A DNA stretch of 64,000 nucleotides from Caldifarciminota bacterium (GTDB lineage: Bacteria > Hydrothermota > Hydrothermia > UBA1063 > CAJXJZ01): positions 62,001-126,000 of the forward strand of contig JALSNX010000001.1 of NCBI GenBank assembly GCA_026986775.1, written 5' to 3'. Positions 1-64,000 of this stretch are shown in pieces. The notes below the pieces were generated by a model. That model saw only the letters and a program-made list of their open reading frames with translations, was not told where the DNA came from and did not search any database. Positions within the stretch are counted from its first letter, which is position 1. Each line of letters begins with the position of its first letter. A program made the translations under genes and the position numbers.

Positions 1-1
1 T

Positions 2-238
2 GTATTCGTTAAGGGTATACGCTCATGCCGGGACAGGGGAATAAAGAAAAAATGCTATTTCTTAGAACCAGACCTCAAAGGAGGTATTATAAAGGGAGGA
101 GGAAAGGCAGAAATACTGATAACCGCAGACAGCCTGAGACTTCCTGTTTTAATGAAGAGCAGGCTGTATTTTGGGTCTTTGAAAGTCAAACTCAGAGAAT
201 ACAGAGTGACAGATACGCCTGAAGATGCTGAAAAATAA
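2..238 (+). CDS. DUF3108-like protein, C-terminal end (partial)
   Basis: An open frame enters from the left edge of the window and stops at 236-238. The visible 78 residues end in a pattern (GGKAEILITADSLRLPVLM then a short strand and VKLREYR) that resembles the C-terminal strands of DUF3108 proteins, which are periplasmic or envelope-associated beta-rich proteins of unknown function. The next gene starts at 225 and overlaps it by 14 bp, so the two are probably cotranscribed. The N-terminus lies outside the window, so the family call rests on a short segment. Confidence 0.55.
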   Translation, partial: VFVKGIRSCRDRGIKKKCYFLEPDLKGGIIKGGGKAEILITADSLRLPVLMKSRLYFGSLKVKLREYRVTDTPEDAEK

Positions 239-971
239 CAGGAAAAAATTCCACTTTATAGACTACATATTTCTGGTACTTGTTTTTCTGGCTTTACTGG
301 CACTCTCCTTTTTTCTATGGGCTCAACTTATTCCATACTGGACGATGCGAATTACAACAAAAGCCTTTGATATAACTACCTACGAGGGTCATTTAAACGA
401 GACTCCTTCAAAAAAGTTCTTGAGGGTTGAGTTAATAACAGACTTTGATAAACTCTCAGGAAGTAAACTGGCTTTTGACAGAATACTGACTCTCACCATC
501 AAAGAAAAACCAGATATTCTTATTTTCCTTGGAAAAACAGGTGAAAACGGCCGTTCTCAGAAGAAAATCCTCAGCATGTTCTATCTTCTTCCAGGATTTC
601 AGGTAAATCCTGAAAGGATATTCGTTATACCGGACAGGGCTTTTTACGAATATCTAATAGGTAATACAAAGACGTTGCTTTATTACGTGGACTTCTTTAA
701 ATCTCTGAATGCTGAGGTTGAATTTGAGGGAATAGGATACGTGGCAGACTCAGTAAAGTTTATCATGGCTTCAAGCAGAGACAGAATTGAGTTTTTAGAA
801 GGTGTTAAAAGAGGAACGCTTATTTTCCTTTCAGATGACCCTGAAGATAAAATATACCATGTAATTCCCGAGGTATTTATAACTTATAAAGCATCAAAAG
901 AGATAAAAAAACACCTCCCACCAAACCTTATTATAACAAAAAAGGGTGTTACTTTTTTAAACCTCTATTGA
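225..971 (+). CDS. membrane-anchored metallophosphoesterase-like protein lacking metal ligands
   Basis: A 248-residue protein with one N-terminal membrane segment (about residues 12-34) and an extracytoplasmic body. The layout follows one-TM calcineurin-like phosphoesterases, but each signature position looks replaced: TDFD where SDLH is usual, KPDILIFLGK where PDLVVLTGD is usual, VIPDRA where GNHD is usual, and SDDP where SHEP is usual. The C-terminal GHTHGGQ block is absent. I infer a fold relative that no longer binds two metals, perhaps a binding protein. It overlaps the preceding gene by 14 bp and ends convergently with mlaF, overlapping it by 7 bp. The fold call is my own alignment by eye. 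Confidence 0.5.
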   Translation: MLKNNRKKFHFIDYIFLVLVFLALLALSFFLWAQLIPYWTMRITTKAFDITTYEGHLNETPSKKFLRVELITDFDKLSGSKLAFDRILTLTIKEKPDILIFLGKTGENGRSQKKILSMFYLLPGFQVNPERIFVIPDRAFYEYLIGNTKTLLYYVDFFKSLNAEVEFEGIGYVADSVKFIMASSRDRIEFLEGVKRGTLIFLSDDPEDKIYHVIPEVFITYKASKEIKKHLPPNLIITKKGVTFLNLY

Positions 972-1699
972 CCAAGAAGGCCACCAGATTCAAGGAACTC
1001 CCTCAGCTCTGGACTTTTAGCCTCAAAGTACCTTTTACTTTCTATAACCTCAATTATAACACCATTGTTCAAAAGGGCTATTTTGTCGGATGTGTAAAGT
1101 GCCCCACGTATATCGTGGGTCACAAGTACACCTGTAATACCTTCCATCTTATTGAGTTTTTTTATCAACTTGTTTATTTTCCATGCCGTAAGAACATCAA
1201 GACCGGTTGTGGGTTCATCATAGAGAAGATATTTTGGCCTTGAAACAATGGCTCTGGCAAGGCCCACACGTTTTTTCATTCCACCTGATAATTCTGCGGG
1301 ATAAAGGTTTTCTATACCCTCAAGATCAACAAGATAAAGTGCCTCTTCTACCCTGCTTTTTATTTCATTCTCTGAGAAACCACGCTCTCTCAATGGCAAT
1401 GCTATGTTTTCGTACACTGTCATGGAATCAAACAGTGCTGCGCCCTGAAACACATAACTGAAATTTTTTCTCAGGCGATAAAGATCACGCTTTGATAATT
1501 TTGTAACATCAACCCCATCAACGATAACACTTCCCTTATCGGGCTTTAAAAGACCAATAACATGTTTTAAAAACACAGATTTACCTTCACCGCTTTTACC
1601 GAGTATTGCAATATCCTCACCATCTTTAATGGTAAGATTAACTCCCTTTAAAACTTCCTTATCACCAAAACTTTTATAAAGGTCAATAATCTCAATCAT
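965..1699 (-). CDS. mlaF: MlaF-type ABC transporter ATP-binding protein
   Basis: A 244-residue ABC ATPase with Walker A GKSGEGKS (residues 34-41), Q-loop, signature LSGGMKKR (about 137) and Walker B/D-loop LLYDEPTTGLD (about 159-169). The short conserved LSGGMKKRVGLARA form and the adjacent MlaE gene place it in the Mla/MCE phospholipid transport family, which moves lipids between the inner and outer membranes. Its start overlaps the end of mlaE by 4 bp. No MCE-domain (MlaD) gene follows: the next gene is convergent and unrelated, so the substrate-binding partner must be encoded elsewhere. Confidence 0.9.
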   Translation of the reverse strand: MIEIIDLYKSFGDKEVLKGVNLTIKDGEDIAILGKSGEGKSVFLKHVIGLLKPDKGSVIVDGVDVTKLSKRDLYRLRKNFSYVFQGAALFDSMTVYENIALPLRERGFSENEIKSRVEEALYLVDLEGIENLYPAELSGGMKKRVGLARAIVSRPKYLLYDEPTTGLDVLTAWKINKLIKKLNKMEGITGVLVTHDIRGALYTSDKIALLNNGVIIEVIESKRYFEAKSPELREFLESGGLLGQ

Positions 1700-2448
1700 C
1701 CGTAAAGAATCACCCCAAGTATGTAATCAGCCATTAAAACAAACAGTGAAGAATACATAACTGCCTGTGTGGTAGCAATTCCTACACCCTTCGCACCCTC
1801 TTTAGCATAATACCCAAAGGAACTTGAGATAAAGGCTATCAAAAAGCCAAAAACAACGCTTTTCAAAAGACCTCCAAAGAGGTCAATGGGATAAAAATAG
1901 GTTCTTATACCTGAAAAGAATGTAGAAAACGGAATATCAAGGTAAACTGCAGATACAACAGCAGAACCAGCAATAGCCACAAAATCAGCAAGTACCACTA
2001 AAAGTGGCATCATTATAATACCAGCAAGCAGTCTGGGAAGTATAAGATGTCTTACTGAATTTATCCCCAGTGTTTCAAGTGCATCAATCTGCTCTGTAAT
2101 CCTCATTGTGCCAAGTTCTGCAGCCATTCCTGCACCCACTCTTCCTGCAACTATCAGAGCGGTAATAACAGGTCCAAGTTCCATCATCACAACTTTTGCC
2201 ACTCCCATTCCCAGAAGGTCTAAAGGAGCATAATCCCTTATTTGATATGCCGTCTGAACTGAAGATACCATTCCTACAAAGGACGATGCCAAACTCACCA
2301 GAAAAAGGGACCTCACCCCAAAAAACTCAAGTTGCTCCACAAAGGGCCTTTTAATTTTACCTATTTCTCTTATGGATAAAATAGACTCCCACAATAACAG
2401 GAAAGCCTGCCCCGTGCCCTTTGCTGCAAGATACAGAAGTCTAAACAT
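1696..2448 (-). CDS. mlaE: MlaE-type ABC transporter permease
   Basis: A 250-residue integral membrane protein of the MlaE/TGD1 family. The diagnostic cytoplasmic loop GRVGAGMAAELGTM followed by ITEQIDALETLG is present (about residues 102-127), with hydrophobic segments on both sides. It pairs with the ATPase MlaF encoded directly downstream to form the inner-membrane part of a lipid transporter. Its start codon overlaps the accC stop in a TGATG junction, so translation is probably coupled to accC. That places phospholipid trafficking and fatty acid synthesis initiation in one transcript. Confidence 0.92.
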   Translation of the reverse strand: MFRLLYLAAKGTGQAFLLLWESILSIREIGKIKRPFVEQLEFFGVRSLFLVSLASSFVGMVSSVQTAYQIRDYAPLDLLGMGVAKVVMMELGPVITALIVAGRVGAGMAAELGTMRITEQIDALETLGINSVRHLILPRLLAGIIMMPLLVVLADFVAIAGSAVVSAVYLDIPFSTFFSGIRTYFYPIDLFGGLLKSVVFGFLIAFISSSFGYYAKEGAKGVGIATTQAVMYSSLFVLMADYILGVILYG

Positions 2449-3782
2449 CAGAGCCGTTCTAAGAACTTTGTATCAATATCACCATTTACAAAATCTGGAT
2501 GCTCCAGAATGGTGTTAAACAGGGGAATTGTGGTCTTAACTCCTTCAATAATAAACTCAGAAAGGGCTCTTTTCATCCTTGCAATAGCCTCACTTCTGTC
2601 TCTTCCACGTGCTATTAACTTTGCAAGTAAAGAGTCATAGTTTGGTGGAATTTCATAACCATGGTAAATTGCAGAGTCAACCCTTATACCCGGACCACCG
2701 GGAAGATGGAGAAACGTGATTTTTCCCGGCGAGGGTGCAAAATTTCTTTCAGGGTCTTCTGCATTTATTCTCACCTCTATGGCATGTCCACGAAATTCAA
2801 CTTCTTCCTGTTTAAAAGACAACCTCTCACCTGCTGCAATACGTATCTGCTCCTTAACGAGGTCAATATCCGTAACCCACTCAGTAACAGGATGTTCCAC
2901 CTGAATTCTTGTATTCATCTCCATAAAATAGAAATTACCATCCTCATCTCTGATAAATTCCATTGTTCCAGCAGAGTAGTACCCTATCTTGGCTGCACCT
3001 CTTACGGCTATTTCCCCAAGTCGTTTCCTTGTTTCCTCATCAACAACCACAGATGGAGATTCCTCAAGCAGTTTCTGATGCCTTCTCTGTATTGAGCACT
3101 CCCTTTCTCCAAGGTGAACCACATTTCCGTGCCTATCTGCAAGCACCTGCACTTCTATATGTCTTGGTCTTCTTATGTACTTTTCAATGTAAACACGACC
3201 ATCATTAAACGCTATTTCAGCCTCTTTTTGGGCAGTTTCAAGTTGAGATTTGAGGTCTTCCATCCTTTCAACAACTCTCATTCCCCTTCCACCACCACCA
3301 GCAGCAGCCTTAATTATAACAGGAAGGCCTATTTCTTCCACAATGGCTCTGGCTTCATCATAGGTGGAAACAGGGTCAAGGGTTCCGGGCAAAATCGGAA
3401 CTTTTGCCTCTTTCATCACCCTCTTTGCAGCAATCTTATCCCCCATAAGCCTTATGGAGTCAGCAGAAGGGCCAATAAACGTGAAACCTGCCTTTTCAAC
3501 TATTTCAGCAAAATCAGGGTTCTCAGCGAGGAAACCGTAGCCAGGGTGTATAGCATCAGCGCCTGAAACCTCTGCTGCACTGATAATCCTTGGAATATTA
3601 AGATAACTTTCCTTTGGTGAGGGAGGACCAACGCACACAGAATAATCAGCAATACTCACATGCAAAGCATTTTTATCAGCCTCAGAGTATATGGCAACAG
3701 ATTCAATACCTAATTCTTTAAGGGCATAAATAACCCTCAGTGCAATTTCCCCTCTATTCGCTACAAGCACCCTTTTGAACAT
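2448..3782 (-). CDS. accC: biotin carboxylase (acetyl-CoA carboxylase subunit)
   Basis: A 444-residue protein, the full length of biotin carboxylase. It has the N-terminal domain ([14 protein letters not shown]), the ATP-grasp glycine-rich loop [12 protein letters not shown], the [10 protein letters not shown] segment and the catalytic [14 protein letters not shown] motif. It carboxylates biotin on a carrier protein, the first half of malonyl-CoA synthesis. No accB or carboxyltransferase genes are adjacent, so it may serve acetyl-CoA carboxylase or another biotin enzyme. There is no Shine-Dalgarno before the ATG. A TAAAAT box at 3792-3797 lies 9 nt upstream, so a leaderless message is possible, although the -35 region is poor. 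Confidence 0.93.
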
Positions 3783-3922
3783 AGTAAAACTATTTTAACC
3801 CATAGATGACGTAGAGGGAAATGATTCCACGTTTTTTTACAGTACCCAAAGACAAAAGAAAAAAATACTCCCATCATTTACAGTACTTTATAATTTAAGT
3901 AAAGCAAACGGAGGAGTTATAT

Positions 3923-4669
3923 ATGCTGAGCATTATCTTCCTTATTATAACCTCACAGTTCAATCAGTACTATCAAAACACATGGGATTCTCCATCTTAT
4001 ATTGCCTTTTTTGATGTAAATGGAGATGGCCATAAGGATGCCATATTGTTTTATGGAGACTCGCTGAAAATACATACACTTACGGATAATACACTTAGAG
4101 GTATTATCTATTCTTCACCTTATGAAGAAATTATGAGTTACGTGTACACCACGGGGAATGAGGATTTGATAGTGGAAAAATACACATATAACAGTTCCGA
4201 CGGTTCCTACACATTTAAAATCTATTACTATACGAACTATTCCACTTCTACCTGGGAATCTGCTGAATTTGTTTCTCATTATTACTATTACCCATACCCC
4301 GTATTTACTGATATGGATGGCGATGGGAATACAGATATTGTTATATCATACAGGAACGCGGATTCTACAATTACTACAGTTATTTACAAAGGCACCATCT
4401 CAGGCATTAAACAATCAAAAAATACTTATGCTTTTAAAAACAACAACCCTTTTACAATCAAATTTATGGCATCAGAGCATGGAGAATACAGCATAAAATT
4501 TTATGATATATCTGGCAGACTCAGAGGAACTTTCCATATAAAAGCGCATAAAGGAGAAAACACAATCATTCCGCCGTTCATATCACGTGGAGTTATGTTC
4601 TACAGAATTTTTAACAAAAACACACTGGTACAGGAAGGACGGATTATGAATTTCAAAGAGGGGAAGTAA
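3923..4669 (+). CDS. secreted FG-GAP repeat protein with type IX-like sorting domain
   Basis: A 248-residue secreted protein with a short hydrophobic N-terminus. Two FG-GAP/VCBS calcium-binding loops are visible (FDVNGDGHKDAI about residues 30-41, FTDMDGDGNTDIVI about 129-142). Its last 75 or so residues form a beta-sandwich with the FYDISGRLRG motif typical of type A C-terminal sorting domains read by type IX secretion. It is probably exported to the cell surface; substrate and partners are unknown. The start is supported by GGAGG 8 bp upstream. A TATAAT box lies at 3889-3894 on the divergent side of accC. Confidence 0.7.
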   Translation: MLSIIFLIITSQFNQYYQNTWDSPSYIAFFDVNGDGHKDAILFYGDSLKIHTLTDNTLRGIIYSSPYEEIMSYVYTTGNEDLIVEKYTYNSSDGSYTFKIYYYTNYSTSTWESAEFVSHYYYYPYPVFTDMDGDGNTDIVISYRNADSTITTVIYKGTISGIKQSKNTYAFKNNNPFTIKFMASEHGEYSIKFYDISGRLRGTFHIKAHKGENTIIPPFISRGVMFYRIFNKNTLVQEGRIMNFKEGK

Positions 4670-4680
4670 GAACTTCCCCT
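4659..4680. terminator. hairpin at converging gene ends
   Basis: AGGGGAAGT and ACTTCCCCT form a 9-bp stem with a 4-nt loop across the stop codon of the FG-GAP gene and just past the end of the carbonic anhydrase gene. The position between converging genes fits a bidirectional terminator, although neither side has a strong T tract. Confidence 0.5.
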
Positions 4681-4687
4681 GAAAATT

Positions 4688-5428
4688 TCACTTCAAAATC
4701 ACTCTTGCGTTTACAGGCTGAACTGGTCTATTATTGGGCATACCCATTACTTTCTTGAATCTTTCAACCTGTTCTTTTGAAACAGTAGCATATTCTTTAA
4801 GCACTATCCACCTGACACCCTCTGTACATGGAGGGGTGGTAAGAGAGCCGTTAAATCTGTAGTAATCCTTATTTTTTGGTAAAAGATTGTGTGGCTTACA
4901 TGTAAAAGTGATTTTGTTCTTACCGACTTTTTCAGGCATCTTCTTCCACAATTTCTCAATAAGCGGATTTTTCTCACCATATTCAAAAAGTAGTGCCACA
5001 ACGGCAAGATTCCCATCTTTATCCTGATAGACAAAATGTGCCTCCATAGGAAATGACCTCCCCTCTATAAGATTTTCACTTGGGGAATGAAAGTGAAACT
5101 GTAAAAGAGTGAATTTCCTTCCGTCTATCTCAACAGTTGTCCCGGGGGAAACTCCCACTTTTATTGTGTGTCCATTATTTTCTATATATATAGCGTGACC
5201 ATTGTCTTCAAAGTTAAGTTCGGGTAAATCTGCCTCAATAAATCCCTTCAAATCTATCGGAGACTGATTTTTGCCCTTTGAGCACATCTCAAATTCAGGA
5301 GAAAGAGAGCCCCAGTACACAGGGCCTGTCTTACCGGTGTATCCCCATTTTACTTTTCCTTCTCCTCCATACAAAATGGAGGCATACAGGCCCATTGCAA
5401 TTATTATCAGCATTCTGCGTATCCTCAT
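4688..5428 (-). CDS. alpha-type carbonic anhydrase, exported
   Basis: A 246-residue alpha-carbonic anhydrase that interconverts CO2 and bicarbonate in the periplasm. It has a signal peptide (residues 1-21). Zinc ligands are H112 and H114 (QFHFHSPSEN) and H131 (MEAHFVY); the catalytic-site Thr is in SLTTPPC (about 197). C49 and C201 can form the disulfide usual in bacterial members. A GGAGG lies before the ATG. It is the last gene of an apparent operon with the cytochrome b5-like and thioferritin genes, only 15 bp after its neighbour, which suggests induction with oxidative stress genes. Confidence 0.93.
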   Translation of the reverse strand: MRIRRMLIIIAMGLYASILYGGEGKVKWGYTGKTGPVYWGSLSPEFEMCSKGKNQSPIDLKGFIEADLPELNFEDNGHAIYIENNGHTIKVGVSPGTTVEIDGRKFTLLQFHFHSPSENLIEGRSFPMEAHFVYQDKDGNLAVVALLFEYGEKNPLIEKLWKKMPEKVGKNKITFTCKPHNLLPKNKDYYRFNGSLTTPPCTEGVRWIVLKEYATVSKEQVERFKKVMGMPNNRPVQPVNARVILK

Positions 5429-5443
5429 TTTTTACCTCCTGCT

Positions 5444-5680
5444 TTACTTACATTCTAATACCCCCACCACAGGGAATCTCTTTATAAATTCATCCCCGTG
5501 CGGAGCCTTTTTGAGTTCCTCTGTAAGGTCACAACCTGCCACATGCAAAGCCATATGTTTTCCACCTTTCCATAGAAAACTGTTTGTAACATTGTAAACC
5601 CTGCCTTTATAAGCAACATAAGCAGGCCTTCCCTCTTTACCATCAAAATATTTCAATTCATCTTTAGAAAAAATCTTCAT
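5444..5680 (-). CDS. small cytochrome b5-like heme/steroid-binding domain protein
   Basis: A 78-residue single-domain protein matching the short prokaryotic cytochrome b5-like family: KIFSKDELKYFDGKEGRPAYVAYKG at the N-terminus, then LWKGGKHMALHVAGCDLTEELKKAPHG, and a final FPVVGVL. Two histidines (in GKHMALH) could ligate heme, but the classical HPGG pair is not present, so heme binding is uncertain. No signal peptide or membrane segment is seen, so it is probably cytoplasmic. It lies between the thioferritin and carbonic anhydrase genes in the same orientation. Confidence 0.8.
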   Translation of the reverse strand: MKIFSKDELKYFDGKEGRPAYVAYKGRVYNVTNSFLWKGGKHMALHVAGCDLTEELKKAPHGDEFIKRFPVVGVLECK

Positions 5681-5720
5681 ACTCCATATTACAGGGGACG
5701 ACCCCGGCGCCCCCGATATT

Positions 5721-6269
5721 CTACTTCAAAAACTTTGACACAAATGGAGAAGTCTCTCCCCTTCTCATAAAGTGCCCGGACGGACCTTCACCAAGAAATT
5801 CAGAGAACCATGACTCATGTTCAATTTCTTCGTTCAAAATCGCAAGTGCAAGGTCATATGTCCTGTGGTCTTTTCCAGCGGTCATATTACATATCTGGGT
5901 ATATTCACGAACAGCACACCTCTCAGCCTCAACGAGTACTTTGAGGATTTCTTCTACTGTTGGATTTTCAGGCAATCTGGCAGGAGGACACGCTGACATA
6001 TCATGAAATTCCTTCATATCATCGGGTAACTTGCCACCAAGTTCATATATTCTCGGAACGAGTGCCTCAAAATGATTTCTATCCTCAATTCTCGCGACCT
6101 CTGCTATTTCTTTCAAACCTTCTCCCTTAAGACCTATCAGATTTGTCCTGAGTATTGTGTAATAATAGTATGTGGTAAGTTCTGCCGCAGCATTCTTTAT
6201 CAACAGTTCCAGAAGCACGTCAACATCCACGCCCGACCTTTCTACCATTTCTCTTGTTACTTTAGCCAT
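5721..6269 (-). CDS. Dps-like ferritin (thioferritin/DPSL family)
   Basis: A 182-residue four-helix ferritin-like protein. Ferroxidase-type ligands are visible: E30 (AAAELTTYYY), E62 and H66 (IEDRNHFEAL), E115 (VEAERC), and E148/E150 with H151 (NEEIEHE). Cys94 and Cys118 have about the spacing of the cysteine pair known in archaeal and bacterial Dps-like thioferritins, which store iron and consume hydrogen peroxide. A sigma-70 promoter and PerR-like box lie just upstream, and AGGAGG precedes the ATG. It is probably the first gene of an operon with the b5-like protein and carbonic anhydrase. Confidence 0.85.
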   Translation of the reverse strand: MAKVTREMVERSGVDVDVLLELLIKNAAAELTTYYYYTILRTNLIGLKGEGLKEIAEVARIEDRNHFEALVPRIYELGGKLPDDMKEFHDMSACPPARLPENPTVEEILKVLVEAERCAVREYTQICNMTAGKDHRTYDLALAILNEEIEHESWFSEFLGEGPSGHFMRRGETSPFVSKFLK

Positions 6270-6299
6270 GATAAACCTCCTTTTATAAAAATTTTAGAT

Positions 6300-6343
6300 T
6301 TATAGTTATTCTAAAGTATAAAGAGCGGAGTTTGCTTTGTCAA
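6300..6343 (-). promoter_or_regulatory. sigma-70 promoter with PerR-like box for thioferritin operon
   Basis: Read on the minus strand: TTGACA (6338-6343), 17-bp spacer, TATACT (6315-6320). Immediately downstream lies a near-palindrome whose plus-strand text is TTATAGTTATTCTAA (6300-6314). It matches the PerR consensus TTATAATNATTATAA at all but two fixed positions. A repressor bound there would cover the transcription start, consistent with peroxide or iron control of the Dps-like gene. Confidence 0.65.
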
Positions 6344-6404
6344 GTACTTTAAAATTTATGCAATTAACATAAACTTTCGTCTCATAAAAATACTCAAAAC
6401 TCCA

Positions 6405-7190
6405 TCAATTCCCCACACTCTCATATCTTTTTATCCCAGCACTCCACAGTATGTTAACCACCATATATAAAAAGATAACAATAAGGGTTTCATAACCGAG
6501 GGTTTTCCACACCTCTCCTTTTCCTAAAATAATCCTTGCAGGAAAGTTGGAGACCACTCCGAGAGGGATAATAGTAAGGAAAACAAATGACAGCACTTTT
6601 CCGAAAATCCGCACTGGATACTGGCCGAAAACCTCCATATCGCTTATTATTTCGTAAAGCATATAGGCCCTGTAAAGGTAAAAGGACACGGAGAAAAAAA
6701 TCAGATTTATTTCAAGATAGAGGAAGTATGAAAGGGTAAGAGACATAAAAAACCACGGAAGATTATGCCATAAGGGGTTTGCCTTTAAAAAACCGTAAAA
6801 TAGCACAAGCACTCCTGTAATGACTCTGAGTAACGCCTTCAGATCAGGTGCGCTAAAGGAAACAAAAATCTTTGGGTCTATGGGTCTTAGAAGGATAAGG
6901 TCAAGATACCCACCCTCTATCATATAAGTCAATTTCCACAGTCCCCGCTCATTCAATGTGTAATAGAGATACACGATTATGCTCATAACACCCTGAATTA
7001 CAATAACCTCACCCTTTGTCCATCCCACAATAGACGGCGTTTTTTTGAATATGGCGGTGAGAATAACAAAGATATTTCCCAGAGCCATCAGGATGGATGC
7101 CATGAAATTCAGTATGGAGGAACTTTTAAACACAAGGCTTCTCGTAATACTCAATTTTATCACATGAAAAATAACTTTGATTTCTCTCAT
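6405..7190 (-). CDS. ABC-2 type transporter permease (second subunit)
   Basis: A 261-residue membrane protein with about six hydrophobic segments, of the ABC-2 permease class (PF06182-like/DUF990). The motif SIVVYLYYTLNERGLWKL followed by EGGYLDLILLRPIDP is characteristic: the same region in its partner reads REGIMSNFLTRPLNL. It probably forms a heterodimeric exporter channel with the preceding permease. I place the start at 7190, where a GGGGGGTTGAT ribosome site fits; an upstream in-frame ATG at 7208 would overlap the previous gene. The substrate is unknown. Confidence 0.8.
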   Translation of the reverse strand: MREIKVIFHVIKLSITRSLVFKSSSILNFMASILMALGNIFVILTAIFKKTPSIVGWTKGEVIVIQGVMSIIVYLYYTLNERGLWKLTYMIEGGYLDLILLRPIDPKIFVSFSAPDLKALLRVITGVLVLFYGFLKANPLWHNLPWFFMSLTLSYFLYLEINLIFFSVSFYLYRAYMLYEIISDMEVFGQYPVRIFGKVLSFVFLTIIPLGVVSNFPARIILGKGEVWKTLGYETLIVIFLYMVVNILWSAGIKRYESVGN

Positions 7191-7191
7191 A

Positions 7192-7977
7192 TCAACCCCC
7201 CGGTGCACTGTATTTTACAAGGCCTTTTTTCAATACATACAGGGATGTTCCCCAGAAAGTCAGTATCCACAAAAGCATGGCAACAAAATGATAGAGTATT
7301 TCGTGGTATGAAACCTTACCCATAAAAACCCTTGTGGGAAAGTACGCCACATAATTGAAGGGCTGGTAAATCAGGAATTTCTTAAAAGGCACAATGTTCA
7401 GAGGAATAAGATACCCGGAAAGGAAACTCTTGATGACAAAAAGGACATTTGAATATCCCGAAACCTCTTCAAACCAGAATGAAAGGGCCTCTACCCAGAA
7501 ACTTGCGGAATAGTAAATAATGCCGCCGCCAATCCAGAACAGAATGGCAAGTAAGATAAAAGCGATATTATGGGGTAGAACAAAGAAATTACCAAAAATC
7601 AAATACATACTCGCTATGAAAATCACCGTTGAGGTCATGTATGCCCATTTGGCGCCAAAAGTCCTTGAATAATAAAGATAATAAAGGTTTAAAGGGCGGG
7701 TAAGAAAGTTTGACATGATGCCTTCTCTTACGAACCATGAAAATTCATTCCAGCACACAGGTACATGGTGAAAGAAGAAGTTGGAGATAAGGTAGTATGT
7801 GGCCATTTCCCTGAATGTGTATCCCCAACCTGTCCCATTAATGGAAAAAATCGTCCGCCAGAGCAGGAAAAAGGCAAAAAAAGCCACCATCTCGCTCATG
7901 GTGTTGAAAAATATGTTTGCCCTGTATCTCAATGCATATTTCATTTCATAAATCGCCATATTCCAGTAAACCCTCAT
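7192..7977 (-). CDS. ABC-2 type transporter permease (first subunit)
   Basis: A 261-residue polytopic membrane protein of the ABC-2 permease class, with about six hydrophobic stretches and the interfacial motif REGIMSNFLTRPLNL between segments two and three. It overlaps the ATPase gene by 4 bp and is followed at once by a second permease gene, so the three encode one exporter. Substrates of this subgroup are mostly unknown and include lipophilic compounds and drugs in characterised cases. Confidence 0.8.
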   Translation of the reverse strand: MRVYWNMAIYEMKYALRYRANIFFNTMSEMVAFFAFFLLWRTIFSINGTGWGYTFREMATYYLISNFFFHHVPVCWNEFSWFVREGIMSNFLTRPLNLYYLYYSRTFGAKWAYMTSTVIFIASMYLIFGNFFVLPHNIAFILLAILFWIGGGIIYYSASFWVEALSFWFEEVSGYSNVLFVIKSFLSGYLIPLNIVPFKKFLIYQPFNYVAYFPTRVFMGKVSYHEILYHFVAMLLWILTFWGTSLYVLKKGLVKYSAPGG

Positions 7978-8957
7978 GCTGCCTCCCTGAAAATCCTTCC
8001 TATCAAATCTTCAAGGCTCTCTTCCATTATCTTAATGTCTTTCACAGAGAAACGAGAGACCACATCCTTGATAAACGAAGTCACTTTATCGGAATCTATC
8101 CTGTACAGAGCGCGCATAAGAGACATTTCAATAAGTCTATCTTTAAAAGGAACCCTCTCTGGCATTTTTTCAAACTCAATTTCAACTCTCTTTGATTTAG
8201 AAAATTTCTCATACACATCCAGAAGCCTGCCCTGAAAAACAATTCTGCCCTTATTCAGAATAATCAATCTGTCGGAGAGCGCCTCTATATCCTTCATGTA
8301 GTGTGAGGTAAATAGAACCGTTGTTCCTGTTTTTCTTACAAATTCTTTAATGAACTCTCTCAAAGACTTTTGAGCGACAATATCAAGGCCCAGTGTTGGC
8401 TCGTCAAGGAAAAGAACCGCAGGATAATGTAAAATAGCACATAAAATCTCAACCCTTGCCCTCTGTCCCAGAGACAGCTTACGAACAGGAACTTCAAGAA
8501 TTCCATCAAGGTCAAGCATCTCTGAAAGAAGTTTAACCCTATCTTTAAAGGTTCTATCGTCTATATCGTAAATCTCCTTTACGAGTTTAAAGGTATCCAC
8601 AGCAGGAAGGTCCCATCCCATATACTCCACAAACCTCCTCTGAGATGTCAAAAAACCTATGGACTTTAAAAATGCCTTCTCCCTTTTCTGTGGAATATGA
8701 CCAAGAACAGAAACACTGCCATAATCAGGATGAAGTATTCCCGAGAGTATCTTCAATGTCGTTGTCTTGCCTGCCCCATTGGGCCCCAGAATCGTGAGAA
8801 TTTCACCGTAAAACGCTTCAAAACTTATGCCCTTCAGAGCCTCAACCACATCGTACCTTGGCCTCAAATAAAAATCCAGAAGTCCCCTAAATCCTTCCTT
8901 CTTAATGGGACGCCTGAAAACCTTTTTAAGATTGTCAACAACAATAGTTTTCCCCAT
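7974..8957 (-). CDS. ABC-2 exporter ATP-binding protein
   Basis: A 327-residue ATPase with Walker A GPNGAGKTTT (about residues 58-67), signature LSLGQRARVE (about 158-167), Walker B AVLFLDEPTLGLD and H-loop TSHYMKD. A C-terminal extension of about 80 residues follows the nucleotide-binding domain, as is usual in this ABC-2 subfamily. AGGAGGTG precedes the ATG. It drives the two permeases encoded downstream. Possible specificity cannot be read from the sequence. Confidence 0.9.
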   Translation of the reverse strand: MGKTIVVDNLKKVFRRPIKKEGFRGLLDFYLRPRYDVVEALKGISFEAFYGEILTILGPNGAGKTTTLKILSGILHPDYGSVSVLGHIPQKREKAFLKSIGFLTSQRRFVEYMGWDLPAVDTFKLVKEIYDIDDRTFKDRVKLLSEMLDLDGILEVPVRKLSLGQRARVEILCAILHYPAVLFLDEPTLGLDIVAQKSLREFIKEFVRKTGTTVLFTSHYMKDIEALSDRLIILNKGRIVFQGRLLDVYEKFSKSKRVEIEFEKMPERVPFKDRLIEMSLMRALYRIDSDKVTSFIKDVVSRFSVKDIKIMEESLEDLIGRIFREAA

Positions 8958-9182
8958 AAAACACCTCCTGTTTGGGGATAGATAAAAATATATTGTGGGT
9001 GTGAGGCGAAAAGACTGATTGTTATTTGATAAGGATCATCTCAATGCTCCATATTTTGATATACAATGATTTTAAAGCAAATTACATATTTTGTCAAATG
9101 AACGAGTTGCCTCATTAAAAATCTACACGAAAGGTATATCATTGACTCATGATAAAAACTACACGAAACAAGTAAAATACAG

Positions 9183-9228
9183 TACCCTCCTTCTTCTAAT
9201 AAGGGCAACAAAAGGAAGAAGGAGGGTA
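9183..9228. repeat. 14-bp perfect inverted repeat
   Basis: TACCCTCCTTCTTC at 9183-9196 and GAAGAAGGAGGGTA at 9215-9228 are exact reverse complements separated by 18 nt. No T run follows on either strand, so it is not a typical intrinsic terminator. The purine/pyrimidine asymmetry of the arms and the position beside the cassette suggest an element edge or an RNA hairpin. Confidence 0.6.
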
Positions 9229-9271
9229 AGATTATATTCACAAAGGAGTTCTGTATTATGAGCAGAAAAAA

Positions 9272-9354
9272 GATAACGTCTGGCGAACATATGAAGTTTG
9301 CCTGTAGGAATAAATTTAGACAGAGCGAAGTGTGAGCGTATGTTCGCTGTTATC
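9272..9354 (-). repeat. attC-like imperfect palindrome after the nuclease gene
   Basis: The outer arms begin GATAACGTCTGGCGAACATA at 9272 and end CGTATGTTCGCTGTTATC at 9337-9354. They pair with a 4-nt bulge, and a roughly 43-nt variable centre lies between them. On the minus strand it starts shortly after the stop codon of the HrgA-like gene and ends ACGTTATC, the same edge as the palindrome on the other side of that gene. The AAC/GTT cores fit integron attC sites, but the RYYYAAC/GTTRRRY consensus is only partly met. Confidence 0.5.
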
Positions 9355-9371
9355 AGGAGGCAAACGTCGCA

Positions 9372-10304
9372 TCATTTCTTTATCCTTTTTATTAACTCTT
9401 CGCTTTCATAAACTTTATCGTATTTTTCTTTTCTAATTTCTTTACTTGAAAGATCTATCTTTATTCTTTTCAAGAATTCCCTAAAATCTGGATTCTCATC
9501 TGCAAGTTTATTCATAGTATCCCAATCTAATTCGCTTTTGTGCTTTGCAGGAAAAATAATCTCCGAAGAATCGGGATTGTCAACATCCAATTTAATAACT
9601 CCTATCCCGAAAGAAGTAGATAATCTTTTAAGTTCATCCATAAATTCATTATCTTTCTTTAGTTCAGCAGCTACAAGGTAACCTTCATTTGCCCATGAAG
9701 AATTAGATACTGCCTGAAAAAATGATTCTCTAAGATTATGAAACCCGAGGTCTTTCTTAATCTCAAAAGAGTATAAGACTATCGCTGAAGAACCAATTTC
9801 TTTTGCAAAATCTATAACTTCATTTTTCCACTCTTCAATCGGGAAATATACTCCTACGATGTCAGGATGAAGCCATTGAGCATATTTTCTTTTACTTGAC
9901 TTTTCATGATGTATTGTTTTGGTATAAACATTCATGTATGTATAAGCAAAATATGTCAGGAACGGATGTAAATCTCGTTCTTTAAATCTTAATTTCTTGG
10001 AAGGTTCTATTTTGCCTTTTTCTTCCGCTTCTATCTTTTCCAATTCATCCTTTGAACCAAGAGTTTTTAGAAAAAATCTTTTAGGCTTAGAATCTATTTT
10101 AACGAAAGGCGAATCGGGGTTGTCCCTTATATCCACATATATCTGTGCGCCAATTGTCCTCCAGGGCGTTTTTCCCCGAGTGCCACATAATTTATCATAT
10201 CCTTTTTTTATTGCTATATTCCATATCTCTTCCGGAGTAAGAGGTTTCCTTTCTTCCTCAATAATTTTTTGTGCCAATTCTTTAAAAGTAAGTTGTTTTG
10301 CCAT
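9372..10304 (-). CDS. HrgA-like restriction-type nuclease (HARE-HTH plus PD-(D/E)XK)
   Basis: A 310-residue protein. Residues 1-80 are a HARE-HTH winged helix (TFKELAQKIIEE, LTPEEIWNIA, GKTPWRTIGAQIYVDI), a DNA-binding module seen in type II restriction enzymes. Residues 105-300 contain a likely PD-(D/E)XK nuclease core, with HPDIVGVYFPIEEW supplying the acidic residue and YSFEIKK the ExK. The layout matches HrgA/COG2958 proteins, some linked to restriction-modification. No methyltransferase gene is adjacent. GGGAAGG precedes the ATG. The gene lies exactly between two attC-like palindromes and looks like a captured cassette. Confidence 0.7.
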   Translation of the reverse strand: MAKQLTFKELAQKIIEEERKPLTPEEIWNIAIKKGYDKLCGTRGKTPWRTIGAQIYVDIRDNPDSPFVKIDSKPKRFFLKTLGSKDELEKIEAEEKGKIEPSKKLRFKERDLHPFLTYFAYTYMNVYTKTIHHEKSSKRKYAQWLHPDIVGVYFPIEEWKNEVIDFAKEIGSSAIVLYSFEIKKDLGFHNLRESFFQAVSNSSWANEGYLVAAELKKDNEFMDELKRLSTSFGIGVIKLDVDNPDSSEIIFPAKHKSELDWDTMNKLADENPDFREFLKRIKIDLSSKEIRKEKYDKVYESEELIKRIKK

Positions 10305-10339
10305 AATATAACCTTCCCTTTTTCTTTTGTTTGCTTTCT

Positions 10340-10404
10340 GATAACGTTGGACGGGTATCTAAACGAAGGTGATAGCCGAAGTAAAATACCCGCTTGTTGT
10401 CCAA
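10340..10404 (-). repeat. attC-like imperfect palindrome before the nuclease gene
   Basis: TTGGACGGGTAT (10347-10358) pairs with ATACCCG (10386-10392) and GTCCAA (10399-10404), leaving a CTTGTT bulge in one arm as attC folds do. The left edge reads GATAACGTTGGAC, which contains a perfect GTTRRRY core (GTTGGAC) and shares GATAACGT, in the same orientation, with the palindrome at 9272. The nuclease start codon is about 40 bp away, the spacing usual for cassette genes. Confidence 0.55.
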
Positions 10405-10463
10405 GTGCGAAAGCTCCCAGCAATCCAAAGGGGTGTGAGAGTGCCAGCTGTCACCTTTTAATT

Positions 10464-10808
10464 TCATTCTTTCAGCTCCTCCAATATCTTTTCAAATTTG
10501 GGTTTGAGAGGTGGAATCTCCTTTTCTATGACTCCCCATACAATTTCCAAATCAACGCCGTGATACTCATGAATCAACTTATCTCTCATGCCCGCAATGT
10601 ACTTCCATGGAATTTCTGGGTATTTGTTTCTGATTTCTATGGGAATTTTCTTCGCAGCCTCGCCCATCACTTCCAGACTTCTAATCACAGCATTTACAGT
10701 TTTTCTATCCTTTACGAACTCTTCAAAGTCCATACCCTTGATGAACTCCTCAATTTCCTGAATAGACAACAAGATGTCCAGTGCGTAATCTATGTATGTC
10801 CTTTCCAT
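10464..10808 (-). CDS. hepT: HepT-type HEPN toxin (DUF86)
   Basis: A 114-residue HEPN-domain protein of the DUF86 family. The motif RDKLIHEYHGVD carries RX4HXY, the RNase motif whose Tyr is AMPylated by the partner antitoxin in characterised HepT-MntA pairs. The gene overlaps the MNT gene by 19 bp and follows it, the standard order. Together they form a toxin-antitoxin module; the toxin is expected to cleave RNA when the antitoxin is lost. It lies inside the accessory island, 60 bp from an attC-like site. Confidence 0.88.
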   Translation of the reverse strand: MERTYIDYALDILLSIQEIEEFIKGMDFEEFVKDRKTVNAVIRSLEVMGEAAKKIPIEIRNKYPEIPWKYIAGMRDKLIHEYHGVDLEIVWGVIEKEIPPLKPKFEKILEELKE

Positions 10809-11101
10809 ACTGTTACAACCTCTTTAAGGATATACTTTCCAATATGGGGCTTGAGGGCTTTTTTAGATACAAGGTCTACTTTTCTGCCTATTAAATGGCT
10901 CAGATATTCCTCTAATTCAAGAAATTTAAAGAATCCTATAGGCTTTTCAAATTCAACCAGTATGTCAATATCGCTATCTTCCCTTGCTTCTTCTCTCACA
11001 AAAGAACCAAAAATACCAATTTCTTTAACACCATACTTTTCTTTAAGCTCTTCTTTGTGTCTTTTTATAATTTCTTTTATCTCATCAAGTGATTTTTTCA
11101 T
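10790..11101 (-). CDS. mntA: MntA-type minimal nucleotidyltransferase antitoxin
   Basis: A 103-residue minimal nucleotidyltransferase. The active site is visible as GIFGSFVREEAREDSDIDILVEF: GSF, then the DxD pair, followed by a third acidic residue in the KVDLVS strand. In the HEPN-MNT family it neutralises the toxin by transferring AMP to the Tyr of its RX4HXY motif. It precedes and overlaps hepT, so the two are translated together. Confidence 0.88.
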   Translation of the reverse strand: MKKSLDEIKEIIKRHKEELKEKYGVKEIGIFGSFVREEAREDSDIDILVEFEKPIGFFKFLELEEYLSHLIGRKVDLVSKKALKPHIGKYILKEVVTVWKGHT

Positions 11102-11116
11102 TTTTTACCACCTATA

Positions 11117-11323
11117 TTATTTTATTTCAATCTCGGTTTTAAATCTTTTCAGGGTGACGACAGGGATTTCACTTAACTCCTTTATATCAGCATTGCGGAT
11201 ATATTTCCAGTAAAGGCGTATATACGCAATATTACCCCTCAACTCCCCTCTGGATAAATACTTCATGCAACCCTTTTTACTAAAGGGTTCTTTCCCTCTC
11301 TTAATCATAATCATCGTTAGCAA
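11117..11323 (-). CDS. hypothetical small protein, doubtful
   Basis: A 68-residue frame just upstream of the MNT gene and in the same direction. It is basic, with no signal peptide, no recognisable motif and no good ribosome site; the first few codons (MLTMIMIK) look like random AT-rich sequence. It could be a decayed gene of the accessory island. If it is not real, 11102-11548 is an almost gene-free stretch. Confidence 0.2.
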   Translation of the reverse strand: MLTMIMIKRGKEPFSKKGCMKYLSRGELRGNIAYIRLYWKYIRNADIKELSEIPVVTLKRFKTEIEIK

Positions 11324-11389
11324 TATTTATATGGCAATTCCTATAAAAAATCAAGTTTCGGCATTTTCTACATAAATATTACTGAAATG

Positions 11390-11485
11390 GCGTTGTTTTA
11401 CCATAAAAAAATTTCAGTATATGGTGCACAGTGCTTATTATTCCGTGTGACTATTCAAAACCATAAAAACGGGGAGCAACAACGC
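11390..11485. repeat. wide inverted repeat, possible decayed attC-like site
   Basis: GCGTTGTT (11390-11397) and AACAACGC (11478-11485) are exact 8-bp reverse complements about 80 bp apart. Nested inside are two ACCATAAAA copies in direct orientation. The spacing and GTT/AAC arms recall the attC-like elements nearby, but the match is short and may be chance. Confidence 0.25.
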
Positions 11486-11513
11486 AATAGGTTAATTAAT
11501 CACAAATACGGCG

Positions 11514-11542
11514 GGCGGAGGCTGTAGAGTACCTGCCCGCCA
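11514..11542 (-). terminator. GC-rich hairpin after the LVIVD lipoprotein gene
   Basis: GGCGGGC and GCCCGCC (stem of 7 bp, extended by AGG/CCT with a small bulge) lie directly after the stop codon of the minus-strand lipoprotein gene. The T tract on the minus strand is weak (GTATTTGTG), so it is a likely but not ideal terminator. Confidence 0.45.
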
Positions 11543-11548
11543 CAAAAT

Positions 11549-12844
11549 TTAATGTAATTTTATTATCCTGACACTGTTCAAATCGTTTACATAGGCGTAG
11601 TTTCCTGACACCACAACATCCATTGCACTATTCGGAGTATCAAGATGTGCTTTTATTGTTGGTATTGAGGGATTTCTTATATCAACCACATAAAACCCCT
11701 CCGTATTGCATGCCAGATAGGCATAATTGCCTTCCGTATAAAGACCTTCTGCGTAATCGCCGAATGTGACGGCACCCACCTGTCTTATGTTCTGCATGTC
11801 GCTTACATCAACGGCTAAAAGGCCATCTCCTTCTGCTGCAAGGTAAAGGTAATTGCCCTCTTTTGAAATGCCAACTATGTCAGATGGAAAATCAAGGGAA
11901 GCCACCTCTCTTGGGTTCTGTGGATTTGAAACATCAATTATCTGGATACCCATTTCACGGGCTGCCACATAAGCATAACCGTTTTCCACATAGATATCAG
12001 ACCCAACAGAGTTATTCAGAACCACTCCACCCATAACATTCGGCACCTGTGGATTTGAGACATCAATGATTCTAAAGGTGTTATACTGTCCTACCACATA
12101 GCATTTTCCATTGTCATAGTATAGTTTTTCAAAATCAGCATGGCCGCTTGTGTCCACATATGCACCCACGGATACGGGTGAAGACGGATTCTGTATGTCA
12201 AGTACCTCAAGTTCTGTATTGGAAGAATAGAGATAGGTTACTGTGATATAGGCATAATTGCCGTTTACTTTGACATCCATCACATACGGAACTTTATTTG
12301 CGTCCTGCGGGATATAGTTTGAAAGTTCAACGGGATTTGCGGGATTTGTTACATCAACAATGTAAAGCCCGTTGTTTTTTGAGGCGACAAAAAGAAGATT
12401 CCCCGATATTGCCACATTGCCGCCTTTTCCAAAAGAACCTATCTGTGAAAGGGCAAAAGAGTCTGAACTTTGACTTCCTACACTCACAGAAAGAGCATCA
12501 CTCCATTCTGATGTGTTTCCGTCTTTGTCCTTTGCCTGTGCCCTCACATAGTAGGTGCCGCTTTCCTGCCATGCGTGTGTGGCGTAAACGGTATCGCCCA
12601 CAGGTACAAATTCACTCCATTCTGATTTATTCCCATCACCGAAATCAAATTTTAAACTCACGGAATCAACATCACCCGAGGATACAAAACTGTAAAATGT
12701 CCCCTGCTCATTGACATTGAGGGACGAAGGCCCCTCTGGTTTTTCGGGGCTTGCAGGACCTACCTTCAGGATATCGCATCCTGCAATTAAAAGCAGAATG
12801 CCTACTGCCACAATCTGCCATTTTGTTTTGTTGTTTTTGAACAT
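11549..12844 (-). CDS. lipoprotein with PKD-like domain and LVIVD beta-propeller repeats
   Basis: A 431-residue protein from the start at 12844, chosen because GGAGG lies 4-5 bp upstream; in-frame codons further up overlap the previous gene. A lipobox (LLLIAGCD) ends the signal. About residues 40-125 form a PKD/Ig-like domain (FDFGDGNKSEW, ATHAWQESGTYYVRAQAKD). The rest is a run of roughly seven repeats of about 42 residues with the LVIVD pattern (YIVDVTNPANPVEL, RIIDVSNPQVPN, QIIDVSNPQNPREV). These repeats are predicted to form a propeller on the cell surface or in the periplasm. The role is unknown. Confidence 0.75.
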   Translation of the reverse strand: MFKNNKTKWQIVAVGILLLIAGCDILKVGPASPEKPEGPSSLNVNEQGTFYSFVSSGDVDSVSLKFDFGDGNKSEWSEFVPVGDTVYATHAWQESGTYYVRAQAKDKDGNTSEWSDALSVSVGSQSSDSFALSQIGSFGKGGNVAISGNLLFVASKNNGLYIVDVTNPANPVELSNYIPQDANKVPYVMDVKVNGNYAYITVTYLYSSNTELEVLDIQNPSSPVSVGAYVDTSGHADFEKLYYDNGKCYVVGQYNTFRIIDVSNPQVPNVMGGVVLNNSVGSDIYVENGYAYVAAREMGIQIIDVSNPQNPREVASLDFPSDIVGISKEGNYLYLAAEGDGLLAVDVSDMQNIRQVGAVTFGDYAEGLYTEGNYAYLACNTEGFYVVDIRNPSIPTIKAHLDTPNSAMDVVVSGNYAYVNDLNSVRIIKLH

Positions 12845-12854
12845 ATTGCCTCCT

Positions 12855-13919
12855 TTACTTCTTATATGTACACACAGCCCCATAGGTGAGGAAATAGCCC
12901 TCAACCTTTCCATTTATGGCAAGGCCCTTAATTGTCTTCTTCCCGCACTTTTCTTTACCTTTCTTTGTTATTGTGAAAATTATATCACCCCCTTTGCTTT
13001 TGGGAAGGTGAACAACAAGGAACTTTTGCCACTTTCCTTTATAAACATCAAATTTGTATTTCCTGCTCCACCTTTCTTTGCCTTTTTTACGGGCTTGTGC
13101 CCCACTCTGCACGAAATCGCCATTGTAATCTACATTGAAGAAACCGCCCACATAACCTGTATTTATAAACCTTAAAGTGCCGTCTTTGTAGAAATCAAAA
13201 TAGATTTTTCTCCTTCCCTGTGTCTGGACAGAATACATACCCGTTGAAATGGAATTTGCAAAACTTGATTCGTGCCTGAATTTCTTTCTTCTTATAAGGT
13301 ATTTTTTAAAGGCATTGTCCTTTTTTAAATCCGCAAACTTCACACTCTGGGCCGCATTAAGAACCTGCTGCATGTGCTTCATAAAACCATTCTGTATTGC
13401 AGCAAGTTCCTTTTTGTTGTATGCCCCGATATTGGCAAGGGCGAATCCTGAAAAGAAAAGCACCTCTTTGTTGCCCTTTTTAACTTCAACCACCTGAACG
13501 GCAATTGGCACGGGCGTTGATGCAGGCTCAAGGACATTTCCGTAAAAAGAATGGTATAAGAGTTTATAACCGTTTTTAAGGTCGTACTTTTTCGTATTTA
13601 CTGGATTCCACTTCCTTTTAAAATTTCTATCCGACTCTGGAAGTGTAAGGCTTGCAAAGTCCGAAAGTGCAAACCTTTTAACATCTTTAAACGAGAGGTT
13701 TCCACCAACCACCATTATAAGCGTGGGATATGTGAAATAATAGTGCTCCTTACCAAAGGACAGCACACTGACATCTTTATTATCGCTTTCAAAAAGGAGG
13801 CCGTTTGTTATATCCGTATTCTTTTCCCTCCATGAAGACGGAATTTTCGCCCTCATAAAATACAGTTCAAAGGGTTTTGTGGTTACTGCAAAAAGCAGGG
13901 TCAATAACAGAAAATTCAT
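12855..13919 (-). CDS. hypothetical secreted protein
   Basis: A 354-residue protein starting at 13919 (GGAGG before ATGAATTTT), with a short signal peptide ending near AVTTKP. Not recognised. The first two thirds contain repeated uses of Phe/Lys-rich strands and a TIQNGFMKHMQQVLNAAQ helix. The last 110 residues look like a lipocalin-type beta domain (GTLRFINTGYVGG, KFDVYKGKWQKFLVVHLP, GDIIFTITKKGK) with two Cys pairs near the end. It is 10 bp upstream of the LVIVD lipoprotein gene, so the two are probably an exported pair. Confidence 0.6.
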   Translation of the reverse strand: MNFLLLTLLFAVTTKPFELYFMRAKIPSSWREKNTDITNGLLFESDNKDVSVLSFGKEHYYFTYPTLIMVVGGNLSFKDVKRFALSDFASLTLPESDRNFKRKWNPVNTKKYDLKNGYKLLYHSFYGNVLEPASTPVPIAVQVVEVKKGNKEVLFFSGFALANIGAYNKKELAAIQNGFMKHMQQVLNAAQSVKFADLKKDNAFKKYLIRRKKFRHESSFANSISTGMYSVQTQGRRKIYFDFYKDGTLRFINTGYVGGFFNVDYNGDFVQSGAQARKKGKERWSRKYKFDVYKGKWQKFLVVHLPKSKGGDIIFTITKKGKEKCGKKTIKGLAINGKVEGYFLTYGAVCTYKK

Positions 13920-13981
13920 ATTTCCCTCCTTCAATAACAATTATAATGCAGGGGATAAAAATATAAAAGGTTTTTCATAGA

Positions 13982-14010
13982 TTGTAATTACTAAGGGCAG
14001 AGGATATAAT
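13982..14010 (+). promoter_or_regulatory. sigma-70 promoter of the CDF exporter gene
   Basis: TTGTAA (13982-13987), a 17-bp spacer and TATAAT (14005-14010). The ATG follows after only 9 nt and has no Shine-Dalgarno sequence, so the transcript should be nearly leaderless. Confidence 0.65.
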
Positions 14011-14019
14011 TTAAATATT

Positions 14020-14943
14020 ATGGCACATCATCACATTTCGGGTAAAAGGCTATCTATTGCAATAATACTCAACCTCACCATAACGCTTTTACAGGTCATT
14101 TTCGGAATATTGTCCTCATCTTTATCACTTCTTTCGGATGCGCTTCACAATTTCAGCGATGTTATGGCACTCGTTATAAGCTGGCTTGCCAATAGAATCT
14201 CACACAAGAAGGCAAAGGAGAAAAGGACTTTTGGTTACATAAGGGCGGAAATTATTGCGGCTCTTTTTAATTCCTCTGTACTTATGGGGATAGGAGTCTT
14301 ACTCATTTATGAATCCGTAAAAAGGCTCTTTGCGCCCCAACATGTGGATGCCTCAACCGTCATTATACTCGGAACGGTGGGGATTATTGTCAACACGCTC
14401 ACGGCATTTTATCTTCATGGAGATTCAAAGGAGAATATTAATATAAGGTCGGCCTACCTTCATATTGTCGGAGATGTTCTCACCTCTGTTGCTGTGGTCA
14501 TTGGCGGTATTTTTATGGTGCTATGGAAGGTCTATTATGCAGACTCGGTGGTTTCCATGGTCATTGCACTTTATCTCATATACGCCTCTTTTGGTATTAT
14601 AAAAGAATCTGTATCTATATTGATGGAATTTGCACCAGAACATACGAATTTACATGAAATTGAGAGTGCTGTTAAGCTCTTCAAAGAAATTGATAATCTT
14701 CATCATGTCCACATCTGGAGGGTGGGTGAGCATGATGTGTTTTTTGAGGCACATGTTGAGTTTAAGGAAGATACCTCGTTATCAGAGGTCTCCCGCATAC
14801 TGGGAGGAATAGAAAAGATGCTTTTTGAGAAATTCGCCATCAACCATTCAACATTGCAACCTGAACTAAAAAGATGTGAGGACAAATCACTTGTTATTGA
14901 AGACATTGAAAAATGCAGGAGAAAGAAAGATGAAAAAACCTGA
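14020..14943 (+). CDS. cation diffusion facilitator (zinc/cobalt/cadmium exporter)
   Basis: A 307-residue CDF protein with six membrane segments and a cytoplasmic C-terminal domain. The two metal-site helices are clear: SDALHNFSD (about residues 38-46) and HIVGD (about 148-152). The H/D pattern in the first site suggests a ZitB/CzcD-like zinc exporter. The usual His-rich loop is short here, but the N-terminus starts MAHHH and HHVHIW occurs in the C-terminal domain. It is the first gene of an operon with two redox genes. Confidence 0.9.
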   Translation: MAHHHISGKRLSIAIILNLTITLLQVIFGILSSSLSLLSDALHNFSDVMALVISWLANRISHKKAKEKRTFGYIRAEIIAALFNSSVLMGIGVLLIYESVKRLFAPQHVDASTVIILGTVGIIVNTLTAFYLHGDSKENINIRSAYLHIVGDVLTSVAVVIGGIFMVLWKVYYADSVVSMVIALYLIYASFGIIKESVSILMEFAPEHTNLHEIESAVKLFKEIDNLHHVHIWRVGEHDVFFEAHVEFKEDTSLSEVSRILGGIEKMLFEKFAINHSTLQPELKRCEDKSLVIEDIEKCRRKKDEKT

Positions 14944-15298
14944 AGAGTTCAAAAAAGAACGGGCGTATTTAAATGACCTTGTCCTTAAATATTCAAATCT
15001 TGATACAAAGAGGTTCTATAATCTTGACAGCGCTGTTTACAGGAAAGGGGCAATACCAGTAAAATACAAGGAACTCATGGGGCTTGTCGGGTCAATGGTT
15101 TTAAGGTGCGATGAGTGCATAATGTACCACCTTGTAAGGTGCTTTGAGGAGAAAGTAAGCGATGAAGAGGTCATTGAAGCCATGAATATAGGCCTTATAA
15201 TAGGTGGGTCAATAGTAATACCCCATCACAGAAAAGCGGTAGAGTTCTGGGAAAACCTGAAAAAGGAGCAGAAAGATGGACGAAAAGAAAATGCTTGA
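14930..15298 (+). CDS. carboxymuconolactone decarboxylase/AhpD-like protein
   Basis: A 122-residue all-helical protein. It carries CDECIMYHLVR, the CxxC-x-H pattern of the AhpD-like branch, which uses the cysteine pair for peroxidase-linked disulfide reduction. The start at 14930 has GGAG 8-9 bp upstream and overlaps the CDF gene by 14 bp; an earlier in-frame codon would overlap much further. It is followed with overlap by a methionine sulfoxide reductase-like gene, so a thiol-redox role fits. Confidence 0.78.
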   Translation: MKKPEEFKKERAYLNDLVLKYSNLDTKRFYNLDSAVYRKGAIPVKYKELMGLVGSMVLRCDECIMYHLVRCFEEKVSDEEVIEAMNIGLIIGGSIVIPHHRKAVEFWENLKKEQKDGRKENA

Positions 15299-15731
15299 TG
15301 ACATAAAAAAGATTTTATCAAAAGAGGCGCCATTGAACAGTAAACTTTTAGAGGTGTGCAAATATTTGAGAGAAAATGTAGAGCATTACGACTGGGTTGG
15401 CTTCTATTTTGTGGACAAGGACAGAAAGGATGAGCTTGTTTTAGGTCCTTTTGATGGAGAGCCTACCGAGCATGTGAGAATAAAATTCGGGCAGGGCATT
15501 TGCGGGCAGGCAGCGGTAAGAAAAGATGTTTTCATTGTTCAGGATGTTTCAAAAGAAACGAATTATTTATCCTGCAGTCCAGAGGTGAAATCCGAAATCG
15601 TTGTCCCCATATTCAAAAACGGTGAGATTGCAGGAGAACTTGACATAGACTCCCACAAACTCTCACCGTTTAGTAAAAAAGATAGGGAGTTTTTAGAAAA
15701 AGTGGCAGAGATGGTAGGGGAGAATTTGTGA
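15276..15731 (+). CDS. GAF-domain free methionine-(R)-sulfoxide reductase-like protein
   Basis: A 151-residue single GAF domain closely following the fRMsr/YebR family, which reduces free methionine-R-sulfoxide. It keeps the catalytic cysteines in GQGICGQAA and NYLSCSPEVKSEIVVPI. The first of the three cysteines of E. coli YebR is replaced: the segment reads DGEPTEHVRI instead of GKIACVRI. The two retained cysteines are those needed for turnover in related enzymes, so activity is plausible. It overlaps the AhpD-like gene by 23 bp. Confidence 0.8.
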   Translation: MDEKKMLDDIKKILSKEAPLNSKLLEVCKYLRENVEHYDWVGFYFVDKDRKDELVLGPFDGEPTEHVRIKFGQGICGQAAVRKDVFIVQDVSKETNYLSCSPEVKSEIVVPIFKNGEIAGELDIDSHKLSPFSKKDREFLEKVAEMVGENL

Positions 15732-15745
15732 TAAAATCTTCCCGT

Positions 15746-17122
15746 TTATTCTAAATTTAATTTCCCCATCTTATACCTCAGCACCCTTTCAGAGATGCCA
15801 AGTCTTTTTGCAGCGCGGGATTTTACGCCGTTTTCCATTTCTAATGCCCTCTTGATTAACTCCCTTTCAAGATTTTCTATTGCTGCATTTAAATTGAGTT
15901 CTTTTAATTCTGAAAGTGATATACTTTCATTATCACTCTTTATCTTTAAAAGATAGTCGGGCAAATCCTCTTTTGTTATGTATTCCTCCTCTGCAAATAC
16001 CACTGCCCTGTGCACTATGTTTTCAAGTTCCCTTATGTTACCCGGATAGGGATATCTTACAAGTAACGCCTGTGCATCAGCGGAGAAACCTTTTATTGTT
16101 TTTCCTTCAATCTCCGCATATTTTTTGAGAAAGTAATCAAGAAGAGGTACAATGTCTTCGCGTCTCTCTCTCAGCGGGGGGATATATATGTGCACGACAT
16201 TTATTCTGTAGTAAAGGTCTTCCCTGAATTTGCTCTCCTTTACCATCTGTTCTATGTCTTTATTGGTTGCTGTGATTAGCCTGAAGTCTATAATCTTTTC
16301 AGTTGAGGCACCAAGAGGTATTATTCTACCTGTTTCAAGGGATTTCAGGAGTTTAACCTGCACATTTAAGGCGAGTTCTCCTATTTCATCAAGAAATAGA
16401 GTTCCATTGTTTGCAAGTTCCAGAATACCTCTTTTGTCTTCATATGCTCCCGTGAAGGCACCCTTTCTGTATCCAAAAAGTTCCGCCTCTATAAGGGTTT
16501 CAGGTATGGCGGCTATGTTCACATCTATGAAAGGCCCTTCTTTTCTTTTTGAGTGTTCGTGAATAATGCGGGCAAGCAAACTTTTTCCTGTCCCACTCTC
16601 ACCTGTAAGTAGTATGGGTGTTTCAGAGGGTGCCACTTTCAGCGCTGTCTGGAGTATTTTTTTCATTTTGTCAGACCTGTAAACTACAGAAGGTAGTTCA
16701 ACTTTATCTCTTAGCCCTGAAAACAATTTCTCCTCAAATACAATATCTCTGGAAAGATTTTTAAGTTTTTCCCTGAGTACCTCAAAATTTACGGGCTTGA
16801 CTATATAATCAACAGCGCCATTTTTCATTGCTGCAACTGCTGTGTTTACATCGTTCATGGCTGTTACCATGATACATTTTACGAAAGGAAAATTAGAGCG
16901 TACGTTTTTAAGAAGCGTTAAGCCATCGGCATCGGGTAACCTTATATCTAAAAGTGCTATATTAATGTCGGCATCTTCTAATATTTGAAGGGCTGTTTTT
17001 TGATTGGGGGCGGCAAATACCCTGTATCCGGCGTCTCTTAAGAACTCTGTAAGCAGTTTTCTCTGTACATCTTCATCTTCCACAACGAGTAAGTTGATCA
17101 GATTTTCATGTCTTTTACGCAT
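15746..17122 (-). CDS. NtrC-family sigma-54 response regulator
   Basis: A 458-residue activator with three domains. The receiver (1-125) has phosphoacceptor D59 in LLDIRLPD. The AAA+ domain (about 145-380) has Walker A GESGTGKS, the sigma-54 contact loop GAFTGA and Walker B GTLFLDEIGE. A Fis-type HTH (SRAAKRLGISERVLRYKM) ends the protein. It overlaps the histidine kinase gene by 25 bp. Its likely target is the sigma-54 promoter at 21362-21379, which has two palindromes upstream in the position of enhancer sites; this link is inference. Confidence 0.93.
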   Translation of the reverse strand: MRKRHENLINLLVVEDEDVQRKLLTEFLRDAGYRVFAAPNQKTALQILEDADINIALLDIRLPDADGLTLLKNVRSNFPFVKCIMVTAMNDVNTAVAAMKNGAVDYIVKPVNFEVLREKLKNLSRDIVFEEKLFSGLRDKVELPSVVYRSDKMKKILQTALKVAPSETPILLTGESGTGKSLLARIIHEHSKRKEGPFIDVNIAAIPETLIEAELFGYRKGAFTGAYEDKRGILELANNGTLFLDEIGELALNVQVKLLKSLETGRIIPLGASTEKIIDFRLITATNKDIEQMVKESKFREDLYYRINVVHIYIPPLRERREDIVPLLDYFLKKYAEIEGKTIKGFSADAQALLVRYPYPGNIRELENIVHRAVVFAEEEYITKEDLPDYLLKIKSDNESISLSELKELNLNAAIENLERELIKRALEMENGVKSRAAKRLGISERVLRYKMGKLNLE

Positions 17123-18342
17123 AATTCAACTGTTGTTCCTTTATTCTCCTCTGAAAATACCATTACATCACCACCCAGCACAGTGGCTATTTTTTTAACA
17201 GTTGCAAGTCCTATGCCCATGCCGTAGGTCTTGGTGGTATAAAAATGTTCAAAAATCCTTTCTTTTTCTTCATCCTTTATTCCCGGGCCATTGTCTTTGA
17301 CCGAGAAGCATACTTTTCCGTCTCTTTTGTAAACTTTTATTTCTATAACAGGCATTTCCACTTTGTAATCACGCATGGCTTCGACTGCGTTTTTAATTAT
17401 ATTGGAAAGGGCATGAACAAGTAGTGTGTAGTCTGAACTAAATTCAGAAACTTCAATTTGCTTTAAAACCTGCACATTAAAATCTATATTTTCTCTAAAA
17501 ACCTGCTTTAAAACATTCTCAATTAAATGCTCTGTTATTATTTGTTCTGCCTTTGCCTGCATACTCCTTGCCAGTGTGCCAAACCTTTCCACAATACTGT
17601 TCATTTTCATGACCTCGCCATTGATTATATCAATGTATTCAGGCCTTGCCCCCTTCTGTTTCATCAACTGAAGTGCCATATTAAGAGCATTTAGCGGGTT
17701 TTTTAATTCATGTGCCATCTGAGCAGATAGTCCTGATAGTTCCCTGTAGTACCTGCTCCTTGCTGTTTCTTCTTTGAGCCTTATTTCATCATTTACAATT
17801 TTCTTCTCCATCAGGAAGTATACCCAGAACGCTCCTGCCATCAAAACAAAAATTACCATGGATGTAAGAAGTATATTCTTCCATGAATTCTTCCATACAT
17901 TTTCTATATAGTAAAGGGAATATCCTCCCACAAGATAATATCCATCTTTGATGTATGTGTGGAACTCTATAATGGGATAATCTGGTGTGTTTATATAAAC
18001 ATAGGGTAACCGGGTGTCCACCTCCTGCGGGTCAAAGGGTAAAAAGCCTTCATAAGCAGTGTACCATGCTATAAGACTATCCTGCTTCAAAAGTGCTATA
18101 TAATCAAAATTGCCTGTGTCAACCATCTCGGCAAAGAGCGGATAAATTTTACTCGGTGTCAGTGTATCCATCTCTCTCAATGTTGATTTTAAAAGTGACC
18201 TGGTGATTAATACATCCTTAAGTGCTATTTCTCTGAGGATTCTCCTGTTATGAAAGGAATTGTAAATAAGAAATCCCATATACAGTGAAAATATGAAAAA
18301 AATTAGAAGGAATGTGCCGATTTTTCTACTCTTAATCCTCAA
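17098..18342 (-). CDS. sensor histidine kinase, NtrB-like two-component partner
   Basis: A 414-residue kinase. TM1 is at about residues 9-28, an extracytoplasmic sensor of about 125 residues follows, and TM2 is at about 157-178. The phosphoacceptor is H211 in MAHELKNPLNAL, and the ATPase domain has the N box (NIIKNAVEAM), G1 (DNGPGI) and F box (HFYTTK). It is the cognate partner of the sigma-54 regulator that overlaps it downstream. The periplasmic sensor and Met-rich and OB-like neighbours suggest that it senses envelope metal or redox stress, as ZraS does. Confidence 0.92.
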   Translation of the reverse strand: MRIKSRKIGTFLLIFFIFSLYMGFLIYNSFHNRRILREIALKDVLITRSLLKSTLREMDTLTPSKIYPLFAEMVDTGNFDYIALLKQDSLIAWYTAYEGFLPFDPQEVDTRLPYVYINTPDYPIIEFHTYIKDGYYLVGGYSLYYIENVWKNSWKNILLTSMVIFVLMAGAFWVYFLMEKKIVNDEIRLKEETARSRYYRELSGLSAQMAHELKNPLNALNMALQLMKQKGARPEYIDIINGEVMKMNSIVERFGTLARSMQAKAEQIITEHLIENVLKQVFRENIDFNVQVLKQIEVSEFSSDYTLLVHALSNIIKNAVEAMRDYKVEMPVIEIKVYKRDGKVCFSVKDNGPGIKDEEKERIFEHFYTTKTYGMGIGLATVKKIATVLGGDVMVFSEENKGTTVELCVKDMKI

Positions 18343-18800
18343 TGCCTTCCTCTTCTTCTTCCTCCCTCTTTAAAGCCACCGTCCAGCATCCCGCCATCTT
18401 TTCTATGACCACCATTTTCCTCACTTTCCCAGCCATATCTGCGTGCCCTGTGTTTGTGCCACATGGGAAAGCCGTTCTCAGTCCTCAGTACAATCTTTCT
18501 TTTTCTTGTGAAATTATACAGTTCCCTTGCGACCACAAATCTCTCTCTATTTGTGCATCTTGCACCACGAACCAGAACAGAATCTCCCTTTGCGGGTAAA
18601 CTCTCTATAAACCATGATGGTCCCAGCACCACATCCCTTATATTTTCATTTTCCATCCGTAATCTCACTATGAGAACATTTGCCCTGCCGTGCTGTGCTT
18701 TATCAAGGTATATGCTATCAACACGACCACTTAAAGATAGAGTATCCCCGGGATTGTATAGATATCCTCCAAATCCAAGGATTACAAATAAAAGTATCAT
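18339..18800 (-). CDS. OB-like exported protein with basic tail
   Basis: A 153-residue protein with a short hydrophobic export signal (residues 1-13). Residues 20-105 show an OB-fold-like strand pattern (LSLSGRVDSI, VLIVRLRM, DVVLGPSWFIESL, GDSVLVRGAR, RFVVARELY) ending in the VLRTENGFPMWHK motif. The tail is rich in Gly, Arg, Glu and His (GGRRRGRH). Not matched to a named family. It overlaps the kinase start by 4 bp and sits 11 bp after the barrel gene, so it is probably an accessory of the same stress locus. Confidence 0.6.
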   Translation of the reverse strand: MILLFVILGFGGYLYNPGDTLSLSGRVDSIYLDKAQHGRANVLIVRLRMENENIRDVVLGPSWFIESLPAKGDSVLVRGARCTNRERFVVARELYNFTRKRKIVLRTENGFPMWHKHRARRYGWESEENGGHRKDGGMLDGGFKEGGRRRGRH

Positions 18801-18811
18801 ACAATCACCCC

Positions 18812-19861
18812 CTAAAATCCCATACCCAGATATAAAGACAGGGCATTTTCTCTGTATGAATACACTGGTACATCTGAATTGTTATTTTTAAAAACATAGC
18901 GTGAACCAAGATTCCATTCGGTATTTCCAATATCAAAATTATAAAGGATATTCAGTGAAAAAGAGGTATACACATCATCCCTTGAGAGTTCGCTTCCTGA
19001 TGTATCCGTATATCTTACTGTTTTATTGAAAAGATTATACGCGGTTTTTACTGTGAGCCCCTTTATTAAAATCAAAGTGGCTCCGAGTGTGCCGTAAATA
19101 CCACACTCTGCATACTGTGTTTCAAACAAACCTGCATCTATAGGAACATCACTGCTTGTGCTAATGCGGTTGCTCTCAGGAGAGTAAGCATATCCAGCCT
19201 CTGCAAAAACACCAAAAGGCCTTATTATATTCTGGGCTATCCTCGCTGCAAAGTCACTTCTGTACAGTGTTTTATTATCGGCTTCTGTTAATGTGTATCC
19301 TTCCTTTCTGCCGTAGGTATAAAAGTCGGTACTATAAAGAGTTTCATGTCTGATTTTAGCAGAGCCATATATTTTTAAAGTGGTCGCAGTGGGTAAAAAG
19401 AATAGAATAGAAAGGGATGGTTTGTGCTCTTCGTATCTCAGGATGTTTTCGGCATTCAAAAATTTTATACCGTAATAGGGTTTTATCAAAATATCACTTC
19501 CAGCATAGATTTTGGAGGAGAGGGAAGGAATGAGATATAAGTAGGTTGAATATCCCCCGAAATTAACACCACCCTCAACATCCATCTGTAAGAAACTTCC
19601 CGGTGTGAGTATATCTCTGAAATATGTAAGTGCGCCACCCAGCGTATAATTAGTCAGGGAGTCGTGATTGTAAAACAGGGAGAGATTTGAAAACAGCGTA
19701 AGCATCAGGGGATTGGTATCACCGCCGGACTCATAGGATAAGTCAACATAGGTTATATAATCCCCTGAAGGCATACTGCCTAAGGTTGCATTGTCCGTAA
19801 AGTACTGTTCAAGGCCAATATTTAGATAAATCGGTACAAGTATAGCCCAGATTCCCACCAT
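18812..19861 (-). CDS. predicted outer-membrane beta-barrel protein
   Basis: A 349-residue protein with a hydrophobic N-terminus and then alternating amphipathic strands rich in Tyr, Ser and Thr. It ends in ALSLYLGMGF, with a terminal Phe as Bam-inserted barrels have. Long periplasmic/extracellular turns contain TDFYTYGRKEGYTL. No family recognised. It sits between the DUF2202 gene and the OB-like gene in the minus-strand stress locus. Confidence 0.65.
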   Translation of the reverse strand: MVGIWAILVPIYLNIGLEQYFTDNATLGSMPSGDYITYVDLSYESGGDTNPLMLTLFSNLSLFYNHDSLTNYTLGGALTYFRDILTPGSFLQMDVEGGVNFGGYSTYLYLIPSLSSKIYAGSDILIKPYYGIKFLNAENILRYEEHKPSLSILFFLPTATTLKIYGSAKIRHETLYSTDFYTYGRKEGYTLTEADNKTLYRSDFAARIAQNIIRPFGVFAEAGYAYSPESNRISTSSDVPIDAGLFETQYAECGIYGTLGATLILIKGLTVKTAYNLFNKTVRYTDTSGSELSRDDVYTSFSLNILYNFDIGNTEWNLGSRYVFKNNNSDVPVYSYRENALSLYLGMGF

Positions 19862-19986
19862 TTCATCACCTTCCCATTTGTTTTTCCTTATAAGTTTAAA
19901 GTCTTTAATTCATAAATCCGCATTAAAACCCAAAGAAGCCATAGAAAGTACAGAACCAAATAACTTGGACTGGAATAAAAGATAGA

Positions 19987-20014
19987 GGGAGAAGCATTGA
20001 ATAAAACTTCTCCC
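19987..20014 (-). terminator. hairpin after the DUF2202 gene
   Basis: GGGAGAAG and CTTCTCCC form an 8-bp stem with a 12-nt loop, followed on the minus strand by a T-rich stretch (TCTATCTTTTATT). It would end or attenuate transcription between the DUF2202 gene and the barrel gene. Confidence 0.55.
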
Positions 20015-20035
20015 GTAAAACCCATCTCCCTCATA

Positions 20036-20736
20036 CTAAAATCTGCTGCCTCTTCTTCTGCCCATTCCTCTCATGGTTTTAGAAGTAACTATTTTATTGA
20101 ATTCTTCCTGAGAGATGTACATGGGAGTATATGACCCGCCGTATCTTTTAAGCACACTGTAAAATCTATTTAGATGATTGTAGGAACCTCTTTTCAGGTT
20201 ATTGTAAACAAATTTAATATCCTGATTATCCACTTTTCTGAGTGATTCGTTTAAATCGTAGATGTCAAGATCTTCTATGAGACAGCCCACTTTGAGTGCA
20301 TCGTTAAGAGATTTTTTACCATCTTTTATGAGTTTATCATAGAGTTCTTGCATTTTAGGGTCGCTAAACTTGCCCTTTACATCATCCTTTACAGGGTCTT
20401 GTAATTCGTATTTTTCAATGAGTGCCTTTACCATGTCCATATGCCTCTGCTCACTTTTTGCAATGTTGGCGAAAGCCGGCAGTTTCCAGTACTCATATAA
20501 TTTGAGGTAAACATCCCTTGCAAGTTTTTCCTCCTCTCGCATGTGCTTGATGGAGGTTATTTCCTCCGAACTGAGTTCCTCTTTAGGAAGGTTTTTCACA
20601 TAATCTATTCCATATATACCTCGCTGCAAATTTCTCCTACCATTTCCCATACCCTGAGCAAATGTGAGGGTAAATGCACCCAGTATGAAAAAAAGCCACC
20701 TGTAAAATATTTCATGCTTCTTTTTATTCCTTTCAT
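20036..20736 (-). CDS. DUF2202 ferritin-like protein, signal peptide out of frame
   Basis: The body (from 20650, 204 residues) is a DUF2202 ferritin-like helical protein: MREEEKLARDVYLKLYEYW and SEQRHMDMVKALIEKY supply ferritin-type Glu and His, and it ends in a GMGRRRGSRF tail. The natural start is at 20736: GGAGG precedes ATG AAA GGA, and the peptide begins MKGIKRSMKYFTGGFF. It then leaves frame at seven A residues (20688-20694, plus strand). One extra base there restores FFILGAFTLTFAQGMGNG, a perfect signal peptide joined to the body. Sequencing error, slippage or phase variation are all possible. Confidence 0.7.
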
Positions 20737-20764
20737 TTTAAGCCTCCTTTTGACTTTTTTATAA

Positions 20765-20783
20765 GGCGGGGCGTAGCCCCGCC
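20765..20783. terminator. strong GC hairpin between Met-rich and DUF2202 genes
   Basis: GGCGGGGC and GCCCCGCC form an 8-bp GC-rich stem with a 3-nt loop. On the minus strand it follows the Met-rich gene and is succeeded by TTATAAAAAAG, with little T tract. It may attenuate readthrough or stabilise the upstream message, so that the first gene is made in excess. Confidence 0.55.
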
Positions 20784-20802
20784 ATGTGAGATAAGTTTGT
20801 GA

Positions 20803-21333
20803 TTAATTATGGCCACCGTGGCTTTTATGCCTCCTGTGCGAACCCATGCCACCTTCACCATCGGTAGCCGAGCTACTGGGGGAGTTTTCTCCATTCATAC
20901 GTTTCCTTGTACCTTTTTCGGCTGTACCACTCGTATGATTTCTCATCCTCTTTCTTGTCCTTACCTGTGCACTATCGGGCACACCATCACAATTCTCATC
21001 ACGCATTCTTTTTCTCATTCTCTTCATAACGGAACTATCCCGAGGCATACCATCTTCATTCATCATTCTGCGTTGTTTCTGCATACGCATTGAGTCCTGC
21101 ATACCTTCATTATGTCTGTACATATGATGATGCCTCATCTGATTCATGAGAGAATCTTTCATGGATTTTTTATACTGATAGCGATGCTGGTACTGAGTCT
21201 GCATTGAGTCCATAGTCTGTATTTCTGACTCTGTATCCTGTGTGACCTGCGCAGAGACCGGAACAACCCCTGCGAGTACTGCTGCCATGCCCAGTACAGC
21301 CACTTTTTTGAGTATCTTTCCTCTTACCTTCAT
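20803..21333 (-). CDS. Met/His/Arg-rich secreted protein
   Basis: A 176-residue protein with a clear signal peptide (cleavage near VSAQ). The mature part has about 18 Met and 10 His, clustered in MNQMRHHHMYRH and MQDSMRMQKQRRMM. A calcium-type loop DENCDGVPD (about residue 113) follows, then an Arg/Gly/His tail ending RRHKSHGGHN. Composition suggests binding of Cu(I), Ag(I) or Zn in the periplasm; ZraP and Spy-type chaperones are functional analogues, not proven homologues. AGGAGG precedes the ATG, and a sigma-54 promoter with two upstream palindromes drives the gene. Confidence 0.65.
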   Translation of the reverse strand: MKVRGKILKKVAVLGMAAVLAGVVPVSAQVTQDTESEIQTMDSMQTQYQHRYQYKKSMKDSLMNQMRHHHMYRHNEGMQDSMRMQKQRRMMNEDGMPRDSSVMKRMRKRMRDENCDGVPDSAQVRTRKRMRNHTSGTAEKGTRKRMNGENSPSSSATDGEGGMGSHRRHKSHGGHN

Positions 21334-21361
21334 TTTATACCTCCTTTTACGCCTGTATTAC

Positions 21362-21379
21362 TGCAATCTTTATGCCAGA
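21362..21379 (-). promoter_or_regulatory. sigma-54 promoter of the Met-rich operon
   Basis: Minus-strand text CTGGCATAAAGATTGCAG. GG (21376-21375) and GC (21364-21363) are separated by exactly 10 nt, as in the -24/-12 consensus TGGCAC-N5-TTGC, with one mismatch in the conserved bases. The predicted start of transcription is about 18 nt before the ATG at 21333. A sigma-54 activator is encoded in the same gene set. Confidence 0.75.
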
Positions 21380-21429
21380 AGTTAAAACGCCTGCAAATAC
21401 AGTAAAAGTTTGTCCATGGACATTATGAC

Positions 21430-21476
21430 CGACAATTTTGTTGGGAATCTGATTGTACGCTACGACAATTTTGTCG
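21430..21476. promoter_or_regulatory. two palindromic upstream activator sites
   Basis: CGACAATTTTGTTG (21430-21443) and the perfect palindrome CGACAATTTTGTCG (21463-21476) lie 33 bp apart centre to centre, about three helical turns. They are about 60 and 94 bp upstream of the -24 element. This is the classical arrangement of enhancer sites for an NtrC-type dimer; the activator at 15746-17122 is the obvious candidate. Confidence 0.65.
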
Positions 21477-21479
21477 AAT

Positions 21480-21505
21480 AAAAAAACGGGGGGCAAAGCC
21501 CCCCG
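21480..21505 (-). terminator. intrinsic terminator of the secreted protein gene
   Basis: Minus-strand CGGGGGGC, TTT loop, GCCCCCCG, then seven T residues. It is the clearest intrinsic terminator in the window and lies just after the gene ending at 21531, insulating it from the sigma-54 control region. Confidence 0.9.
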
Positions 21506-21530
21506 AAAAAGTGCAGATGTTTATTTTTGA

Positions 21531-23060
21531 TTATTTCAACTTGATGAACTTCCCTCTGAGCACTCTATTTCCACCTTCCACTGTCATAAAGTAAATACCC
21601 TGCTTAAGCGGCGAGATGTCCATACTCAATGTATTACCTTCTGCTTCAATTACTCTTTCCTCTGCAACTCTGCCTGCTATATCAAGTATTCTAACTCTGA
21701 GTTTTCCTTTAAATGGCACGTTTGCCTTCAAGACATCACCTATTAAATTCACCTTCAGATTACTTTCTGAGACATGTCTCTCGGCAACATTGGTATAAGC
21801 CATGTAATCTATATAAAACTGCGTGCTGTCATAGATTGGAATGGGTGGGGTTCCGACCAGGTGGTAATAATCATTATGCCACATTATGGCAGGTGTTAAT
21901 AGATTAGCGTAGTTTTTTATTCTGGGTTTGTAGTAAGGAGAAAAATTGGCAAGATACGTATAGGTATTGCTATCTGATACCATTCCCCGGTAATCTGAAA
22001 ATCCAATAGAATCATCATAGTCTATAATCTCCTGATACCACACTCTTGTATCGGTTCCATCATATCCTACAAAGGATAAATTAAATCCACCACCCCACAA
22101 TCCATACCATGTTACCATATCTATCTTATGTATTGTAGTAAAGTCGCTGTTGTACGGATACTCCCTGAGTTGTATTGTATTCCCATCGTCAGTACTCCAT
22201 GCAAAATAGAGTCTGTAGGAATCCACTATGGTCCATACTATCATGTTTCCATGTATATCCACCGCACATTCTCTGTAGTTACCAGTACTTTTTAGAAGAT
22301 GGAGTGCTGATATATTAACAGGAGACTGCGAAATTACATCCTTCCAAACTTCGTAATAAATAGAATAGTCATTATTACTTGTGTTTGTATATGATTCTGC
22401 GTATACAAGTTCTATTGTATCACCACCGTACGGTCTTGCTGCAAAATCAAGGAGCCTGAGAGCTATGTCTGATGACCAGGATATCTTTCTTCTTATTATA
22501 GAATTCCATGTGTTGCCATTGTCATCGCTTCTCAATACCTCAATTAATGAAGTATCAGCACTTTTACCCATTGCCATCGCATATAAGTGATGGATGTTAT
22601 CTGCATAAACCTTCTGGAATTTAATGTCAAGCACTGTATCCATGGAAAAAACTATAGGACCTCTAATAGAATAAGCTGATAAATCGGCGAAAGGAAGTAG
22701 AATAACATAAGCCGTATCCAGATATTTACTCGGGAAAAACACAATAAGGCTGTCGTACATGTAATCTAAAGCAATCTCATTGTAGAGGAAAGAAGAATCA
22801 CTAATATAATAAAATCCATTCAAGTAGGACCATGTTCTGCCCGTATCCTGAGACATATAGATTCTAAATGTGTTTAGGTTGCTGTTATTGTAATCATAAA
22901 ACTCGTAAGCGCAGAACATCATCGTGTCATTTGGTATTACAAGGTCATACGATACGGGATACTGAGAACTGTTTGTACTGGTGATGTAGCTATCCTCTCC
23001 CCATGCAAACAAAAGCACAGGGAGGAGCATTAGTGCATAGACATACTTTTTGTTTATCAT
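21531..23060 (-). CDS. secreted protein with sialidase/BNR-like body and type IX-like sorting domain
   Basis: A 509-residue protein with a signal peptide (residues 1-19). The body has repeated BNR-like motifs (SQDTGRTWSYL, SDDNGNTWNSI, STDDGNTIQLR), as in beta-propeller sialidases and photosystem stability factor-like proteins. The last 75 residues are a type A sorting domain (VRILDIAGRVAEE, LSMDISPLKQGIYFMTVEGG). Predicted to be a surface protein; no catalytic residues can be assigned. It is transcribed alone from a consensus promoter at 23085-23113. Confidence 0.75.
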   Translation of the reverse strand: MINKKYVYALMLLPVLLFAWGEDSYITSTNSSQYPVSYDLVIPNDTMMFCAYEFYDYNNSNLNTFRIYMSQDTGRTWSYLNGFYYISDSSFLYNEIALDYMYDSLIVFFPSKYLDTAYVILLPFADLSAYSIRGPIVFSMDTVLDIKFQKVYADNIHHLYAMAMGKSADTSLIEVLRSDDNGNTWNSIIRRKISWSSDIALRLLDFAARPYGGDTIELVYAESYTNTSNNDYSIYYEVWKDVISQSPVNISALHLLKSTGNYRECAVDIHGNMIVWTIVDSYRLYFAWSTDDGNTIQLREYPYNSDFTTIHKIDMVTWYGLWGGGFNLSFVGYDGTDTRVWYQEIIDYDDSIGFSDYRGMVSDSNTYTYLANFSPYYKPRIKNYANLLTPAIMWHNDYYHLVGTPPIPIYDSTQFYIDYMAYTNVAERHVSESNLKVNLIGDVLKANVPFKGKLRVRILDIAGRVAEERVIEAEGNTLSMDISPLKQGIYFMTVEGGNRVLRGKFIKLK

Positions 23061-23084
23061 AACTCCCTCCTGTTAATATGGGAA

Positions 23085-23113
23085 ATTATACAGCTATCCT
23101 TATTTTGTGTCAA
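23085..23113 (-). promoter_or_regulatory. consensus sigma-70 promoter of the secreted protein gene
   Basis: Minus strand TTGACA (23108-23113), 17-bp spacer, TATAAT (23085-23090). It drives the gene starting at 23060, which has AGGAGGGAG before its ATG. Here the message does carry a leader, unlike several neighbouring transcription units. Confidence 0.85.
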
Positions 23114-23146
23114 GAAAAAATAAAATTTGGCATAGGGCTGTAATTG

Positions 23147-23989
23147 TTAATCTGTGATATCACTTATAATTCTGAAATAAGCGGATTGAATTTCTAAAAT
23201 GGCATCAGAAACCTGTAAAGATACATCTTCAATTTTGTTTACAGGCAATATATCATAGGTAGTTCCTGCAAGAAAGGCCCCGTCAATATCAGGTATTTCC
23301 TCCACCCGTAATGGTCTTTCTATAATTTTAAAACCAAGTTGAGGCGCTATAACTTCTATTACATTTTTTCTTGTTATTGAAGGTAAAATACCTGTATCCC
23401 GAGGATGTGTAATCAATTCGTTTCCCTTAATTGCAAAAAAAGTAGAGGATGTGCTTTCTGTTATTACGCCGTTTTTATAAAAGAGTGCATCAAAATAACC
23501 TTTTTCTTTTGCCTTCATTTTCGCTATAACATTGGGAAGTAGCATTGTTGTCTTAATGTCACACCGCCCCCATCTTATATCTTCGTGGAGGATAAGTGAA
23601 ACTCCGTTTTTCAAAAGATTATCTGCCAGAGGTTTAAATTTTGATGTAATGAGGATAAAGGTAGGCTCAAGGTTATGCCCGGGAAGATGGCTCCTTTGCT
23701 CTTTACCTCTTGTTATCTGAATATAAATTGAGGATTCATCTTCATTAAGCCTCACAAGCGCTTTGGCGATAATTTCGTCTATTTGTGTTAGGTAAACGGG
23801 TATCTTTATTCCAAGTTCTAAAAGCCCTCTCTTTAATCTTTCAATGTGTTCCTCAAGGAAATAAGGCCTTTTGTTTTTTGCCCTTATTACCTCATATACA
23901 CTGTCTGCGAAGTAAAGACCTCTATCATCAACGGGAATTTTTGCATCTTCTGTAAACTTACCGTCTATAAAATAAACGGCTTTCGGCAT
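23147..23989 (-). CDS. class IV aminotransferase (D-amino acid or branched-chain)
   Basis: A 280-residue PLP enzyme of fold type IV. Family marks are VYEVIRAKNKRPYFLEEHIERL, the PLP lysine in RCDIKTTMLLPNVIAK, the EST(S)ST Glu-loop (GVITESTSSTFFAI) and the FLAGTTYDILPV end motif. The balance of features fits D-amino acid aminotransferase (D-Ala/D-Glu for peptidoglycan), but branched-chain transaminase or aminodeoxychorismate lyase activity cannot be excluded. I take the ATG at 23989 as start: the -10 box ends 6 nt before it and no Shine-Dalgarno exists. A TTG at 23995 is in frame. Confidence 0.82.
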   Translation of the reverse strand: MPKAVYFIDGKFTEDAKIPVDDRGLYFADSVYEVIRAKNKRPYFLEEHIERLKRGLLELGIKIPVYLTQIDEIIAKALVRLNEDESSIYIQITRGKEQRSHLPGHNLEPTFILITSKFKPLADNLLKNGVSLILHEDIRWGRCDIKTTMLLPNVIAKMKAKEKGYFDALFYKNGVITESTSSTFFAIKGNELITHPRDTGILPSITRKNVIEVIAPQLGFKIIERPLRVEEIPDIDGAFLAGTTYDILPVNKIEDVSLQVSDAILEIQSAYFRIISDITD

Positions 23990-23995
23990 GGGCAA

Positions 23996-24024
23996 ATTAT
24001 AATGTAAACCTTAAAAATTGTGAA
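23996..24024 (-). promoter_or_regulatory. sigma-70 promoter giving a leaderless aminotransferase mRNA
   Basis: Minus strand TTCACA (24019-24024), 17-bp spacer, TATAAT (23996-24001), then 6 nt and ATG. The plus strand has its own TATAAT (24043-24048) for the divergent gene, whose best -35 (TTGTGA at 24018) overlaps this one. Confidence 0.75.
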
Positions 24025-24067
24025 GCCACACGAAGAGTGCTTTATAATTAAGTAAAACACAGGGGGT

Positions 24068-24535
24068 ATGATGAGTATTGTTGATGATAGGGTCTGGGAT
24101 AAGATATATTTTTACCTTGACATGATGAACCTGCCCTATAAAGACGTTGGCGAGAAACTGGAACGCCATGTTGTGCTTCTATATCAGAGTACTCAAATTC
24201 ATATTGTTCCGGGAGAGGATAATATCGTCTTTATAGCAGATGTCATAGAGGGTGTGGAACCATCCGAAGAGCTTCTGAAATTTCTCCTTACTGATGGTGC
24301 AAAACCATTTGGTAATATCAGAGTTGACGATAATAAGGTCTACATAGGGTATTCTCTACCGGTGGAGACACTTGATTTTAATATTTTTGCCACAGTGCTC
24401 TATCAGTTTTCCCTGTATGCAGACTGGCTGGACGATGAAATTAAAAAGAGATTCGGGGGAAAAAGGATAAGCGATATGATTGATGGAATGGAGGAACAGC
24501 AGAAAAAAACTGAAAGACGCATTGGTTTTAAGTGA
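24068..24535 (+). CDS. YbjN-like/secretion chaperone-like small protein
   Basis: A 155-residue cytoplasmic protein with no signal. The alternating helix and strand layout (DRVWDKIYFYLDMMNL, VVLLYQSTQIHIVPGEDNIVFIADV, NIRVDDNKVYIGYSLPVETLDF, then a long helix) fits the YbjN/type III chaperone-like fold. It ends in a charged helix (DMIDGMEEQQKKTERRI). The function is unknown. GGGGG sits 1 bp before the first ATG and 4 bp before a second in-frame ATG (24071), which may be the true start. Confidence 0.55.
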   Translation: MMSIVDDRVWDKIYFYLDMMNLPYKDVGEKLERHVVLLYQSTQIHIVPGEDNIVFIADVIEGVEPSEELLKFLLTDGAKPFGNIRVDDNKVYIGYSLPVETLDFNIFATVLYQFSLYADWLDDEIKKRFGGKRISDMIDGMEEQQKKTERRIGFK

Positions 24536-24591
24536 TAATAATCAGTTACATACTAAGAAAATGTCTTGAGAATAATTTTTAGGCATCGTAT

Positions 24592-24620
24592 TTGACAGAA
24601 TAACCTCCGGGCTTTATACT
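24592..24620 (+). promoter_or_regulatory. consensus sigma-70 promoter, leaderless geometry
   Basis: TTGACA (24592-24597), 17-bp spacer, TATACT (24615-24620), then TTGTTT and ATG at 24627. There is no Shine-Dalgarno before this ATG, so transcription should start at or next to the start codon. Confidence 0.8.
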
Positions 24621-24626
24621 TTGTTT

Positions 24627-25043
24627 ATGGCAAAATTAAAGTTTCTACTTAATTTTGCGCTTTTACTTCATTTTGTAATGTCTCCATCTGGACTACCTGC
24701 CGAGACTGGAAACCCCATCAAGAGGGAGGCATGTCTGGCAGCCAGAATTGATGCTTACAGAGATACAAATCATAAGATATGGAAGGCATCAGGTGCACTT
24801 TTCTTAATTTTTGGTATTGTAGCCGCCAACATAATAGTTACTGACCCACCTTCTGCAAGGCTTATGGGAAAATCGCCTGAGTACGCTGAATACTACCTTG
24901 AGTGCTACAAAGAGGCTCGCTCGGATATACAGAACAGAGATGCTCTGAGTGGCTGTGTAAATACGCTAACTCTAATCGTGGAACTTGTTGATATCTATTA
25001 CTTTTATAGAGCGGTTCCATATATTAAAGAAAACTGGAGGTAG
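24627..25043 (+). CDS. small membrane protein, paralog of the next gene (copy 1)
   Basis: A 138-residue protein with an export signal or TM (residues 1-20), a TM segment at about 48-68 and another near the C-terminus. The motif between them reads DPPSARLMGKSPEYAEYYLECYKE, followed by a conserved Gly-Cys (SGCVNTL). The following gene repeats this plan. The family is unknown to me; a PPS..GKSPEY.. box next to a TM occurs in hypothetical proteins of several candidate phyla. Start at 24627 is set by the promoter. Confidence 0.55.
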   Translation: MAKLKFLLNFALLLHFVMSPSGLPAETGNPIKREACLAARIDAYRDTNHKIWKASGALFLIFGIVAANIIVTDPPSARLMGKSPEYAEYYLECYKEARSDIQNRDALSGCVNTLTLIVELVDIYYFYRAVPYIKENWR

Positions 25044-25050
25044 AGAGCAA

Positions 25051-25479
25051 ATGCTCAGAATATACACTATTTCAAAAGTAATATTACTCACTTTAATTTT
25101 AACACTTTTACCTTCATCGCTTGCTGCATCACAAAAGGACATCCCCTTATCCCGCGCATGCTTTAAGGCACAGATGGAAGCCAGAAAAAGAACGAATAAA
25201 ACATTCTGGTTTGCATATGGACTTATCTTTGGGGTTGTGGGGTTTTTTACTGCCAGTATTGAACCTGTTTCACCCCCCTCTGCTGTTGAACTTGCAGGTA
25301 AACCTCCGGATTATGTGGAAACCTATCTTAAATGTTATGAAGAAAAAGTGCTGGAAATACGTGGCAATAATACACTCTATGGTGCTACCATTAACGGCGT
25401 AGTTATTGGCTGCATGTCATATTTATATTGGATAGTAGTGTTTCGCAACATGTCAATATCATTTGATTTTTATTATTAA
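25051..25479 (+). CDS. small membrane protein, paralog of the previous gene (copy 2)
   Basis: A 142-residue protein with a signal peptide (to about LAAS), a TM at about residues 51-68 and a C-terminal TM. It aligns with the preceding gene along its length: RACFKAQMEARKRTNK against REACLAARIDAYRDTN, and SPPSAVELAGKPPDYVETYL against DPPSARLMGKSPEYAEYYL. The start at 25051 is chosen for GGAGG 9 bp upstream; longer in-frame versions overlap the first copy. The pair arose by tandem duplication. Confidence 0.55.
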   Translation: MLRIYTISKVILLTLILTLLPSSLAASQKDIPLSRACFKAQMEARKRTNKTFWFAYGLIFGVVGFFTASIEPVSPPSAVELAGKPPDYVETYLKCYEEKVLEIRGNNTLYGATINGVVIGCMSYLYWIVVFRNMSISFDFYY

Positions 25480-25492
25480 CCGTCTCGTTAAA

Positions 25493-25521
25493 TTGATTAT
25501 TCGTCCTGAAGTTCTTATAAT
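25493..25521 (+). promoter_or_regulatory. sigma-70 promoter of pyrR
   Basis: TTGATT (25493-25498), 17-bp spacer and TATAAT (25516-25521), followed after about 15 nt by AAGGAGGAG and the pyrR ATG. There is no room for the PyrR-binding attenuator leader seen in Gram-positive pyr operons. Confidence 0.7.
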
Positions 25522-25542
25522 TTTTAAAACCAAGGAGGAGTT

Positions 25543-26094
25543 ATGCTGCGGGAGAAGTATGTCCTTATGACGGAGGAGGAAATAACAAGAACCTTGAGAA
25601 GACTTGCAGCAGAGGTGGCGGAAAAAATTGATGACCTTGAAAATACCGTTATCGTTGGTATTAAAACAAGGGGTGTTCCCATTGCAGAAAGACTTCGTGA
25701 TTACATGAAAAAAGACCACAACATAGAGATAAAAACGGGCAAAATTGATATTACCTTTTACAGGGATGACCTATCACTTGTTAATGAAAGCCCTGTAGTA
25801 AAGCAAACTGAACTTGATTTTGATATTAACGATAAAATAATCATACTATGCGATGATGTACTTTACACGGGCAGAACCGTACGGGCAGCTCTTGATGAAC
25901 TCATTGATTTTGGAAGGCCCCGCATGGTTAAACTCCTCGTTTTAATTGACAGAGGACACAGGGAACTTCCTATCTGTGCAGATTTTGTCGGTAAAAGCGT
26001 AACCACCACGAAAACTGAGGTTATTAAAGTCAAATTTGATGAAACCGATGGAAAAACAGAAGTCCTCATGTGTGAAAAGGAGGAGGACAATTAA
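25543..26094 (+). CDS. pyrR: PyrR: uracil phosphoribosyltransferase/pyrimidine regulator
   Basis: A 183-residue PyrR family protein with the PRPP-binding loop IILCDDVLYTGRTVRAA (about residues 103-119) and the N-terminal EEEITRTLRRLA and GIKTRGVPIAERL blocks. It makes UMP from uracil and PRPP and, in some bacteria, binds pyr mRNA. No pyr genes are near and the leader is short, so the salvage role is more likely here. The next gene starts at the base after its stop codon. Confidence 0.92.
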   Translation: MLREKYVLMTEEEITRTLRRLAAEVAEKIDDLENTVIVGIKTRGVPIAERLRDYMKKDHNIEIKTGKIDITFYRDDLSLVNESPVVKQTELDFDINDKIIILCDDVLYTGRTVRAALDELIDFGRPRMVKLLVLIDRGHRELPICADFVGKSVTTTKTEVIKVKFDETDGKTEVLMCEKEEDN

Positions 26095-26493
26095 ATGGAC
26101 GTGTTTGAAATAAGAACTCACAAGCGCAATGAAATGATTGACATCACAGAAGGTATAAGGGAGTATGTCCACAAACAGAAGGTAAAATCAGGTATTTTAG
26201 TCCTCTACGTTCCCCATACAACCGCTGCTGTCACCATAAATGAACACGCTGACCCGAGCGTGCGTGCTGATATTACTGAATTTCTCTCCAGACTTATCCC
26301 CAAAAGTGCAAATTTCAGGCATCTTGAGGGGAACAGTGATGCCCATATTAAATCCACCATCGTTTCACCGTCAATAAGCCTCATCATTGAGAATGGAGAT
26401 ATAGTGCTTGGAACCTGGCAGGGTATCTTTTTCTGTGAATTTGATGGCCCACGAAACAGAAAACTCTTTGCAAAGATTATCAGGGAATCTTGA
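26095..26493 (+). CDS. YjbQ/UPF0047 secondary thiamine-phosphate synthase-like protein
   Basis: A 132-residue protein, full length for the UPF0047 family. Conserved blocks are VPHTTAAVTINEHADPSV, HLEGNSDAHIKSTIV and LGTWQGIFFCEFDGPRNRKL; the histidines and acidic residues form the putative metal site. Members show weak thiamine-phosphate synthase activity in vitro, while the true role is debated. It directly abuts pyrR in one transcript. Confidence 0.9.
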   Translation: MDVFEIRTHKRNEMIDITEGIREYVHKQKVKSGILVLYVPHTTAAVTINEHADPSVRADITEFLSRLIPKSANFRHLEGNSDAHIKSTIVSPSISLIIENGDIVLGTWQGIFFCEFDGPRNRKLFAKIIRES

Positions 26494-26560
26494 ACATCAC
26501 CCTCTTTGCTTTATTGTATTAAAGGTACCGTGCTAAAGGACATTCCTGGAGGACTGTTAT

Positions 26561-27628
26561 TTGAGCAATAAAAAAATACTCTTTGCGGTCGGAACAAGAC
26601 CCAATATAATGAAACTTGCCCCTTTATATCGTGAATTCAAAAAACACACCTCTTTTGAACTTTATGTAATGCACACAGGCCAGCACTATGATTTTGAAAT
26701 GTCAAAGGTTTTTTTTGAAGACCTTGACCTGCCGGACCCGGACTTTTATCTTGGGATAAATAAATCCAGCAGCATACACCAGATTGCTGAAATAATGAAA
26801 AAAACAGAGGAAGTTGCCATGAATCTGAGGCCTGATATGACTTTTGTTTTTGGAGACGTGAATTCAACAATGGCGATTTCAGTGGCTGTGAAGAAAATCA
26901 AAATCAAACTCGCACACGTTGAAGCAGGACTTCGCAGTTTTGACCGGAGTATGCCTGAGGAAACAAACAGAATAATTGTGGATACCATATCTGATATTCA
27001 CTTTGTAACAGAGAAATCTGGTATAGAGAATCTGAAAAGAGAAGGACACGCTGAAAATTCTATATTTCTTGTTGGTAATACCATGATAGATTCACTTGTG
27101 TATGTACTGAAGAAAATACATCCTGTAAATGATACAGAGCCTTATATACTTCTAACACTCCATAGACCACATAATGTTGACATAAAAGAAAACCTTTTAA
27201 ATATACTGTCTGCGATTAAAGAGGCAAGGGGTAATTTAAGAGTGATTTTTCCAGCACACCCGAGGACTAAAAAAAACATTGAAAAATTTGGCCTTAGCGA
27301 TTTTTTGAATGACTTTGAAATCATCCCACCAATGGGCTACAGAGCATTCGTAAAACTCATGAAAAATGCTAAATTGGTGATTACAGATTCAGGGGGGATA
27401 CAGGAAGAGACAACGTATTTAGGTATTCCATGCATTACAGTGAGAGACAATACAGAAAGACCCATAACAGTGGAAATGGGCACAAACACACTTGCAGGAA
27501 CCAGTAAGGACAGTATAATAAGAACCATACAGAAGGTGCTGAAATACGGCAAAAAGGGTAAAATTCCCCCTCTATGGGATGGAAAGACTGCCATGAGAAT
27601 AAGGAAAATAACGGAGGAGATTTTATGA
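26561..27628 (+). CDS. wecB: UDP-N-acetylglucosamine 2-epimerase
   Basis: A 355-residue epimerase that converts UDP-GlcNAc to UDP-ManNAc for surface polysaccharide. Family motifs are VGTRPNIMKLAPL at the N-terminus, HVEAGLRSFD, EETNR, TLHRPHNVD and DSGGIQEETTYLGIPCIT. It begins with TTG, supported by GGAGG upstream. The stop overlaps the start of radC (ATGA), so the two are translationally coupled. Confidence 0.93.
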   Translation: MSNKKILFAVGTRPNIMKLAPLYREFKKHTSFELYVMHTGQHYDFEMSKVFFEDLDLPDPDFYLGINKSSSIHQIAEIMKKTEEVAMNLRPDMTFVFGDVNSTMAISVAVKKIKIKLAHVEAGLRSFDRSMPEETNRIIVDTISDIHFVTEKSGIENLKREGHAENSIFLVGNTMIDSLVYVLKKIHPVNDTEPYILLTLHRPHNVDIKENLLNILSAIKEARGNLRVIFPAHPRTKKNIEKFGLSDFLNDFEIIPPMGYRAFVKLMKNAKLVITDSGGIQEETTYLGIPCITVRDNTERPITVEMGTNTLAGTSKDSIIRTIQKVLKYGKKGKIPPLWDGKTAMRIRKITEEIL

Positions 27629-28284
27629 AACTCCGTGATATACCAAAAGAGGAACGACCAAGAGAAAAACTCATGAGAGAGGGAGCAGAGAACCTTAGCA
27701 ACGAGGAACTCCTTGCTGTAATTTTAGGAACAGGGACCAGAAAAGAGGATGTTATGAGCATATCAAGAAAAATCATATCGCAATATGGCAACATATCCCG
27801 ATACTCCACCCTTAAAGCAAAGGACCTAATGAAGATATTTTCAGTACCTAAGGTGAGAGCACTTCAGATTGTCGCAGTAATGGAACTTGGGAAAAGGCTT
27901 TTTGGGAGACATGATGAGATAATACTCAATTCACCTGAAAAGGTTCACGAATACGCAAGAGATATGGCTTTTTTGAAAAAAGAGGTGGTAAGAGGCATTT
28001 ACCTTGACACCCGGGGAAGAATTATACACGATGAGGTGCTTTTCATCGGCTCGCTATCAGAGACAACAGTTCATCCAAGAGAGATATTGAAACCCGCAAT
28101 AATACATTCTGCCTACTCTTTTATACTGGTCCACAACCACCCATCAGGAAATCCAGAGCCAAGCAGGGCGGATATTGAATTCACAGAAAAAATAAAAGAG
28201 GCTGCAAGAATAATTGATATAAAGTTTCTTGACCACATCATAATAGGCAGTTCGGGTTACAGAAGTATAATAAGCAGTAAGTAA
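27625..28284 (+). CDS. radC: RadC-family JAMM-domain protein
   Basis: A 219-residue RadC protein. It has an N-terminal helix-hairpin-helix region (PREKLMREGAENLSNEELLAVILGTGT) and a C-terminal JAMM/MPN metalloprotease-like domain with HNHPSGNPEPSRAD. Despite the old name, a role in DNA repair is unproven. The start at 27625 overlaps the wecB stop and has GGAGGA upstream; a longer upstream frame is a shadow of wecB. Confidence 0.92.
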   Translation: MKLRDIPKEERPREKLMREGAENLSNEELLAVILGTGTRKEDVMSISRKIISQYGNISRYSTLKAKDLMKIFSVPKVRALQIVAVMELGKRLFGRHDEIILNSPEKVHEYARDMAFLKKEVVRGIYLDTRGRIIHDEVLFIGSLSETTVHPREILKPAIIHSAYSFILVHNHPSGNPEPSRADIEFTEKIKEAARIIDIKFLDHIIIGSSGYRSIISSK

Positions 28285-28292
28285 TCTCCAAT

Positions 28293-28321
28293 TTGACACA
28301 CCACAAATTGTGGGTTATACA
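28293..28321 (+). promoter_or_regulatory. consensus sigma-70 promoter with palindromic spacer, leaderless geometry
   Basis: TTGACA (28293-28298), 17-bp spacer and TATACA (28316-28321), then six T residues and ATG at 28328. The spacer contains CCACAAATTGTGG (28301-28313), symmetric around one base, which would make a good repressor site between the two promoter boxes. Confidence 0.8.
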
Positions 28322-28327
28322 TTTTTT

Positions 28328-29059
28328 ATGCCTCAGTTGTTTTTAGAACCTCTTTACAGAGAAAACAAAATTAAGGAAGTACTCAAACTGCTGGAGAATT
28401 CTTTAAACACAGATACTGATACTTTCTCTATTTCCATGATGCTGGAGAGCATGAGACTCCTTGTTGAACACCTTGTTTTCTTAGGTGACATACAGCATGC
28501 CCTATCGTACTTCAACAGAATAAAAAAACTTGCAAAACCTCCTCATACACTTGAGGTTGATGCCGTAATTTCTGAACTAAAAGTGAAATTGCTGAGAGAG
28601 GGCATCGTACATCTTGATATAAAAGAGGAAGGTAGAATGATAGAGAGTAAAGTCCATAAGGCTTATGGTGACCATCTTGCACGCTATTCTTACGCCCTGA
28701 TGGTATTAAATATTATTCAGGGAAAGTTAGAAAGGGCAGAGCAATACTACATGTCTTCATTACAGATTCAGGACATATCAACAGACATAATATGGTACAC
28801 GAGAAGAGAATACGGGCTTTTACTCACGCTTAAAGGGCAGGTCAACAAAGCCATACAACACTATGTACAACTTAGAAGCCTGGCCATAAACATCATGGAA
28901 AAAATCAGAATAAACAGGGAACTTTACATGTTAACACATGACGCAGAATACCTTAATGAGGCAAAAAAAGACATTTTGATACTGTTAATGAACCTGCCAG
29001 ATGGCCTAAAAAAAGCGTTCGTAAACAAAACGTGGATAAAAAACATATTGAAGGCTTGA
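28328..29059 (+). CDS. TPR-like helical protein
   Basis: A 243-residue cytoplasmic protein of stacked helices. TPR-like units are visible at SMRLLVEHLVFLGDIQHALSYFNRIKKL, SYALMVLNIIQGKLERAEQYYMSSLQI and YGLLLTLKGQVNKAIQHYVQL. The layout resembles the tetratricopeptide part of BTAD-type proteins. No enzymatic motif is seen, so it is probably a scaffold or regulator. It starts at ATG 28328, 6 nt after the -10 box. Confidence 0.6.
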   Translation: MPQLFLEPLYRENKIKEVLKLLENSLNTDTDTFSISMMLESMRLLVEHLVFLGDIQHALSYFNRIKKLAKPPHTLEVDAVISELKVKLLREGIVHLDIKEEGRMIESKVHKAYGDHLARYSYALMVLNIIQGKLERAEQYYMSSLQIQDISTDIIWYTRREYGLLLTLKGQVNKAIQHYVQLRSLAINIMEKIRINRELYMLTHDAEYLNEAKKDILILLMNLPDGLKKAFVNKTWIKNILKA

Positions 29060-29070
29060 ATTTGTAAGCC

Positions 29071-29099
29071 TTGACAGTCCTCATTGCATAAATTAATAT
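29071..29099 (+). promoter_or_regulatory. sigma-70 promoter, leaderless geometry
   Basis: TTGACA (29071-29076), 17-bp spacer and TAATAT (29094-29099), then CAAACC and ATG at 29106. The -10 has two mismatches, but the 6-nt gap to the start codon matches the other leaderless genes of the window. Confidence 0.65.
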
Positions 29100-29105
29100 C
29101 AAACC

Positions 29106-29414
29106 ATGCAGATAAGAGGGGATGTAAAACGTGTAAAGATGATTTATAAAGAATGGATAAGGATTCCAGAGCCATTCAGGAAATTCGTATGGGACTCTTT
29201 AAATGGAAAAGCTCCTCTTGAAAGCATTATATTAAAAGTTCTGATGTACGGTAAGTTTGAAGACATTAAAAAACTCTATGAAATGTATCCTGAAGAAACC
29301 TACACAACCGCTTTTAGATATCCTGAAATCAAAAGAGGTATAAAATTCTGGTTAAAACGGTGGAGAGATGGAAAAGCTGATAACACTGGCAAGGGAAATA
29401 CAAAAAAGATTTAA
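29106..29414 (+). CDS. AbiE-type antitoxin-like protein (DUF6922-like)
   Basis: A 102-residue helical protein. The segment EPFRKFVWDSLNGKAPLESIILKVLMYGKFEDIKKLYEMY resembles the small proteins (DUF6922-like) that precede AbiEii nucleotidyltransferase toxins and act as antitoxins. Its last 47 bp overlap the start of a frame whose N-terminus matches an AbiEii toxin, as in intact modules. The antitoxin frame is undamaged. Confidence 0.55.
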   Translation: MQIRGDVKRVKMIYKEWIRIPEPFRKFVWDSLNGKAPLESIILKVLMYGKFEDIKKLYEMYPEETYTTAFRYPEIKRGIKFWLKRWRDGKADNTGKGNTKKI

Positions 29415-29509
29415 AACATTTTATCTGGCTGGTGGCACTCGTGAATTTTGAGGATTATCCCGAATTACCTCAGTGGGCAAAGGAAGTATTATTGCATTTA
29501 ATTGATTAA
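29368..29509 (+). pseudogene. remnant of an AbiEii-type nucleotidyltransferase toxin
   Basis: An ATG at 29368 opens MEKLITLAREIQKRFKTFYL then AGGT, the family N-terminus ending in the start of the AGGT(A/S) nucleotidyltransferase motif. It hits a stop at 29449-29451. A second frame (from 29432) continues LVNFEDYPELPQWAKEVLLH and stops at 29507-29509; this resembles the C-terminal LVFFEDAE-type end of the family. Most of the middle, with the catalytic acids, is gone, so an internal deletion left only the ends. Confidence 0.55.
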
Positions 29510-29510
29510 T

Positions 29511-29756
29511 TTACATAGGTTTACCCTCAGATGGAAATTCTTTGACTTCAATACATATAATTTCTTTAAAACCTGTATACTTTAGCCATGGATTTTTTCT
29601 GATAAATCTTATAAAAGCATCATCATGGTCAAAACCTCTTTCATACCCTACAACCTGAAAATTATCAACATCTGGTTCAACAAGATTTTCCCTTGAAAAC
29701 GTGAGCCCATCGGGCGAAATGAACATGAATTTTCTCAGGTTCTTACCTTCCTTCAT
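29511..29756 (-). CDS. hypothetical small protein downstream of rfbB
   Basis: An 81-residue cytoplasmic protein starting at 29756, where AGGGAG precedes the ATG; it overlaps the end of rfbB by 14 bp. It reads KFMFISPDGLTFSRENLVEPDVDNFQVVGY and later WLKYTGFKEIICIEVKEFP, a small alpha/beta fold. Not recognised. Last gene of the long glyA-rfbB operon. Confidence 0.55.
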   Translation of the reverse strand: MKEGKNLRKFMFISPDGLTFSRENLVEPDVDNFQVVGYERGFDHDDAFIRFIRKNPWLKYTGFKEIICIEVKEFPSEGKPM

Positions 29757-30762
29757 AATTCTCCCTGTAATACTTCTCAAAATCCCGTGATTTTACTGAA
29801 TTGAGCCAGTTTCGGTTTTCAATATACCATCTTACTGTATCTTTCAGAGCATCATCAAATTTATATGACCGCCTGAAACCAATCTCTTTCTCAATTTTCT
29901 CTGTTGAAAGTGCGTATCTTATATCATGGGCAGGCCTGTCCTTAACGAAGGCAATAAGGTCTGAAAGTCCTTTTTCTTCTGTAATCTCCTCATAAATGCC
30001 TATAACCTTTTTCACGAGTTCAATATTCTCAAGTTCATTCTCTCCACCAATATTGTAAATCTCACCGGATTTTCCCCTGAAAAGAACCTCTTTTATGCCA
30101 TTTACATTGTCTTTTACATAAATCCAGTCCCGTCTCTGTTTTCCATTGCCATAAACGGGAATTTTTCTTTTTTCCATGAGACTCATTATTATTACGGGAA
30201 TAAATTTTTCAGGATACTGATTGGGCCCAAAATTGTTTGAACTGCGGGTTATCACCACATCCACATTGAAGGTTTTATAGTACGACAGAGAAAGCAGGTC
30301 AGCCGAAGCTTTGCTTGCAGCATAAGGGCTTGTTGGATTTAGGGGATAATCCTCGCTTGCTCTACCCTCTACCAAAGGCCCATAAACCTCATCGGTGGAG
30401 ACCTGTAAAATTCTGATGCTATTTTCTCTTGCCACCTCTAAAAGAGCAAGTGTACCTTCTATGTTCGTTTGATAAAAGGGCTGTGGGTTCAAGATAGACC
30501 TGTCAACATGTGTTTCTGCCGCAAAGTTTACAATAGCGTCAATGGTGTATTTTTTAATAATCTCGTTTACAAGTTTGCCATCCCTTATATCACCCTTTAT
30601 AAACACATAATTTTCTCTTCCTTCAATATCTTTAAGATTGAGCAGATTACCAGAATAGGTAAGTTTATCATAGCATACAACAAAATGCCCTTCATTTATG
30701 AGCCCTCTTACAAAATGACTACCTATAAAACCGGCACCCCCTGTAACCAGAATTCTCTTCAC
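29743..30762 (-). CDS. rfbB: dTDP-glucose 4,6-dehydratase
   Basis: A 339-residue extended SDR enzyme that makes dTDP-4-keto-6-deoxyglucose, precursor of rhamnose and other deoxy sugars. Features are the NAD loop TGGAGFIGSHFVR, the STDEVYG catalytic Thr-Asp-Glu, the YAASKAS Tyr-Lys pair and SNNFGPNQYPEKFIPV for substrate binding. Starts within the last codons of arcC (4 bp overlap). The other rhamnose genes are not present nearby. Confidence 0.93.
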   Translation of the reverse strand: MKRILVTGGAGFIGSHFVRGLINEGHFVVCYDKLTYSGNLLNLKDIEGRENYVFIKGDIRDGKLVNEIIKKYTIDAIVNFAAETHVDRSILNPQPFYQTNIEGTLALLEVARENSIRILQVSTDEVYGPLVEGRASEDYPLNPTSPYAASKASADLLSLSYYKTFNVDVVITRSSNNFGPNQYPEKFIPVIIMSLMEKRKIPVYGNGKQRRDWIYVKDNVNGIKEVLFRGKSGEIYNIGGENELENIELVKKVIGIYEEITEEKGLSDLIAFVKDRPAHDIRYALSTEKIEKEIGFRRSYKFDDALKDTVRWYIENRNWLNSVKSRDFEKYYRENYEGR

Positions 30763-31694
30763 GGTGTTATTATTGTTCCAGCCTTTCTTTCAAGTGCCTC
30801 TTTTGCCTTTTCTATGGATGTTATTATAACTTCTTCCCCACCATTTTCAAGAAATGTGATTGCTGCTTCAATCTTTGGTCCCATACTGCCAGCAGCGAAA
30901 TGGCCTTCCTCATAGTATTTTTTAATCTCTTTGAGACTCACTTCTCTGAGTTCTTTCTGGTCAGGTTTACCAAAATTTACATAGGCATAGGGGACCTGCG
31001 TCAGAATAATGAGTATTTTCGCTCCTATCTCAAGTGCAAGCAAAGCAGATGCCCTGTCTTTATCAATAACAGCCTGTGCTCCCCGCAACAGTCCATTTTC
31101 TTCAATAACAGGCACCCCTCCACCACCAGAGGCAATAACCACAGTGCCTTCTTCGTAGAGTTTTTTTATAATTGGTGCTTCCACTGTTCTTTTTGGGATG
31201 GGTGACGGCACCACGCGACGCCATCCTCTGCCCGCATCTTCTTTTACAATCCAGCCGTATTTTCTTGCAAGTTCCTTTGCCTCTTCTTCTGTCATGAAAT
31301 CGCCCACAGGCTTTGAAGGATTTTTGAACCCGGGGTCATTCTTATCCACAACTACCTGCGTTACAATTGCTACCACATCTCTTTTGATATTGTATTTGCT
31401 GAAATAGTTTCTGAGAGTTCTTGCCATAATATAGCCTATCCATCCCTCTGTATTGGCATTTAAGGCATCAAGTGGAAAGGGAGGGAACTTCTCCTGAAGA
31501 CAGAGATTCCTTAACACCTCAATTCCCACCTGTGGACCATTTCCATGTGTCATAACAACGTTAAGGCCGTCTTTGAAAATATCAATGAGTTTTTCCACGG
31601 TAAGTTCTACATTTTTTGCCTGATATTCAAATGTCTTGGGTTCACCTTTTCTTAAAAGTGCATTCCCTCCAAGTGCAATAACTACGTTCTTCAT
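30759..31694 (-). CDS. arcC: carbamate kinase
   Basis: A 311-residue amino acid kinase family protein with GGNALLRKGE at the N-terminus, THGNGPQVG, EDAGRGWRRVVPSPIPK and ASGGGGVPV. It interconverts carbamoyl phosphate plus ADP with carbamate plus ATP. No arginine deiminase or ornithine transcarbamylase genes accompany it; here it sits between acpS and rfbB with 4-bp overlaps on both sides, so its role (ATP from carbamoyl phosphate, or its synthesis) is open. Confidence 0.93.
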   Translation of the reverse strand: MKNVVIALGGNALLRKGEPKTFEYQAKNVELTVEKLIDIFKDGLNVVMTHGNGPQVGIEVLRNLCLQEKFPPFPLDALNANTEGWIGYIMARTLRNYFSKYNIKRDVVAIVTQVVVDKNDPGFKNPSKPVGDFMTEEEAKELARKYGWIVKEDAGRGWRRVVPSPIPKRTVEAPIIKKLYEEGTVVIASGGGGVPVIEENGLLRGAQAVIDKDRASALLALEIGAKILIILTQVPYAYVNFGKPDQKELREVSLKEIKKYYEEGHFAAGSMGPKIEAAITFLENGGEEVIITSIEKAKEALERKAGTIITP

Positions 31695-32050
31695 TCCAAC
31701 CTCCTTATTACAGTGCAGACTGCTATTGCAAAATCTCGCTCATGTGTAATGCTCAGCGCAGTTTGAAGTGCGCTAAGTTGTGAGGGAAGTCTATAATAAG
31801 GCCTGCCAGTAGAATCGGCAAGAACCTCTATGTTTCTGAGTGCGATTTTTTTTTGTAGGGTATTGTCAACGGCTTTGTAAAAGGCCTCTTTTGCAGCAAA
31901 ACGCCCGGCAAGACATTCTGCCACATTCTGTCTTGCCAGGCAGTACTCTATTTCTTTTTCTGAAAAGACCTTTCTGAGAAACCTCTCCCCAAAATTTTTA
32001 TAGAGTTCTTCAATCCTCTTAACTTTGACAATATCAATTCCAAGTTGCAT
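31691..32050 (-). CDS. acpS: holo-[acyl-carrier-protein] synthase
   Basis: A 119-residue AcpS that transfers phosphopantetheine from CoA to acyl carrier protein. The metal-binding GIDIVKVKRIE and the catalytic CLAGRFAAKEAFYKAV motifs are intact. Its start shares a base with the stop of the HhH barrel gene and its end overlaps arcC, so it lies inside the operon. Confidence 0.93.
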   Translation of the reverse strand: MQLGIDIVKVKRIEELYKNFGERFLRKVFSEKEIEYCLARQNVAECLAGRFAAKEAFYKAVDNTLQKKIALRNIEVLADSTGRPYYRLPSQLSALQTALSITHERDFAIAVCTVIRRLE

Positions 32051-34488
32051 TAGAAACTGTAATCAAGTATAAGCTGGATTGAGTTCACTCGCCTTGTGGA
32101 AACAAAACTCTGATAAACCGGATATCCAGATTGTGTTGTAATTTCCTGCCCGAAAAGGCCTGTGTGTGGATAGTCCTCTCTCTTGCTCTTTATCTTGAGC
32201 CTTATACCTAAGTTTGGAGCAAGTCTTTCAATAAACGATACGAAAAACTTGTTGCCATCCCCATACAGGAAATCAATGCCCGTATCATCAAAATTCCACT
32301 GGGACATACCGTTCGTGTGCCAGAAACTCACACCACTTGATACGGAAAACGTTTCTGAAAATGTATGGCTCACTCTGAACTGAAAGGCAGAGCCGCTTAT
32401 TCCTCTTTCAAGGTAACTGGTCTTTGGTGTAAGTTCCACCTCACCAAACTTGTATTCAGCGCTTAAAAACGTGCCCCTTTCGGGAAGGAAGAAGACCCTC
32501 ACTGTATGCTCCTTACTGAACGAGGTTGAATACCCGAAATACCTCTGTGTATTCCTTTCCTGTAATTTTTCTTTTAATCTGAACCTGAGAGAGTATATCG
32601 GTCTTATTTCCACTTCACCCTGAAGTCTCCAGTTCCAGAGTCCACTTGCCTTATTCTGCCATACATCAAGGTATGCCCTCGGTATAATTATCTGTCTTAC
32701 AGGTTGATACCGCGTGTTTATATAAATACCACGTTCAGGCTTTGGCACGGGAATGTCCTGAAGGTTTGATGCAAGTGGGTCAAGATCTCTGTAAGACCGT
32801 TCTATTGTAGTATATTCAAACCTGTTATCTTCCTTAAATCCCCGATTGTAAGGGTTGTAGTAATCAAGGTCATAATCCCTGTAAAGGACCTCAAGATAGT
32901 ACTGGGGTTCCTGAATTCTTGCATAGACGTTGAGGGCATCTCCGGCTCCAAGTTCCTTTGCATACTCAAAATAAAGGGAAATAGGTCTCTTATAAGTTCT
33001 ACCTGAAATCCCTATGAAATTCTTTTTACCTGACATCCATGAGATTTCCCTGTAGTCTGAAAACTCTTCTCTATCAAGAGGAATGTCAAGTTGCCCGAAA
33101 TCGCATGTAAGTTCACTGTTATCAAGACTCATGTAGTTTATTCCAATCTGCGTTCCAAAGGGGAAGGGATTGGGAAGGTCAAATTTTAACGATGTTCCGT
33201 AAAGGGTTTCTGTAAAGGCGTTGCGAAAATCTGATGGGACAAAGGAAGCCCTGTAGTAGAAAAGTGGCCTATTGTCTATACCTAAAATCGCATCCTTTTT
33301 TGTTTTACTGAAGAACTGAATTAACTGGGCTGACTTATACTTAAGCCACATTGCCTCACCGAAGAGGGCAAACTCCCTTGAAGAGGTGAGGTCAGGGAAA
33401 AGGCCGGGTTTATCAATGTATCTATCCCTTGACTCATCAGTGTTGTTCATCATAAGGCCCATATCAAGGGTAAGATGATAGTTCCCTATAATAAACTTTT
33501 TAAGATAGGGCAGTCCTTCAACACCAGCATAGTATTTTCCCTCTTTTCTGCTCAAAAGATATGGTGAAGAGTTATAGAGAAATCCTGCCCTGAACTTTCC
33601 ATAGAAATTGAGGTGTGTTTTAATCTTCATATAAGGAGCAGGATGGAGTTTCTGAGATTCAAGACGTTCTCTTCTGAGTCTTGCTGAAAGGGAATCAAGT
33701 TGAGTTGTGTCCCAGCCTGCATCAGTAAGATAATCCCACATTGTACTTCCTGTATCTCTTGTTTCAAGCTCTGTTATTCTGTCCATGAGTTCGCTGGACT
33801 CCTCTGCAAAGAGCCGGGAATAATATCCGCTTCTTACGGTCATAACACCGCTTACAGGAGCAGGTCTTTTATCCCAGAAGAGTATATAGGGTCTCAGATT
33901 CCTGTATCCATAATAAGAAAGACCCTTGACGGCACGGAGATGTGAGAATCTACGAAAACCGAGCATCCTTGCGTATTTTACCACCTCAATAGCGTCCTGC
34001 AGGGATACACCATCAAGTTGATAAAGGTCGTCAACATCAGCCTTGTTTATGTTTATTGGATGTGCGAGAAGGGTAATCCACTCATCAAATGCTGCCTCTC
34101 TCGGGCTTTCCTCCCTTGCGGCACGTTCACGTACGCGTGTAGCATAAAAGGCGAATCTGAAAGGAGAACGTGGTGGAATAACCTTTACATAGGGCTTTAA
34201 TTTGCAGATACAGGTTTTAAGACCCTTTATCTTTGCAAGGTCATAGAAGGAATGTAGTGGCCCTCTTTTTCTTATGAACTCGTATATGGCTTTCGCTTCT
34301 TTTTTTGAAATTGGCAGTTTCTCCAGTTCCTTTAGGGATGCCCTGTTGATGTCTATCATCTTTTTCTTATGAACATGGGTAACGTCAGAAGTATCCACTT
34401 TTTCCGTTTCAACGTATTTGTGTTCCTGTTCAGTATCAATGCCGCCCTGTGTCTGCATGAGTAAAAACAATGTTAAAAACAGTTTCAC
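32050..34488 (-). CDS. helix-hairpin-helix protein with outer-membrane beta-barrel
   Basis: An 812-residue exported protein (GTG start with AGGAGG upstream; signal about residues 1-15). Residues 45-100 and 128-200 carry ComEA-type helix-hairpin-helix units (DINRASLKELEKLPISKKEA, ININKADVDDLYQLDGVSLQDA), normally DNA-binding. The remaining 600 residues are barrel-like strands ending in SIQLILDYSF, with a terminal Phe. Such fusions occur in Bacteroidota and relatives with no agreed function; DNA binding at the outer membrane is one possibility. The PorV-like gene lies directly upstream. Confidence 0.7.
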   Translation of the reverse strand: MKLFLTLFLLMQTQGGIDTEQEHKYVETEKVDTSDVTHVHKKKMIDINRASLKELEKLPISKKEAKAIYEFIRKRGPLHSFYDLAKIKGLKTCICKLKPYVKVIPPRSPFRFAFYATRVRERAAREESPREAAFDEWITLLAHPININKADVDDLYQLDGVSLQDAIEVVKYARMLGFRRFSHLRAVKGLSYYGYRNLRPYILFWDKRPAPVSGVMTVRSGYYSRLFAEESSELMDRITELETRDTGSTMWDYLTDAGWDTTQLDSLSARLRRERLESQKLHPAPYMKIKTHLNFYGKFRAGFLYNSSPYLLSRKEGKYYAGVEGLPYLKKFIIGNYHLTLDMGLMMNNTDESRDRYIDKPGLFPDLTSSREFALFGEAMWLKYKSAQLIQFFSKTKKDAILGIDNRPLFYYRASFVPSDFRNAFTETLYGTSLKFDLPNPFPFGTQIGINYMSLDNSELTCDFGQLDIPLDREEFSDYREISWMSGKKNFIGISGRTYKRPISLYFEYAKELGAGDALNVYARIQEPQYYLEVLYRDYDLDYYNPYNRGFKEDNRFEYTTIERSYRDLDPLASNLQDIPVPKPERGIYINTRYQPVRQIIIPRAYLDVWQNKASGLWNWRLQGEVEIRPIYSLRFRLKEKLQERNTQRYFGYSTSFSKEHTVRVFFLPERGTFLSAEYKFGEVELTPKTSYLERGISGSAFQFRVSHTFSETFSVSSGVSFWHTNGMSQWNFDDTGIDFLYGDGNKFFVSFIERLAPNLGIRLKIKSKREDYPHTGLFGQEITTQSGYPVYQSFVSTRRVNSIQLILDYSF

Positions 34489-34491
34489 GTC

Positions 34492-35307
34492 TTACCTCCT
34501 GAAAGAAAGTCCTATGCCATGACTCAATGGCATATCAGGAACAAACAGAGCGCTGTAATCAAGGCTTATATTACCGTAGTGTACAGAAAAGCCAGCAGAG
34601 AAATTATTATATGAACCCTGATGAGAGAGTCCACCCCGCACTTTCAGAATATCTTTTACAAGATTTATCTCTTCACCAAATCCAACCCTCAGAGGTTCAC
34701 CAGCACGGGATTCAATTTCAAGAAGTGTTCTGGAAAGTTCTGATGCTGTAAAGCCAATAGCCACCTGAGCGTACTCTGGAATATCCTCCTCTCTCAAATC
34801 AGAACCGGGCACATTTACCCAGTAAAAACCAAAACTCCATCTGTCCTTATCCGCTATAAGACCTAAATCAACAGAAGGACTGTAAGAAGCACCGTATCTT
34901 GGTTCAGAAAACTTATACATCTTTAAACTCAATCCCACCATGAGATTATCACTTATTTTTCTACCGTATGAGATTGCATATCTACCCTCTCCATATCTTC
35001 CTGAATAATCTCCCTCCAGTTTGGCTCCTCTTTCCACAAAGGATAAACCGAAATTTCCGTATCTGAGGCCTGCTCCATAGACCATTATGCCAAGACCTGA
35101 TGACGAGTACTGAGAGAAGAAAAATGCCTTGCCAAGCATCATTGGTTCTGAAAGCCCGGCGGGATTGTAAAACATGGCGCTGGTTGCATCTGGAAGAGTC
35201 ATCATTGAATACCCTGTCTGAAGGGCAATGGGTTCATCTCCCTGAAATTCAAACATTCCAAAGAGAAGCCCGAATGATATTGCTATACCAAACATTACAC
35301 GCTTCAT
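34492..35307 (-). CDS. PorV/UPF0164-like outer-membrane protein
   Basis: A 271-residue barrel protein with a signal peptide (to about GMFEF) and the hallmark [15 protein letters not shown] near the N-terminus, as in PorV, PorQ and FadL-like proteins. It ends in HGIGLSFRR. PorV acts in type IX secretion as a shuttle protein in Bacteroidota, and this window has proteins with type IX-like sorting domains. The start overlaps glyA by 4 bp. Confidence 0.7.
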
Positions 35308-36572
35308 TTTGCCACCTCTTTCATTGTTTCATACCATTCTTTGTAAAGAGGGAATGCCTCTGTAAGTTCCCTCACCTCTTTTTTCACTTTTTCAATAACT
35401 GTATCACTTTCAGGGTTTCTTAAAACCTCTGCAATGAGTTTGCCTATTCTCCTCATTTCAGGTTCTTTCATTCCCCTCGTTGTTACAGCAGGAGTTCCTA
35501 TCCTTATGCCACTTGTTACAGTTGGCTTTTCAGGGTCAAAGGGTATGGTGTTCTTATTAACAGTAATTCCTGCCTTTTCAAGGGCATGTTCTGCCACATT
35601 GCCTGTTATGCCAAAAGGCCTTAAATCAACAAGCATAAGATGATTATCTGTTCCACCTGACACGAGCCTCAAGCCCTCTTCCATCAGGGTTTCTGCAAGG
35701 GCCTTTGCATTCTTTACAATCTGCGATGCATACTGTTTAAACTCATCTGTCATTGCCTCCTTGAAACACACAGCCTTAGCAGCAATTACGTGCATGAGCG
35801 GGCCACCCTGGATACCGGGAAAAACCGCCTTGTCTATTTTCTTCGCATATTCAGATTTTGAGAGGATAAATCCTCCTCTTGGGCCTCTCAGAGTTTTATG
35901 CGTAGTTGATGTAACAAAATCCGCATAAGGAACAGGAGACGGATGTACTCCCCCTGCAACAAGCCCTGCTATGTGAGCCATATCAACGTGAAGATATGCT
36001 CCAACCTCATCAGCGATTTCCCTGAAAGCCTTAAAATCAATAAATCTCGGATAAGCAGAATACCCTGCAAGAATTATCTTTGGCTTGTGCTCATGTGCGA
36101 GTTTTCTTATAAGGTCAAAATCAAGTTGTTCTGTCTCTGGATGCACTGTGTAATGAACGATGTTATAGAGTTTCCCGGAAAACGAGACCTTATGACCATG
36201 TGATAGATGTCCACCATGAGAAAGTTGCATGGACAAAATAGTATCTCCCGGTTTTAAAACAGCAAAGTAAACTCCCATATTGGCCTGAACCCCCGAATGG
36301 GGCTGAACATTTGCATGTTCTGCTCCAAAGAGTTTTTTAACCCTTTCCCTTGCAAGTTCCTCTGCAATATCAACAAATTCGCATCCACCGTAATACCTTG
36401 CACCGGGATAGCCTTCGGCATACTTATTGGTCATGACATTGCCCATTGCCTGCATGACTGCCGGTGAGGTAAAGTTTTCCGAAGCGATCAGTTCCAGTCC
36501 GTTTCTCTGTCTTTCAAGTTCCTTCATTATGGAGTCAAAAATTTCCCTGTCTGTATTGAATAGTTCCCTCAT
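35304..36572 (-). CDS. glyA: serine hydroxymethyltransferase
   Basis: A 422-residue PLP enzyme converting serine and tetrahydrofolate to glycine and methylenetetrahydrofolate. The PLP lysine is in [15 protein letters not shown]; other blocks are [20 protein letters not shown] and [17 protein letters not shown] is followed at once by ATGATG; the second ATG has the better spacing, though 36575 is possible. It heads the overlapping operon down to 29511; the PLP synthesis genes pdxST lie just upstream in the same direction. Confidence 0.95.
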
Positions 36573-36634
36573 CATTCCTCCTTGTTCAATTAAGCAAACT
36601 TAATTATTACTCAAAAACCGCGTATTATCAAAAA

Positions 36635-37219
36635 TTAATCGGAAAGAGAAAAGAGTTTCTCGTAGATAATATCCGTATCGTCTGCAAGTTCAGGGTGAAA
36701 TGTCAGTGCAATAATATTGTCCTGTATAACTCCAACTATCTCATCTTTCAAAAAGGCTACAGGTGTTGCCCGCTCTCCTACTTCCTTGATTCTCGGGGCC
36801 CTGATAAAAACACCCGTTACGACCCCTTCCTTATCATCAAATTTTACATTAATCTCATCCTCAAAGGATTCCTTCTGTCTGCCAAATCCATTCCTCACAA
36901 GAGTAACATCAAGAATCTCAAATGGCTCAACCCTTCCATCCTTTTTTTCAAGTTTTGAAAGGAGCACTATACCAGCACAGGTTGCAAGTGTTGGAACTTT
37001 GTCCTCCGTAATCTTCTTCAAAAGAGCGTCCTTCAAATTGAACCTCTTTATGAGTTTTGACATTGTGGGACTCTCTCCGCCGGGAAAAATCAAAAGTTTT
37101 GTACCCTCAAGGTCTTTTGCATCCTTTACCCTTACAACTTCTATATCTTTTTTGAACCTTTTAATCGCCTTTTCATGAAGGTCAACATCACCCTGAAGCG
37201 CCACTATACCTATCCTCAT
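36635..37219 (-). CDS. pdxT: PdxT glutaminase of pyridoxal 5'-phosphate synthase
   Basis: A 194-residue class I glutaminase. The triad is visible: the Cys in TLATCAGIVLL and the His and Glu in FHPELADDTDI; GGESPTMSKL is the glycine loop. It supplies ammonia to PdxS for PLP synthesis. Its start overlaps the pdxS stop by one base. Confidence 0.95.
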   Translation of the reverse strand: MRIGIVALQGDVDLHEKAIKRFKKDIEVVRVKDAKDLEGTKLLIFPGGESPTMSKLIKRFNLKDALLKKITEDKVPTLATCAGIVLLSKLEKKDGRVEPFEILDVTLVRNGFGRQKESFEDEINVKFDDKEGVVTGVFIRAPRIKEVGERATPVAFLKDEIVGVIQDNIIALTFHPELADDTDIIYEKLFSLSD

Positions 37220-38100
37220 TACCAGCCCCTTGTTTGCAAAAGTTCATCCTCTTTGAGTTTTGTTACATCAACTCCCTTCATGGCCTCTCCAAGACCGCGA
37301 GAAATCCTTGCAAGAACCTTAGGATTATCATAGTATGCAACAGCATCAACTATCGCCTTTGCCATCCTGTCAGGGTCAGATGATTTAAAAATACCTGAAC
37401 CAACGAATACAGACTCTGCTCCAAGCTGCATCATCAAAGCAGCATCAGCAGGGGTTGCAATACCACCTGCTGCAAAATTCGGAACAGGAAGTTTACCATT
37501 TTCATGCACGTATTTTACAAGTTCAAAGGGAGCACCGAGTTTTTTGGCCTCTGTCATGAGTTCATCCTCTCTCAGCATGACAATCTTTTTAATCTGGCTC
37601 TGTATTTTTCTCATGTGCCTCACTGCCTCAACGACATTGCCTGTTCCGGCCTCTCCCTTGGTTCTTATAAGGGCAGCACCTTCACCAATTCTTCTGAGTG
37701 CCTCGCCAAGGTCTCTGGCACCACAGACGAAAGGCACCTTGAAATCAAACTTATTTATGTGAAACTCCTCGTCAGCAGGCGTAAGAACCTCACTTTCATC
37801 AATAAAATCAACACCAAGTTCTTCAAGAATCTGGGCCTCAGCAAAGTGGCCAATTCTCACCTTTGCCATAACAGGAATGGTTACAGCGTCCATTATACGG
37901 AGGATAATCTCAGGGTCAGCCATCCTTGCTACCCCACCCTCTTTTCTAATATCAGCAGGCACTCTTTCAAGAGCCATGACTGCAACGGCTCCTGCATCTT
38001 CTGCAATCTTTGCCTGCTCGGGGGTGGTAACATCCATAATAACGCCACCCTTGAGCATTTCAGCAAATCCCACCTTTGCTCTATGGGTTCCTGTAAGCAT
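37219..38100 (-). CDS. pdxS: PdxS pyridoxal 5'-phosphate synthase lyase subunit
   Basis: A 293-residue PdxS/SNZ barrel, full length. It carries [29 protein letters not shown] with the catalytic Lys, and [17 protein letters not shown]. It makes PLP from ribose 5-phosphate, glyceraldehyde 3-phosphate and ammonia from PdxT. GGAGGTGAT precedes the ATG. The product is the cofactor of GlyA, encoded next in the row. Confidence 0.96.
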
Positions 38101-38135
38101 ATAAAATCACCTCCATTTTCCTTATATGTGTTATA

Positions 38136-38164
38136 AGTATTTACCATAAAACATGTTAAGTCAA
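38136..38164 (-). promoter_or_regulatory. sigma-70 promoter of pdxST
   Basis: Minus strand TTGACT (38159-38164), 17-bp spacer and AATACT (38136-38141), about 35 nt before the pdxS ATG. The -10 has two mismatches. No riboswitch-like structure is seen in the short leader. Confidence 0.5.
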
Positions 38165-38191
38165 ACAAAAATGTATTTGGGTCTATTCAAA

Positions 38192-39439
38192 TTAGAGAGA
38201 CTTAGAGTTCCCCTGAGAATTCTTTTCCACCACAAAAAACATACCCAATGCGGCAGTTATAAAGAAAATGAAGGAGAAAAAGAATACATATTCAAGAGGG
38301 AGAAAACTCATTACTAAATATCCAAGTAAGGGGCCAAGTACACCTCTTATGGCTGTGAGAGCAACATGCACCCCCTGATACCTTGAAGCATCGTGGTCTT
38401 TTGCAAAGTGGATACTGCTTAAATTCCAGCTCAGATTTATTCCAGTCATACCCAGAGAAAAAATGAAAAATGCTACAAAAACAAGTGGAACCCTGAGTGG
38501 TTCCGGGACAAGAAGCACAAGTCCAAGGGCAAAGGCATAAAACCCCATGACAATGAAGGTGATACCGGTAAACTTTACAGGGGATATCCTATCAAACACC
38601 CTGCCTATAAGTGGAGAAAACACTATTTTGCCTGTCTGAGACATAAACACCCTTGCTATGGATACGAGTGTATAGGTCATGGCAAGTTTTACCACGAGGA
38701 GTTTGGGTATTGCGGGCATAACCATTAAAAAACCCATGCCGTAAACAAAGTAAAACAGTTGAAATAGGGCATAGACTCTATCTTCCTTAAGAAGCCTCAA
38801 CCCATCTACAAAGGGCCTCAAGAGTCTCAGAAGATTGAATTTAACAGGGCTGGAGAGTAGTTTCCTCTGTTTAATACTGGCAAGTGTTACTATGTGTAAA
38901 AAGCCCAGTATGCCAGCCACAGCAAAAACAGTCCTGAAATAGTTCTCATTCAAATCCATAACTTTGCCTGCAATATAGGCACTAACAATGACGAAAAAGG
39001 ATAAAATTGCCGTAAGGTATCCGAATACACTTCCTGTGAGATTCCATCTTAAGTTGCTCTGTAAAAGTGAATTCTGTGCAGGAAGGACGATGGCATTTGC
39101 TGAATAAACAAGAAGGAGAAGTAAAATAAACTCCCATGGCGTTTTTACAAAGAAAATGAGAAAAAGCGATAGTCTGCCAAAAATCCCTGCAAAGAGTAAA
39201 AAATTCTTTTTTTCCTTTCCCGCCATGAGTTCGCCAAAATACACTGAAAACATATTGGCTAAAGGCCATACCATGGAAAGAACAGTAATTTCAAAGTCCG
39301 ATGCGTGAAGGGTTTTCTTTGCAACAACATCTGAAAGTCTCAATATTCCCTGAAAAAGGCCATTGAACACATAGGCAATACTGAATTTGCGAAAAGTACA
39401 CCGCTCCCAGTCTTCTAATTTTCTCAAAAGTCTCCGCAT
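38192..39439 (-). CDS. MFS transporter
   Basis: A 415-residue protein with about twelve membrane helices in two halves and a central loop (residues 195-205). The usual MFS loop-2 motif is only roughly present (GELMAGKEKKNFLLFAGIFGR). No specificity can be assigned; relatives are drug or metabolite exporters. A TATAAT (39447-39452) ends 7 nt before the ATG with no Shine-Dalgarno, and AGTTCTTATTACGAACT covers the spacer. Confidence 0.8.
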   Translation of the reverse strand: MRRLLRKLEDWERCTFRKFSIAYVFNGLFQGILRLSDVVAKKTLHASDFEITVLSMVWPLANMFSVYFGELMAGKEKKNFLLFAGIFGRLSLFLIFFVKTPWEFILLLLLVYSANAIVLPAQNSLLQSNLRWNLTGSVFGYLTAILSFFVIVSAYIAGKVMDLNENYFRTVFAVAGILGFLHIVTLASIKQRKLLSSPVKFNLLRLLRPFVDGLRLLKEDRVYALFQLFYFVYGMGFLMVMPAIPKLLVVKLAMTYTLVSIARVFMSQTGKIVFSPLIGRVFDRISPVKFTGITFIVMGFYAFALGLVLLVPEPLRVPLVFVAFFIFSLGMTGINLSWNLSSIHFAKDHDASRYQGVHVALTAIRGVLGPLLGYLVMSFLPLEYVFFFSFIFFITAALGMFFVVEKNSQGNSKSL

Positions 39440-39453
39440 GGGTAATATTATAA

Positions 39454-39470
39454 AGTTCTTATTACGAACT
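39454..39470. promoter_or_regulatory. palindromic operator candidate before the MFS gene
   Basis: AGTTCTTATTACGAACT has 5-bp arms (AGTTC/GAACT) around a 7-bp centre and lies just upstream of the -10 box of the MFS gene. Its position over the -35/spacer region fits a repressor site for an efflux gene. A half-site AGTTCTTATT recurs near 39519. Confidence 0.4.
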
Positions 39471-39531
39471 ATTTAAAAGAACCACCCCACCCCTTTTTAA
39501 AATAAACACGAAATAAGCGAGTTCTTATTGC

Positions 39532-40440
39532 TTACTTCTTATCTTCCTTTCTTTCAAACACTTCCTTTAACATTCCAAGAGCACTGAGTATACCACTTGC
39601 TTCATAAGGAACAAATAGTTTGGTAGCATTTCCATTGGCCATGTCTTTCAGTGCTTCAAGATACTTTATTGTAATGAGGTCTTTTGTTGGCCTTCCCTCG
39701 TGTATGGCACTGAACACGGTTTTTATGGCCTGTGCCTGTCCCTCTGCAAGGGCTATCTCCTTGTATTTTTCAGCCTCTGCCACCTTTCTTATGGCCTGTG
39801 CTTCACCTTCTGCCTTTAAAATGGCAGACTGCTTTTCTCCCTCTGCCTTTAAAATTGCAGATTGTTTTACACCTTCTGCCTCCAGAATTGCTGCACGCCT
39901 GTCTCTCTCTGCCTTCATCTGTCTGTGCATGGCCTCCATGACATCCTGAGGCGGGTCTATTTTCTGGAGTTCAACCCTTGTTATTTTCACACCCCATTTG
40001 TCCGTTGCTTCATCAAGGATAATTCTTAAATTAGAGTTTATTTTCTCTCTTGAGGTGAGTGATTCATCAAGTTGCAGGTCACCTATGATATTACGTAGAT
40101 TTGTCTGAGCGAGTTTAGTAACTGCCATATAGAAATTTCTTACATTGTAGAGCACCTTAACCGGGTCTGTTACCTCATAGTATATCACAGCATCAACTGT
40201 TACCACAACATTGTCTTTTGTTATGACCTCCTGCGGCGGAACATCAACAACCATTTCACGCATGTCCACCTTTCTCATTACCTCAAATATGGGTACAATG
40301 AACCTGAGACCGGGATTTACTGTTCTGTTATACCTCCCAAGTCTCTCTACAACTCCTTTTTCCCACGGTCTTACTATCCTGACGCCAAAAAGCACAAACA
40401 GGATTATAAGAATTACCAGAATAACGATTATACCACCCAT
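39532..40440 (-). CDS. SPFH/band 7 (stomatin-like) membrane protein
   Basis: A 302-residue slipin/QmcA-type protein. It has an N-terminal TM (residues 2-22), an SPFH domain ([35 protein letters not shown]), then an Ala/Glu/Gln coiled coil with the repeat [15 protein letters not shown]. It oligomerises into membrane microdomain rings and protects membrane proteins. It is paired with an NfeD protein encoded 10 bp upstream, the usual partner. Confidence 0.92.
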
Positions 40441-40450
40441 AAAAACCTCC

Positions 40451-40873
40451 TCAGTTTTTTATTTTCTCAACAACGAGGTGTGTCCCTTCAATTTTTGTAA
40501 CTCTCACCCTTTCACCCCTCTGGCACTCTTCTTCGCAGAATGCACGCCACTTTTCACCATCAACCACTATAAGGCCAAAATCTGAGGCAGGAATATTCTC
40601 AATAACCTTTCCTGTCATCCCTATCAACCTTTCGGCGCCAACACCTTGTGTTTTTTCTTCCTCTTTTGATACCATTTTTCGTATAAAAACAAGAGAAAGT
40701 ATGGATACAAGGGCGAATACCACAAGTTGTATATAAAAACTGGCACCCAGAAGGGCAAAGATGCCTGCAAACAGTGCACCAAACCCAAACCATATAATCA
40801 CCAGCCCTGGAAGTAAAGGCTCAAGGACAATCAGAGCAAAAGCGGCAATAAACCAGACAATGTATAACTTCAT
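40451..40873 (-). CDS. NfeD-like membrane protein
   Basis: A 140-residue protein with three or four N-terminal TM helices and a C-terminal OB-fold domain ([47 protein letters not shown]), the short NfeD class. It anchors stomatin partners. The start at 40873 follows GGAGTGAGGAG; a 68-residue upstream extension in frame is untranslated leader and promoter. Confidence 0.9.
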
Positions 40874-40900
40874 CTCCTCACTCCTTTTATTGCTATTTAT

Positions 40901-40929
40901 AATATATGGCAAAATACAACAACGGTCAA
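40901..40929 (-). promoter_or_regulatory. sigma-70 promoter of the nfeD-stomatin operon
   Basis: Minus strand TTGACC (40924-40929), 17-bp spacer and TATATT (40901-40906). Transcription would begin about 20 nt before the Shine-Dalgarno of nfeD. Confidence 0.7.
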
Positions 40930-41014
40930 TATTCAAGTGCTCTTGCAAACAGTATATGTATTTCACCATACGGGCAGTGGGTTTTAAAATTTTATGCATA
41001 GAAGGAGGAAAGTT

Positions 41015-42736
41015 ATGCTTTTTTCCACCACTGTTCTCATAATAATAGGTCTTTTGATTTACGTGTTTTTTTATCATACGTATGGAAAGGCCCTTGAAAG
41101 AGACGTTGTAAGAGCAGACGATTCAAATCCCACACCTGCCCACAGACTGTATGACGGTGTGGATTACGTTCCAGCGGTAAATAAATGGGTTTTATTCGGA
41201 CATCATTTCGCTTCAATTGCAGGAGCCGCTCCTATTGTTGGACCAGCAATAGCAATGGCATGGGGTTTTGTTCCTGCGCTTCTGTGGATATGGTTTGGTA
41301 ATGTGTTTGTGGGCGCTGTCCATGACTATCTTGCACTTTCTGCCTCAATGAGGCATGATGGCAAGTCCATTCAGTGGATTGCTGGAAAATTGATGTCGGA
41401 TAGAACAGGTAAAATCTTTGAGATTTTTATCCTGTTTTTACTCATCCTTGTTGTGGCTGCTTTTTCTGCTATTCTGGGGAACATTTTTCATAAACAGCCG
41501 GCTGTTCCCAGCGCTTCTCTGTTCTTTATAATTGATGCCCTGATAGTGGGAACAATGATTTACAGACTGAAAATTAATCTGTCCTTTTCCACAATTGTGG
41601 GACTTTTACTCCTTGCACTCTCTGTATTTTTAGGACTTAAATTTCCCATTAACCTGCCCTACAAAATCTGGCTTCTGTTTCTCCTTCTTTACATAGTTAT
41701 TGCTTCTGTCATGCCGGTGTGGATTCTGCTCCAGCCAAGAGACTACTTAAACGCCTATATTCTCTGGTTTGGCCTGTTTCTTGGCGGTATTGCACTTCTC
41801 TTTGTGGCAAGAAAGATGGTCCTTCCTGCATTCACCAGCTTCAGTGCACCTGTTATAAATGGTAAGCCATCACCCTTCTGGCCTCTTATTCCACTGATTA
41901 TTGCATGCGGGTCTTTGTCTGGCTTTCATTCCCTTGTGGGCTCTGGCACGACATCAAAGCAGATAGATAAAGAAACAGATGCCCTTCTAATAGGTTATGG
42001 TGGGATGTTTACCGAGGGTTTCCTTTCTACCATAGTGGTTGTCTCCATCGGAGCCTTTGGTGGGATGGTGCTTTTAAATGCGGGCTATAATATTTTCAGA
42101 GACGCCCACACCTTTTCTCTTAAATACCTGCCTGCAATAAAGGGTCTTGGAGGTCCTGTCGGTATTTTTGCAAAAACATATGCTGAGGCTGTTTCTCGCG
42201 TGTTCCATCTTTCAAAACACTTTATTGTAGTCTTTGCATCCTTATGGGTTTCAGCCTTTGCCCTCACAACCCTTGATACTACCAACAGAATAGCAAGATA
42301 CGTGGTGAGCGAGCTTGCGGAACCGCTTAAGAACAAAAAACACACCCTTTACTCTATTTTTTCCAACCGATGGGTGGCGTCGCTTATTCCTGCCACACTG
42401 GGTATATGGCTTGCCTGGGGAGGAGCATGGCAGGTTATATGGCCTGCATTTGGTGGTGCCAATCAGATGCTCGCTTCTATTGCTCTCCTGACAGCCACAC
42501 TATGGGTTTATAAAGAACTCAAGGTTGAGAGGAAATATACTTACTTCGTCCTAATTCCCGCACTGTTTTTATGGATTACAGTGACAATTGCCCTTCTATG
42601 GTATCTTATTGTGGCGATTCCGGGATTCTTCTCAAAGGGTATAGCCCAGGCCGTAATTCTAATTGTATTTGTGGCCGGGATGCTTATACTTAATTTTCTC
42701 CTTATATACGATTTTAAAAAGGCAATGAATGACTAA
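41015..42736 (+). CDS. cstA: CstA-family transporter (pyruvate/peptide)
   Basis: A 573-residue membrane protein with about 16 helices. Family marks are the N-terminal FGHHFASIAGAAPIVGPAIA block, FVGAVHDYLALSASMRHDGKSI, and LSGFHSLVGSGTTSKQI. CstA proteins import pyruvate or peptides during carbon starvation; the specificity here is unknown. The start at 41015 is set by GGAGG; a candidate promoter (TTCACC-17-TAAAAT) ends near 40990. Its end overlaps the next small gene by 8 bp. Confidence 0.9.
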   Translation: MLFSTTVLIIIGLLIYVFFYHTYGKALERDVVRADDSNPTPAHRLYDGVDYVPAVNKWVLFGHHFASIAGAAPIVGPAIAMAWGFVPALLWIWFGNVFVGAVHDYLALSASMRHDGKSIQWIAGKLMSDRTGKIFEIFILFLLILVVAAFSAILGNIFHKQPAVPSASLFFIIDALIVGTMIYRLKINLSFSTIVGLLLLALSVFLGLKFPINLPYKIWLLFLLLYIVIASVMPVWILLQPRDYLNAYILWFGLFLGGIALLFVARKMVLPAFTSFSAPVINGKPSPFWPLIPLIIACGSLSGFHSLVGSGTTSKQIDKETDALLIGYGGMFTEGFLSTIVVVSIGAFGGMVLLNAGYNIFRDAHTFSLKYLPAIKGLGGPVGIFAKTYAEAVSRVFHLSKHFIVVFASLWVSAFALTTLDTTNRIARYVVSELAEPLKNKKHTLYSIFSNRWVASLIPATLGIWLAWGGAWQVIWPAFGGANQMLASIALLTATLWVYKELKVERKYTYFVLIPALFLWITVTIALLWYLIVAIPGFFSKGIAQAVILIVFVAGMLILNFLLIYDFKKAMND

Positions 42737-42992
42737 ACCAAGATTTATTGATATTTTGCGTATTTTTTTCAAAGAGCGGGCCTATAGTATTTACGATTCA
42801 GAGACCCTTGAAAAAGAAAAACTCTTCTCCTTTCTTTTATATGGGTGGATGATTGGTTTTCCTCTGCCTGTTACTTTTCTTTCTCTTGACACCCTCCCCT
42901 ATGCAGAAAAGGAGTTAAAGAAACTCTTTCTTATCATAAGGGACATGGATGATGTATTTGGGAGCACACTGGGAAAGTTTGATATAGACTGA
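42729..42992 (+). CDS. hypothetical small protein between cstA and arsA-like gene
   Basis: An 87-residue protein, start overlapping the cstA stop by 8 bp and stop sharing a base with the next start. It has a possible amphipathic or membrane segment (SFLLYGWMIGFPLPVTFLSL) in the middle and charged ends. It occupies the place where YbdD-type partners of CstA are sometimes found but does not look like YbdD. The tight coupling suggests a partner of the ATPase downstream. Confidence 0.6.
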   Translation: MTKPRFIDILRIFFKERAYSIYDSETLEKEKLFSFLLYGWMIGFPLPVTFLSLDTLPYAEKELKKLFLIIRDMDDVFGSTLGKFDID

Positions 42993-43786
42993 TGAAGGTT
43001 TTTGTTGTTGGTAAGGGCGGAGTTGGAAAATCAACGGTCTGCGTGGCATTGGCCCTTATATTACAAAGTAAAGACACAATGCTTGTATCACTGGACCCTG
43101 CACATAATATAAGCGACATTGTTAAAAATCATGAGGTCATGCTTAACTTTGAAATCGTAGAGCCGGACTTTGAAAAGGAACTTTCAATCTACCTTAAAAA
43201 ACTCACAGATGAAATGAAGAGGGAATCTTTCAGATACCTCACTGTATTCAATCTTGAGAACCTTCTTGATGTTCTGAGGTACTCACCGGGAACAGAAGAG
43301 CATATGCTTCTTGAGAACATAAAAAGATACATTGACAGAAGACACGTGGTTTTTGATACACCTCCCACCGGCCTTTTTCTAAAGGTTCTTGGTCTTCTGG
43401 ACAGCAGTATTCTCTGGATGGAAAAACTCATGGAGTTGAGGCAGGACATACTGGAGAGAAAGGGTATTAAAGAAGACCCTATTCTCACAATCATAGAGAA
43501 AAGATTGAAAGAGTATGTGAAGCTGAAAAACACCCTCCAGAATGAGGCGATTTTCATCGGTGTAACCACTGAAGATAGACTATCTTTAAAGGAAACTGAG
43601 AGAATATTCGGTTTTTTGAGAAAAAAGGGCTACAGTGTTCCACTTCTTGTGGTAAATAGAGCGAAGGAAAAGAAGGTGTATCTTGAAGGTATAAAACATG
43701 TATTCATACCTGAATACCATGATAGAAATCCATTTGAAATATCCCGGAAGATACACAGTCTTCTAAAATTGGAGATTCAAGAATGA
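42992..43786 (+). CDS. ArsA/Get3-like ATPase
   Basis: A 264-residue single-domain ATPase. It has the deviant Walker A KGGVGKSTVCVAL (residues 8-20), switch I with SLDPAHNISDIV and switch II VFDTPPTGLFLKVL. Get3-type cysteines for zinc are absent, and no arsB or acr3 gene is nearby, so arsenite pumping is doubtful. A chaperone-like or membrane protein insertion role is an alternative. Confidence 0.82.
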   Translation: MKVFVVGKGGVGKSTVCVALALILQSKDTMLVSLDPAHNISDIVKNHEVMLNFEIVEPDFEKELSIYLKKLTDEMKRESFRYLTVFNLENLLDVLRYSPGTEEHMLLENIKRYIDRRHVVFDTPPTGLFLKVLGLLDSSILWMEKLMELRQDILERKGIKEDPILTIIEKRLKEYVKLKNTLQNEAIFIGVTTEDRLSLKETERIFGFLRKKGYSVPLLVVNRAKEKKVYLEGIKHVFIPEYHDRNPFEISRKIHSLLKLEIQE

Positions 43787-44652
43787 CGGAGTTTTTGATT
43801 TTCGTGATTTTAACAGTATTCAGCACGGAAAGTATAAACGTAAATGGGCTTCAAAGAAGATTTGGGCTTTATGTTCCACAGCAGGATACTGCTAAACTGC
43901 CTGTTGTTTTCGTTCTTCACGGTGGTGGAGGGTCAATAAGAAGCATAAGACGCATGGCAGGCTGGCAGTTTGAGGAACTTGCAGAGAAAATGAAGTTTAT
44001 TGTGGTGTATCCACAGGCATACAAAAGACACTGGAATGATGGTCGTGGCATTAAAAAATATGACTCACATAGACTAAATATATGTGATGTGTGTTTTATC
44101 AATGCCATAATAGATACCCTTGAAAAAAAGTACAATATTGACACATCGCGAATTTTTGCAGCAGGTATATCAAATGGCGGCATTATGGCAATGAGACTTG
44201 CATGTGACCCTTCATCAAGAATAAAGAAAATAGCGTCATTGGCCATGCTTCTTACTGATACCCTCACAAAAATATGCAGGATGCCACACCCACGAGGTGC
44301 CATGTTTTTCATAGGCACAGATGACCCGCTTGTACCGTGGCAGGGAGGGCATATACATTTCGGAAAACGAAAACTCGGCAGGGTGGTGTCTTATGACAGC
44401 ACAATAGCATTTTTTGCCAGTAACAATGGATGTAATGGAAGAAAGGAAGTAAAATTATCCCCTCTTGTGACCAAAATATTTTACACAGAATGCGAATCCG
44501 GTGAAAATACCGTGTTGTATGTCATCAAAGGGGGTGGTCACACATGGCCCGGTGCAAAGAGCCAGTTACCATCTTTTATAGTGGGTAAAACAATAAGGGG
44601 GTTGAGAGCAACGGATACCATTGTGAGGTTCTTTTTAAATGAAAAATATTAA
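43783..44652 (+). CDS. secreted polyhydroxybutyrate depolymerase/feruloyl esterase-like hydrolase
   Basis: A 289-residue alpha/beta hydrolase of the LpqC/PHB depolymerase type, with an export signal (about residues 1-17). It has the oxyanion FVLHGGGGS, the nucleophile elbow GISNGG, the acid in GTDDPLVPW and the His in GGGHTWPG. It probably cleaves short ester polymers or acetyl/feruloyl esters outside the cell. It overlaps its neighbours on both sides. Confidence 0.85.
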   Translation: MTEFLIFVILTVFSTESINVNGLQRRFGLYVPQQDTAKLPVVFVLHGGGGSIRSIRRMAGWQFEELAEKMKFIVVYPQAYKRHWNDGRGIKKYDSHRLNICDVCFINAIIDTLEKKYNIDTSRIFAAGISNGGIMAMRLACDPSSRIKKIASLAMLLTDTLTKICRMPHPRGAMFFIGTDDPLVPWQGGHIHFGKRKLGRVVSYDSTIAFFASNNGCNGRKEVKLSPLVTKIFYTECESGENTVLYVIKGGGHTWPGAKSQLPSFIVGKTIRGLRATDTIVRFFLNEKY

Positions 44653-45331
44653 AGCTATATCATTTGACGGCGACGGAACTTTATGGGATTTTGAAAGCGC
44701 AATGAGAGGCGCCCTTTTAGAGGTGGTTTTATTACTGAAAACATGGTTCCCCGATAAGGCCAGCATCATCAGTGTAGAAACGCTGATAGAGATACGCAAT
44801 GAAATAGCAGAAAGATCAAAAGGCAGATTTTTAGACCTCGTTAAGATAAGAGAGGAATCCTTCAAAGAAATTTTGAAGATGCTTGGAGAATATTCAAACG
44901 AACACTTTGAGAAAATCAAAAAGACCTACTTTGATGCAAGATTCAGACTTGTAAAAATTTACAGTGATACGGTGCCTGTCATTAAAGTCCTTAAACGAAA
45001 ATACATCGTGGGTGTTATGAGCAACGGCAACACCTATCCTGAAAAAATAGGACTTGATGGTCTGTTTGATTTCACGCTGTATGCAGATGATATAGGGATA
45101 TCCAAGCCTGATAAGGGTATATTCCTTAAACTTTTAAAGGACCTCGGGCTTCGTCCTGAAGAACTGCTTCATGTTGGTGATTCTCTGGAAAACGATATTT
45201 TTCCTGCTCTTGAACTTGGTATAAATGCTGTTTTAATAACAAGAGAAGATAACAAATCTGCCTCTATTCCTGAACACATAGTCGTTATAAAGAGTCTTCT
45301 GGAACTCAACTATATATTAAACACTTTTTAG
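44639..45331 (+). CDS. HAD-family hydrolase
   Basis: A 230-residue HAD phosphatase of the cap-I type. The four motifs are visible: ISFDGDGTLWD (nucleophile Asp), VGVMSNGNTYP, the Lys in GISKPDKGIF and HVGDSLENDIFPA. Likely a phosphoglycolate- or nucleotide-phosphatase-like enzyme; the substrate cannot be read. It overlaps the esterase gene by 14 bp. Confidence 0.88.
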   Translation: MKNIKAISFDGDGTLWDFESAMRGALLEVVLLLKTWFPDKASIISVETLIEIRNEIAERSKGRFLDLVKIREESFKEILKMLGEYSNEHFEKIKKTYFDARFRLVKIYSDTVPVIKVLKRKYIVGVMSNGNTYPEKIGLDGLFDFTLYADDIGISKPDKGIFLKLLKDLGLRPEELLHVGDSLENDIFPALELGINAVLITREDNKSASIPEHIVVIKSLLELNYILNTF

Positions 45332-45403
45332 TTTTGCATATAAACATCCTCTGGTATATCCGCATATTCTGATTAATAATAATAACAACCACAGGAGGTA
45401 AAA

Positions 45404-46228
45404 ATGAGACGTAATACCCTGCTTGTAATCCTGTTTGCAGTACTCACTGTAACCTCATGCGCAAAAAAAGAGACCCTAAGGGTCAGAGGACCCTTTGTGC
45501 TTAAACTCGGTTACATAAAAGGAAAACACTACCTCTACGAATCCAGTATGAGAAACCAGAGCACAATGGATATGGGAGGGATGAGTCACACGGTGAACGT
45601 TGTAAATGATGTTAAGTACGAACTGATACCCGAGGATATAAAAGGTGACACCATGGATATTACTGTGACAATAAAAGACGTTAATATTTCTATTCAAACA
45701 CCAGCCGGGAATAAAAATCTGCCAGAAGGCAATGTGCTTGTGGGAAAGAGCATAAAATTTACCGTGCTTAAAAATGGCAATGTTATAAAAAGGGACACGC
45801 TTGCAATAGGTGATGAGAAACTCAAAACTGTTTTGGAAAATATGAGTAAACTATTTGACTTCGTTCCAGATGTTCCTGTGTCTTTAGGCAGCACATGGAA
45901 GGACTCAACCATGGAAGGAGTGGCATCATTTAAACTCTCTGACATTAAAATAAATGGTAATGATACAGTTGCCATTATAACCTTCAAGGCCACCTTCAAT
46001 AAAAATACGTCATCTCAAAATAATGGAATGAGTGTTAAAACGACCATAAAGGGAACAGGTGAAGGAAAAATCCATTTTTCCATAAACAGAGGAATAATAC
46101 TGAAAAGTGACATGAGTGCAGGGCTTGAAGGCACAGCCCACATGGAAGGAGGCATGGCAGGAGAGGGTATGGACATGCCCATGTATATAGACCAGACCAT
46201 TGAATCAAAATTAACGAAGGAGTATTGA
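45404..46228 (+). CDS. DUF6263 lipoprotein
   Basis: A 274-residue lipoprotein with lipobox TVTSC at residues 15-19. The mature body (LKLGYIKGKHYLYESSMRN, DVKYELIPEDIKGDTMDITVTI, and SLGSTWKDS) matches the DUF6263 family of surface or periplasmic lipoproteins of unknown role. Met-rich stretches occur near the end (MEGGMAGEGMDMPMY). GGAGG precedes the ATG. The next lipoprotein gene starts right after its stop. Confidence 0.75.
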   Translation: MRRNTLLVILFAVLTVTSCAKKETLRVRGPFVLKLGYIKGKHYLYESSMRNQSTMDMGGMSHTVNVVNDVKYELIPEDIKGDTMDITVTIKDVNISIQTPAGNKNLPEGNVLVGKSIKFTVLKNGNVIKRDTLAIGDEKLKTVLENMSKLFDFVPDVPVSLGSTWKDSTMEGVASFKLSDIKINGNDTVAIITFKATFNKNTSSQNNGMSVKTTIKGTGEGKIHFSINRGIILKSDMSAGLEGTAHMEGGMAGEGMDMPMYIDQTIESKLTKEY

Positions 46229-46229
46229 G

Positions 46230-48101
46230 ATGAGAAGGCTAATAGGGATAATACTGGCACTTGTTTTTACAGGCTGTGCAACATCCAGAAAGGCTCTTTT
46301 GAAAGCACTTTCAGTTAAAGAACCGCAATCCGCCAATGCGATCGTGATATTTGACTCCACCTTCGTCAACGTAAAGAAAACAGGTTCCTATGTTAAAAGA
46401 CACCATGTCCTTGTGAAAATTCTAACCATGAAGGGCAAGGCTGATTACGCATCTCCATCTTTTACCTATACAACAAAATACGGAAAGGTGGTGGTCAAAA
46501 AGGCACGTGTAATTAAAAAGAATGGTAAAATCGTAAAGGTAAAAAAAGACAATATTAAAGATGTAAAGGTGCCAGCGTTTGACAAATTCTTTCTGCCCAA
46601 TGTTAGAATGGTAAAAATTGTCTTTCCCGATGTTGAAAAAGGTGATGCAGTGGAATACGTGGTTGAAGAGATTATCTCAAATCCTCCAATGGAAGGTGAA
46701 TTTGATGATATGGTAATATTTGAGAGCACTGAACCCGTTTTATCCCAGTATTATGAGATAGCATTACCCCAGAGACTGTATTACAGGATTTATAACGATA
46801 AGGATGGGATTATAAAGTTCAGACATGAGGGTGAAAAATACGTATGGTATGTAAATGATATAGAGCCCCTGATAAGAGAACCACTTATGCCACCTCTTCC
46901 TGATGTTGCTAAAAAGGTGTTGCTCTCAACAGTAAAATCATGGAAAACATGGTCCAGATGGTACTGGAATCTGACTAAAGATAAATTTGCCCTGAACGAC
47001 ACCATTACCTCTCTTATGGACAGCCTGTTAAAAGATAAACCCACCCGACTTGATTCCATAAAATCCCTTTTCTATTATGTTTCCAATAATATAAGATACG
47101 TTGCCACAACAATGAACGGAAAGAAGGCAGGATACGAACCCTTCCCGGCAACAAAAACATTCAGACAGAAGTATGGTGTTTGCAGGGATAAAGCGGCACT
47201 TTTAGTTGCGATGTTAAGACATATTGGTGTAGATGCCTATCCCGTACTAACCAATCCCATGATAAAGGTAGAAAAAGAAATCAAAACCGACCAGTTTAAT
47301 CACGCCATTGTGGCGATAAAGGACAAAAAAGGCTATATTTACCTTGACCCAACAGCAGAGGACATTCCCGTATTTCTGCCCTTCTATGAACAGGGTAAAG
47401 GGGTTTTAGTGTGTACACCAGAGGGTGAAGACCTCTCCTATACCCCCATTCTTCCCCCTGACTCAAACTCTGCATATTCCACGCAGGAGATCTATGTATT
47501 AGAAGATGGCAATATGAAGGGGAAAAGCGTAATCAAAGGTAGTATAGTTGACCAGCAATTTAGAATGATGGTGAAAAAGATACCACCTGAGCGACTCAAA
47601 TCCATCTTTTCCATGTCACTTCAGGCACTTGGAAATGAAGCATCTTTAGATACAATCTACTACACTGACCCTGATGATTTCAATACCCCATTTTCCATTA
47701 CCATGGAATACAGCGTGAAAGGCTTCGCTATAAAAAAAGACAAAAAACTGGCTTTCTCCCTGAATAGTGAACAGAGTAACATGTTTGGAGGCAATCCATT
47801 TTCTCTGAAGAAGAGAAATTATCCACTTTACCTTTTTGTACCCACCTCAACCAGAAGTAAATTGGTCATACATATACCTGAAGGCTATAACATCAAGAGC
47901 ATGCCTAATTCAGTGAATCTTGAGAACAATTACGTGGCATTCGGTATAAATACAAAGAGCAAGGTAGATTCTATTGTTCTTTCCTATAATGTAACCTACA
48001 AAAAATGTCTCATTCCACCAGAGGATTATCCGCAAACCAAAACCCTGTACGATAGATGGGTTAAAAATATTAAAACAAGGTTTATTCTGGAAAAACAGTA
48101 G
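46230..48101 (+). CDS. DUF3857 transglutaminase-domain lipoprotein (intact triad)
   Basis: A 623-residue lipoprotein (lipobox VFTGC). Residues 45-260 are a DUF3857 beta domain. Residues 290-400 are a transglutaminase-like papain fold with C318 (YGVCRDKA), H358 (FNHAIV) and D373 (IYLDPTAED). The rest is DUF3858-like beta structure. Such proteins occur widely in Bacteroidota and relatives; substrates are unknown, and crosslinking or peptide cleavage at the cell surface is likely. It is the first of a tandem pair. Confidence 0.85.
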   Translation: MRRLIGIILALVFTGCATSRKALLKALSVKEPQSANAIVIFDSTFVNVKKTGSYVKRHHVLVKILTMKGKADYASPSFTYTTKYGKVVVKKARVIKKNGKIVKVKKDNIKDVKVPAFDKFFLPNVRMVKIVFPDVEKGDAVEYVVEEIISNPPMEGEFDDMVIFESTEPVLSQYYEIALPQRLYYRIYNDKDGIIKFRHEGEKYVWYVNDIEPLIREPLMPPLPDVAKKVLLSTVKSWKTWSRWYWNLTKDKFALNDTITSLMDSLLKDKPTRLDSIKSLFYYVSNNIRYVATTMNGKKAGYEPFPATKTFRQKYGVCRDKAALLVAMLRHIGVDAYPVLTNPMIKVEKEIKTDQFNHAIVAIKDKKGYIYLDPTAEDIPVFLPFYEQGKGVLVCTPEGEDLSYTPILPPDSNSAYSTQEIYVLEDGNMKGKSVIKGSIVDQQFRMMVKKIPPERLKSIFSMSLQALGNEASLDTIYYTDPDDFNTPFSITMEYSVKGFAIKKDKKLAFSLNSEQSNMFGGNPFSLKKRNYPLYLFVPTSTRSKLVIHIPEGYNIKSMPNSVNLENNYVAFGINTKSKVDSIVLSYNVTYKKCLIPPEDYPQTKTLYDRWVKNIKTRFILEKQ

Positions 48102-48114
48102 AAGGAGGTTTCCA

Positions 48115-49965
48115 ATGTTTGGCATTGTATTACTCATTTTCACCCTTAATCTCAGTAATGCCGACTGCCTTATAGAAAAAGACAGTACTGTTATAACGCA
48201 GACCCAAAAAGGCAACGTTGAGACTTACAGGTTTCTCAAAATCAAAATACTCACCGAAAGAGGACGTGATTTTTGCGGCGATATTAAAATAAGATACGAC
48301 AGAAAAGCCTCCAGATTCAAAATTTTAAAGGCATACACGCTTCTTCCTGATGGGAAAAAGGTTAAGGTGGAGAAAGACGCCATTATGGATGTGGGAGCAC
48401 CTGAAACTGCAATAGCCCCCCAGTACACTACAAGGATAATAAAGGCTGTATCCTTTCCTGCACTCAAGGAAAATGCGGAAATTGTCTATGAATACGTCAT
48501 AAAATCCAGAAAACCATCCAAAGAACCGCTCTTTGGCACATCCCTTTTCCGTGCACGAAACCCCATAGCAAAAAAGATACTTATACTTAACATTCCAGAA
48601 AGTAGAAACCTGAAATATAGAAAGGTCAACAGTGGAAATATCACCATTAAAATTGATACCACAAAACCGTACTTACGATATATTTTTGAGTCTGAAAATG
48701 TTGAAAAACTTCCAGATGAGGAATTTACACCACCCCTTATGGACATAGTTCCACGGATAGATTATACAGAATTCAATGATGAAAGTGAGATGGCAGAATG
48801 GCTTTTTGAAAAGTTTAAGGACAAAATAGAAACAGGTAAAAAGATTGAGGAACTCGCAAAAACGCTGAAGGGAGAAGATGAAATAAGTACATTCTACAGA
48901 GTTATGGAATATGTACAGGAAAAAATCCAGAGCATCAATCTTTATCTCTGGGATGCGGGTTTTGTTCCTCACTCTGCCACATGGGTTCTAAAACACAGAT
49001 ACGGTGATGTAAGGGATAAAGCTGTACTTGCACTCTCTCTTTTAAAGACACTTGGAATAAAGGCAGAACCACTGATAGTGGAGGTACAGGGTGTACAGTA
49101 CAGTGCCACTGTGGGACTTTCTTCGGTCCTTTCTGAAAAATCTTTGGAACTTCCTGTACCCTCACTTTATAAAACCATGATAATAAGAGCCATCCTGAAA
49201 GATACCGTTCTTTACGCACCTTTAATGGAAAAATACTCTGACATCACCTTTATTCCAGCAGATATACAGGGTAAAAGAGCATTTTCCTTCTGGGAAGGAA
49301 ACGGCAGCTACCTGCTTATCCCTGTACTTTCACCCCAATCAAGTGAACTTTACGCTTACCTTAAAGGTAACATTGGAGACGACGGAAGTTTCACAGGTTC
49401 ATGGCAAATTGAGGGAACCGGTATGTATTCGGGCAGATTGAGAAGCCGATTTAGATTTAAAAAGGATAAAGAGATTAAAGTGATGCTGGAAAATCTCATA
49501 AAGGTCTTCGGGCAGACGGCAAAACTGGATTCTTATAGATTAAGCAATATGGATTCAAGATGGGAATCACCATCACTTTTGATCTTTATATCGTCAAAGG
49601 ACTTTGCAAATATTAATGGCAATCTTGAGTTCACAATACCCATTCTACCTTTCAGCACACGTTATGCAACCCGAAGTAAAAGGGAATTGCCTTTATACAT
49701 AGGTGCACCGAGGAAGGTTATCTATAGTTCGGAAATTTCCGTTCCTGTGGATTTTTCTCCATTTATATTGCCTGACAGCGTCAAAAGAGATAACAAATAC
49801 AATACTCTCATAAGCAGGATAACGTACAAAAATCATAGAGTAAAATTCAATTCTGAATACACCACAAACAAAATTCAGATACCGGTAAATGATTATGCAA
49901 AGTTCAGAGAGGTTGAGGGGCTGTTTTTCTCAAAAAACGAAAGAAGTGTAATTTTAAGTAAATAA
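48115..49965 (+). CDS. DUF3857 transglutaminase-like protein with lost active site
   Basis: A 616-residue exported paralog of the preceding protein (signal to about LSNA; no lipobox). The domain order is the same, but the active-site region reads RYGDVRDKAVLALSLLKTLG: Val299 stands where the catalytic Cys is, and no His or Asp occurs at the equivalent positions (VQYSATVG and YAPLMEKY). It is therefore a pseudoenzyme, perhaps a partner of the active copy. Two small membrane protein genes follow. Confidence 0.8.
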   Translation: MFGIVLLIFTLNLSNADCLIEKDSTVITQTQKGNVETYRFLKIKILTERGRDFCGDIKIRYDRKASRFKILKAYTLLPDGKKVKVEKDAIMDVGAPETAIAPQYTTRIIKAVSFPALKENAEIVYEYVIKSRKPSKEPLFGTSLFRARNPIAKKILILNIPESRNLKYRKVNSGNITIKIDTTKPYLRYIFESENVEKLPDEEFTPPLMDIVPRIDYTEFNDESEMAEWLFEKFKDKIETGKKIEELAKTLKGEDEISTFYRVMEYVQEKIQSINLYLWDAGFVPHSATWVLKHRYGDVRDKAVLALSLLKTLGIKAEPLIVEVQGVQYSATVGLSSVLSEKSLELPVPSLYKTMIIRAILKDTVLYAPLMEKYSDITFIPADIQGKRAFSFWEGNGSYLLIPVLSPQSSELYAYLKGNIGDDGSFTGSWQIEGTGMYSGRLRSRFRFKKDKEIKVMLENLIKVFGQTAKLDSYRLSNMDSRWESPSLLIFISSKDFANINGNLEFTIPILPFSTRYATRSKRELPLYIGAPRKVIYSSEISVPVDFSPFILPDSVKRDNKYNTLISRITYKNHRVKFNSEYTTNKIQIPVNDYAKFREVEGLFFSKNERSVILSK

Positions 49966-49983
49966 ATCAGAAGGAGGTCTATC

Positions 49984-50313
49984 ATGTACGATGATAGCCC
50001 TTTTGAAAAGGAACGCCAGAAAATTAAAACATGGTGGATAGTATTTGTATTTGGATTTCTTGTCTTCGCCTTCTTTGCCCAGAGCCTCTACTGGCGATCG
50101 GTATCCTACACAGGCCGTGTAGTGAAAAAATATGTCCGGGTCAGCAGAAGTAGAAGGAGTCACTCAAGGACGTATATACTGAGAATAGAAACTAACAAAG
50201 GAAAAATTTATGAGCAATCTGTCCCATCTTATATTTATTCACGCATAAATGTGGGTGACTGGGTAAAAAAGAAAAGAGGGGAACTGTATCCCAAAGTGGT
50301 GCTAAGCCCATAA
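49984..50313 (+). CDS. small single-TM protein with DUF3592-like domain (copy 1)
   Basis: A 109-residue protein with a TM at about residues 21-38 and then a beta-rich extracytoplasmic domain: YTGRVVKKYVRVSR, TYILRIETNKGKIYEQSV, INVGDWVKKKRGELYPKVV. The VGDxVxKKxGELYP ending is repeated in the next gene. It has an AGGAGG ribosome site. The role is unknown; the fold resembles DUF3592. Confidence 0.6.
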   Translation: MYDDSPFEKERQKIKTWWIVFVFGFLVFAFFAQSLYWRSVSYTGRVVKKYVRVSRSRRSHSRTYILRIETNKGKIYEQSVPSYIYSRINVGDWVKKKRGELYPKVVLSP

Positions 50314-50357
50314 AGGGGGAATTATGTGAGTTAGAAAAAATCATATCCACTGGAGGC

Positions 50358-50672
50358 ATTATATCTATACTGCTTGCCATAGGCGTATTCCTTTTTCGGC
50401 AAAATCATCTTAAAAAACTTGAGTACACAGGGAGGGTAGTGGATAAATACGTAAAACACGATACAAGATACAGCATTAAGCGATATTACTCAAAAAGGCA
50501 AATAACAGAATATTTCATGATAGTAAAGACTAAAGATGGGTCTGAGATTAAACATCCGGTATCATTCGCAGTTTTCAGAGAAATACATGTGGGAGATAGT
50601 GTTCTTAAGAGAAAAGGAGAATTATACCCTGAAAAAGTCTCCACATCCGATTACTACGAATATGAAGAATAA
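50358..50672 (+). CDS. small single-TM protein, paralog (copy 2) without a clear start codon
   Basis: The frame codes for a TM (ISILLAIGVFLF) followed by YTGRVVDKYVKHDTRY and HVGDSVLKRKGELYPEKV, matching copy 1 domain for domain. The only standard in-frame start is GTG at 50439, which would remove the TM and the first strand. The reading frame continues upstream to about 50320 with no ATG, GTG or TTG; an ATT at 50358 and ATA at 50367 lie near a GGAGG. Either a rare start is used or a base change broke the N-terminus. Confidence 0.5.
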   Translation: MISILLAIGVFLFRQNHLKKLEYTGRVVDKYVKHDTRYSIKRYYSKRQITEYFMIVKTKDGSEIKHPVSFAVFREIHVGDSVLKRKGELYPEKVSTSDYYEYEE

Positions 50673-50788
50673 TAAAAACTTGCTCAGCTCAGGTATTTCA
50701 TGTGAATTCAACTTAATATTGCTTATTTAAACATCTCTTCCAATTTCTCAGATGTTGGTTTAAAATACTCTCATAAGGAGGGTGTGTT

Positions 50789-52507
50789 ATGCATACTTTT
50801 TTAATACTCGGGATTTTCTTCTCCTGGTATATCAGGGACTTTGACGTTAAAGCAGAAATCTCACAGAACAACGTTATCAATGTTAGCGAAATTATAACAG
50901 TTGACTTTCAGAACGAAGAAAGGCACGGGGTTTTCCGAACAATACCTGCGAGGTTCAGGGGACATCCGACCAGTCTGAAAGTTCACGATGTTTACGACCT
51001 TACGAACAACAGCCGCACATATAAGGTAAAATACTCCTTTGACAGGGTGAAGATAAAGATAGGTGACCCGAACATTATTGTGAGTGGTATACAGAAATAC
51101 GAAATAGACTACAGTATGAGATACGTGGTATTTGATACATCAGATGTTCAGCGCCTTGTGTGGAATGTGACAGGCAATGACTGGCCAGTCCATATAAAAC
51201 ATGCTGTTTTTCAACTTATTATTCCCGAAGGAGTAGAAGTTCCGAAAAATATAGAGTGCTACACAGGTAGTTTAGGGTCAAAAGAGCATGACTGCACATG
51301 CACAACGAAAGACAATATGGTTTTATGCGAAACAACCAGTGAACTCTGGCCTTACGAGGGTCTAACAGTTCAGATGGATTTTCCACGAGGGACATTCAAA
51401 ATGCCCGGTTTCATTAAGAAATTATGGTGGACTTTAGCCTTCTTATGGCCTGTTTTTATACCTTTTTTCACCTTCATTCTCATGTTCAGAAGATGGAGAA
51501 AATACGGTAGAGACCCGAAAACAGGTCCCGTTACCACAACCTACGAACCACCAGAAGGTCTTGCACCCATAGAGGTAGGGACTTTAATTGATGAGGTTGT
51601 AAATGCACGGGACCTTACAGCAGAAATCCTAAACCTTGCACTTAAAGGCTACATTAAAATTGAGGAAACCCCCATAAAAAACGAATATCTTATAACAAAG
51701 ATTAAAGACTGCGACAGTAATCTCAAAGAGTTTCAATGTGAAATACTTAAAGGACTCTTTAAACATGGAGACATAAAAGACCTTATCAAGAAGGTCTCTA
51801 AAAAGAGCAAGGAACCTGAATACCTCAGTTTTCTTCAAAAACTGAAGGTTTGTCAGAATAATTCGGACTGCAAGATGATTTCCCTTTCAAGTCTCAAATA
51901 CAAATTCTACGTTGTTTTTAATGAGGTGGCAAATGATGTCTATGAAGAGTTGAGCAACCTTGGATACTTTGAAGAAAATCCCAAAAAGGTCAGAGACCGA
52001 TATTCTATTTTTGGCATCCTGATGATGATGGGACTCTTTGTATTCCCATTTCTTGCACGAAACAATCCTGCACAGGTTTTCATCGGTATATTCTCAATGA
52101 TAGTCTCAGGGTTTATTATAATGATATTCGCCGGATTTCTTCCTAAAAAAACAAAGAAGGGTGCTGAGGCTGTAAGAAAAATAAAAGGACTTCTGGATTT
52201 TGTGCATCGTGTTGAAAAGGAAAGACTTAAAAGGTTCGCACTTGAGAAACCAGAGATGTTCAAGAGACTTCTGCCATACGCAGTTGCCCTCGGTGAAGAA
52301 AAGAAATGGTCAGAGGTGTTTGAGGATGTTTACGAGGTTCTCAGGGAAAAAACAGGTCTCAGCACAGTCTATATATCCGGCGGTTTTACCTCAATGCTGA
52401 GTAGCATAGAGACAAGCACTGCTTCGTCCCATTCATCTTCGGGAGGGGGTTCAGGTGGCGGATTTTCTGGAGGAGGAGCAGGAGGAGGTGGTGGCGGAGC
52501 CTGGTAA
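50789..52507 (+). CDS. DUF2207 membrane protein
   Basis: A 572-residue protein of the DUF2207 family. It has a signal segment (1-17), an extracytoplasmic beta domain of about 185 residues (WYIRDFDVKAEISQNNVINVSE, HGVFRTIPARF), a TM at about 210-230, a cytoplasmic region with DEVVNARDLTAEILNLALKGYIKIEE, further TMs at about 413-450, and a Gly-rich tail (GGGSGGGFSGGGAGGG). Family function is unknown. GGAGGGTG precedes the ATG. Confidence 0.85.
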   Translation: MHTFLILGIFFSWYIRDFDVKAEISQNNVINVSEIITVDFQNEERHGVFRTIPARFRGHPTSLKVHDVYDLTNNSRTYKVKYSFDRVKIKIGDPNIIVSGIQKYEIDYSMRYVVFDTSDVQRLVWNVTGNDWPVHIKHAVFQLIIPEGVEVPKNIECYTGSLGSKEHDCTCTTKDNMVLCETTSELWPYEGLTVQMDFPRGTFKMPGFIKKLWWTLAFLWPVFIPFFTFILMFRRWRKYGRDPKTGPVTTTYEPPEGLAPIEVGTLIDEVVNARDLTAEILNLALKGYIKIEETPIKNEYLITKIKDCDSNLKEFQCEILKGLFKHGDIKDLIKKVSKKSKEPEYLSFLQKLKVCQNNSDCKMISLSSLKYKFYVVFNEVANDVYEELSNLGYFEENPKKVRDRYSIFGILMMMGLFVFPFLARNNPAQVFIGIFSMIVSGFIIMIFAGFLPKKTKKGAEAVRKIKGLLDFVHRVEKERLKRFALEKPEMFKRLLPYAVALGEEKKWSEVFEDVYEVLREKTGLSTVYISGGFTSMLSSIETSTASSHSSSGGGSGGGFSGGGAGGGGGGAW

Positions 52508-52522
52508 ATAGCCTGTATCTCC

Positions 52523-52551
52523 TTGACTCTCCGAGCGTTAGGAAGGATAAT
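52523..52551 (+). promoter_or_regulatory. sigma-70 promoter, leaderless geometry, before a GTG start
   Basis: TTGACT (52523-52528), 17-bp spacer and GATAAT (52546-52551), then ACAAAG and GTG at 52558. It shows the same 6-nt gap as the other leaderless candidates. Confidence 0.65.
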
Positions 52552-52557
52552 ACAAAG

Positions 52558-52956
52558 GTGAATTTTGCCCTTTTATTTTTGATAGGAAAGGTGTATGCGC
52601 CTTTTAATCTTGCAGAGAAACTTGATTCTTCGGGAATTACAGGGGGCAGTCTTATAAAACTTGAATGTCTTGTCCCCGAAGTAATGTGTGGGGATTTTAT
52701 TATGCAGCTTTATAAAAAGGGATATGGCATATCAAGGGAAGATGGAATGTACGATGTTGTGCTTGGGCCAATTAAAAGAATAAGTACAGATACCGCACTT
52801 TTATACTACAGGATTGTTGACATAAAGGATTCTGTGAAATTTAAACTAAATGGCCAGGAGTTCAGGTTAAGAGAGGAGAATACGGGTAAAAAAGGCGCAT
52901 TGAGTGCCCTTTTATTTATTTTTGCCGGATATCTATTGTTTTTTGTAATAAGATAA
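52558..52956 (+). CDS. hypothetical membrane protein
   Basis: A 132-residue protein starting with GTG, with an export signal (about residues 1-14) and a C-terminal TM (ALSALLFIFAGYLLFFVI) before the last residue. The middle contains two Cys (KLECLVPEVMCGDF) and beta strands (DTALLYYRIVDIKDSVKFKLNGQEFRL). Not recognised. It lies 15 bp before ileS and may share its transcript. Confidence 0.5.
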   Translation: MNFALLFLIGKVYAPFNLAEKLDSSGITGGSLIKLECLVPEVMCGDFIMQLYKKGYGISREDGMYDVVLGPIKRISTDTALLYYRIVDIKDSVKFKLNGQEFRLREENTGKKGALSALLFIFAGYLLFFVIR

Positions 52957-52971
52957 ACCCAAGGAGGCTAT

Positions 52972-55743
52972 ATGAAAGACTATAAAGAAACACTGAATTT
53001 GCCGAAAACAGACTTCCCTATGAGGGGAAATTTACCAAAAAGGGAACCCGAATTCATAAAAGAGTGGGAAGAGGCAAATATATACGAAAAACTGCTGAAG
53101 GAACGGGAGGGAAAAGAAGAGTTTGTTTTACATGACGGGCCTCCCTATTCCAACAACCACATCCATCTTGGACAGGCACTGAACAAGATTCTCAAGGATA
53201 TTGTGGTTAAATACCATGCACTTTTAGGATTCAGAACACCGTATATTCCTGGATGGGACAACCATGGTATGCCTATAGAGAACGAGGTTGTTAAAAATGA
53301 CCCGAAAATAAAAGAACTTGCAAAAAGCTATGAAAATCTTAAAAAACCTGAGGTTAAACTCCTTATCAGGGATAAAGCCAGAAAATTTGCCCAGAAATGG
53401 GTAAACATCCAGAAAGAGGAGTTCAAAAGGCTGGGAGTGCTTGGAGACTGGGATAATCCCTATCTTACAATGAAACCCGAATACGAGGCAAAAGAACTTG
53501 AGATTCTCGCAGACCTGGTAGAACAAGGTTTTGTTTACAGAAGCAAGATGCCCATACACTGGTGTCCATCGTGTAAAACTGCCCTTGCCATGGCGGAGAT
53601 AGAGTATAAAGATATAGATTCTCCCTCTTTGTGGTTCAGAATGAAAATGAAGGAAAGCGATATGTATGCCCTTGTATGGACAACCACACCCTGGACGATT
53701 ATTTCCAATGTTGCTTTAGCATTTCACCCTGACCTTGACTATGTTATAGTTGAGGTAAACGGCATAAAATACATTCTTGCAGAGGGAACGCTTAAGCAGA
53801 ATGCAGAAATACTGAAATGGGAAGACTATAAGGTTCTTGAAAAACACAAAGGCGGATATTTTGAACATATGAAGTTTGTGCACCCCTTCATTGACCGGGA
53901 ATCTCTTGGAATCCTTGCAGATTACATAACAACCGAGGACGGAACGGGTATTGTCCATATAGCACCAGGACACGGTAGAGAGGACTTTGAAGCTGGCAGG
54001 AAGTATAACTTACCTGTAATTTCACCTGTTGATGAAGATGGAAAATTTACAGAAGAGGCACCTGAATTTAAAGGTCTTGACACAGAAGAGGCTTCAAAGA
54101 AAGTGGTTGAAATTCTTAAAGAGAAGGGTGGGTACGTGCACTATGATAAAATCACGCACAGTTATCCTCACTGCTGGAGATGTAAGTCGCCTCTCATATT
54201 CAGAGCAACAACACAGTGGTTTTTGAGTGTTGACCATAAGGACTTAAGAAAGAGAGCGCTTAAAAGCATTGAAAATGTGAGATGGATTCCACCTGAATCC
54301 ATAAACCGTATTTCTGCCTCCATTGAGGAACGGCCTGACTGGGTGATTTCCAGACAGCGCTCATGGGGAGTGCCAATTCCTGCAATTTTCTGTAAGAAAT
54401 GCAAGAAAGTGCACCTTGTGCCGCGTGTTATAAGGAATCTTGCGGAAAAGGTGAAAAAAGAGGGTTCTGATGTATGGTACAGAGAGCCTGTTGAAAACTT
54501 TATAGAGGACTTTAAATGCGATTGTGGAAGCACTGAATTTGAAAAAGAGCTTAATATACTGGATGTGTGGTTTGACTCAGGGGTTTCAAGTATTGCTGTT
54601 CTTGAGCCACGGGGAATTAAATGGCCATCAGACGTGTATTTAGAAGGCCCAGACCAGCACAGGGGCTGGTTCAATGCATCAATGATGATAGGCATGGCAC
54701 ACAAAGGCGAGCCGCCCTATAAGGCAGTTGTGACTCACGGATGGGTTCTTGATGAAAAGGGACTTTCCATGCACAAATCCCTTGGCAATGTTATACATCC
54801 TTCCGAAATTATCAATAAATACGGTGCGGAAGTTTTGAGACTCTGGGCATCCTTCGGCGATTACACAGAGGATATGCGTCTTGGTAAGGAAATACTTGCG
54901 AGAATCGTGGATAGTTATCGGAAAATAAGGAATACCATAAGGTTTATTCTGGGTAATCTATATGATTTTGAATTTGAGAAGGATGCGGTATCGCTTGATA
55001 AACTGTTTCCCCATGATAGATATGTGCTCCACAGATGGGAAGAGGAAAAAAGGAAGGTCAAAAAATACTATGATAATTACGAGTTTCACAGGGTGCTTCA
55101 CACCCTTTACAGGTTTGTGGTTGTAGAACTATCATCCTTCTTCCTGGATTATACAAAAGATAGACTCTACACGTGGGCAAGGGATTCAAAGGGCAGAAGA
55201 AGCGCGCAGACTGTGATGTACATTATACTGGATGAATTTCTCAGGGTTATTTCACCCATTGCCACCTTTACCGCCTATGAGGCTTATAGATACTTCAACA
55301 AAAAAGATAAAAAAGAAGCCATCTTCCTTGAACTGTGGCCGGAAAATAAAGATGAATATCTGAATGATGAGCTGAAACACGATTTTGAAACCCTCATGAA
55401 GATAAGAGACAGGGTGCTTCACGCCATTGAGGTGGCACGGAAGGAAAAGAAACTGATTAACGACAGGCTTGAAGCACGCATAAACGTAGAGGCGAAAAGC
55501 AAAGAGGTGGCAGAACTTCTTGAAAAATACGAACAATATCTTCCAGAATTCTTCATTGTTTCTCAGGTTGTATTCAATATTGAAAACGGCGAGGGACACG
55601 AGGAAGAGGACGAACTCGTAAAAGTAAAGGTTGTTCATGCAAAAGGAGAAAAATGTCCTCGCTGCTGGATATGGTCAGAGGACATAAAGGATGGGCTGTG
55701 TCCCAAATGTAGAGAGGTGATGCTTGATGCTAATAAATCTTAA
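52972..55743 (+). CDS. ileS: isoleucyl-tRNA synthetase
   Basis: A 923-residue class I synthetase. It has the HIGH-type motif HIHLGQ (residues 63-68), the editing domain (TTTPWTI, EDGTGIVHIAPGHG), the KMSKS-type motif SMHKS (about 599-603) and C-terminal zinc finger CPRCWIWSEDIKDGLCPKC. Both signature motifs vary: Gln for the second His of HIGH, and Ser and His at two places of KMSKS, while the catalytic second Lys is kept. The gene overlaps yceD by about 17 bp. Confidence 0.95.
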   Translation: MKDYKETLNLPKTDFPMRGNLPKREPEFIKEWEEANIYEKLLKEREGKEEFVLHDGPPYSNNHIHLGQALNKILKDIVVKYHALLGFRTPYIPGWDNHGMPIENEVVKNDPKIKELAKSYENLKKPEVKLLIRDKARKFAQKWVNIQKEEFKRLGVLGDWDNPYLTMKPEYEAKELEILADLVEQGFVYRSKMPIHWCPSCKTALAMAEIEYKDIDSPSLWFRMKMKESDMYALVWTTTPWTIISNVALAFHPDLDYVIVEVNGIKYILAEGTLKQNAEILKWEDYKVLEKHKGGYFEHMKFVHPFIDRESLGILADYITTEDGTGIVHIAPGHGREDFEAGRKYNLPVISPVDEDGKFTEEAPEFKGLDTEEASKKVVEILKEKGGYVHYDKITHSYPHCWRCKSPLIFRATTQWFLSVDHKDLRKRALKSIENVRWIPPESINRISASIEERPDWVISRQRSWGVPIPAIFCKKCKKVHLVPRVIRNLAEKVKKEGSDVWYREPVENFIEDFKCDCGSTEFEKELNILDVWFDSGVSSIAVLEPRGIKWPSDVYLEGPDQHRGWFNASMMIGMAHKGEPPYKAVVTHGWVLDEKGLSMHKSLGNVIHPSEIINKYGAEVLRLWASFGDYTEDMRLGKEILARIVDSYRKIRNTIRFILGNLYDFEFEKDAVSLDKLFPHDRYVLHRWEEEKRKVKKYYDNYEFHRVLHTLYRFVVVELSSFFLDYTKDRLYTWARDSKGRRSAQTVMYIILDEFLRVISPIATFTAYEAYRYFNKKDKKEAIFLELWPENKDEYLNDELKHDFETLMKIRDRVLHAIEVARKEKKLINDRLEARINVEAKSKEVAELLEKYEQYLPEFFIVSQVVFNIENGEGHEEEDELVKVKVVHAKGEKCPRCWIWSEDIKDGLCPKCREVMLDANKS

Positions 55744-56260
55744 AGAACTCCCGCAGGGTAAAAAGGTCATACATACCGTACTGAATGCCGGGGAGATAGG
55801 AATAAAGGAGCATGAAAAGGAGTTTGAGCTTAAAGGGGATGTTGAAACAGAAATCACCTTTATAAAGTCCAGAACGACTGTCAATGTCCGAATCTCGGTT
55901 AAATACACCCTCAAACTACAGTGCTCACGCTGTCTTGAATGGTTTGAGAAAAAATACCATGAGACCGAGTCCTTTGTTTTTCGCGAGGGGGAGGAGAAGC
56001 TGAAAAAGGAGCAAAGTCTCTCAGAGGAGGATATTTACACATACTTCTATGCAACAGAGGAAGTTGACATTGCACCTCTTATAAGAGACATTATCATACT
56101 TTCTGTTCCCATGAAGCCTCTGTGTAAACCAGACTGCAGGGGACTCTGTCCTGTATGTGGAAAAAACTGGAACACGGGAACCTGTGAGCATGAGGGAAAT
56201 CTCAAGCCCGTGACAAAACTCTCAAAACTTCTTGAACTTAAAGATAAACTTTCCAGATGA
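55727..56260 (+). CDS. yceD: YceD/DUF177 family protein
   Basis: A 177-residue YceD protein with two Cys groups: CSRCLEWF in the middle and CKPDCRGLCPVCGKNWNTGTC near the end, probably zinc sites. YceD is linked to ribosomal protein bL32 and 23S rRNA biogenesis and usually precedes rpmF, but no rpmF follows here. The start at 55727 has GAGGTGA 7 bp upstream. The next gene overlaps by 4 bp. Confidence 0.85.
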   Translation: MLINLKELPQGKKVIHTVLNAGEIGIKEHEKEFELKGDVETEITFIKSRTTVNVRISVKYTLKLQCSRCLEWFEKKYHETESFVFREGEEKLKKEQSLSEEDIYTYFYATEEVDIAPLIRDIIILSVPMKPLCKPDCRGLCPVCGKNWNTGTCEHEGNLKPVTKLSKLLELKDKLSR

Positions 56261-57360
56261 TTCTCCTTCTTTTCGCAAAACTCTTTCTCTTTCACGGCGA
56301 AGGGATAGAGTTTTATCAGATTCCACAGAAAGACAGTACAACATTTTACTTTATCTATAGACTGGAGCCCGTGGAGTTTCCCATTGAATTAAGTAATAAA
56401 AGGAAAATAAGATGCATAAGCCTGTATGGAGAGGTAAGGGGAAAAAACGACATACTGGGGGCATTCTGGGACATGGATACGATTCCCGCTGATAGTGAAA
56501 ACTACGGAACCATAAAACACATAAGGGTAAGAAGAGAAAAAAAATACACAGTGGAGAGCGAGGTAAGCACCTGTCACATGCTCAAAAGATTTGAAAAGAA
56601 ACAGAGTGAAAAGGATTTATTTCCAGTAAGCAGTCTTATACCATCACTTACCGACAGCATTGTAAAATTTGCATGGTATTTTGATACTACAGGATATATT
56701 GCGGTATACTCTGAGATTTCTGATACGGGGATTTTAAAGACAAAAAGGGAATATGGTGGGCCTCCTTTAAAAGAAAGAAAAGTATTAATTAAAAGGGGCT
56801 GGAATTTCATACCCATTGATTTTAAAGGTCTTTCTCCTGCCACCTACAGGTTTGTCCTATCTGTTAAAAAATACAGAAGAGAGGTGTTAGTTCCTGTTAT
56901 GTCAGGCTCAGGCTGGTCAGAGAAGCAGTGGAAATACATGATAATGGCAGTAAGGTATATTTTTACAAGAGAAGAAATAGATTCCCTTGAGAATGCACCC
57001 CTGAAGGAGAAGGAAAAACTCTGGAATAAATACTGGGCAAGGCGCGACCCTTCACCTGCGACATCCCAGAATGAGGCCTATATGGAGTTTCTCAGGAGAT
57101 TCAGGTATGCAGAGGAGCATTACAGGAGTATCTTCGGAGGAGCCCTGAGTGATATGGGTATTATATACATTACGCTTGGCCCTCCAGACGAGGTGGAAAA
57201 GCACGAATTTGAACAGAACTCTCAACCATACGTTATATGGTATTATTACAGGTACAATCTCAAGTTTCGCTTTGAGGACAGATTTGGCACCGGTGATTAT
57301 GAACTCGTGGACCCTCCACGATATATGCTTGACGATATTATGGAGAGCATAAGGAAATGA
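56257..57360 (+). CDS. GWxTD domain secreted protein
   Basis: A 367-residue exported protein (signal about 1-14). The N-terminal half has beta strands. The C-terminal half is the GWxTD domain: IFTREEIDSLENAPLKEKEKLWNKYWARRDPSP, DMGIIYITLGPPDEV and PYVIWYYYR. The GWxTD family is found near type IX-containing and FCB lineages with unknown function. Overlaps yceD by 4 bp and yraN by 4 bp. Confidence 0.85.
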   Translation: MILLLFAKLFLFHGEGIEFYQIPQKDSTTFYFIYRLEPVEFPIELSNKRKIRCISLYGEVRGKNDILGAFWDMDTIPADSENYGTIKHIRVRREKKYTVESEVSTCHMLKRFEKKQSEKDLFPVSSLIPSLTDSIVKFAWYFDTTGYIAVYSEISDTGILKTKREYGGPPLKERKVLIKRGWNFIPIDFKGLSPATYRFVLSVKKYRREVLVPVMSGSGWSEKQWKYMIMAVRYIFTREEIDSLENAPLKEKEKLWNKYWARRDPSPATSQNEAYMEFLRRFRYAEEHYRSIFGGALSDMGIIYITLGPPDEVEKHEFEQNSQPYVIWYYYRYNLKFRFEDRFGTGDYELVDPPRYMLDDIMESIRK

Positions 57361-57707
57361 TACCCAAAAATAAGGGCAAAGAAAAAGAGGAAATGGCAGC
57401 AAAGTACCTGAAAAAACAGGGCTACAAAATCATTGAGCGTAACTTTACTAAAAGAACGGGCGAAATAGACATAATAGCAAAAAAAGGACACACAATCGTA
57501 TTTGTAGAGGTAAGAAGTTTGAAGGAGGGAGAAATAGACCCTTCTGAGACAGTAAACAGAAAAAAACAGGAACGGATTTTGAAAACAGCCAGACTATTTC
57601 TTATGGAACATCCAGAATTTGAGAACTATGACATACAGTTTGACTTTGTGGGAATTGTTGGTAATAAAATAAACCACATTGAAAACGCCTTCTGGGAGGA
57701 GTTATGA
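57357..57707 (+). CDS. YraN-family endonuclease-like protein
   Basis: A 116-residue UPF0102/YraN protein with an Rec-A-like endonuclease core: NKGKEKEEMAAKYLKKQGYKI, TGEIDIIAKKGHTIVFVEVRS (acidic residues and the VEV strand of a PD-(D/E)XK fold). It is thought to process branched or recombination DNA; the precise role is unproven. It couples to the SDR gene by a 4-bp overlap. Confidence 0.9.
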   Translation: MIPKNKGKEKEEMAAKYLKKQGYKIIERNFTKRTGEIDIIAKKGHTIVFVEVRSLKEGEIDPSETVNRKKQERILKTARLFLMEHPEFENYDIQFDFVGIVGNKINHIENAFWEEL

Positions 57708-58675
57708 TTCTTATAACAGGTGCAGGAGGCTTCATAGGAAGCCATGTTACGGAAGAACTTTTAAAAAAAGGAGAAAAAGTCAGGGCTTTTGTTCATTACA
57801 GCTCCAGGGATATTACGGGTAATCTGAAGTTCATTGATGCACAGTTGCGCAAAAACCTTGAGATTTTTCCCGGTGACCTTTTATACCTTGACGAAGTCAT
57901 AAGGGCGATGGAGGATGTAAGGGCTGTTATACATCTTGCAGCAAGAATCTCTGTTAATTACTCCTACAGGGCGGCACATGAAACCGTGTTAAACAACGTT
58001 AAAATGACAGCCAATATCCTTGAGGCCTGTAGGATCCTTGGAATAAACAACGTTGTTTATGTCTCAAGTTCAGAGGTGTATGGAACACCAAAGAAAATTC
58101 CAATAAAACTTTCAACACCTAAAAAAGCCCAGTCACCGTATGCTGCCTCAAAAGTGGCCACAGACGAACTTGCAAGGAGTTATGCCCTCTCCTTTGGTAT
58201 GAACATTAAAATCGCCAGACCATTTAATACCTTCGGAGAAAGACAATCTATAAGAGCGGTTATTCCCTGGATACTTTATCAACTTCTATCAGAGGACAGG
58301 AAAGTTGTTGAAATAGGAAACACGCATACCAGGAGGGATTTTGTCTATGTTAAAGATACTGCAAAATTTCTCATAAAGATGCTTGAACTGGAATCCTTCA
58401 AAGAGGTTAACTTTCCGACAGGAAGGCCTTATTCTATAAAAGAGGTTATTGAACTTGCGAAGAAGACAACGGGCATAGATAAGGAAGTGGTGGTGAAGGA
58501 AGAAAGAATAAGGCCAAAAGACAGTGAAGTTGAGATTTTAACAGGCGACGTTGAGGAAACATACAGCATTATATCCTTAAGACCAAAAACCCATTTTGAA
58601 GAGGGCCTTAGAAATGTCGCCCTGTGGATAAAGAACAATATGCACAGCATAAAAAAGGAGCATGACCTCCTATGA
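57704..58675 (+). CDS. NAD-dependent sugar-nucleotide epimerase/dehydratase
   Basis: A 323-residue extended SDR. It has the cofactor loop TGAGGFIGSHV, the catalytic Ser-Ser-Glu region VSSSEVYG and the SPYAASK Tyr-Lys pair. FNTFGERQSIRAVIPWI resembles substrate sites of GDP-mannose 4,6-dehydratase or UDP-sugar enzymes. It overlaps a nucleotidyltransferase gene, so the two probably make an activated sugar for the cell surface. Confidence 0.85.
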   Translation: MILITGAGGFIGSHVTEELLKKGEKVRAFVHYSSRDITGNLKFIDAQLRKNLEIFPGDLLYLDEVIRAMEDVRAVIHLAARISVNYSYRAAHETVLNNVKMTANILEACRILGINNVVYVSSSEVYGTPKKIPIKLSTPKKAQSPYAASKVATDELARSYALSFGMNIKIARPFNTFGERQSIRAVIPWILYQLLSEDRKVVEIGNTHTRRDFVYVKDTAKFLIKMLELESFKEVNFPTGRPYSIKEVIELAKKTTGIDKEVVVKEERIRPKDSEVEILTGDVEETYSIISLRPKTHFEEGLRNVALWIKNNMHSIKKEHDLL

Positions 58676-59388
58676 AAGCAGTAATTCTTGCAGGTGGACA
58701 GGGAAGAAGATTAAAACCCTACACCCTTGTTTTACCAAAACCTCTTGTTCCTGTTGGAGATGTCCCCATAATGGAGATAATAATAAGACAGCTTGCTTAT
58801 TACGGCTTTAAGGAGATTTATCTTGCCTGCGGTCATCTGGTGGAACTTATCAGGGCATACTTCAAAGACGGTGAAAAATGGGGAGTTCGCCTTCACTATT
58901 CAGTGGAAGAAAAGCCTCTTGGAACAGCAGGACCACTCAAACTTTTGAAAAACGAACTTGATGAGCCTTTTCTCGTTATAAACGGTGATATTCTCACGGA
59001 CATGAACTTCCTTGAAATTTTTCAGAATCACATCGTTCAGGGCAAATTGATGACCATCGGGATAACTGAACATAAAACTAAACTTGAATATGGTGTTGTC
59101 CATCTTTATGAGAACAATGTTGTGGATTATGAGGAAAAGCCGGAGGTCACTCACTACGTTTCAATGGGAGTATACGTCTTTGCACCCTATGTCCTGAAGT
59201 ACATAGAAGAAGGAGAGAAAATGGATATACCTCACCTCATTCACAGGTTTTTAGACGAGGATGTGAGTATAAACTCCTTTATATACAGGGGGCTGTGGTT
59301 TGACATTGGAAACAGAGAGGATTTTGAGAAGGCTCTGGAAAGCTTTGAGAAAAACCGTGGTCTTTACCTGAAGGAGCAGGGGCAATGA
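58672..59388 (+). CDS. sugar-phosphate nucleotidyltransferase
   Basis: A 238-residue NTP_transferase family enzyme. It has the consensus AVILAGGQGRRLKPYT and the Lys of LPKPLVPVGDVP at the N-terminus, and VINGDILTDMNF for the metal site. It activates a sugar-1-phosphate (GDP-mannose or dTDP-glucose type). No C-terminal hexapeptide repeat domain is present, so it is a compact form. Overlaps both neighbours by 4 bp. Confidence 0.88.
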   Translation: MKAVILAGGQGRRLKPYTLVLPKPLVPVGDVPIMEIIIRQLAYYGFKEIYLACGHLVELIRAYFKDGEKWGVRLHYSVEEKPLGTAGPLKLLKNELDEPFLVINGDILTDMNFLEIFQNHIVQGKLMTIGITEHKTKLEYGVVHLYENNVVDYEEKPEVTHYVSMGVYVFAPYVLKYIEEGEKMDIPHLIHRFLDEDVSINSFIYRGLWFDIGNREDFEKALESFEKNRGLYLKEQGQ

Positions 59389-60233
59389 CCTGTGTGTATG
59401 CAACAAATCTTGATGGTTTAAAACTCATAAAAAGGGGAAAAGTAAGAGACCTTTACGAAATTGAGAATAACATACTCATTGTAGCGACTGATAGAATTTC
59501 TGCCTTTGACAGGGTTCTCAAAACCTGTATTCCACAGAAAGGTGAAATCCTCACAGAAATTTCGCTTTTCTGGTTCAAAAACACAGAGGACATCATAGAA
59601 AACCATCTTATAACAGGGAACTTTGACGAGTTTCCAGAGAATCTGAAGAAATACGAAATACTCAAAAAGAGAGCCATACTGGTCAAAAAGGCTGAGGTTA
59701 TACCCTACGAATTTATAGTAAGAGGCTATCTTGCAGGCTCTCTGTATAAAAAATACATGAAAGGAGAAACCGATTTGCCTTCTGGCCTTTCTGAGTTTGA
59801 CAGATTACCAGAACTTTTATTTACCCCAACAACGAAGGCAGAAGAAGGGCACGATGAGCCTGTGACCTTTGATGAGTTGAAGAATGCAATAGGAGAGCGA
59901 CTTGCCCTATACCTTCGGGATGTATCTTTCAAACTGTACAGGCGCGGAGTTGAGATAGCAGAAAAAAAAGGTATCACCATTCTTGACACCAAATTTGAAT
60001 TTGGAAGGATAGATGATAAAATCATTCTCATAGACGAGGTTCTCACACCTGATTCATCAAGATACAGAATAGCAGAAAATGGAAAAGTCATAAAACTGGA
60101 TAAGCAGATACTGAGGGACTATCTGAAAGAGAGGGAGAAAAAGGAGGGTAGCATGCCACTTGAGATTCCAGAGAGCGTTGTAAATGACATTAAAAGAGCA
60201 TACATAAAGATACGGAACCTTCTTCTTAACTGA
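59385..60233 (+). CDS. purC: phosphoribosylaminoimidazole-succinocarboxamide synthase
   Basis: A 282-residue SAICAR synthetase of purine biosynthesis. Family blocks are KRGKVRDLYEI, VATDRISAFD, VRGYLAGSLYKKYMKG, TPTTKAEEGHDEPVTF and LIDEVLTPDSSRYR. The length is at the long end of the bacterial range. No other purine genes are near; it is embedded in a surface sugar operon. Confidence 0.95.
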   Translation: MTCVYATNLDGLKLIKRGKVRDLYEIENNILIVATDRISAFDRVLKTCIPQKGEILTEISLFWFKNTEDIIENHLITGNFDEFPENLKKYEILKKRAILVKKAEVIPYEFIVRGYLAGSLYKKYMKGETDLPSGLSEFDRLPELLFTPTTKAEEGHDEPVTFDELKNAIGERLALYLRDVSFKLYRRGVEIAEKKGITILDTKFEFGRIDDKIILIDEVLTPDSSRYRIAENGKVIKLDKQILRDYLKEREKKEGSMPLEIPESVVNDIKRAYIKIRNLLLN

Positions 60234-61084
60234 TGTTCTTTTTATTCAGGCGAAAAAAGAAAAAAAATGTTTACACCAATCTTGACAGTATAAGTTTTTG
60301 TGGCAAAATAGAAAGCCAGAGGAATGTTGTTATAAAGTTTCCCGAAGACCCCACACTTTTTTCCTTCGCCCTGCCCGCTGCTCGTAAAATAGAGGACTAT
60401 TTTCACGGAACAAAGTATGGCATATTCAGTGATGATGCATTCTACTTTGTAGCACAGTTTTTAAGGTATGTAAAGCGCTTTCCACAGGAAGATGAAAAAT
60501 TGAAGAGATTTAACTTTGATAACACCGTGCTTATAGACTTTGAACTGAAAGAGGAAAGCGTCGGCACACCGTATCCTTTTAAAATGAGAGTGGGCTTCAA
60601 AAAAGAACTCTTTCCTACCATGAACATAATCTACACCACAGATAACCCTGAGTTTCCCCAATACTACGAAAAAGTGGTGGAGAACATGACAAACTCAACT
60701 TATGAGGTTAAGATAAAAGAGCATAAGACAAAAAGAGGATGGGCATGGGAATTTTTAAAATATCTCGGTATGACTCAGAAAAAGAAGGTGCTACTTATTG
60801 ATTTTAAAGAAGAGAGGGGAAAACTCAGGAAAACCATAAAGGAAAGGCACTCAGAACGGTGGTTTGTGGTCTTTTTTGACGAACTGCACGATGTATCAGT
60901 GGACCAGAAAATTGCACTGCTCCTCGTTGCCGACAGCTTTCTATTTGATAAATCCTTCTACGCTTACTTCGCCACAAAAGAGGGAATAAAGTCCTATAAA
61001 CTGGGAGAACTGCCATTTAAAACATCAAAAACAAGTAGTTTGAAGATTGTAGATGAAAAAGATGTCTTACAGATTATAAAATGA
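60233..61084 (+). CDS. hypothetical protein, possible degenerate glycosyltransferase
   Basis: A 283-residue cytoplasmic protein with a basic N-terminus (RRKKKKN). The segment NVVIKFPEDPTLFSFALPAARKIEDYF followed by KYGIFSDDAF recalls the first Rossmann half of GT9 heptosyltransferases (vRPgaLGDvvltTPllraLr). The C-terminal half (WFVVFFDELHDVSVDQKIALLLVADSFL) could be the second. Canonical residues are not kept. Position between purC and an MsbA-type exporter suits lipid A/core synthesis. Low certainty. Confidence 0.35.
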   Translation: MFFLFRRKKKKNVYTNLDSISFCGKIESQRNVVIKFPEDPTLFSFALPAARKIEDYFHGTKYGIFSDDAFYFVAQFLRYVKRFPQEDEKLKRFNFDNTVLIDFELKEESVGTPYPFKMRVGFKKELFPTMNIIYTTDNPEFPQYYEKVVENMTNSTYEVKIKEHKTKRGWAWEFLKYLGMTQKKKVLLIDFKEERGKLRKTIKERHSERWFVVFFDELHDVSVDQKIALLLVADSFLFDKSFYAYFATKEGIKSYKLGELPFKTSKTSSLKIVDEKDVLQIIK

Positions 61085-62868
61085 AGTCCTATTTTAGACT
61101 TTTAAGATTTGTAAAACCCCATAAGTCACTCTTTATACTGACATTCATTGTGATGAGTATATACTCATTTTTAAACAGTTTTCAGGTGGCGATACTTTCT
61201 CCAATTCTCAAAACCCTTTTTTACAGACAGAACGCTCCTTTATACAACATAAAGCACCTTCCATGGTTAAATGACCTTTTAAACAGTATTTTGAGAAAAG
61301 ACCCCTTAGAGGCGACAAGGATACTTGCCTTAATGCTCATGGGAATCTTCCTCGTAAAGGCAATTTTCACTTATCTATCAAAGTTTATGGGAGCACTGCT
61401 TCAGGAGAAAATAACACGGGATGTAAGAATAAAACTCTTTGAAAAAATCATGAATATGCCACTTTCCTATTTTACAGGCGGAGATTCAGGTGACCTCATA
61501 TCAAGATTCATAAATGACATTCAACTTGTGAAGGTGGCACTCACACATGGAATTTATGTTGCTATAAGGGAAGGGCTCATGAGTATCTTCTATCTTATTC
61601 TATGCTTTATAAGCGCCTTTTACCTTGCACTCGTGGCCTTTGTGCTCATTCCCCTATCGCTCCTGTTCGTTGTCCTTATAAACAAAACGCTCAAAAAGCG
61701 TGCTAAAAAAGCACAGGAGAAGATGGGCGAGATAGGTATGCACCTTTTTGAAACTCTAAGCGGTATAAAACTCATAAAGGGGCTGGGCATGGAGGATAAA
61801 GAAAAGAAAAAATTCATTGATAAAGCCAGGTCATATTACCGCTCCGCCGTTAATTTTCAACTTCTTGGAGCTTTGCCATCACCTGTCAATGAATTTATGA
61901 CCTCCTTTGTGGCAGGTGCTCTTTTATATATCGGAGCCCTGTTCATTTTCAAATATCACTCTTTAACTGCAGACAGATTTTTTGTATTCCTTGCAGCAGC
62001 CCTTTCCATGATGTCACCCATAAAGCACCTGACGCAGATAAATACCTATCTGCAGGAAGGACTTGCAGCAGGTGAAAGGCTGTTTCAGGTTTTTGACGCA
62101 CAGGAGGAAAAATGGAAAGGAACAAAAAAGTTCAATGGTCTTAAGAGTGGTATTGAATTAAAAAACGTGAGTTTTTCTTATAAACCTTTTTCAGAGACAC
62201 TTAAAAATATCAATCTAATACTGAAAAAAGGTAAAAAGACAGCAATCGTGGGACATACGGGTTCTGGTAAAACGACGCTACTTGACCTTATTGCAGGTTT
62301 TCACTACGATTACAGCGGGAAAATCCTTATTGATGGGGTAGAACTCAGGGAATTTGACATAAAGTCCTATCGCAGTAAAATCGCACTTGTCCCTCAGGAT
62401 GTTTTCCTTTTTAAGGGCACACTGAAAGACAATATTACCTATGGCGTTGAAAACTACACAGAGGAAGAATTCAAAAAAGCTGGTAAAATAGCACTTGTGG
62501 AGGACTTTGTAAAAAGACTGCCAGAGGGTTATGACACACAGGTTGGGGAGAGAGGCAGCACACTTTCAGGTGGCGAAAAGCAGAGAATTGCCATAGCACG
62601 GGCTATTTTAAGAAAATCCGACATTATACTCCTTGATGAGGCAACAAGTGCACTTGACAATGAAAGCGAGAGAAGATTTAAAGAGATGTTCAGGGAGATT
62701 GAGAAAAACGCGCTTTTGGTGGTTATAGCCCACAGATTGAGCACGGTTTTAGACGCAGACGAGATAGTGGTTATGGATAAAGGCAGAATTGTTGCCCGAG
62801 GAAGACACGACGAACTGCTCAAAACCTCTCCACATTATAAAAAACTCTATGAGAGTCAATTTGCATGA
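61081..62868 (+). CDS. msbA: MsbA-like lipid ABC exporter
   Basis: A 595-residue half-transporter: six TM helices in residues 1-320, and a nucleotide-binding domain with Walker A GHTGSGKTT (about 398-406), signature LSGGEKQRIAIARA and Walker B IILLDEATSALD. It probably flips lipid A-core or another lipid across the inner membrane. It overlaps the neighbours by 4 bp on each side (the last gene by ATGA). Confidence 0.88.
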   Translation: MKSYFRLLRFVKPHKSLFILTFIVMSIYSFLNSFQVAILSPILKTLFYRQNAPLYNIKHLPWLNDLLNSILRKDPLEATRILALMLMGIFLVKAIFTYLSKFMGALLQEKITRDVRIKLFEKIMNMPLSYFTGGDSGDLISRFINDIQLVKVALTHGIYVAIREGLMSIFYLILCFISAFYLALVAFVLIPLSLLFVVLINKTLKKRAKKAQEKMGEIGMHLFETLSGIKLIKGLGMEDKEKKKFIDKARSYYRSAVNFQLLGALPSPVNEFMTSFVAGALLYIGALFIFKYHSLTADRFFVFLAAALSMMSPIKHLTQINTYLQEGLAAGERLFQVFDAQEEKWKGTKKFNGLKSGIELKNVSFSYKPFSETLKNINLILKKGKKTAIVGHTGSGKTTLLDLIAGFHYDYSGKILIDGVELREFDIKSYRSKIALVPQDVFLFKGTLKDNITYGVENYTEEEFKKAGKIALVEDFVKRLPEGYDTQVGERGSTLSGGEKQRIAIARAILRKSDIILLDEATSALDNESERRFKEMFREIEKNALLVVIAHRLSTVLDADEIVVMDKGRIVARGRHDELLKTSPHYKKLYESQFA

Positions 62869-64000
62869 GATTACGGTTTACTGAAAAACTCATTGTTATT
62901 CTGGGAACCTTTGTGGTACTGGGCCTTCTTGTAACACAGCCCGTTATTAAGGGTGCTGAAAGAGAGGTAAAGAGGACAACGACACTCATGGCAAAACTAA
63001 TGTCAGGACTTATAATCTACTCCCTTTATGAGGAAGACGTTCAGAAGGTTGTTCGTGAGGTTATAAAAGACATTGGTTTTCCCATTGTTATAACCGACCA
63101 ATACGGAATACCGAGGGCCTGGGAGGGTATAGGTGTAAATCCGAGACTTTTCACCCAGAGCCAGCTAAACAGACCCCAGAAACTCATGAACGACCCGAAC
63201 TTTCAGAAGATTCTGCGTGCCATACGGCGCCTTAAAAACGTTGCACAACCCATACCCATAAGAAAAGGTAACTACATTGTGGGTTATCTCTACTACGGAT
63301 ACCCGCACGTTTTAAGTTACATGAGGATACTGCCCTTTGCACTGATGCTGCTTGCCCTGATAACTTTTGTCCTGTTTTACACCTTTGCAAGGTCAATACA
63401 TGTATATGAAATAGAAACAGTCTGGGTCAACTTTGCCAAAGGACTGGCACATCAGATGGGAACACCTGTATCAGCGCTATTTGCATGGCTGGAACTTCTA
63501 AAAGAGGAAAATGTTCCCGATTATATCATAGAGAACATGACACATGACCTTGAACGCTTGAGGTCAATCCTTTTAAGATTTTCAAGGGTTGGAGGGAGTG
63601 CGGAATTCAGAGAGCATAACATAAAGGAAGTTATAGAGGATACAATTTCCATGCTAAAAGAACGATTTCTCAAGAACATCAACGTTGAACTTGTACTTGA
63701 AGAATGTAATCTGCGATGTGACAGGGAACTTCTCTCATGGGCAATAGAGAACCTTGTGAAAAACGCCTATGAGGCAAGAAGCAATAATATGCCCACAATA
63801 GAGATACGAAACCTTATAGAGAATGATGAGTGCGTAATAAGGATAACAGACAATGGAAAGGGCATAGACCCACAGTATAAGAAAAAACTCTTCAAAGAGT
63901 CTTTCACAACAAAAAAACGTGGCTGGGGGGTGGGGCTTCTGTTGACGAGGAGGATAATTGAGGATATACACGGAGGAAAAATAAAACTGGTTCGTTCTGA
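62865..64000 (+). CDS. sensor histidine kinase (C-terminus cut by window end)
   Basis: An open frame from ATG 62865 to the window edge (378 codons visible). TM1 is at about residues 8-25, an extracytoplasmic sensor follows, and TM2 is at about 155-178. The phosphoacceptor is H in GLAHQMGTPVSALF, with the N box NLVKNAYEAR, G1 DNGKGIDP, F box FTTKKRGWG and G2. The ATPase domain is nearly complete. The gene overlaps the MsbA-like gene by 4 bp, which may link signal input to lipid export. Its regulator would lie outside. Confidence 0.9.
   Translation, partial: MRLRFTEKLIVILGTFVVLGLLVTQPVIKGAEREVKRTTTLMAKLMSGLIIYSLYEEDVQKVVREVIKDIGFPIVITDQYGIPRAWEGIGVNPRLFTQSQLNRPQKLMNDPNFQKILRAIRRLKNVAQPIPIRKGNYIVGYLYYGYPHVLSYMRILPFALMLLALITFVLFYTFARSIHVYEIETVWVNFAKGLAHQMGTPVSALFAWLELLKEENVPDYIIENMTHDLERLRSILLRFSRVGGSAEFREHNIKEVIEDTISMLKERFLKNINVELVLEECNLRCDRELLSWAIENLVKNAYEARSNNMPTIEIRNLIENDECVIRITDNGKGIDPQYKKKLFKESFTTKKRGWGVGLLLTRRIIEDIHGGKIKLVRS

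Follow-up and report, generated by a model that had tools for sequence, protein, structure and literature searches.

In the window, by which we mean the whole 64-kb stretch of contig C1 that was analysed, one gene for a 310-aa HrgA-like nuclease with a HARE-HTH domain (PF05066) and a PD-(D/E)XK catalytic motif (9372..10304, minus strand) lies between two hairpin-forming palindromes. Site B (9272-9354, minus strand) is an attC-like hairpin at the cassette 3' end, with R'' at 9349-9354 and the R' core at 9272-9277, and reads GATAAC-GTCTG-GCGAACATA...TATGTTCGC-T-GTTATC. Site A (10340-10402, minus strand), the attC-like hairpin of the upstream unit, provides the R' with which the nuclease cassette starts, and reads GATAAC-GTTGGA-CGGGTAT...ATACCCG-CTT-GTTGTC. 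Both have the edge GATAACGT, face the same way and contain an asymmetric bulge, so that the two same-edge, same-orientation, bulged palindromes around exactly one gene, on which a preliminary description of this DNA had drawn attention, are indeed present.

Read along the minus strand, the unit begins with the site A top-strand core GTTATCAG, and the order is crossover GTT, 40 bp, ATG, the nuclease gene, stop codon, 17 bp and the hairpin; the start had been placed about 40 bp from one palindrome and the stop close to the other, and the distances are 40 bp to the site A crossover and 17 bp to site B. The cassette unit that we infer, bounded by two G^TT crossovers, spans 1068 bp (9277..10344, minus strand). 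An open reading frame held tightly between sites of the same orientation is the layout of an integron cassette or CALIN, and the gene-cassette arrangement proposed earlier is thus supported.

The sites contain the AAC/GTT core triplets, and their boxes (GTTATCA, GTTATCT, TGATAAC and GGACAAC) fall outside the full RYYYAAC/GTTRRRY consensus, as had been remarked; GTTATNN is found in genuine attC sites. At both sites a C precedes GTT, as in most attCs (PMC2727003). Six T residues follow site B on the minus strand, while site A has no T run. A genome-wide search for further copies of this palindrome type gave none besides sites A and B, and GATAACGT was rejected as a genome-wide marker: the octamer occurs 40 times, less often than its reversed control, and such palindromes stand at two occurrences only. 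No credible match was found in Rfam, none to sites A and B by blastn against plasmids, and none to a B-like pattern in IMG/VR; an A-like pattern gave two IMG/VR matches lacking hairpin context, which were taken as chance.

Complementary ends and strand bias

In an integron cassette, the attC R'' pairs with the R' that begins its own cassette, because both meet in the circle. At the locus, the inverted repeat GTTATCAGGAGGCAAAC at one cassette end (9349..9365, plus strand) is complementary in 15 of 17 positions to its second copy at the cassette 5' end (10329..10345, plus strand). As a benchmark we took 30 pairs of adjacent genuine attCs, drawn from IMG/VR integrons, from phages and from this phylum; in 25 of the 30, R'' fits its own cassette start better than the following R', the fit to the own start being usually 8/8 and the mean match 7.7/8 against 5.9. 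In the window unit R'' matches its own start in 8/8 positions and the following R' in 6/8, and over 17 nt it has 15 matches, more than the 9-14 counted in 23 genuine cassettes. The two positions that do not match form G-T pairs on the bottom strand, so the circle form would be a nearly unbroken stem.

The bottom strand is the more stable in all three folds: -22.7 versus -15.8 kcal/mol (top) for the circle form, -13.6 versus -8.4 kcal/mol for site B, and -6.0 versus -4.7 kcal/mol for site A. Site B has nine perfect L-stem pairs. The extra bases lie on the R''-L'' arm and consist of a 3-nt bulge and single bases, not of the canonical single G.

The chance expectation was estimated with a hairpin scan for AAC..GTT 45-150 nt apart with paired R arms and paired L arms. 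Site B is the top-ranked such hairpin in the 64 kb, with 0.15 expected per shuffle at its score (20 dinucleotide shuffles); site A, at a score of 14.95, is not significant alone (3.4 expected, four seen; 20 dinucleotide shuffles). The composite motif of hairpin plus complementary ends occurs once in the window, compared with 0.017 times per shuffle in 60 shuffles, a value that serves as a guide and not as a formal probability, since the thresholds were chosen after the sites had been seen. The direct scan for this motif covered the window, the rest of C1 and small genome pieces; none was found in the 153.5 kb of C1 outside the window, and the same thresholds detect the motif at 7 of 11 loci that contain genuine integron arrays.

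Comparison with attC covariance models

We built two covariance models, R1 from 17 attCs of class 1, Shewanella and IMG/VR integrons, and R2 from 27 sites found in this phylum. Genuine attC scores are mostly 17-57 bits, and R1 recovers genuine sites outside its training set, at about 14-31 bits for Vibrio and 21-44 bits for this phylum. With R1, site A scores 4.1 bits and site B is not listed; with R2, site A reaches 5.1 and site B 3.4 bits, each on the expected strand and in the proper register, and R2 searched against the genome gave no match at E 5. The attC score that had been proposed as a check is therefore lacking with both models. Of the three outcomes named beforehand as refuting a cassette, this one and the lack of other palindromes of the type were obtained. 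They fail because the central spacers are asymmetric, with 1-3 nt in one and 5-6 nt in the other where about 5 nt would be expected for both, and because there is no standard L box with a single extrahelical G.

The earlier attribution to attC holds in part: the cores, the apparent strand bias, the crossover position and the complementary ends agree with it, whereas neither covariance model recognises either site. The sites cannot be filed as canonical attC, and the proposal that the unit behaves as a cassette is unaffected by this. Since they are too unusual for the models tried, such cassettes may escape model-based searches.

Junction with an insertion sequence

Site B is joined to the left part of a multicopy insertion sequence (IS) of the DDE/rve transposase family (9104..9277, plus strand; 93-97% identity to eight contig ends). 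The fragment holds the IS left end, a 14-bp hairpin (9183-9228), the ribosome-binding site and the first codons, and is truncated exactly at GATAAC; the rve domain was identified in a relative's transposase. The IS has about eight copies and breaks the assembly at contig ends. Copies of this element, whose rve transposase is distantly IS481-like, were seen at the ends of C1, C3, C4, C12, C16, C19, C20 and C22; the left ends mostly follow TGTCAA, and the assembly breaks just past the perfect 14-bp hairpin in the 5' leader. Two other contig ends are CRISPR-like (L115, G000:C5; L117, G000:C7), with regular repeats of about 30 nt at about 65-nt spacing.

Identity to the intact IS copy at C20 ends at 9277: the window is the same through GATAAC and then enters site B, while the intact copy continues ATGAGCAGAAAAAAGATAACATTATTATAC. 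On the minus strand, window and intact IS agree through GTTATC and then diverge, which places the putative crossover between site B and the IS at G^TT (9276..9277); on the cassette top strand the junction is G^TTATCTTTTTTC. G^TT is the position at which the integron integrase cuts at secondary sites (PMC10127599), and the window offers a single junction of this kind. Neither the IS right end nor the remainder of the transposase was found in the window; thus either a deletion followed the insertion, or the DNA in between was lost when the array end recombined with the IS, and the window, where the other IS half is missing, gives no direct support to a simple insertion into the IS. A k-mer assembly join is unlikely, as the 6 bp of common sequence are too short.

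Genes carried by the cassette and by its neighbour

The N-terminal HARE-HTH of the nuclease was recognised at residues 6-74 (PF05066, 3.4e-18). In its C-terminal part P147-D148...E181-x-K183 are invariant in six homologues and follow the PD-(D/E)XK pattern, which supports the restriction-type nuclease of the preliminary description; judged from its family, the protein is probably a host-defence restriction enzyme. Searches against PADLOC and NCBIfam gave no match, and a single-sequence structure prediction (pLDDT 43) was too poor for use. HrgA proteins of Helicobacter, Vibrio and Shewanella plasmids agree with the window protein in the PD-(D/E)XK C-terminal half, where the motif residues are identical; the window protein differs from them in its N-terminal HARE-HTH, a domain also present in the Leptospira homologue, the one homologue checked against Pfam.

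The best relatives are scattered, from a Hodarchaeota MAG (58%) and a Leptospira plasmid (56%) to Persicobacter and the HrgA proteins, one of which is encoded on a Vibrio plasmid, close to a gene for type I restriction. The gene was not found in the other three genomes of the genus, and among the other 146 genomes of the phylum there is no full-length relative, the one weak match covering the HTH domain only; the gene is therefore not the fixed chromosomal segment that would have spoken against a cassette. No attC was found in the flanks of the Hodarchaeota (L057), Leptospira (L106) and Persicobacter (L107) homologues. The flanking ABC permease has no orthologue in the genus (29% at best).

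The upstream unit, which ends at site A, contains genes for a HepT-like RNase toxin (10464..10808, minus strand; PF01934, 9.8e-32) and an MntA-like nucleotidyltransferase antitoxin (10790..11101, minus strand; PF01909, 2e-18; NF047752, 6.5e-15, below cut-off). The HepT-like gene probably belongs to an upstream cassette. The expected start of that cassette, GTTGTCCAAG, was not found within 3 kb, which points either to truncation of the cassette or to an altered border. An inverted repeat, GCGTTGTT...AACAACGC (11390-11485), lies between MntA and the following gene; its polarity is opposite to that of an attC, and it may be a remnant border.

Integrase and cassette arrays in the phylum

The integron integrase model TIGR02249 gave two weak matches in the genome, the best at 73 bits against a cut-off of 265, and both are XerC/D-like proteins beside ordinary genes. 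No IntI gene above the cut-off was found in this assembly, which is 98% complete, so the locus is not part of a complete integron and the orphan, CALIN-like state suggested earlier agrees with the genome. The same holds for the phylum, where none of 147 genomes has an IntI above the TIGR02249 cut-off; the best matches resemble Xer recombinases and mostly have an additional N-terminal part. In L095-L100, L102 and L104 these match the integrase model at 107-134 bits per segment, below the cut-off, and the extra part in most of them carries a GH(R/K/H)WHP..KYW.FP-like motif.

Model-recognised attCs are present in 19 of the 147 phylum genomes, several as arrays of 2-3 with genes filling the gaps. 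With no IntI above the cut-off, these attCs make an integrase acting in trans, or since lost, plausible. In archaeal MAGs no other form is as common as the orphan array, and in bacteria orphan arrays outnumber complete integrons (PMC9668308). In the genus-mate G001, contig C309 carries an attC array with an HSDR_N nuclease and an FRG protein; this MAG is 8% contaminated and C309 is only 3 kb long, so that the membership of C309 in the genus is not certain. Arrays with no visible integrase were seen at L170/L179 (G001:C309), L157/L175 (G079:C130), L159, L164, L166 and L168, with restriction-type, FRG and methyltransferase genes as cargo.

Discussion

We consider 9277-10344 (minus strand) to be most likely an integron-type cassette in the orphan state, with attC sites of a non-canonical form, and joined to an IS through a secondary site. 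Such a cassette would comprise one gene and, behind it, a recombination site with a single-stranded fold. In the circle, the two cassette ends would pair into a long bottom-strand hairpin, with a predicted junction joining CAGACG to TTATCAGAAAG. An integron integrase, either provided in trans or lost in the meantime, would cut the folded bottom strand between the A and the C of AAC, which corresponds to G^TT on the top strand, and the cut end would be joined to another site. What is left of the array would derive from two or more cassettes, among them HepT/MntA with site A and the nuclease with site B, and the array end may have become attached, at G^TT, to a secondary site within the IS transposase gene, either by integration or by a deletion that took the rest of the IS. 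On this reading the junction records a probable off-target integrase event in an IS.

Integron cassettes and CALINs (PMC2727003, PMC9024848, PMC9668308) share with this unit one gene with one folding site, AAC/GTT cores, a G^TT crossover, an apparent bottom-strand bias, an R'' complementary to the own cassette start, and orphan arrays that lack intI and are common in MAGs. In contrast to integron attC, the window sites go unrecognised by the models built here, have an asymmetric central spacer (1-3 versus 5-6 nt) and no L'' extrahelical G, and their GTTATC falls outside GTTRRRY. The canonical arrays G001:C309 and G079:C130 come from the same phylum, that of G001 apparently from the same genus too; AACAAGCGGGT of site A recurs in a canonical attC of G001, whose array also has defence-type cargo (HSDR_N, FRG), but the attCs of these arrays score 23-44 bits. 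IntI recombination at secondary sites (PMC10127599) likewise produces a junction at a lone GTT in unrelated DNA, although in the present case there is a single visible junction and no integrase.

What is chiefly in doubt is which enzyme uses the sites, a known integron integrase or some other recombinase. It is unlikely that they represent an undescribed class of single-strand-folding cassette sites, outside the attC models and served by a recombinase other than known IntI; were this so, cassette-style gene capture would extend beyond recognised integrons. We also give little credence to a cassette-like unit moved by another recombinase of folded single strands, Xer-type or a tyrosine recombinase so far unknown, that acts on a separate class of hairpin sites. 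Such an enzyme would account for circle logic and crossover being those of an integron while the sites lie outside both attC models, and for a genome with XerC/D-like proteins only and no IntI. However, the G^TT crossover, the C before GTT and the bottom-strand bias are integron features, site A has AACAAGCGGGT in common with a canonical G001 attC, and the scan of genome pieces gave no further such units and hence no sign of a dedicated system.

The remaining alternatives are much weaker. That the palindromes are transcription terminators, or chance palindromes beside a truncated IS, is very improbable: T6 follows site B on the minus strand and site A alone is not significant, yet site B is missing from the output of a terminator scan, no T run accompanies site A, the composite motif is rare in shuffled sequence and the IS break coincides with the palindrome edge. 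We hardly credit an IS200/IS605-like non-autonomous element, with two subterminal hairpins, a passenger gene and mobilisation by a Y1 transposase after GATAAC; two hairpins of the same orientation, each starting with GATAAC, and an insertion past a short fixed sequence recall such elements, but site A lies outside the unit with complementary ends, cassettes are built with one hairpin each, and complementary ends are unexpected for IS605 ends. Equally remote is an ordinary canonical CALIN with attC sites decayed by mutation, since, although orphan arrays can decay where no integrase is present and site A retains AACAAGCGGGT of the genus attC, neither the perfect L stem of site B nor the 15/17 match of the ends is expected from decay.

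If the reading as an orphan integron-type cassette is right, attC searches that depend on models overlook some of the existing cassettes, and these could be found without any model by looking for units whose two ends are complementary. It would also place restriction and toxin-antitoxin cassettes in a phylum that has arrays but no integrase at the curated cut-off.
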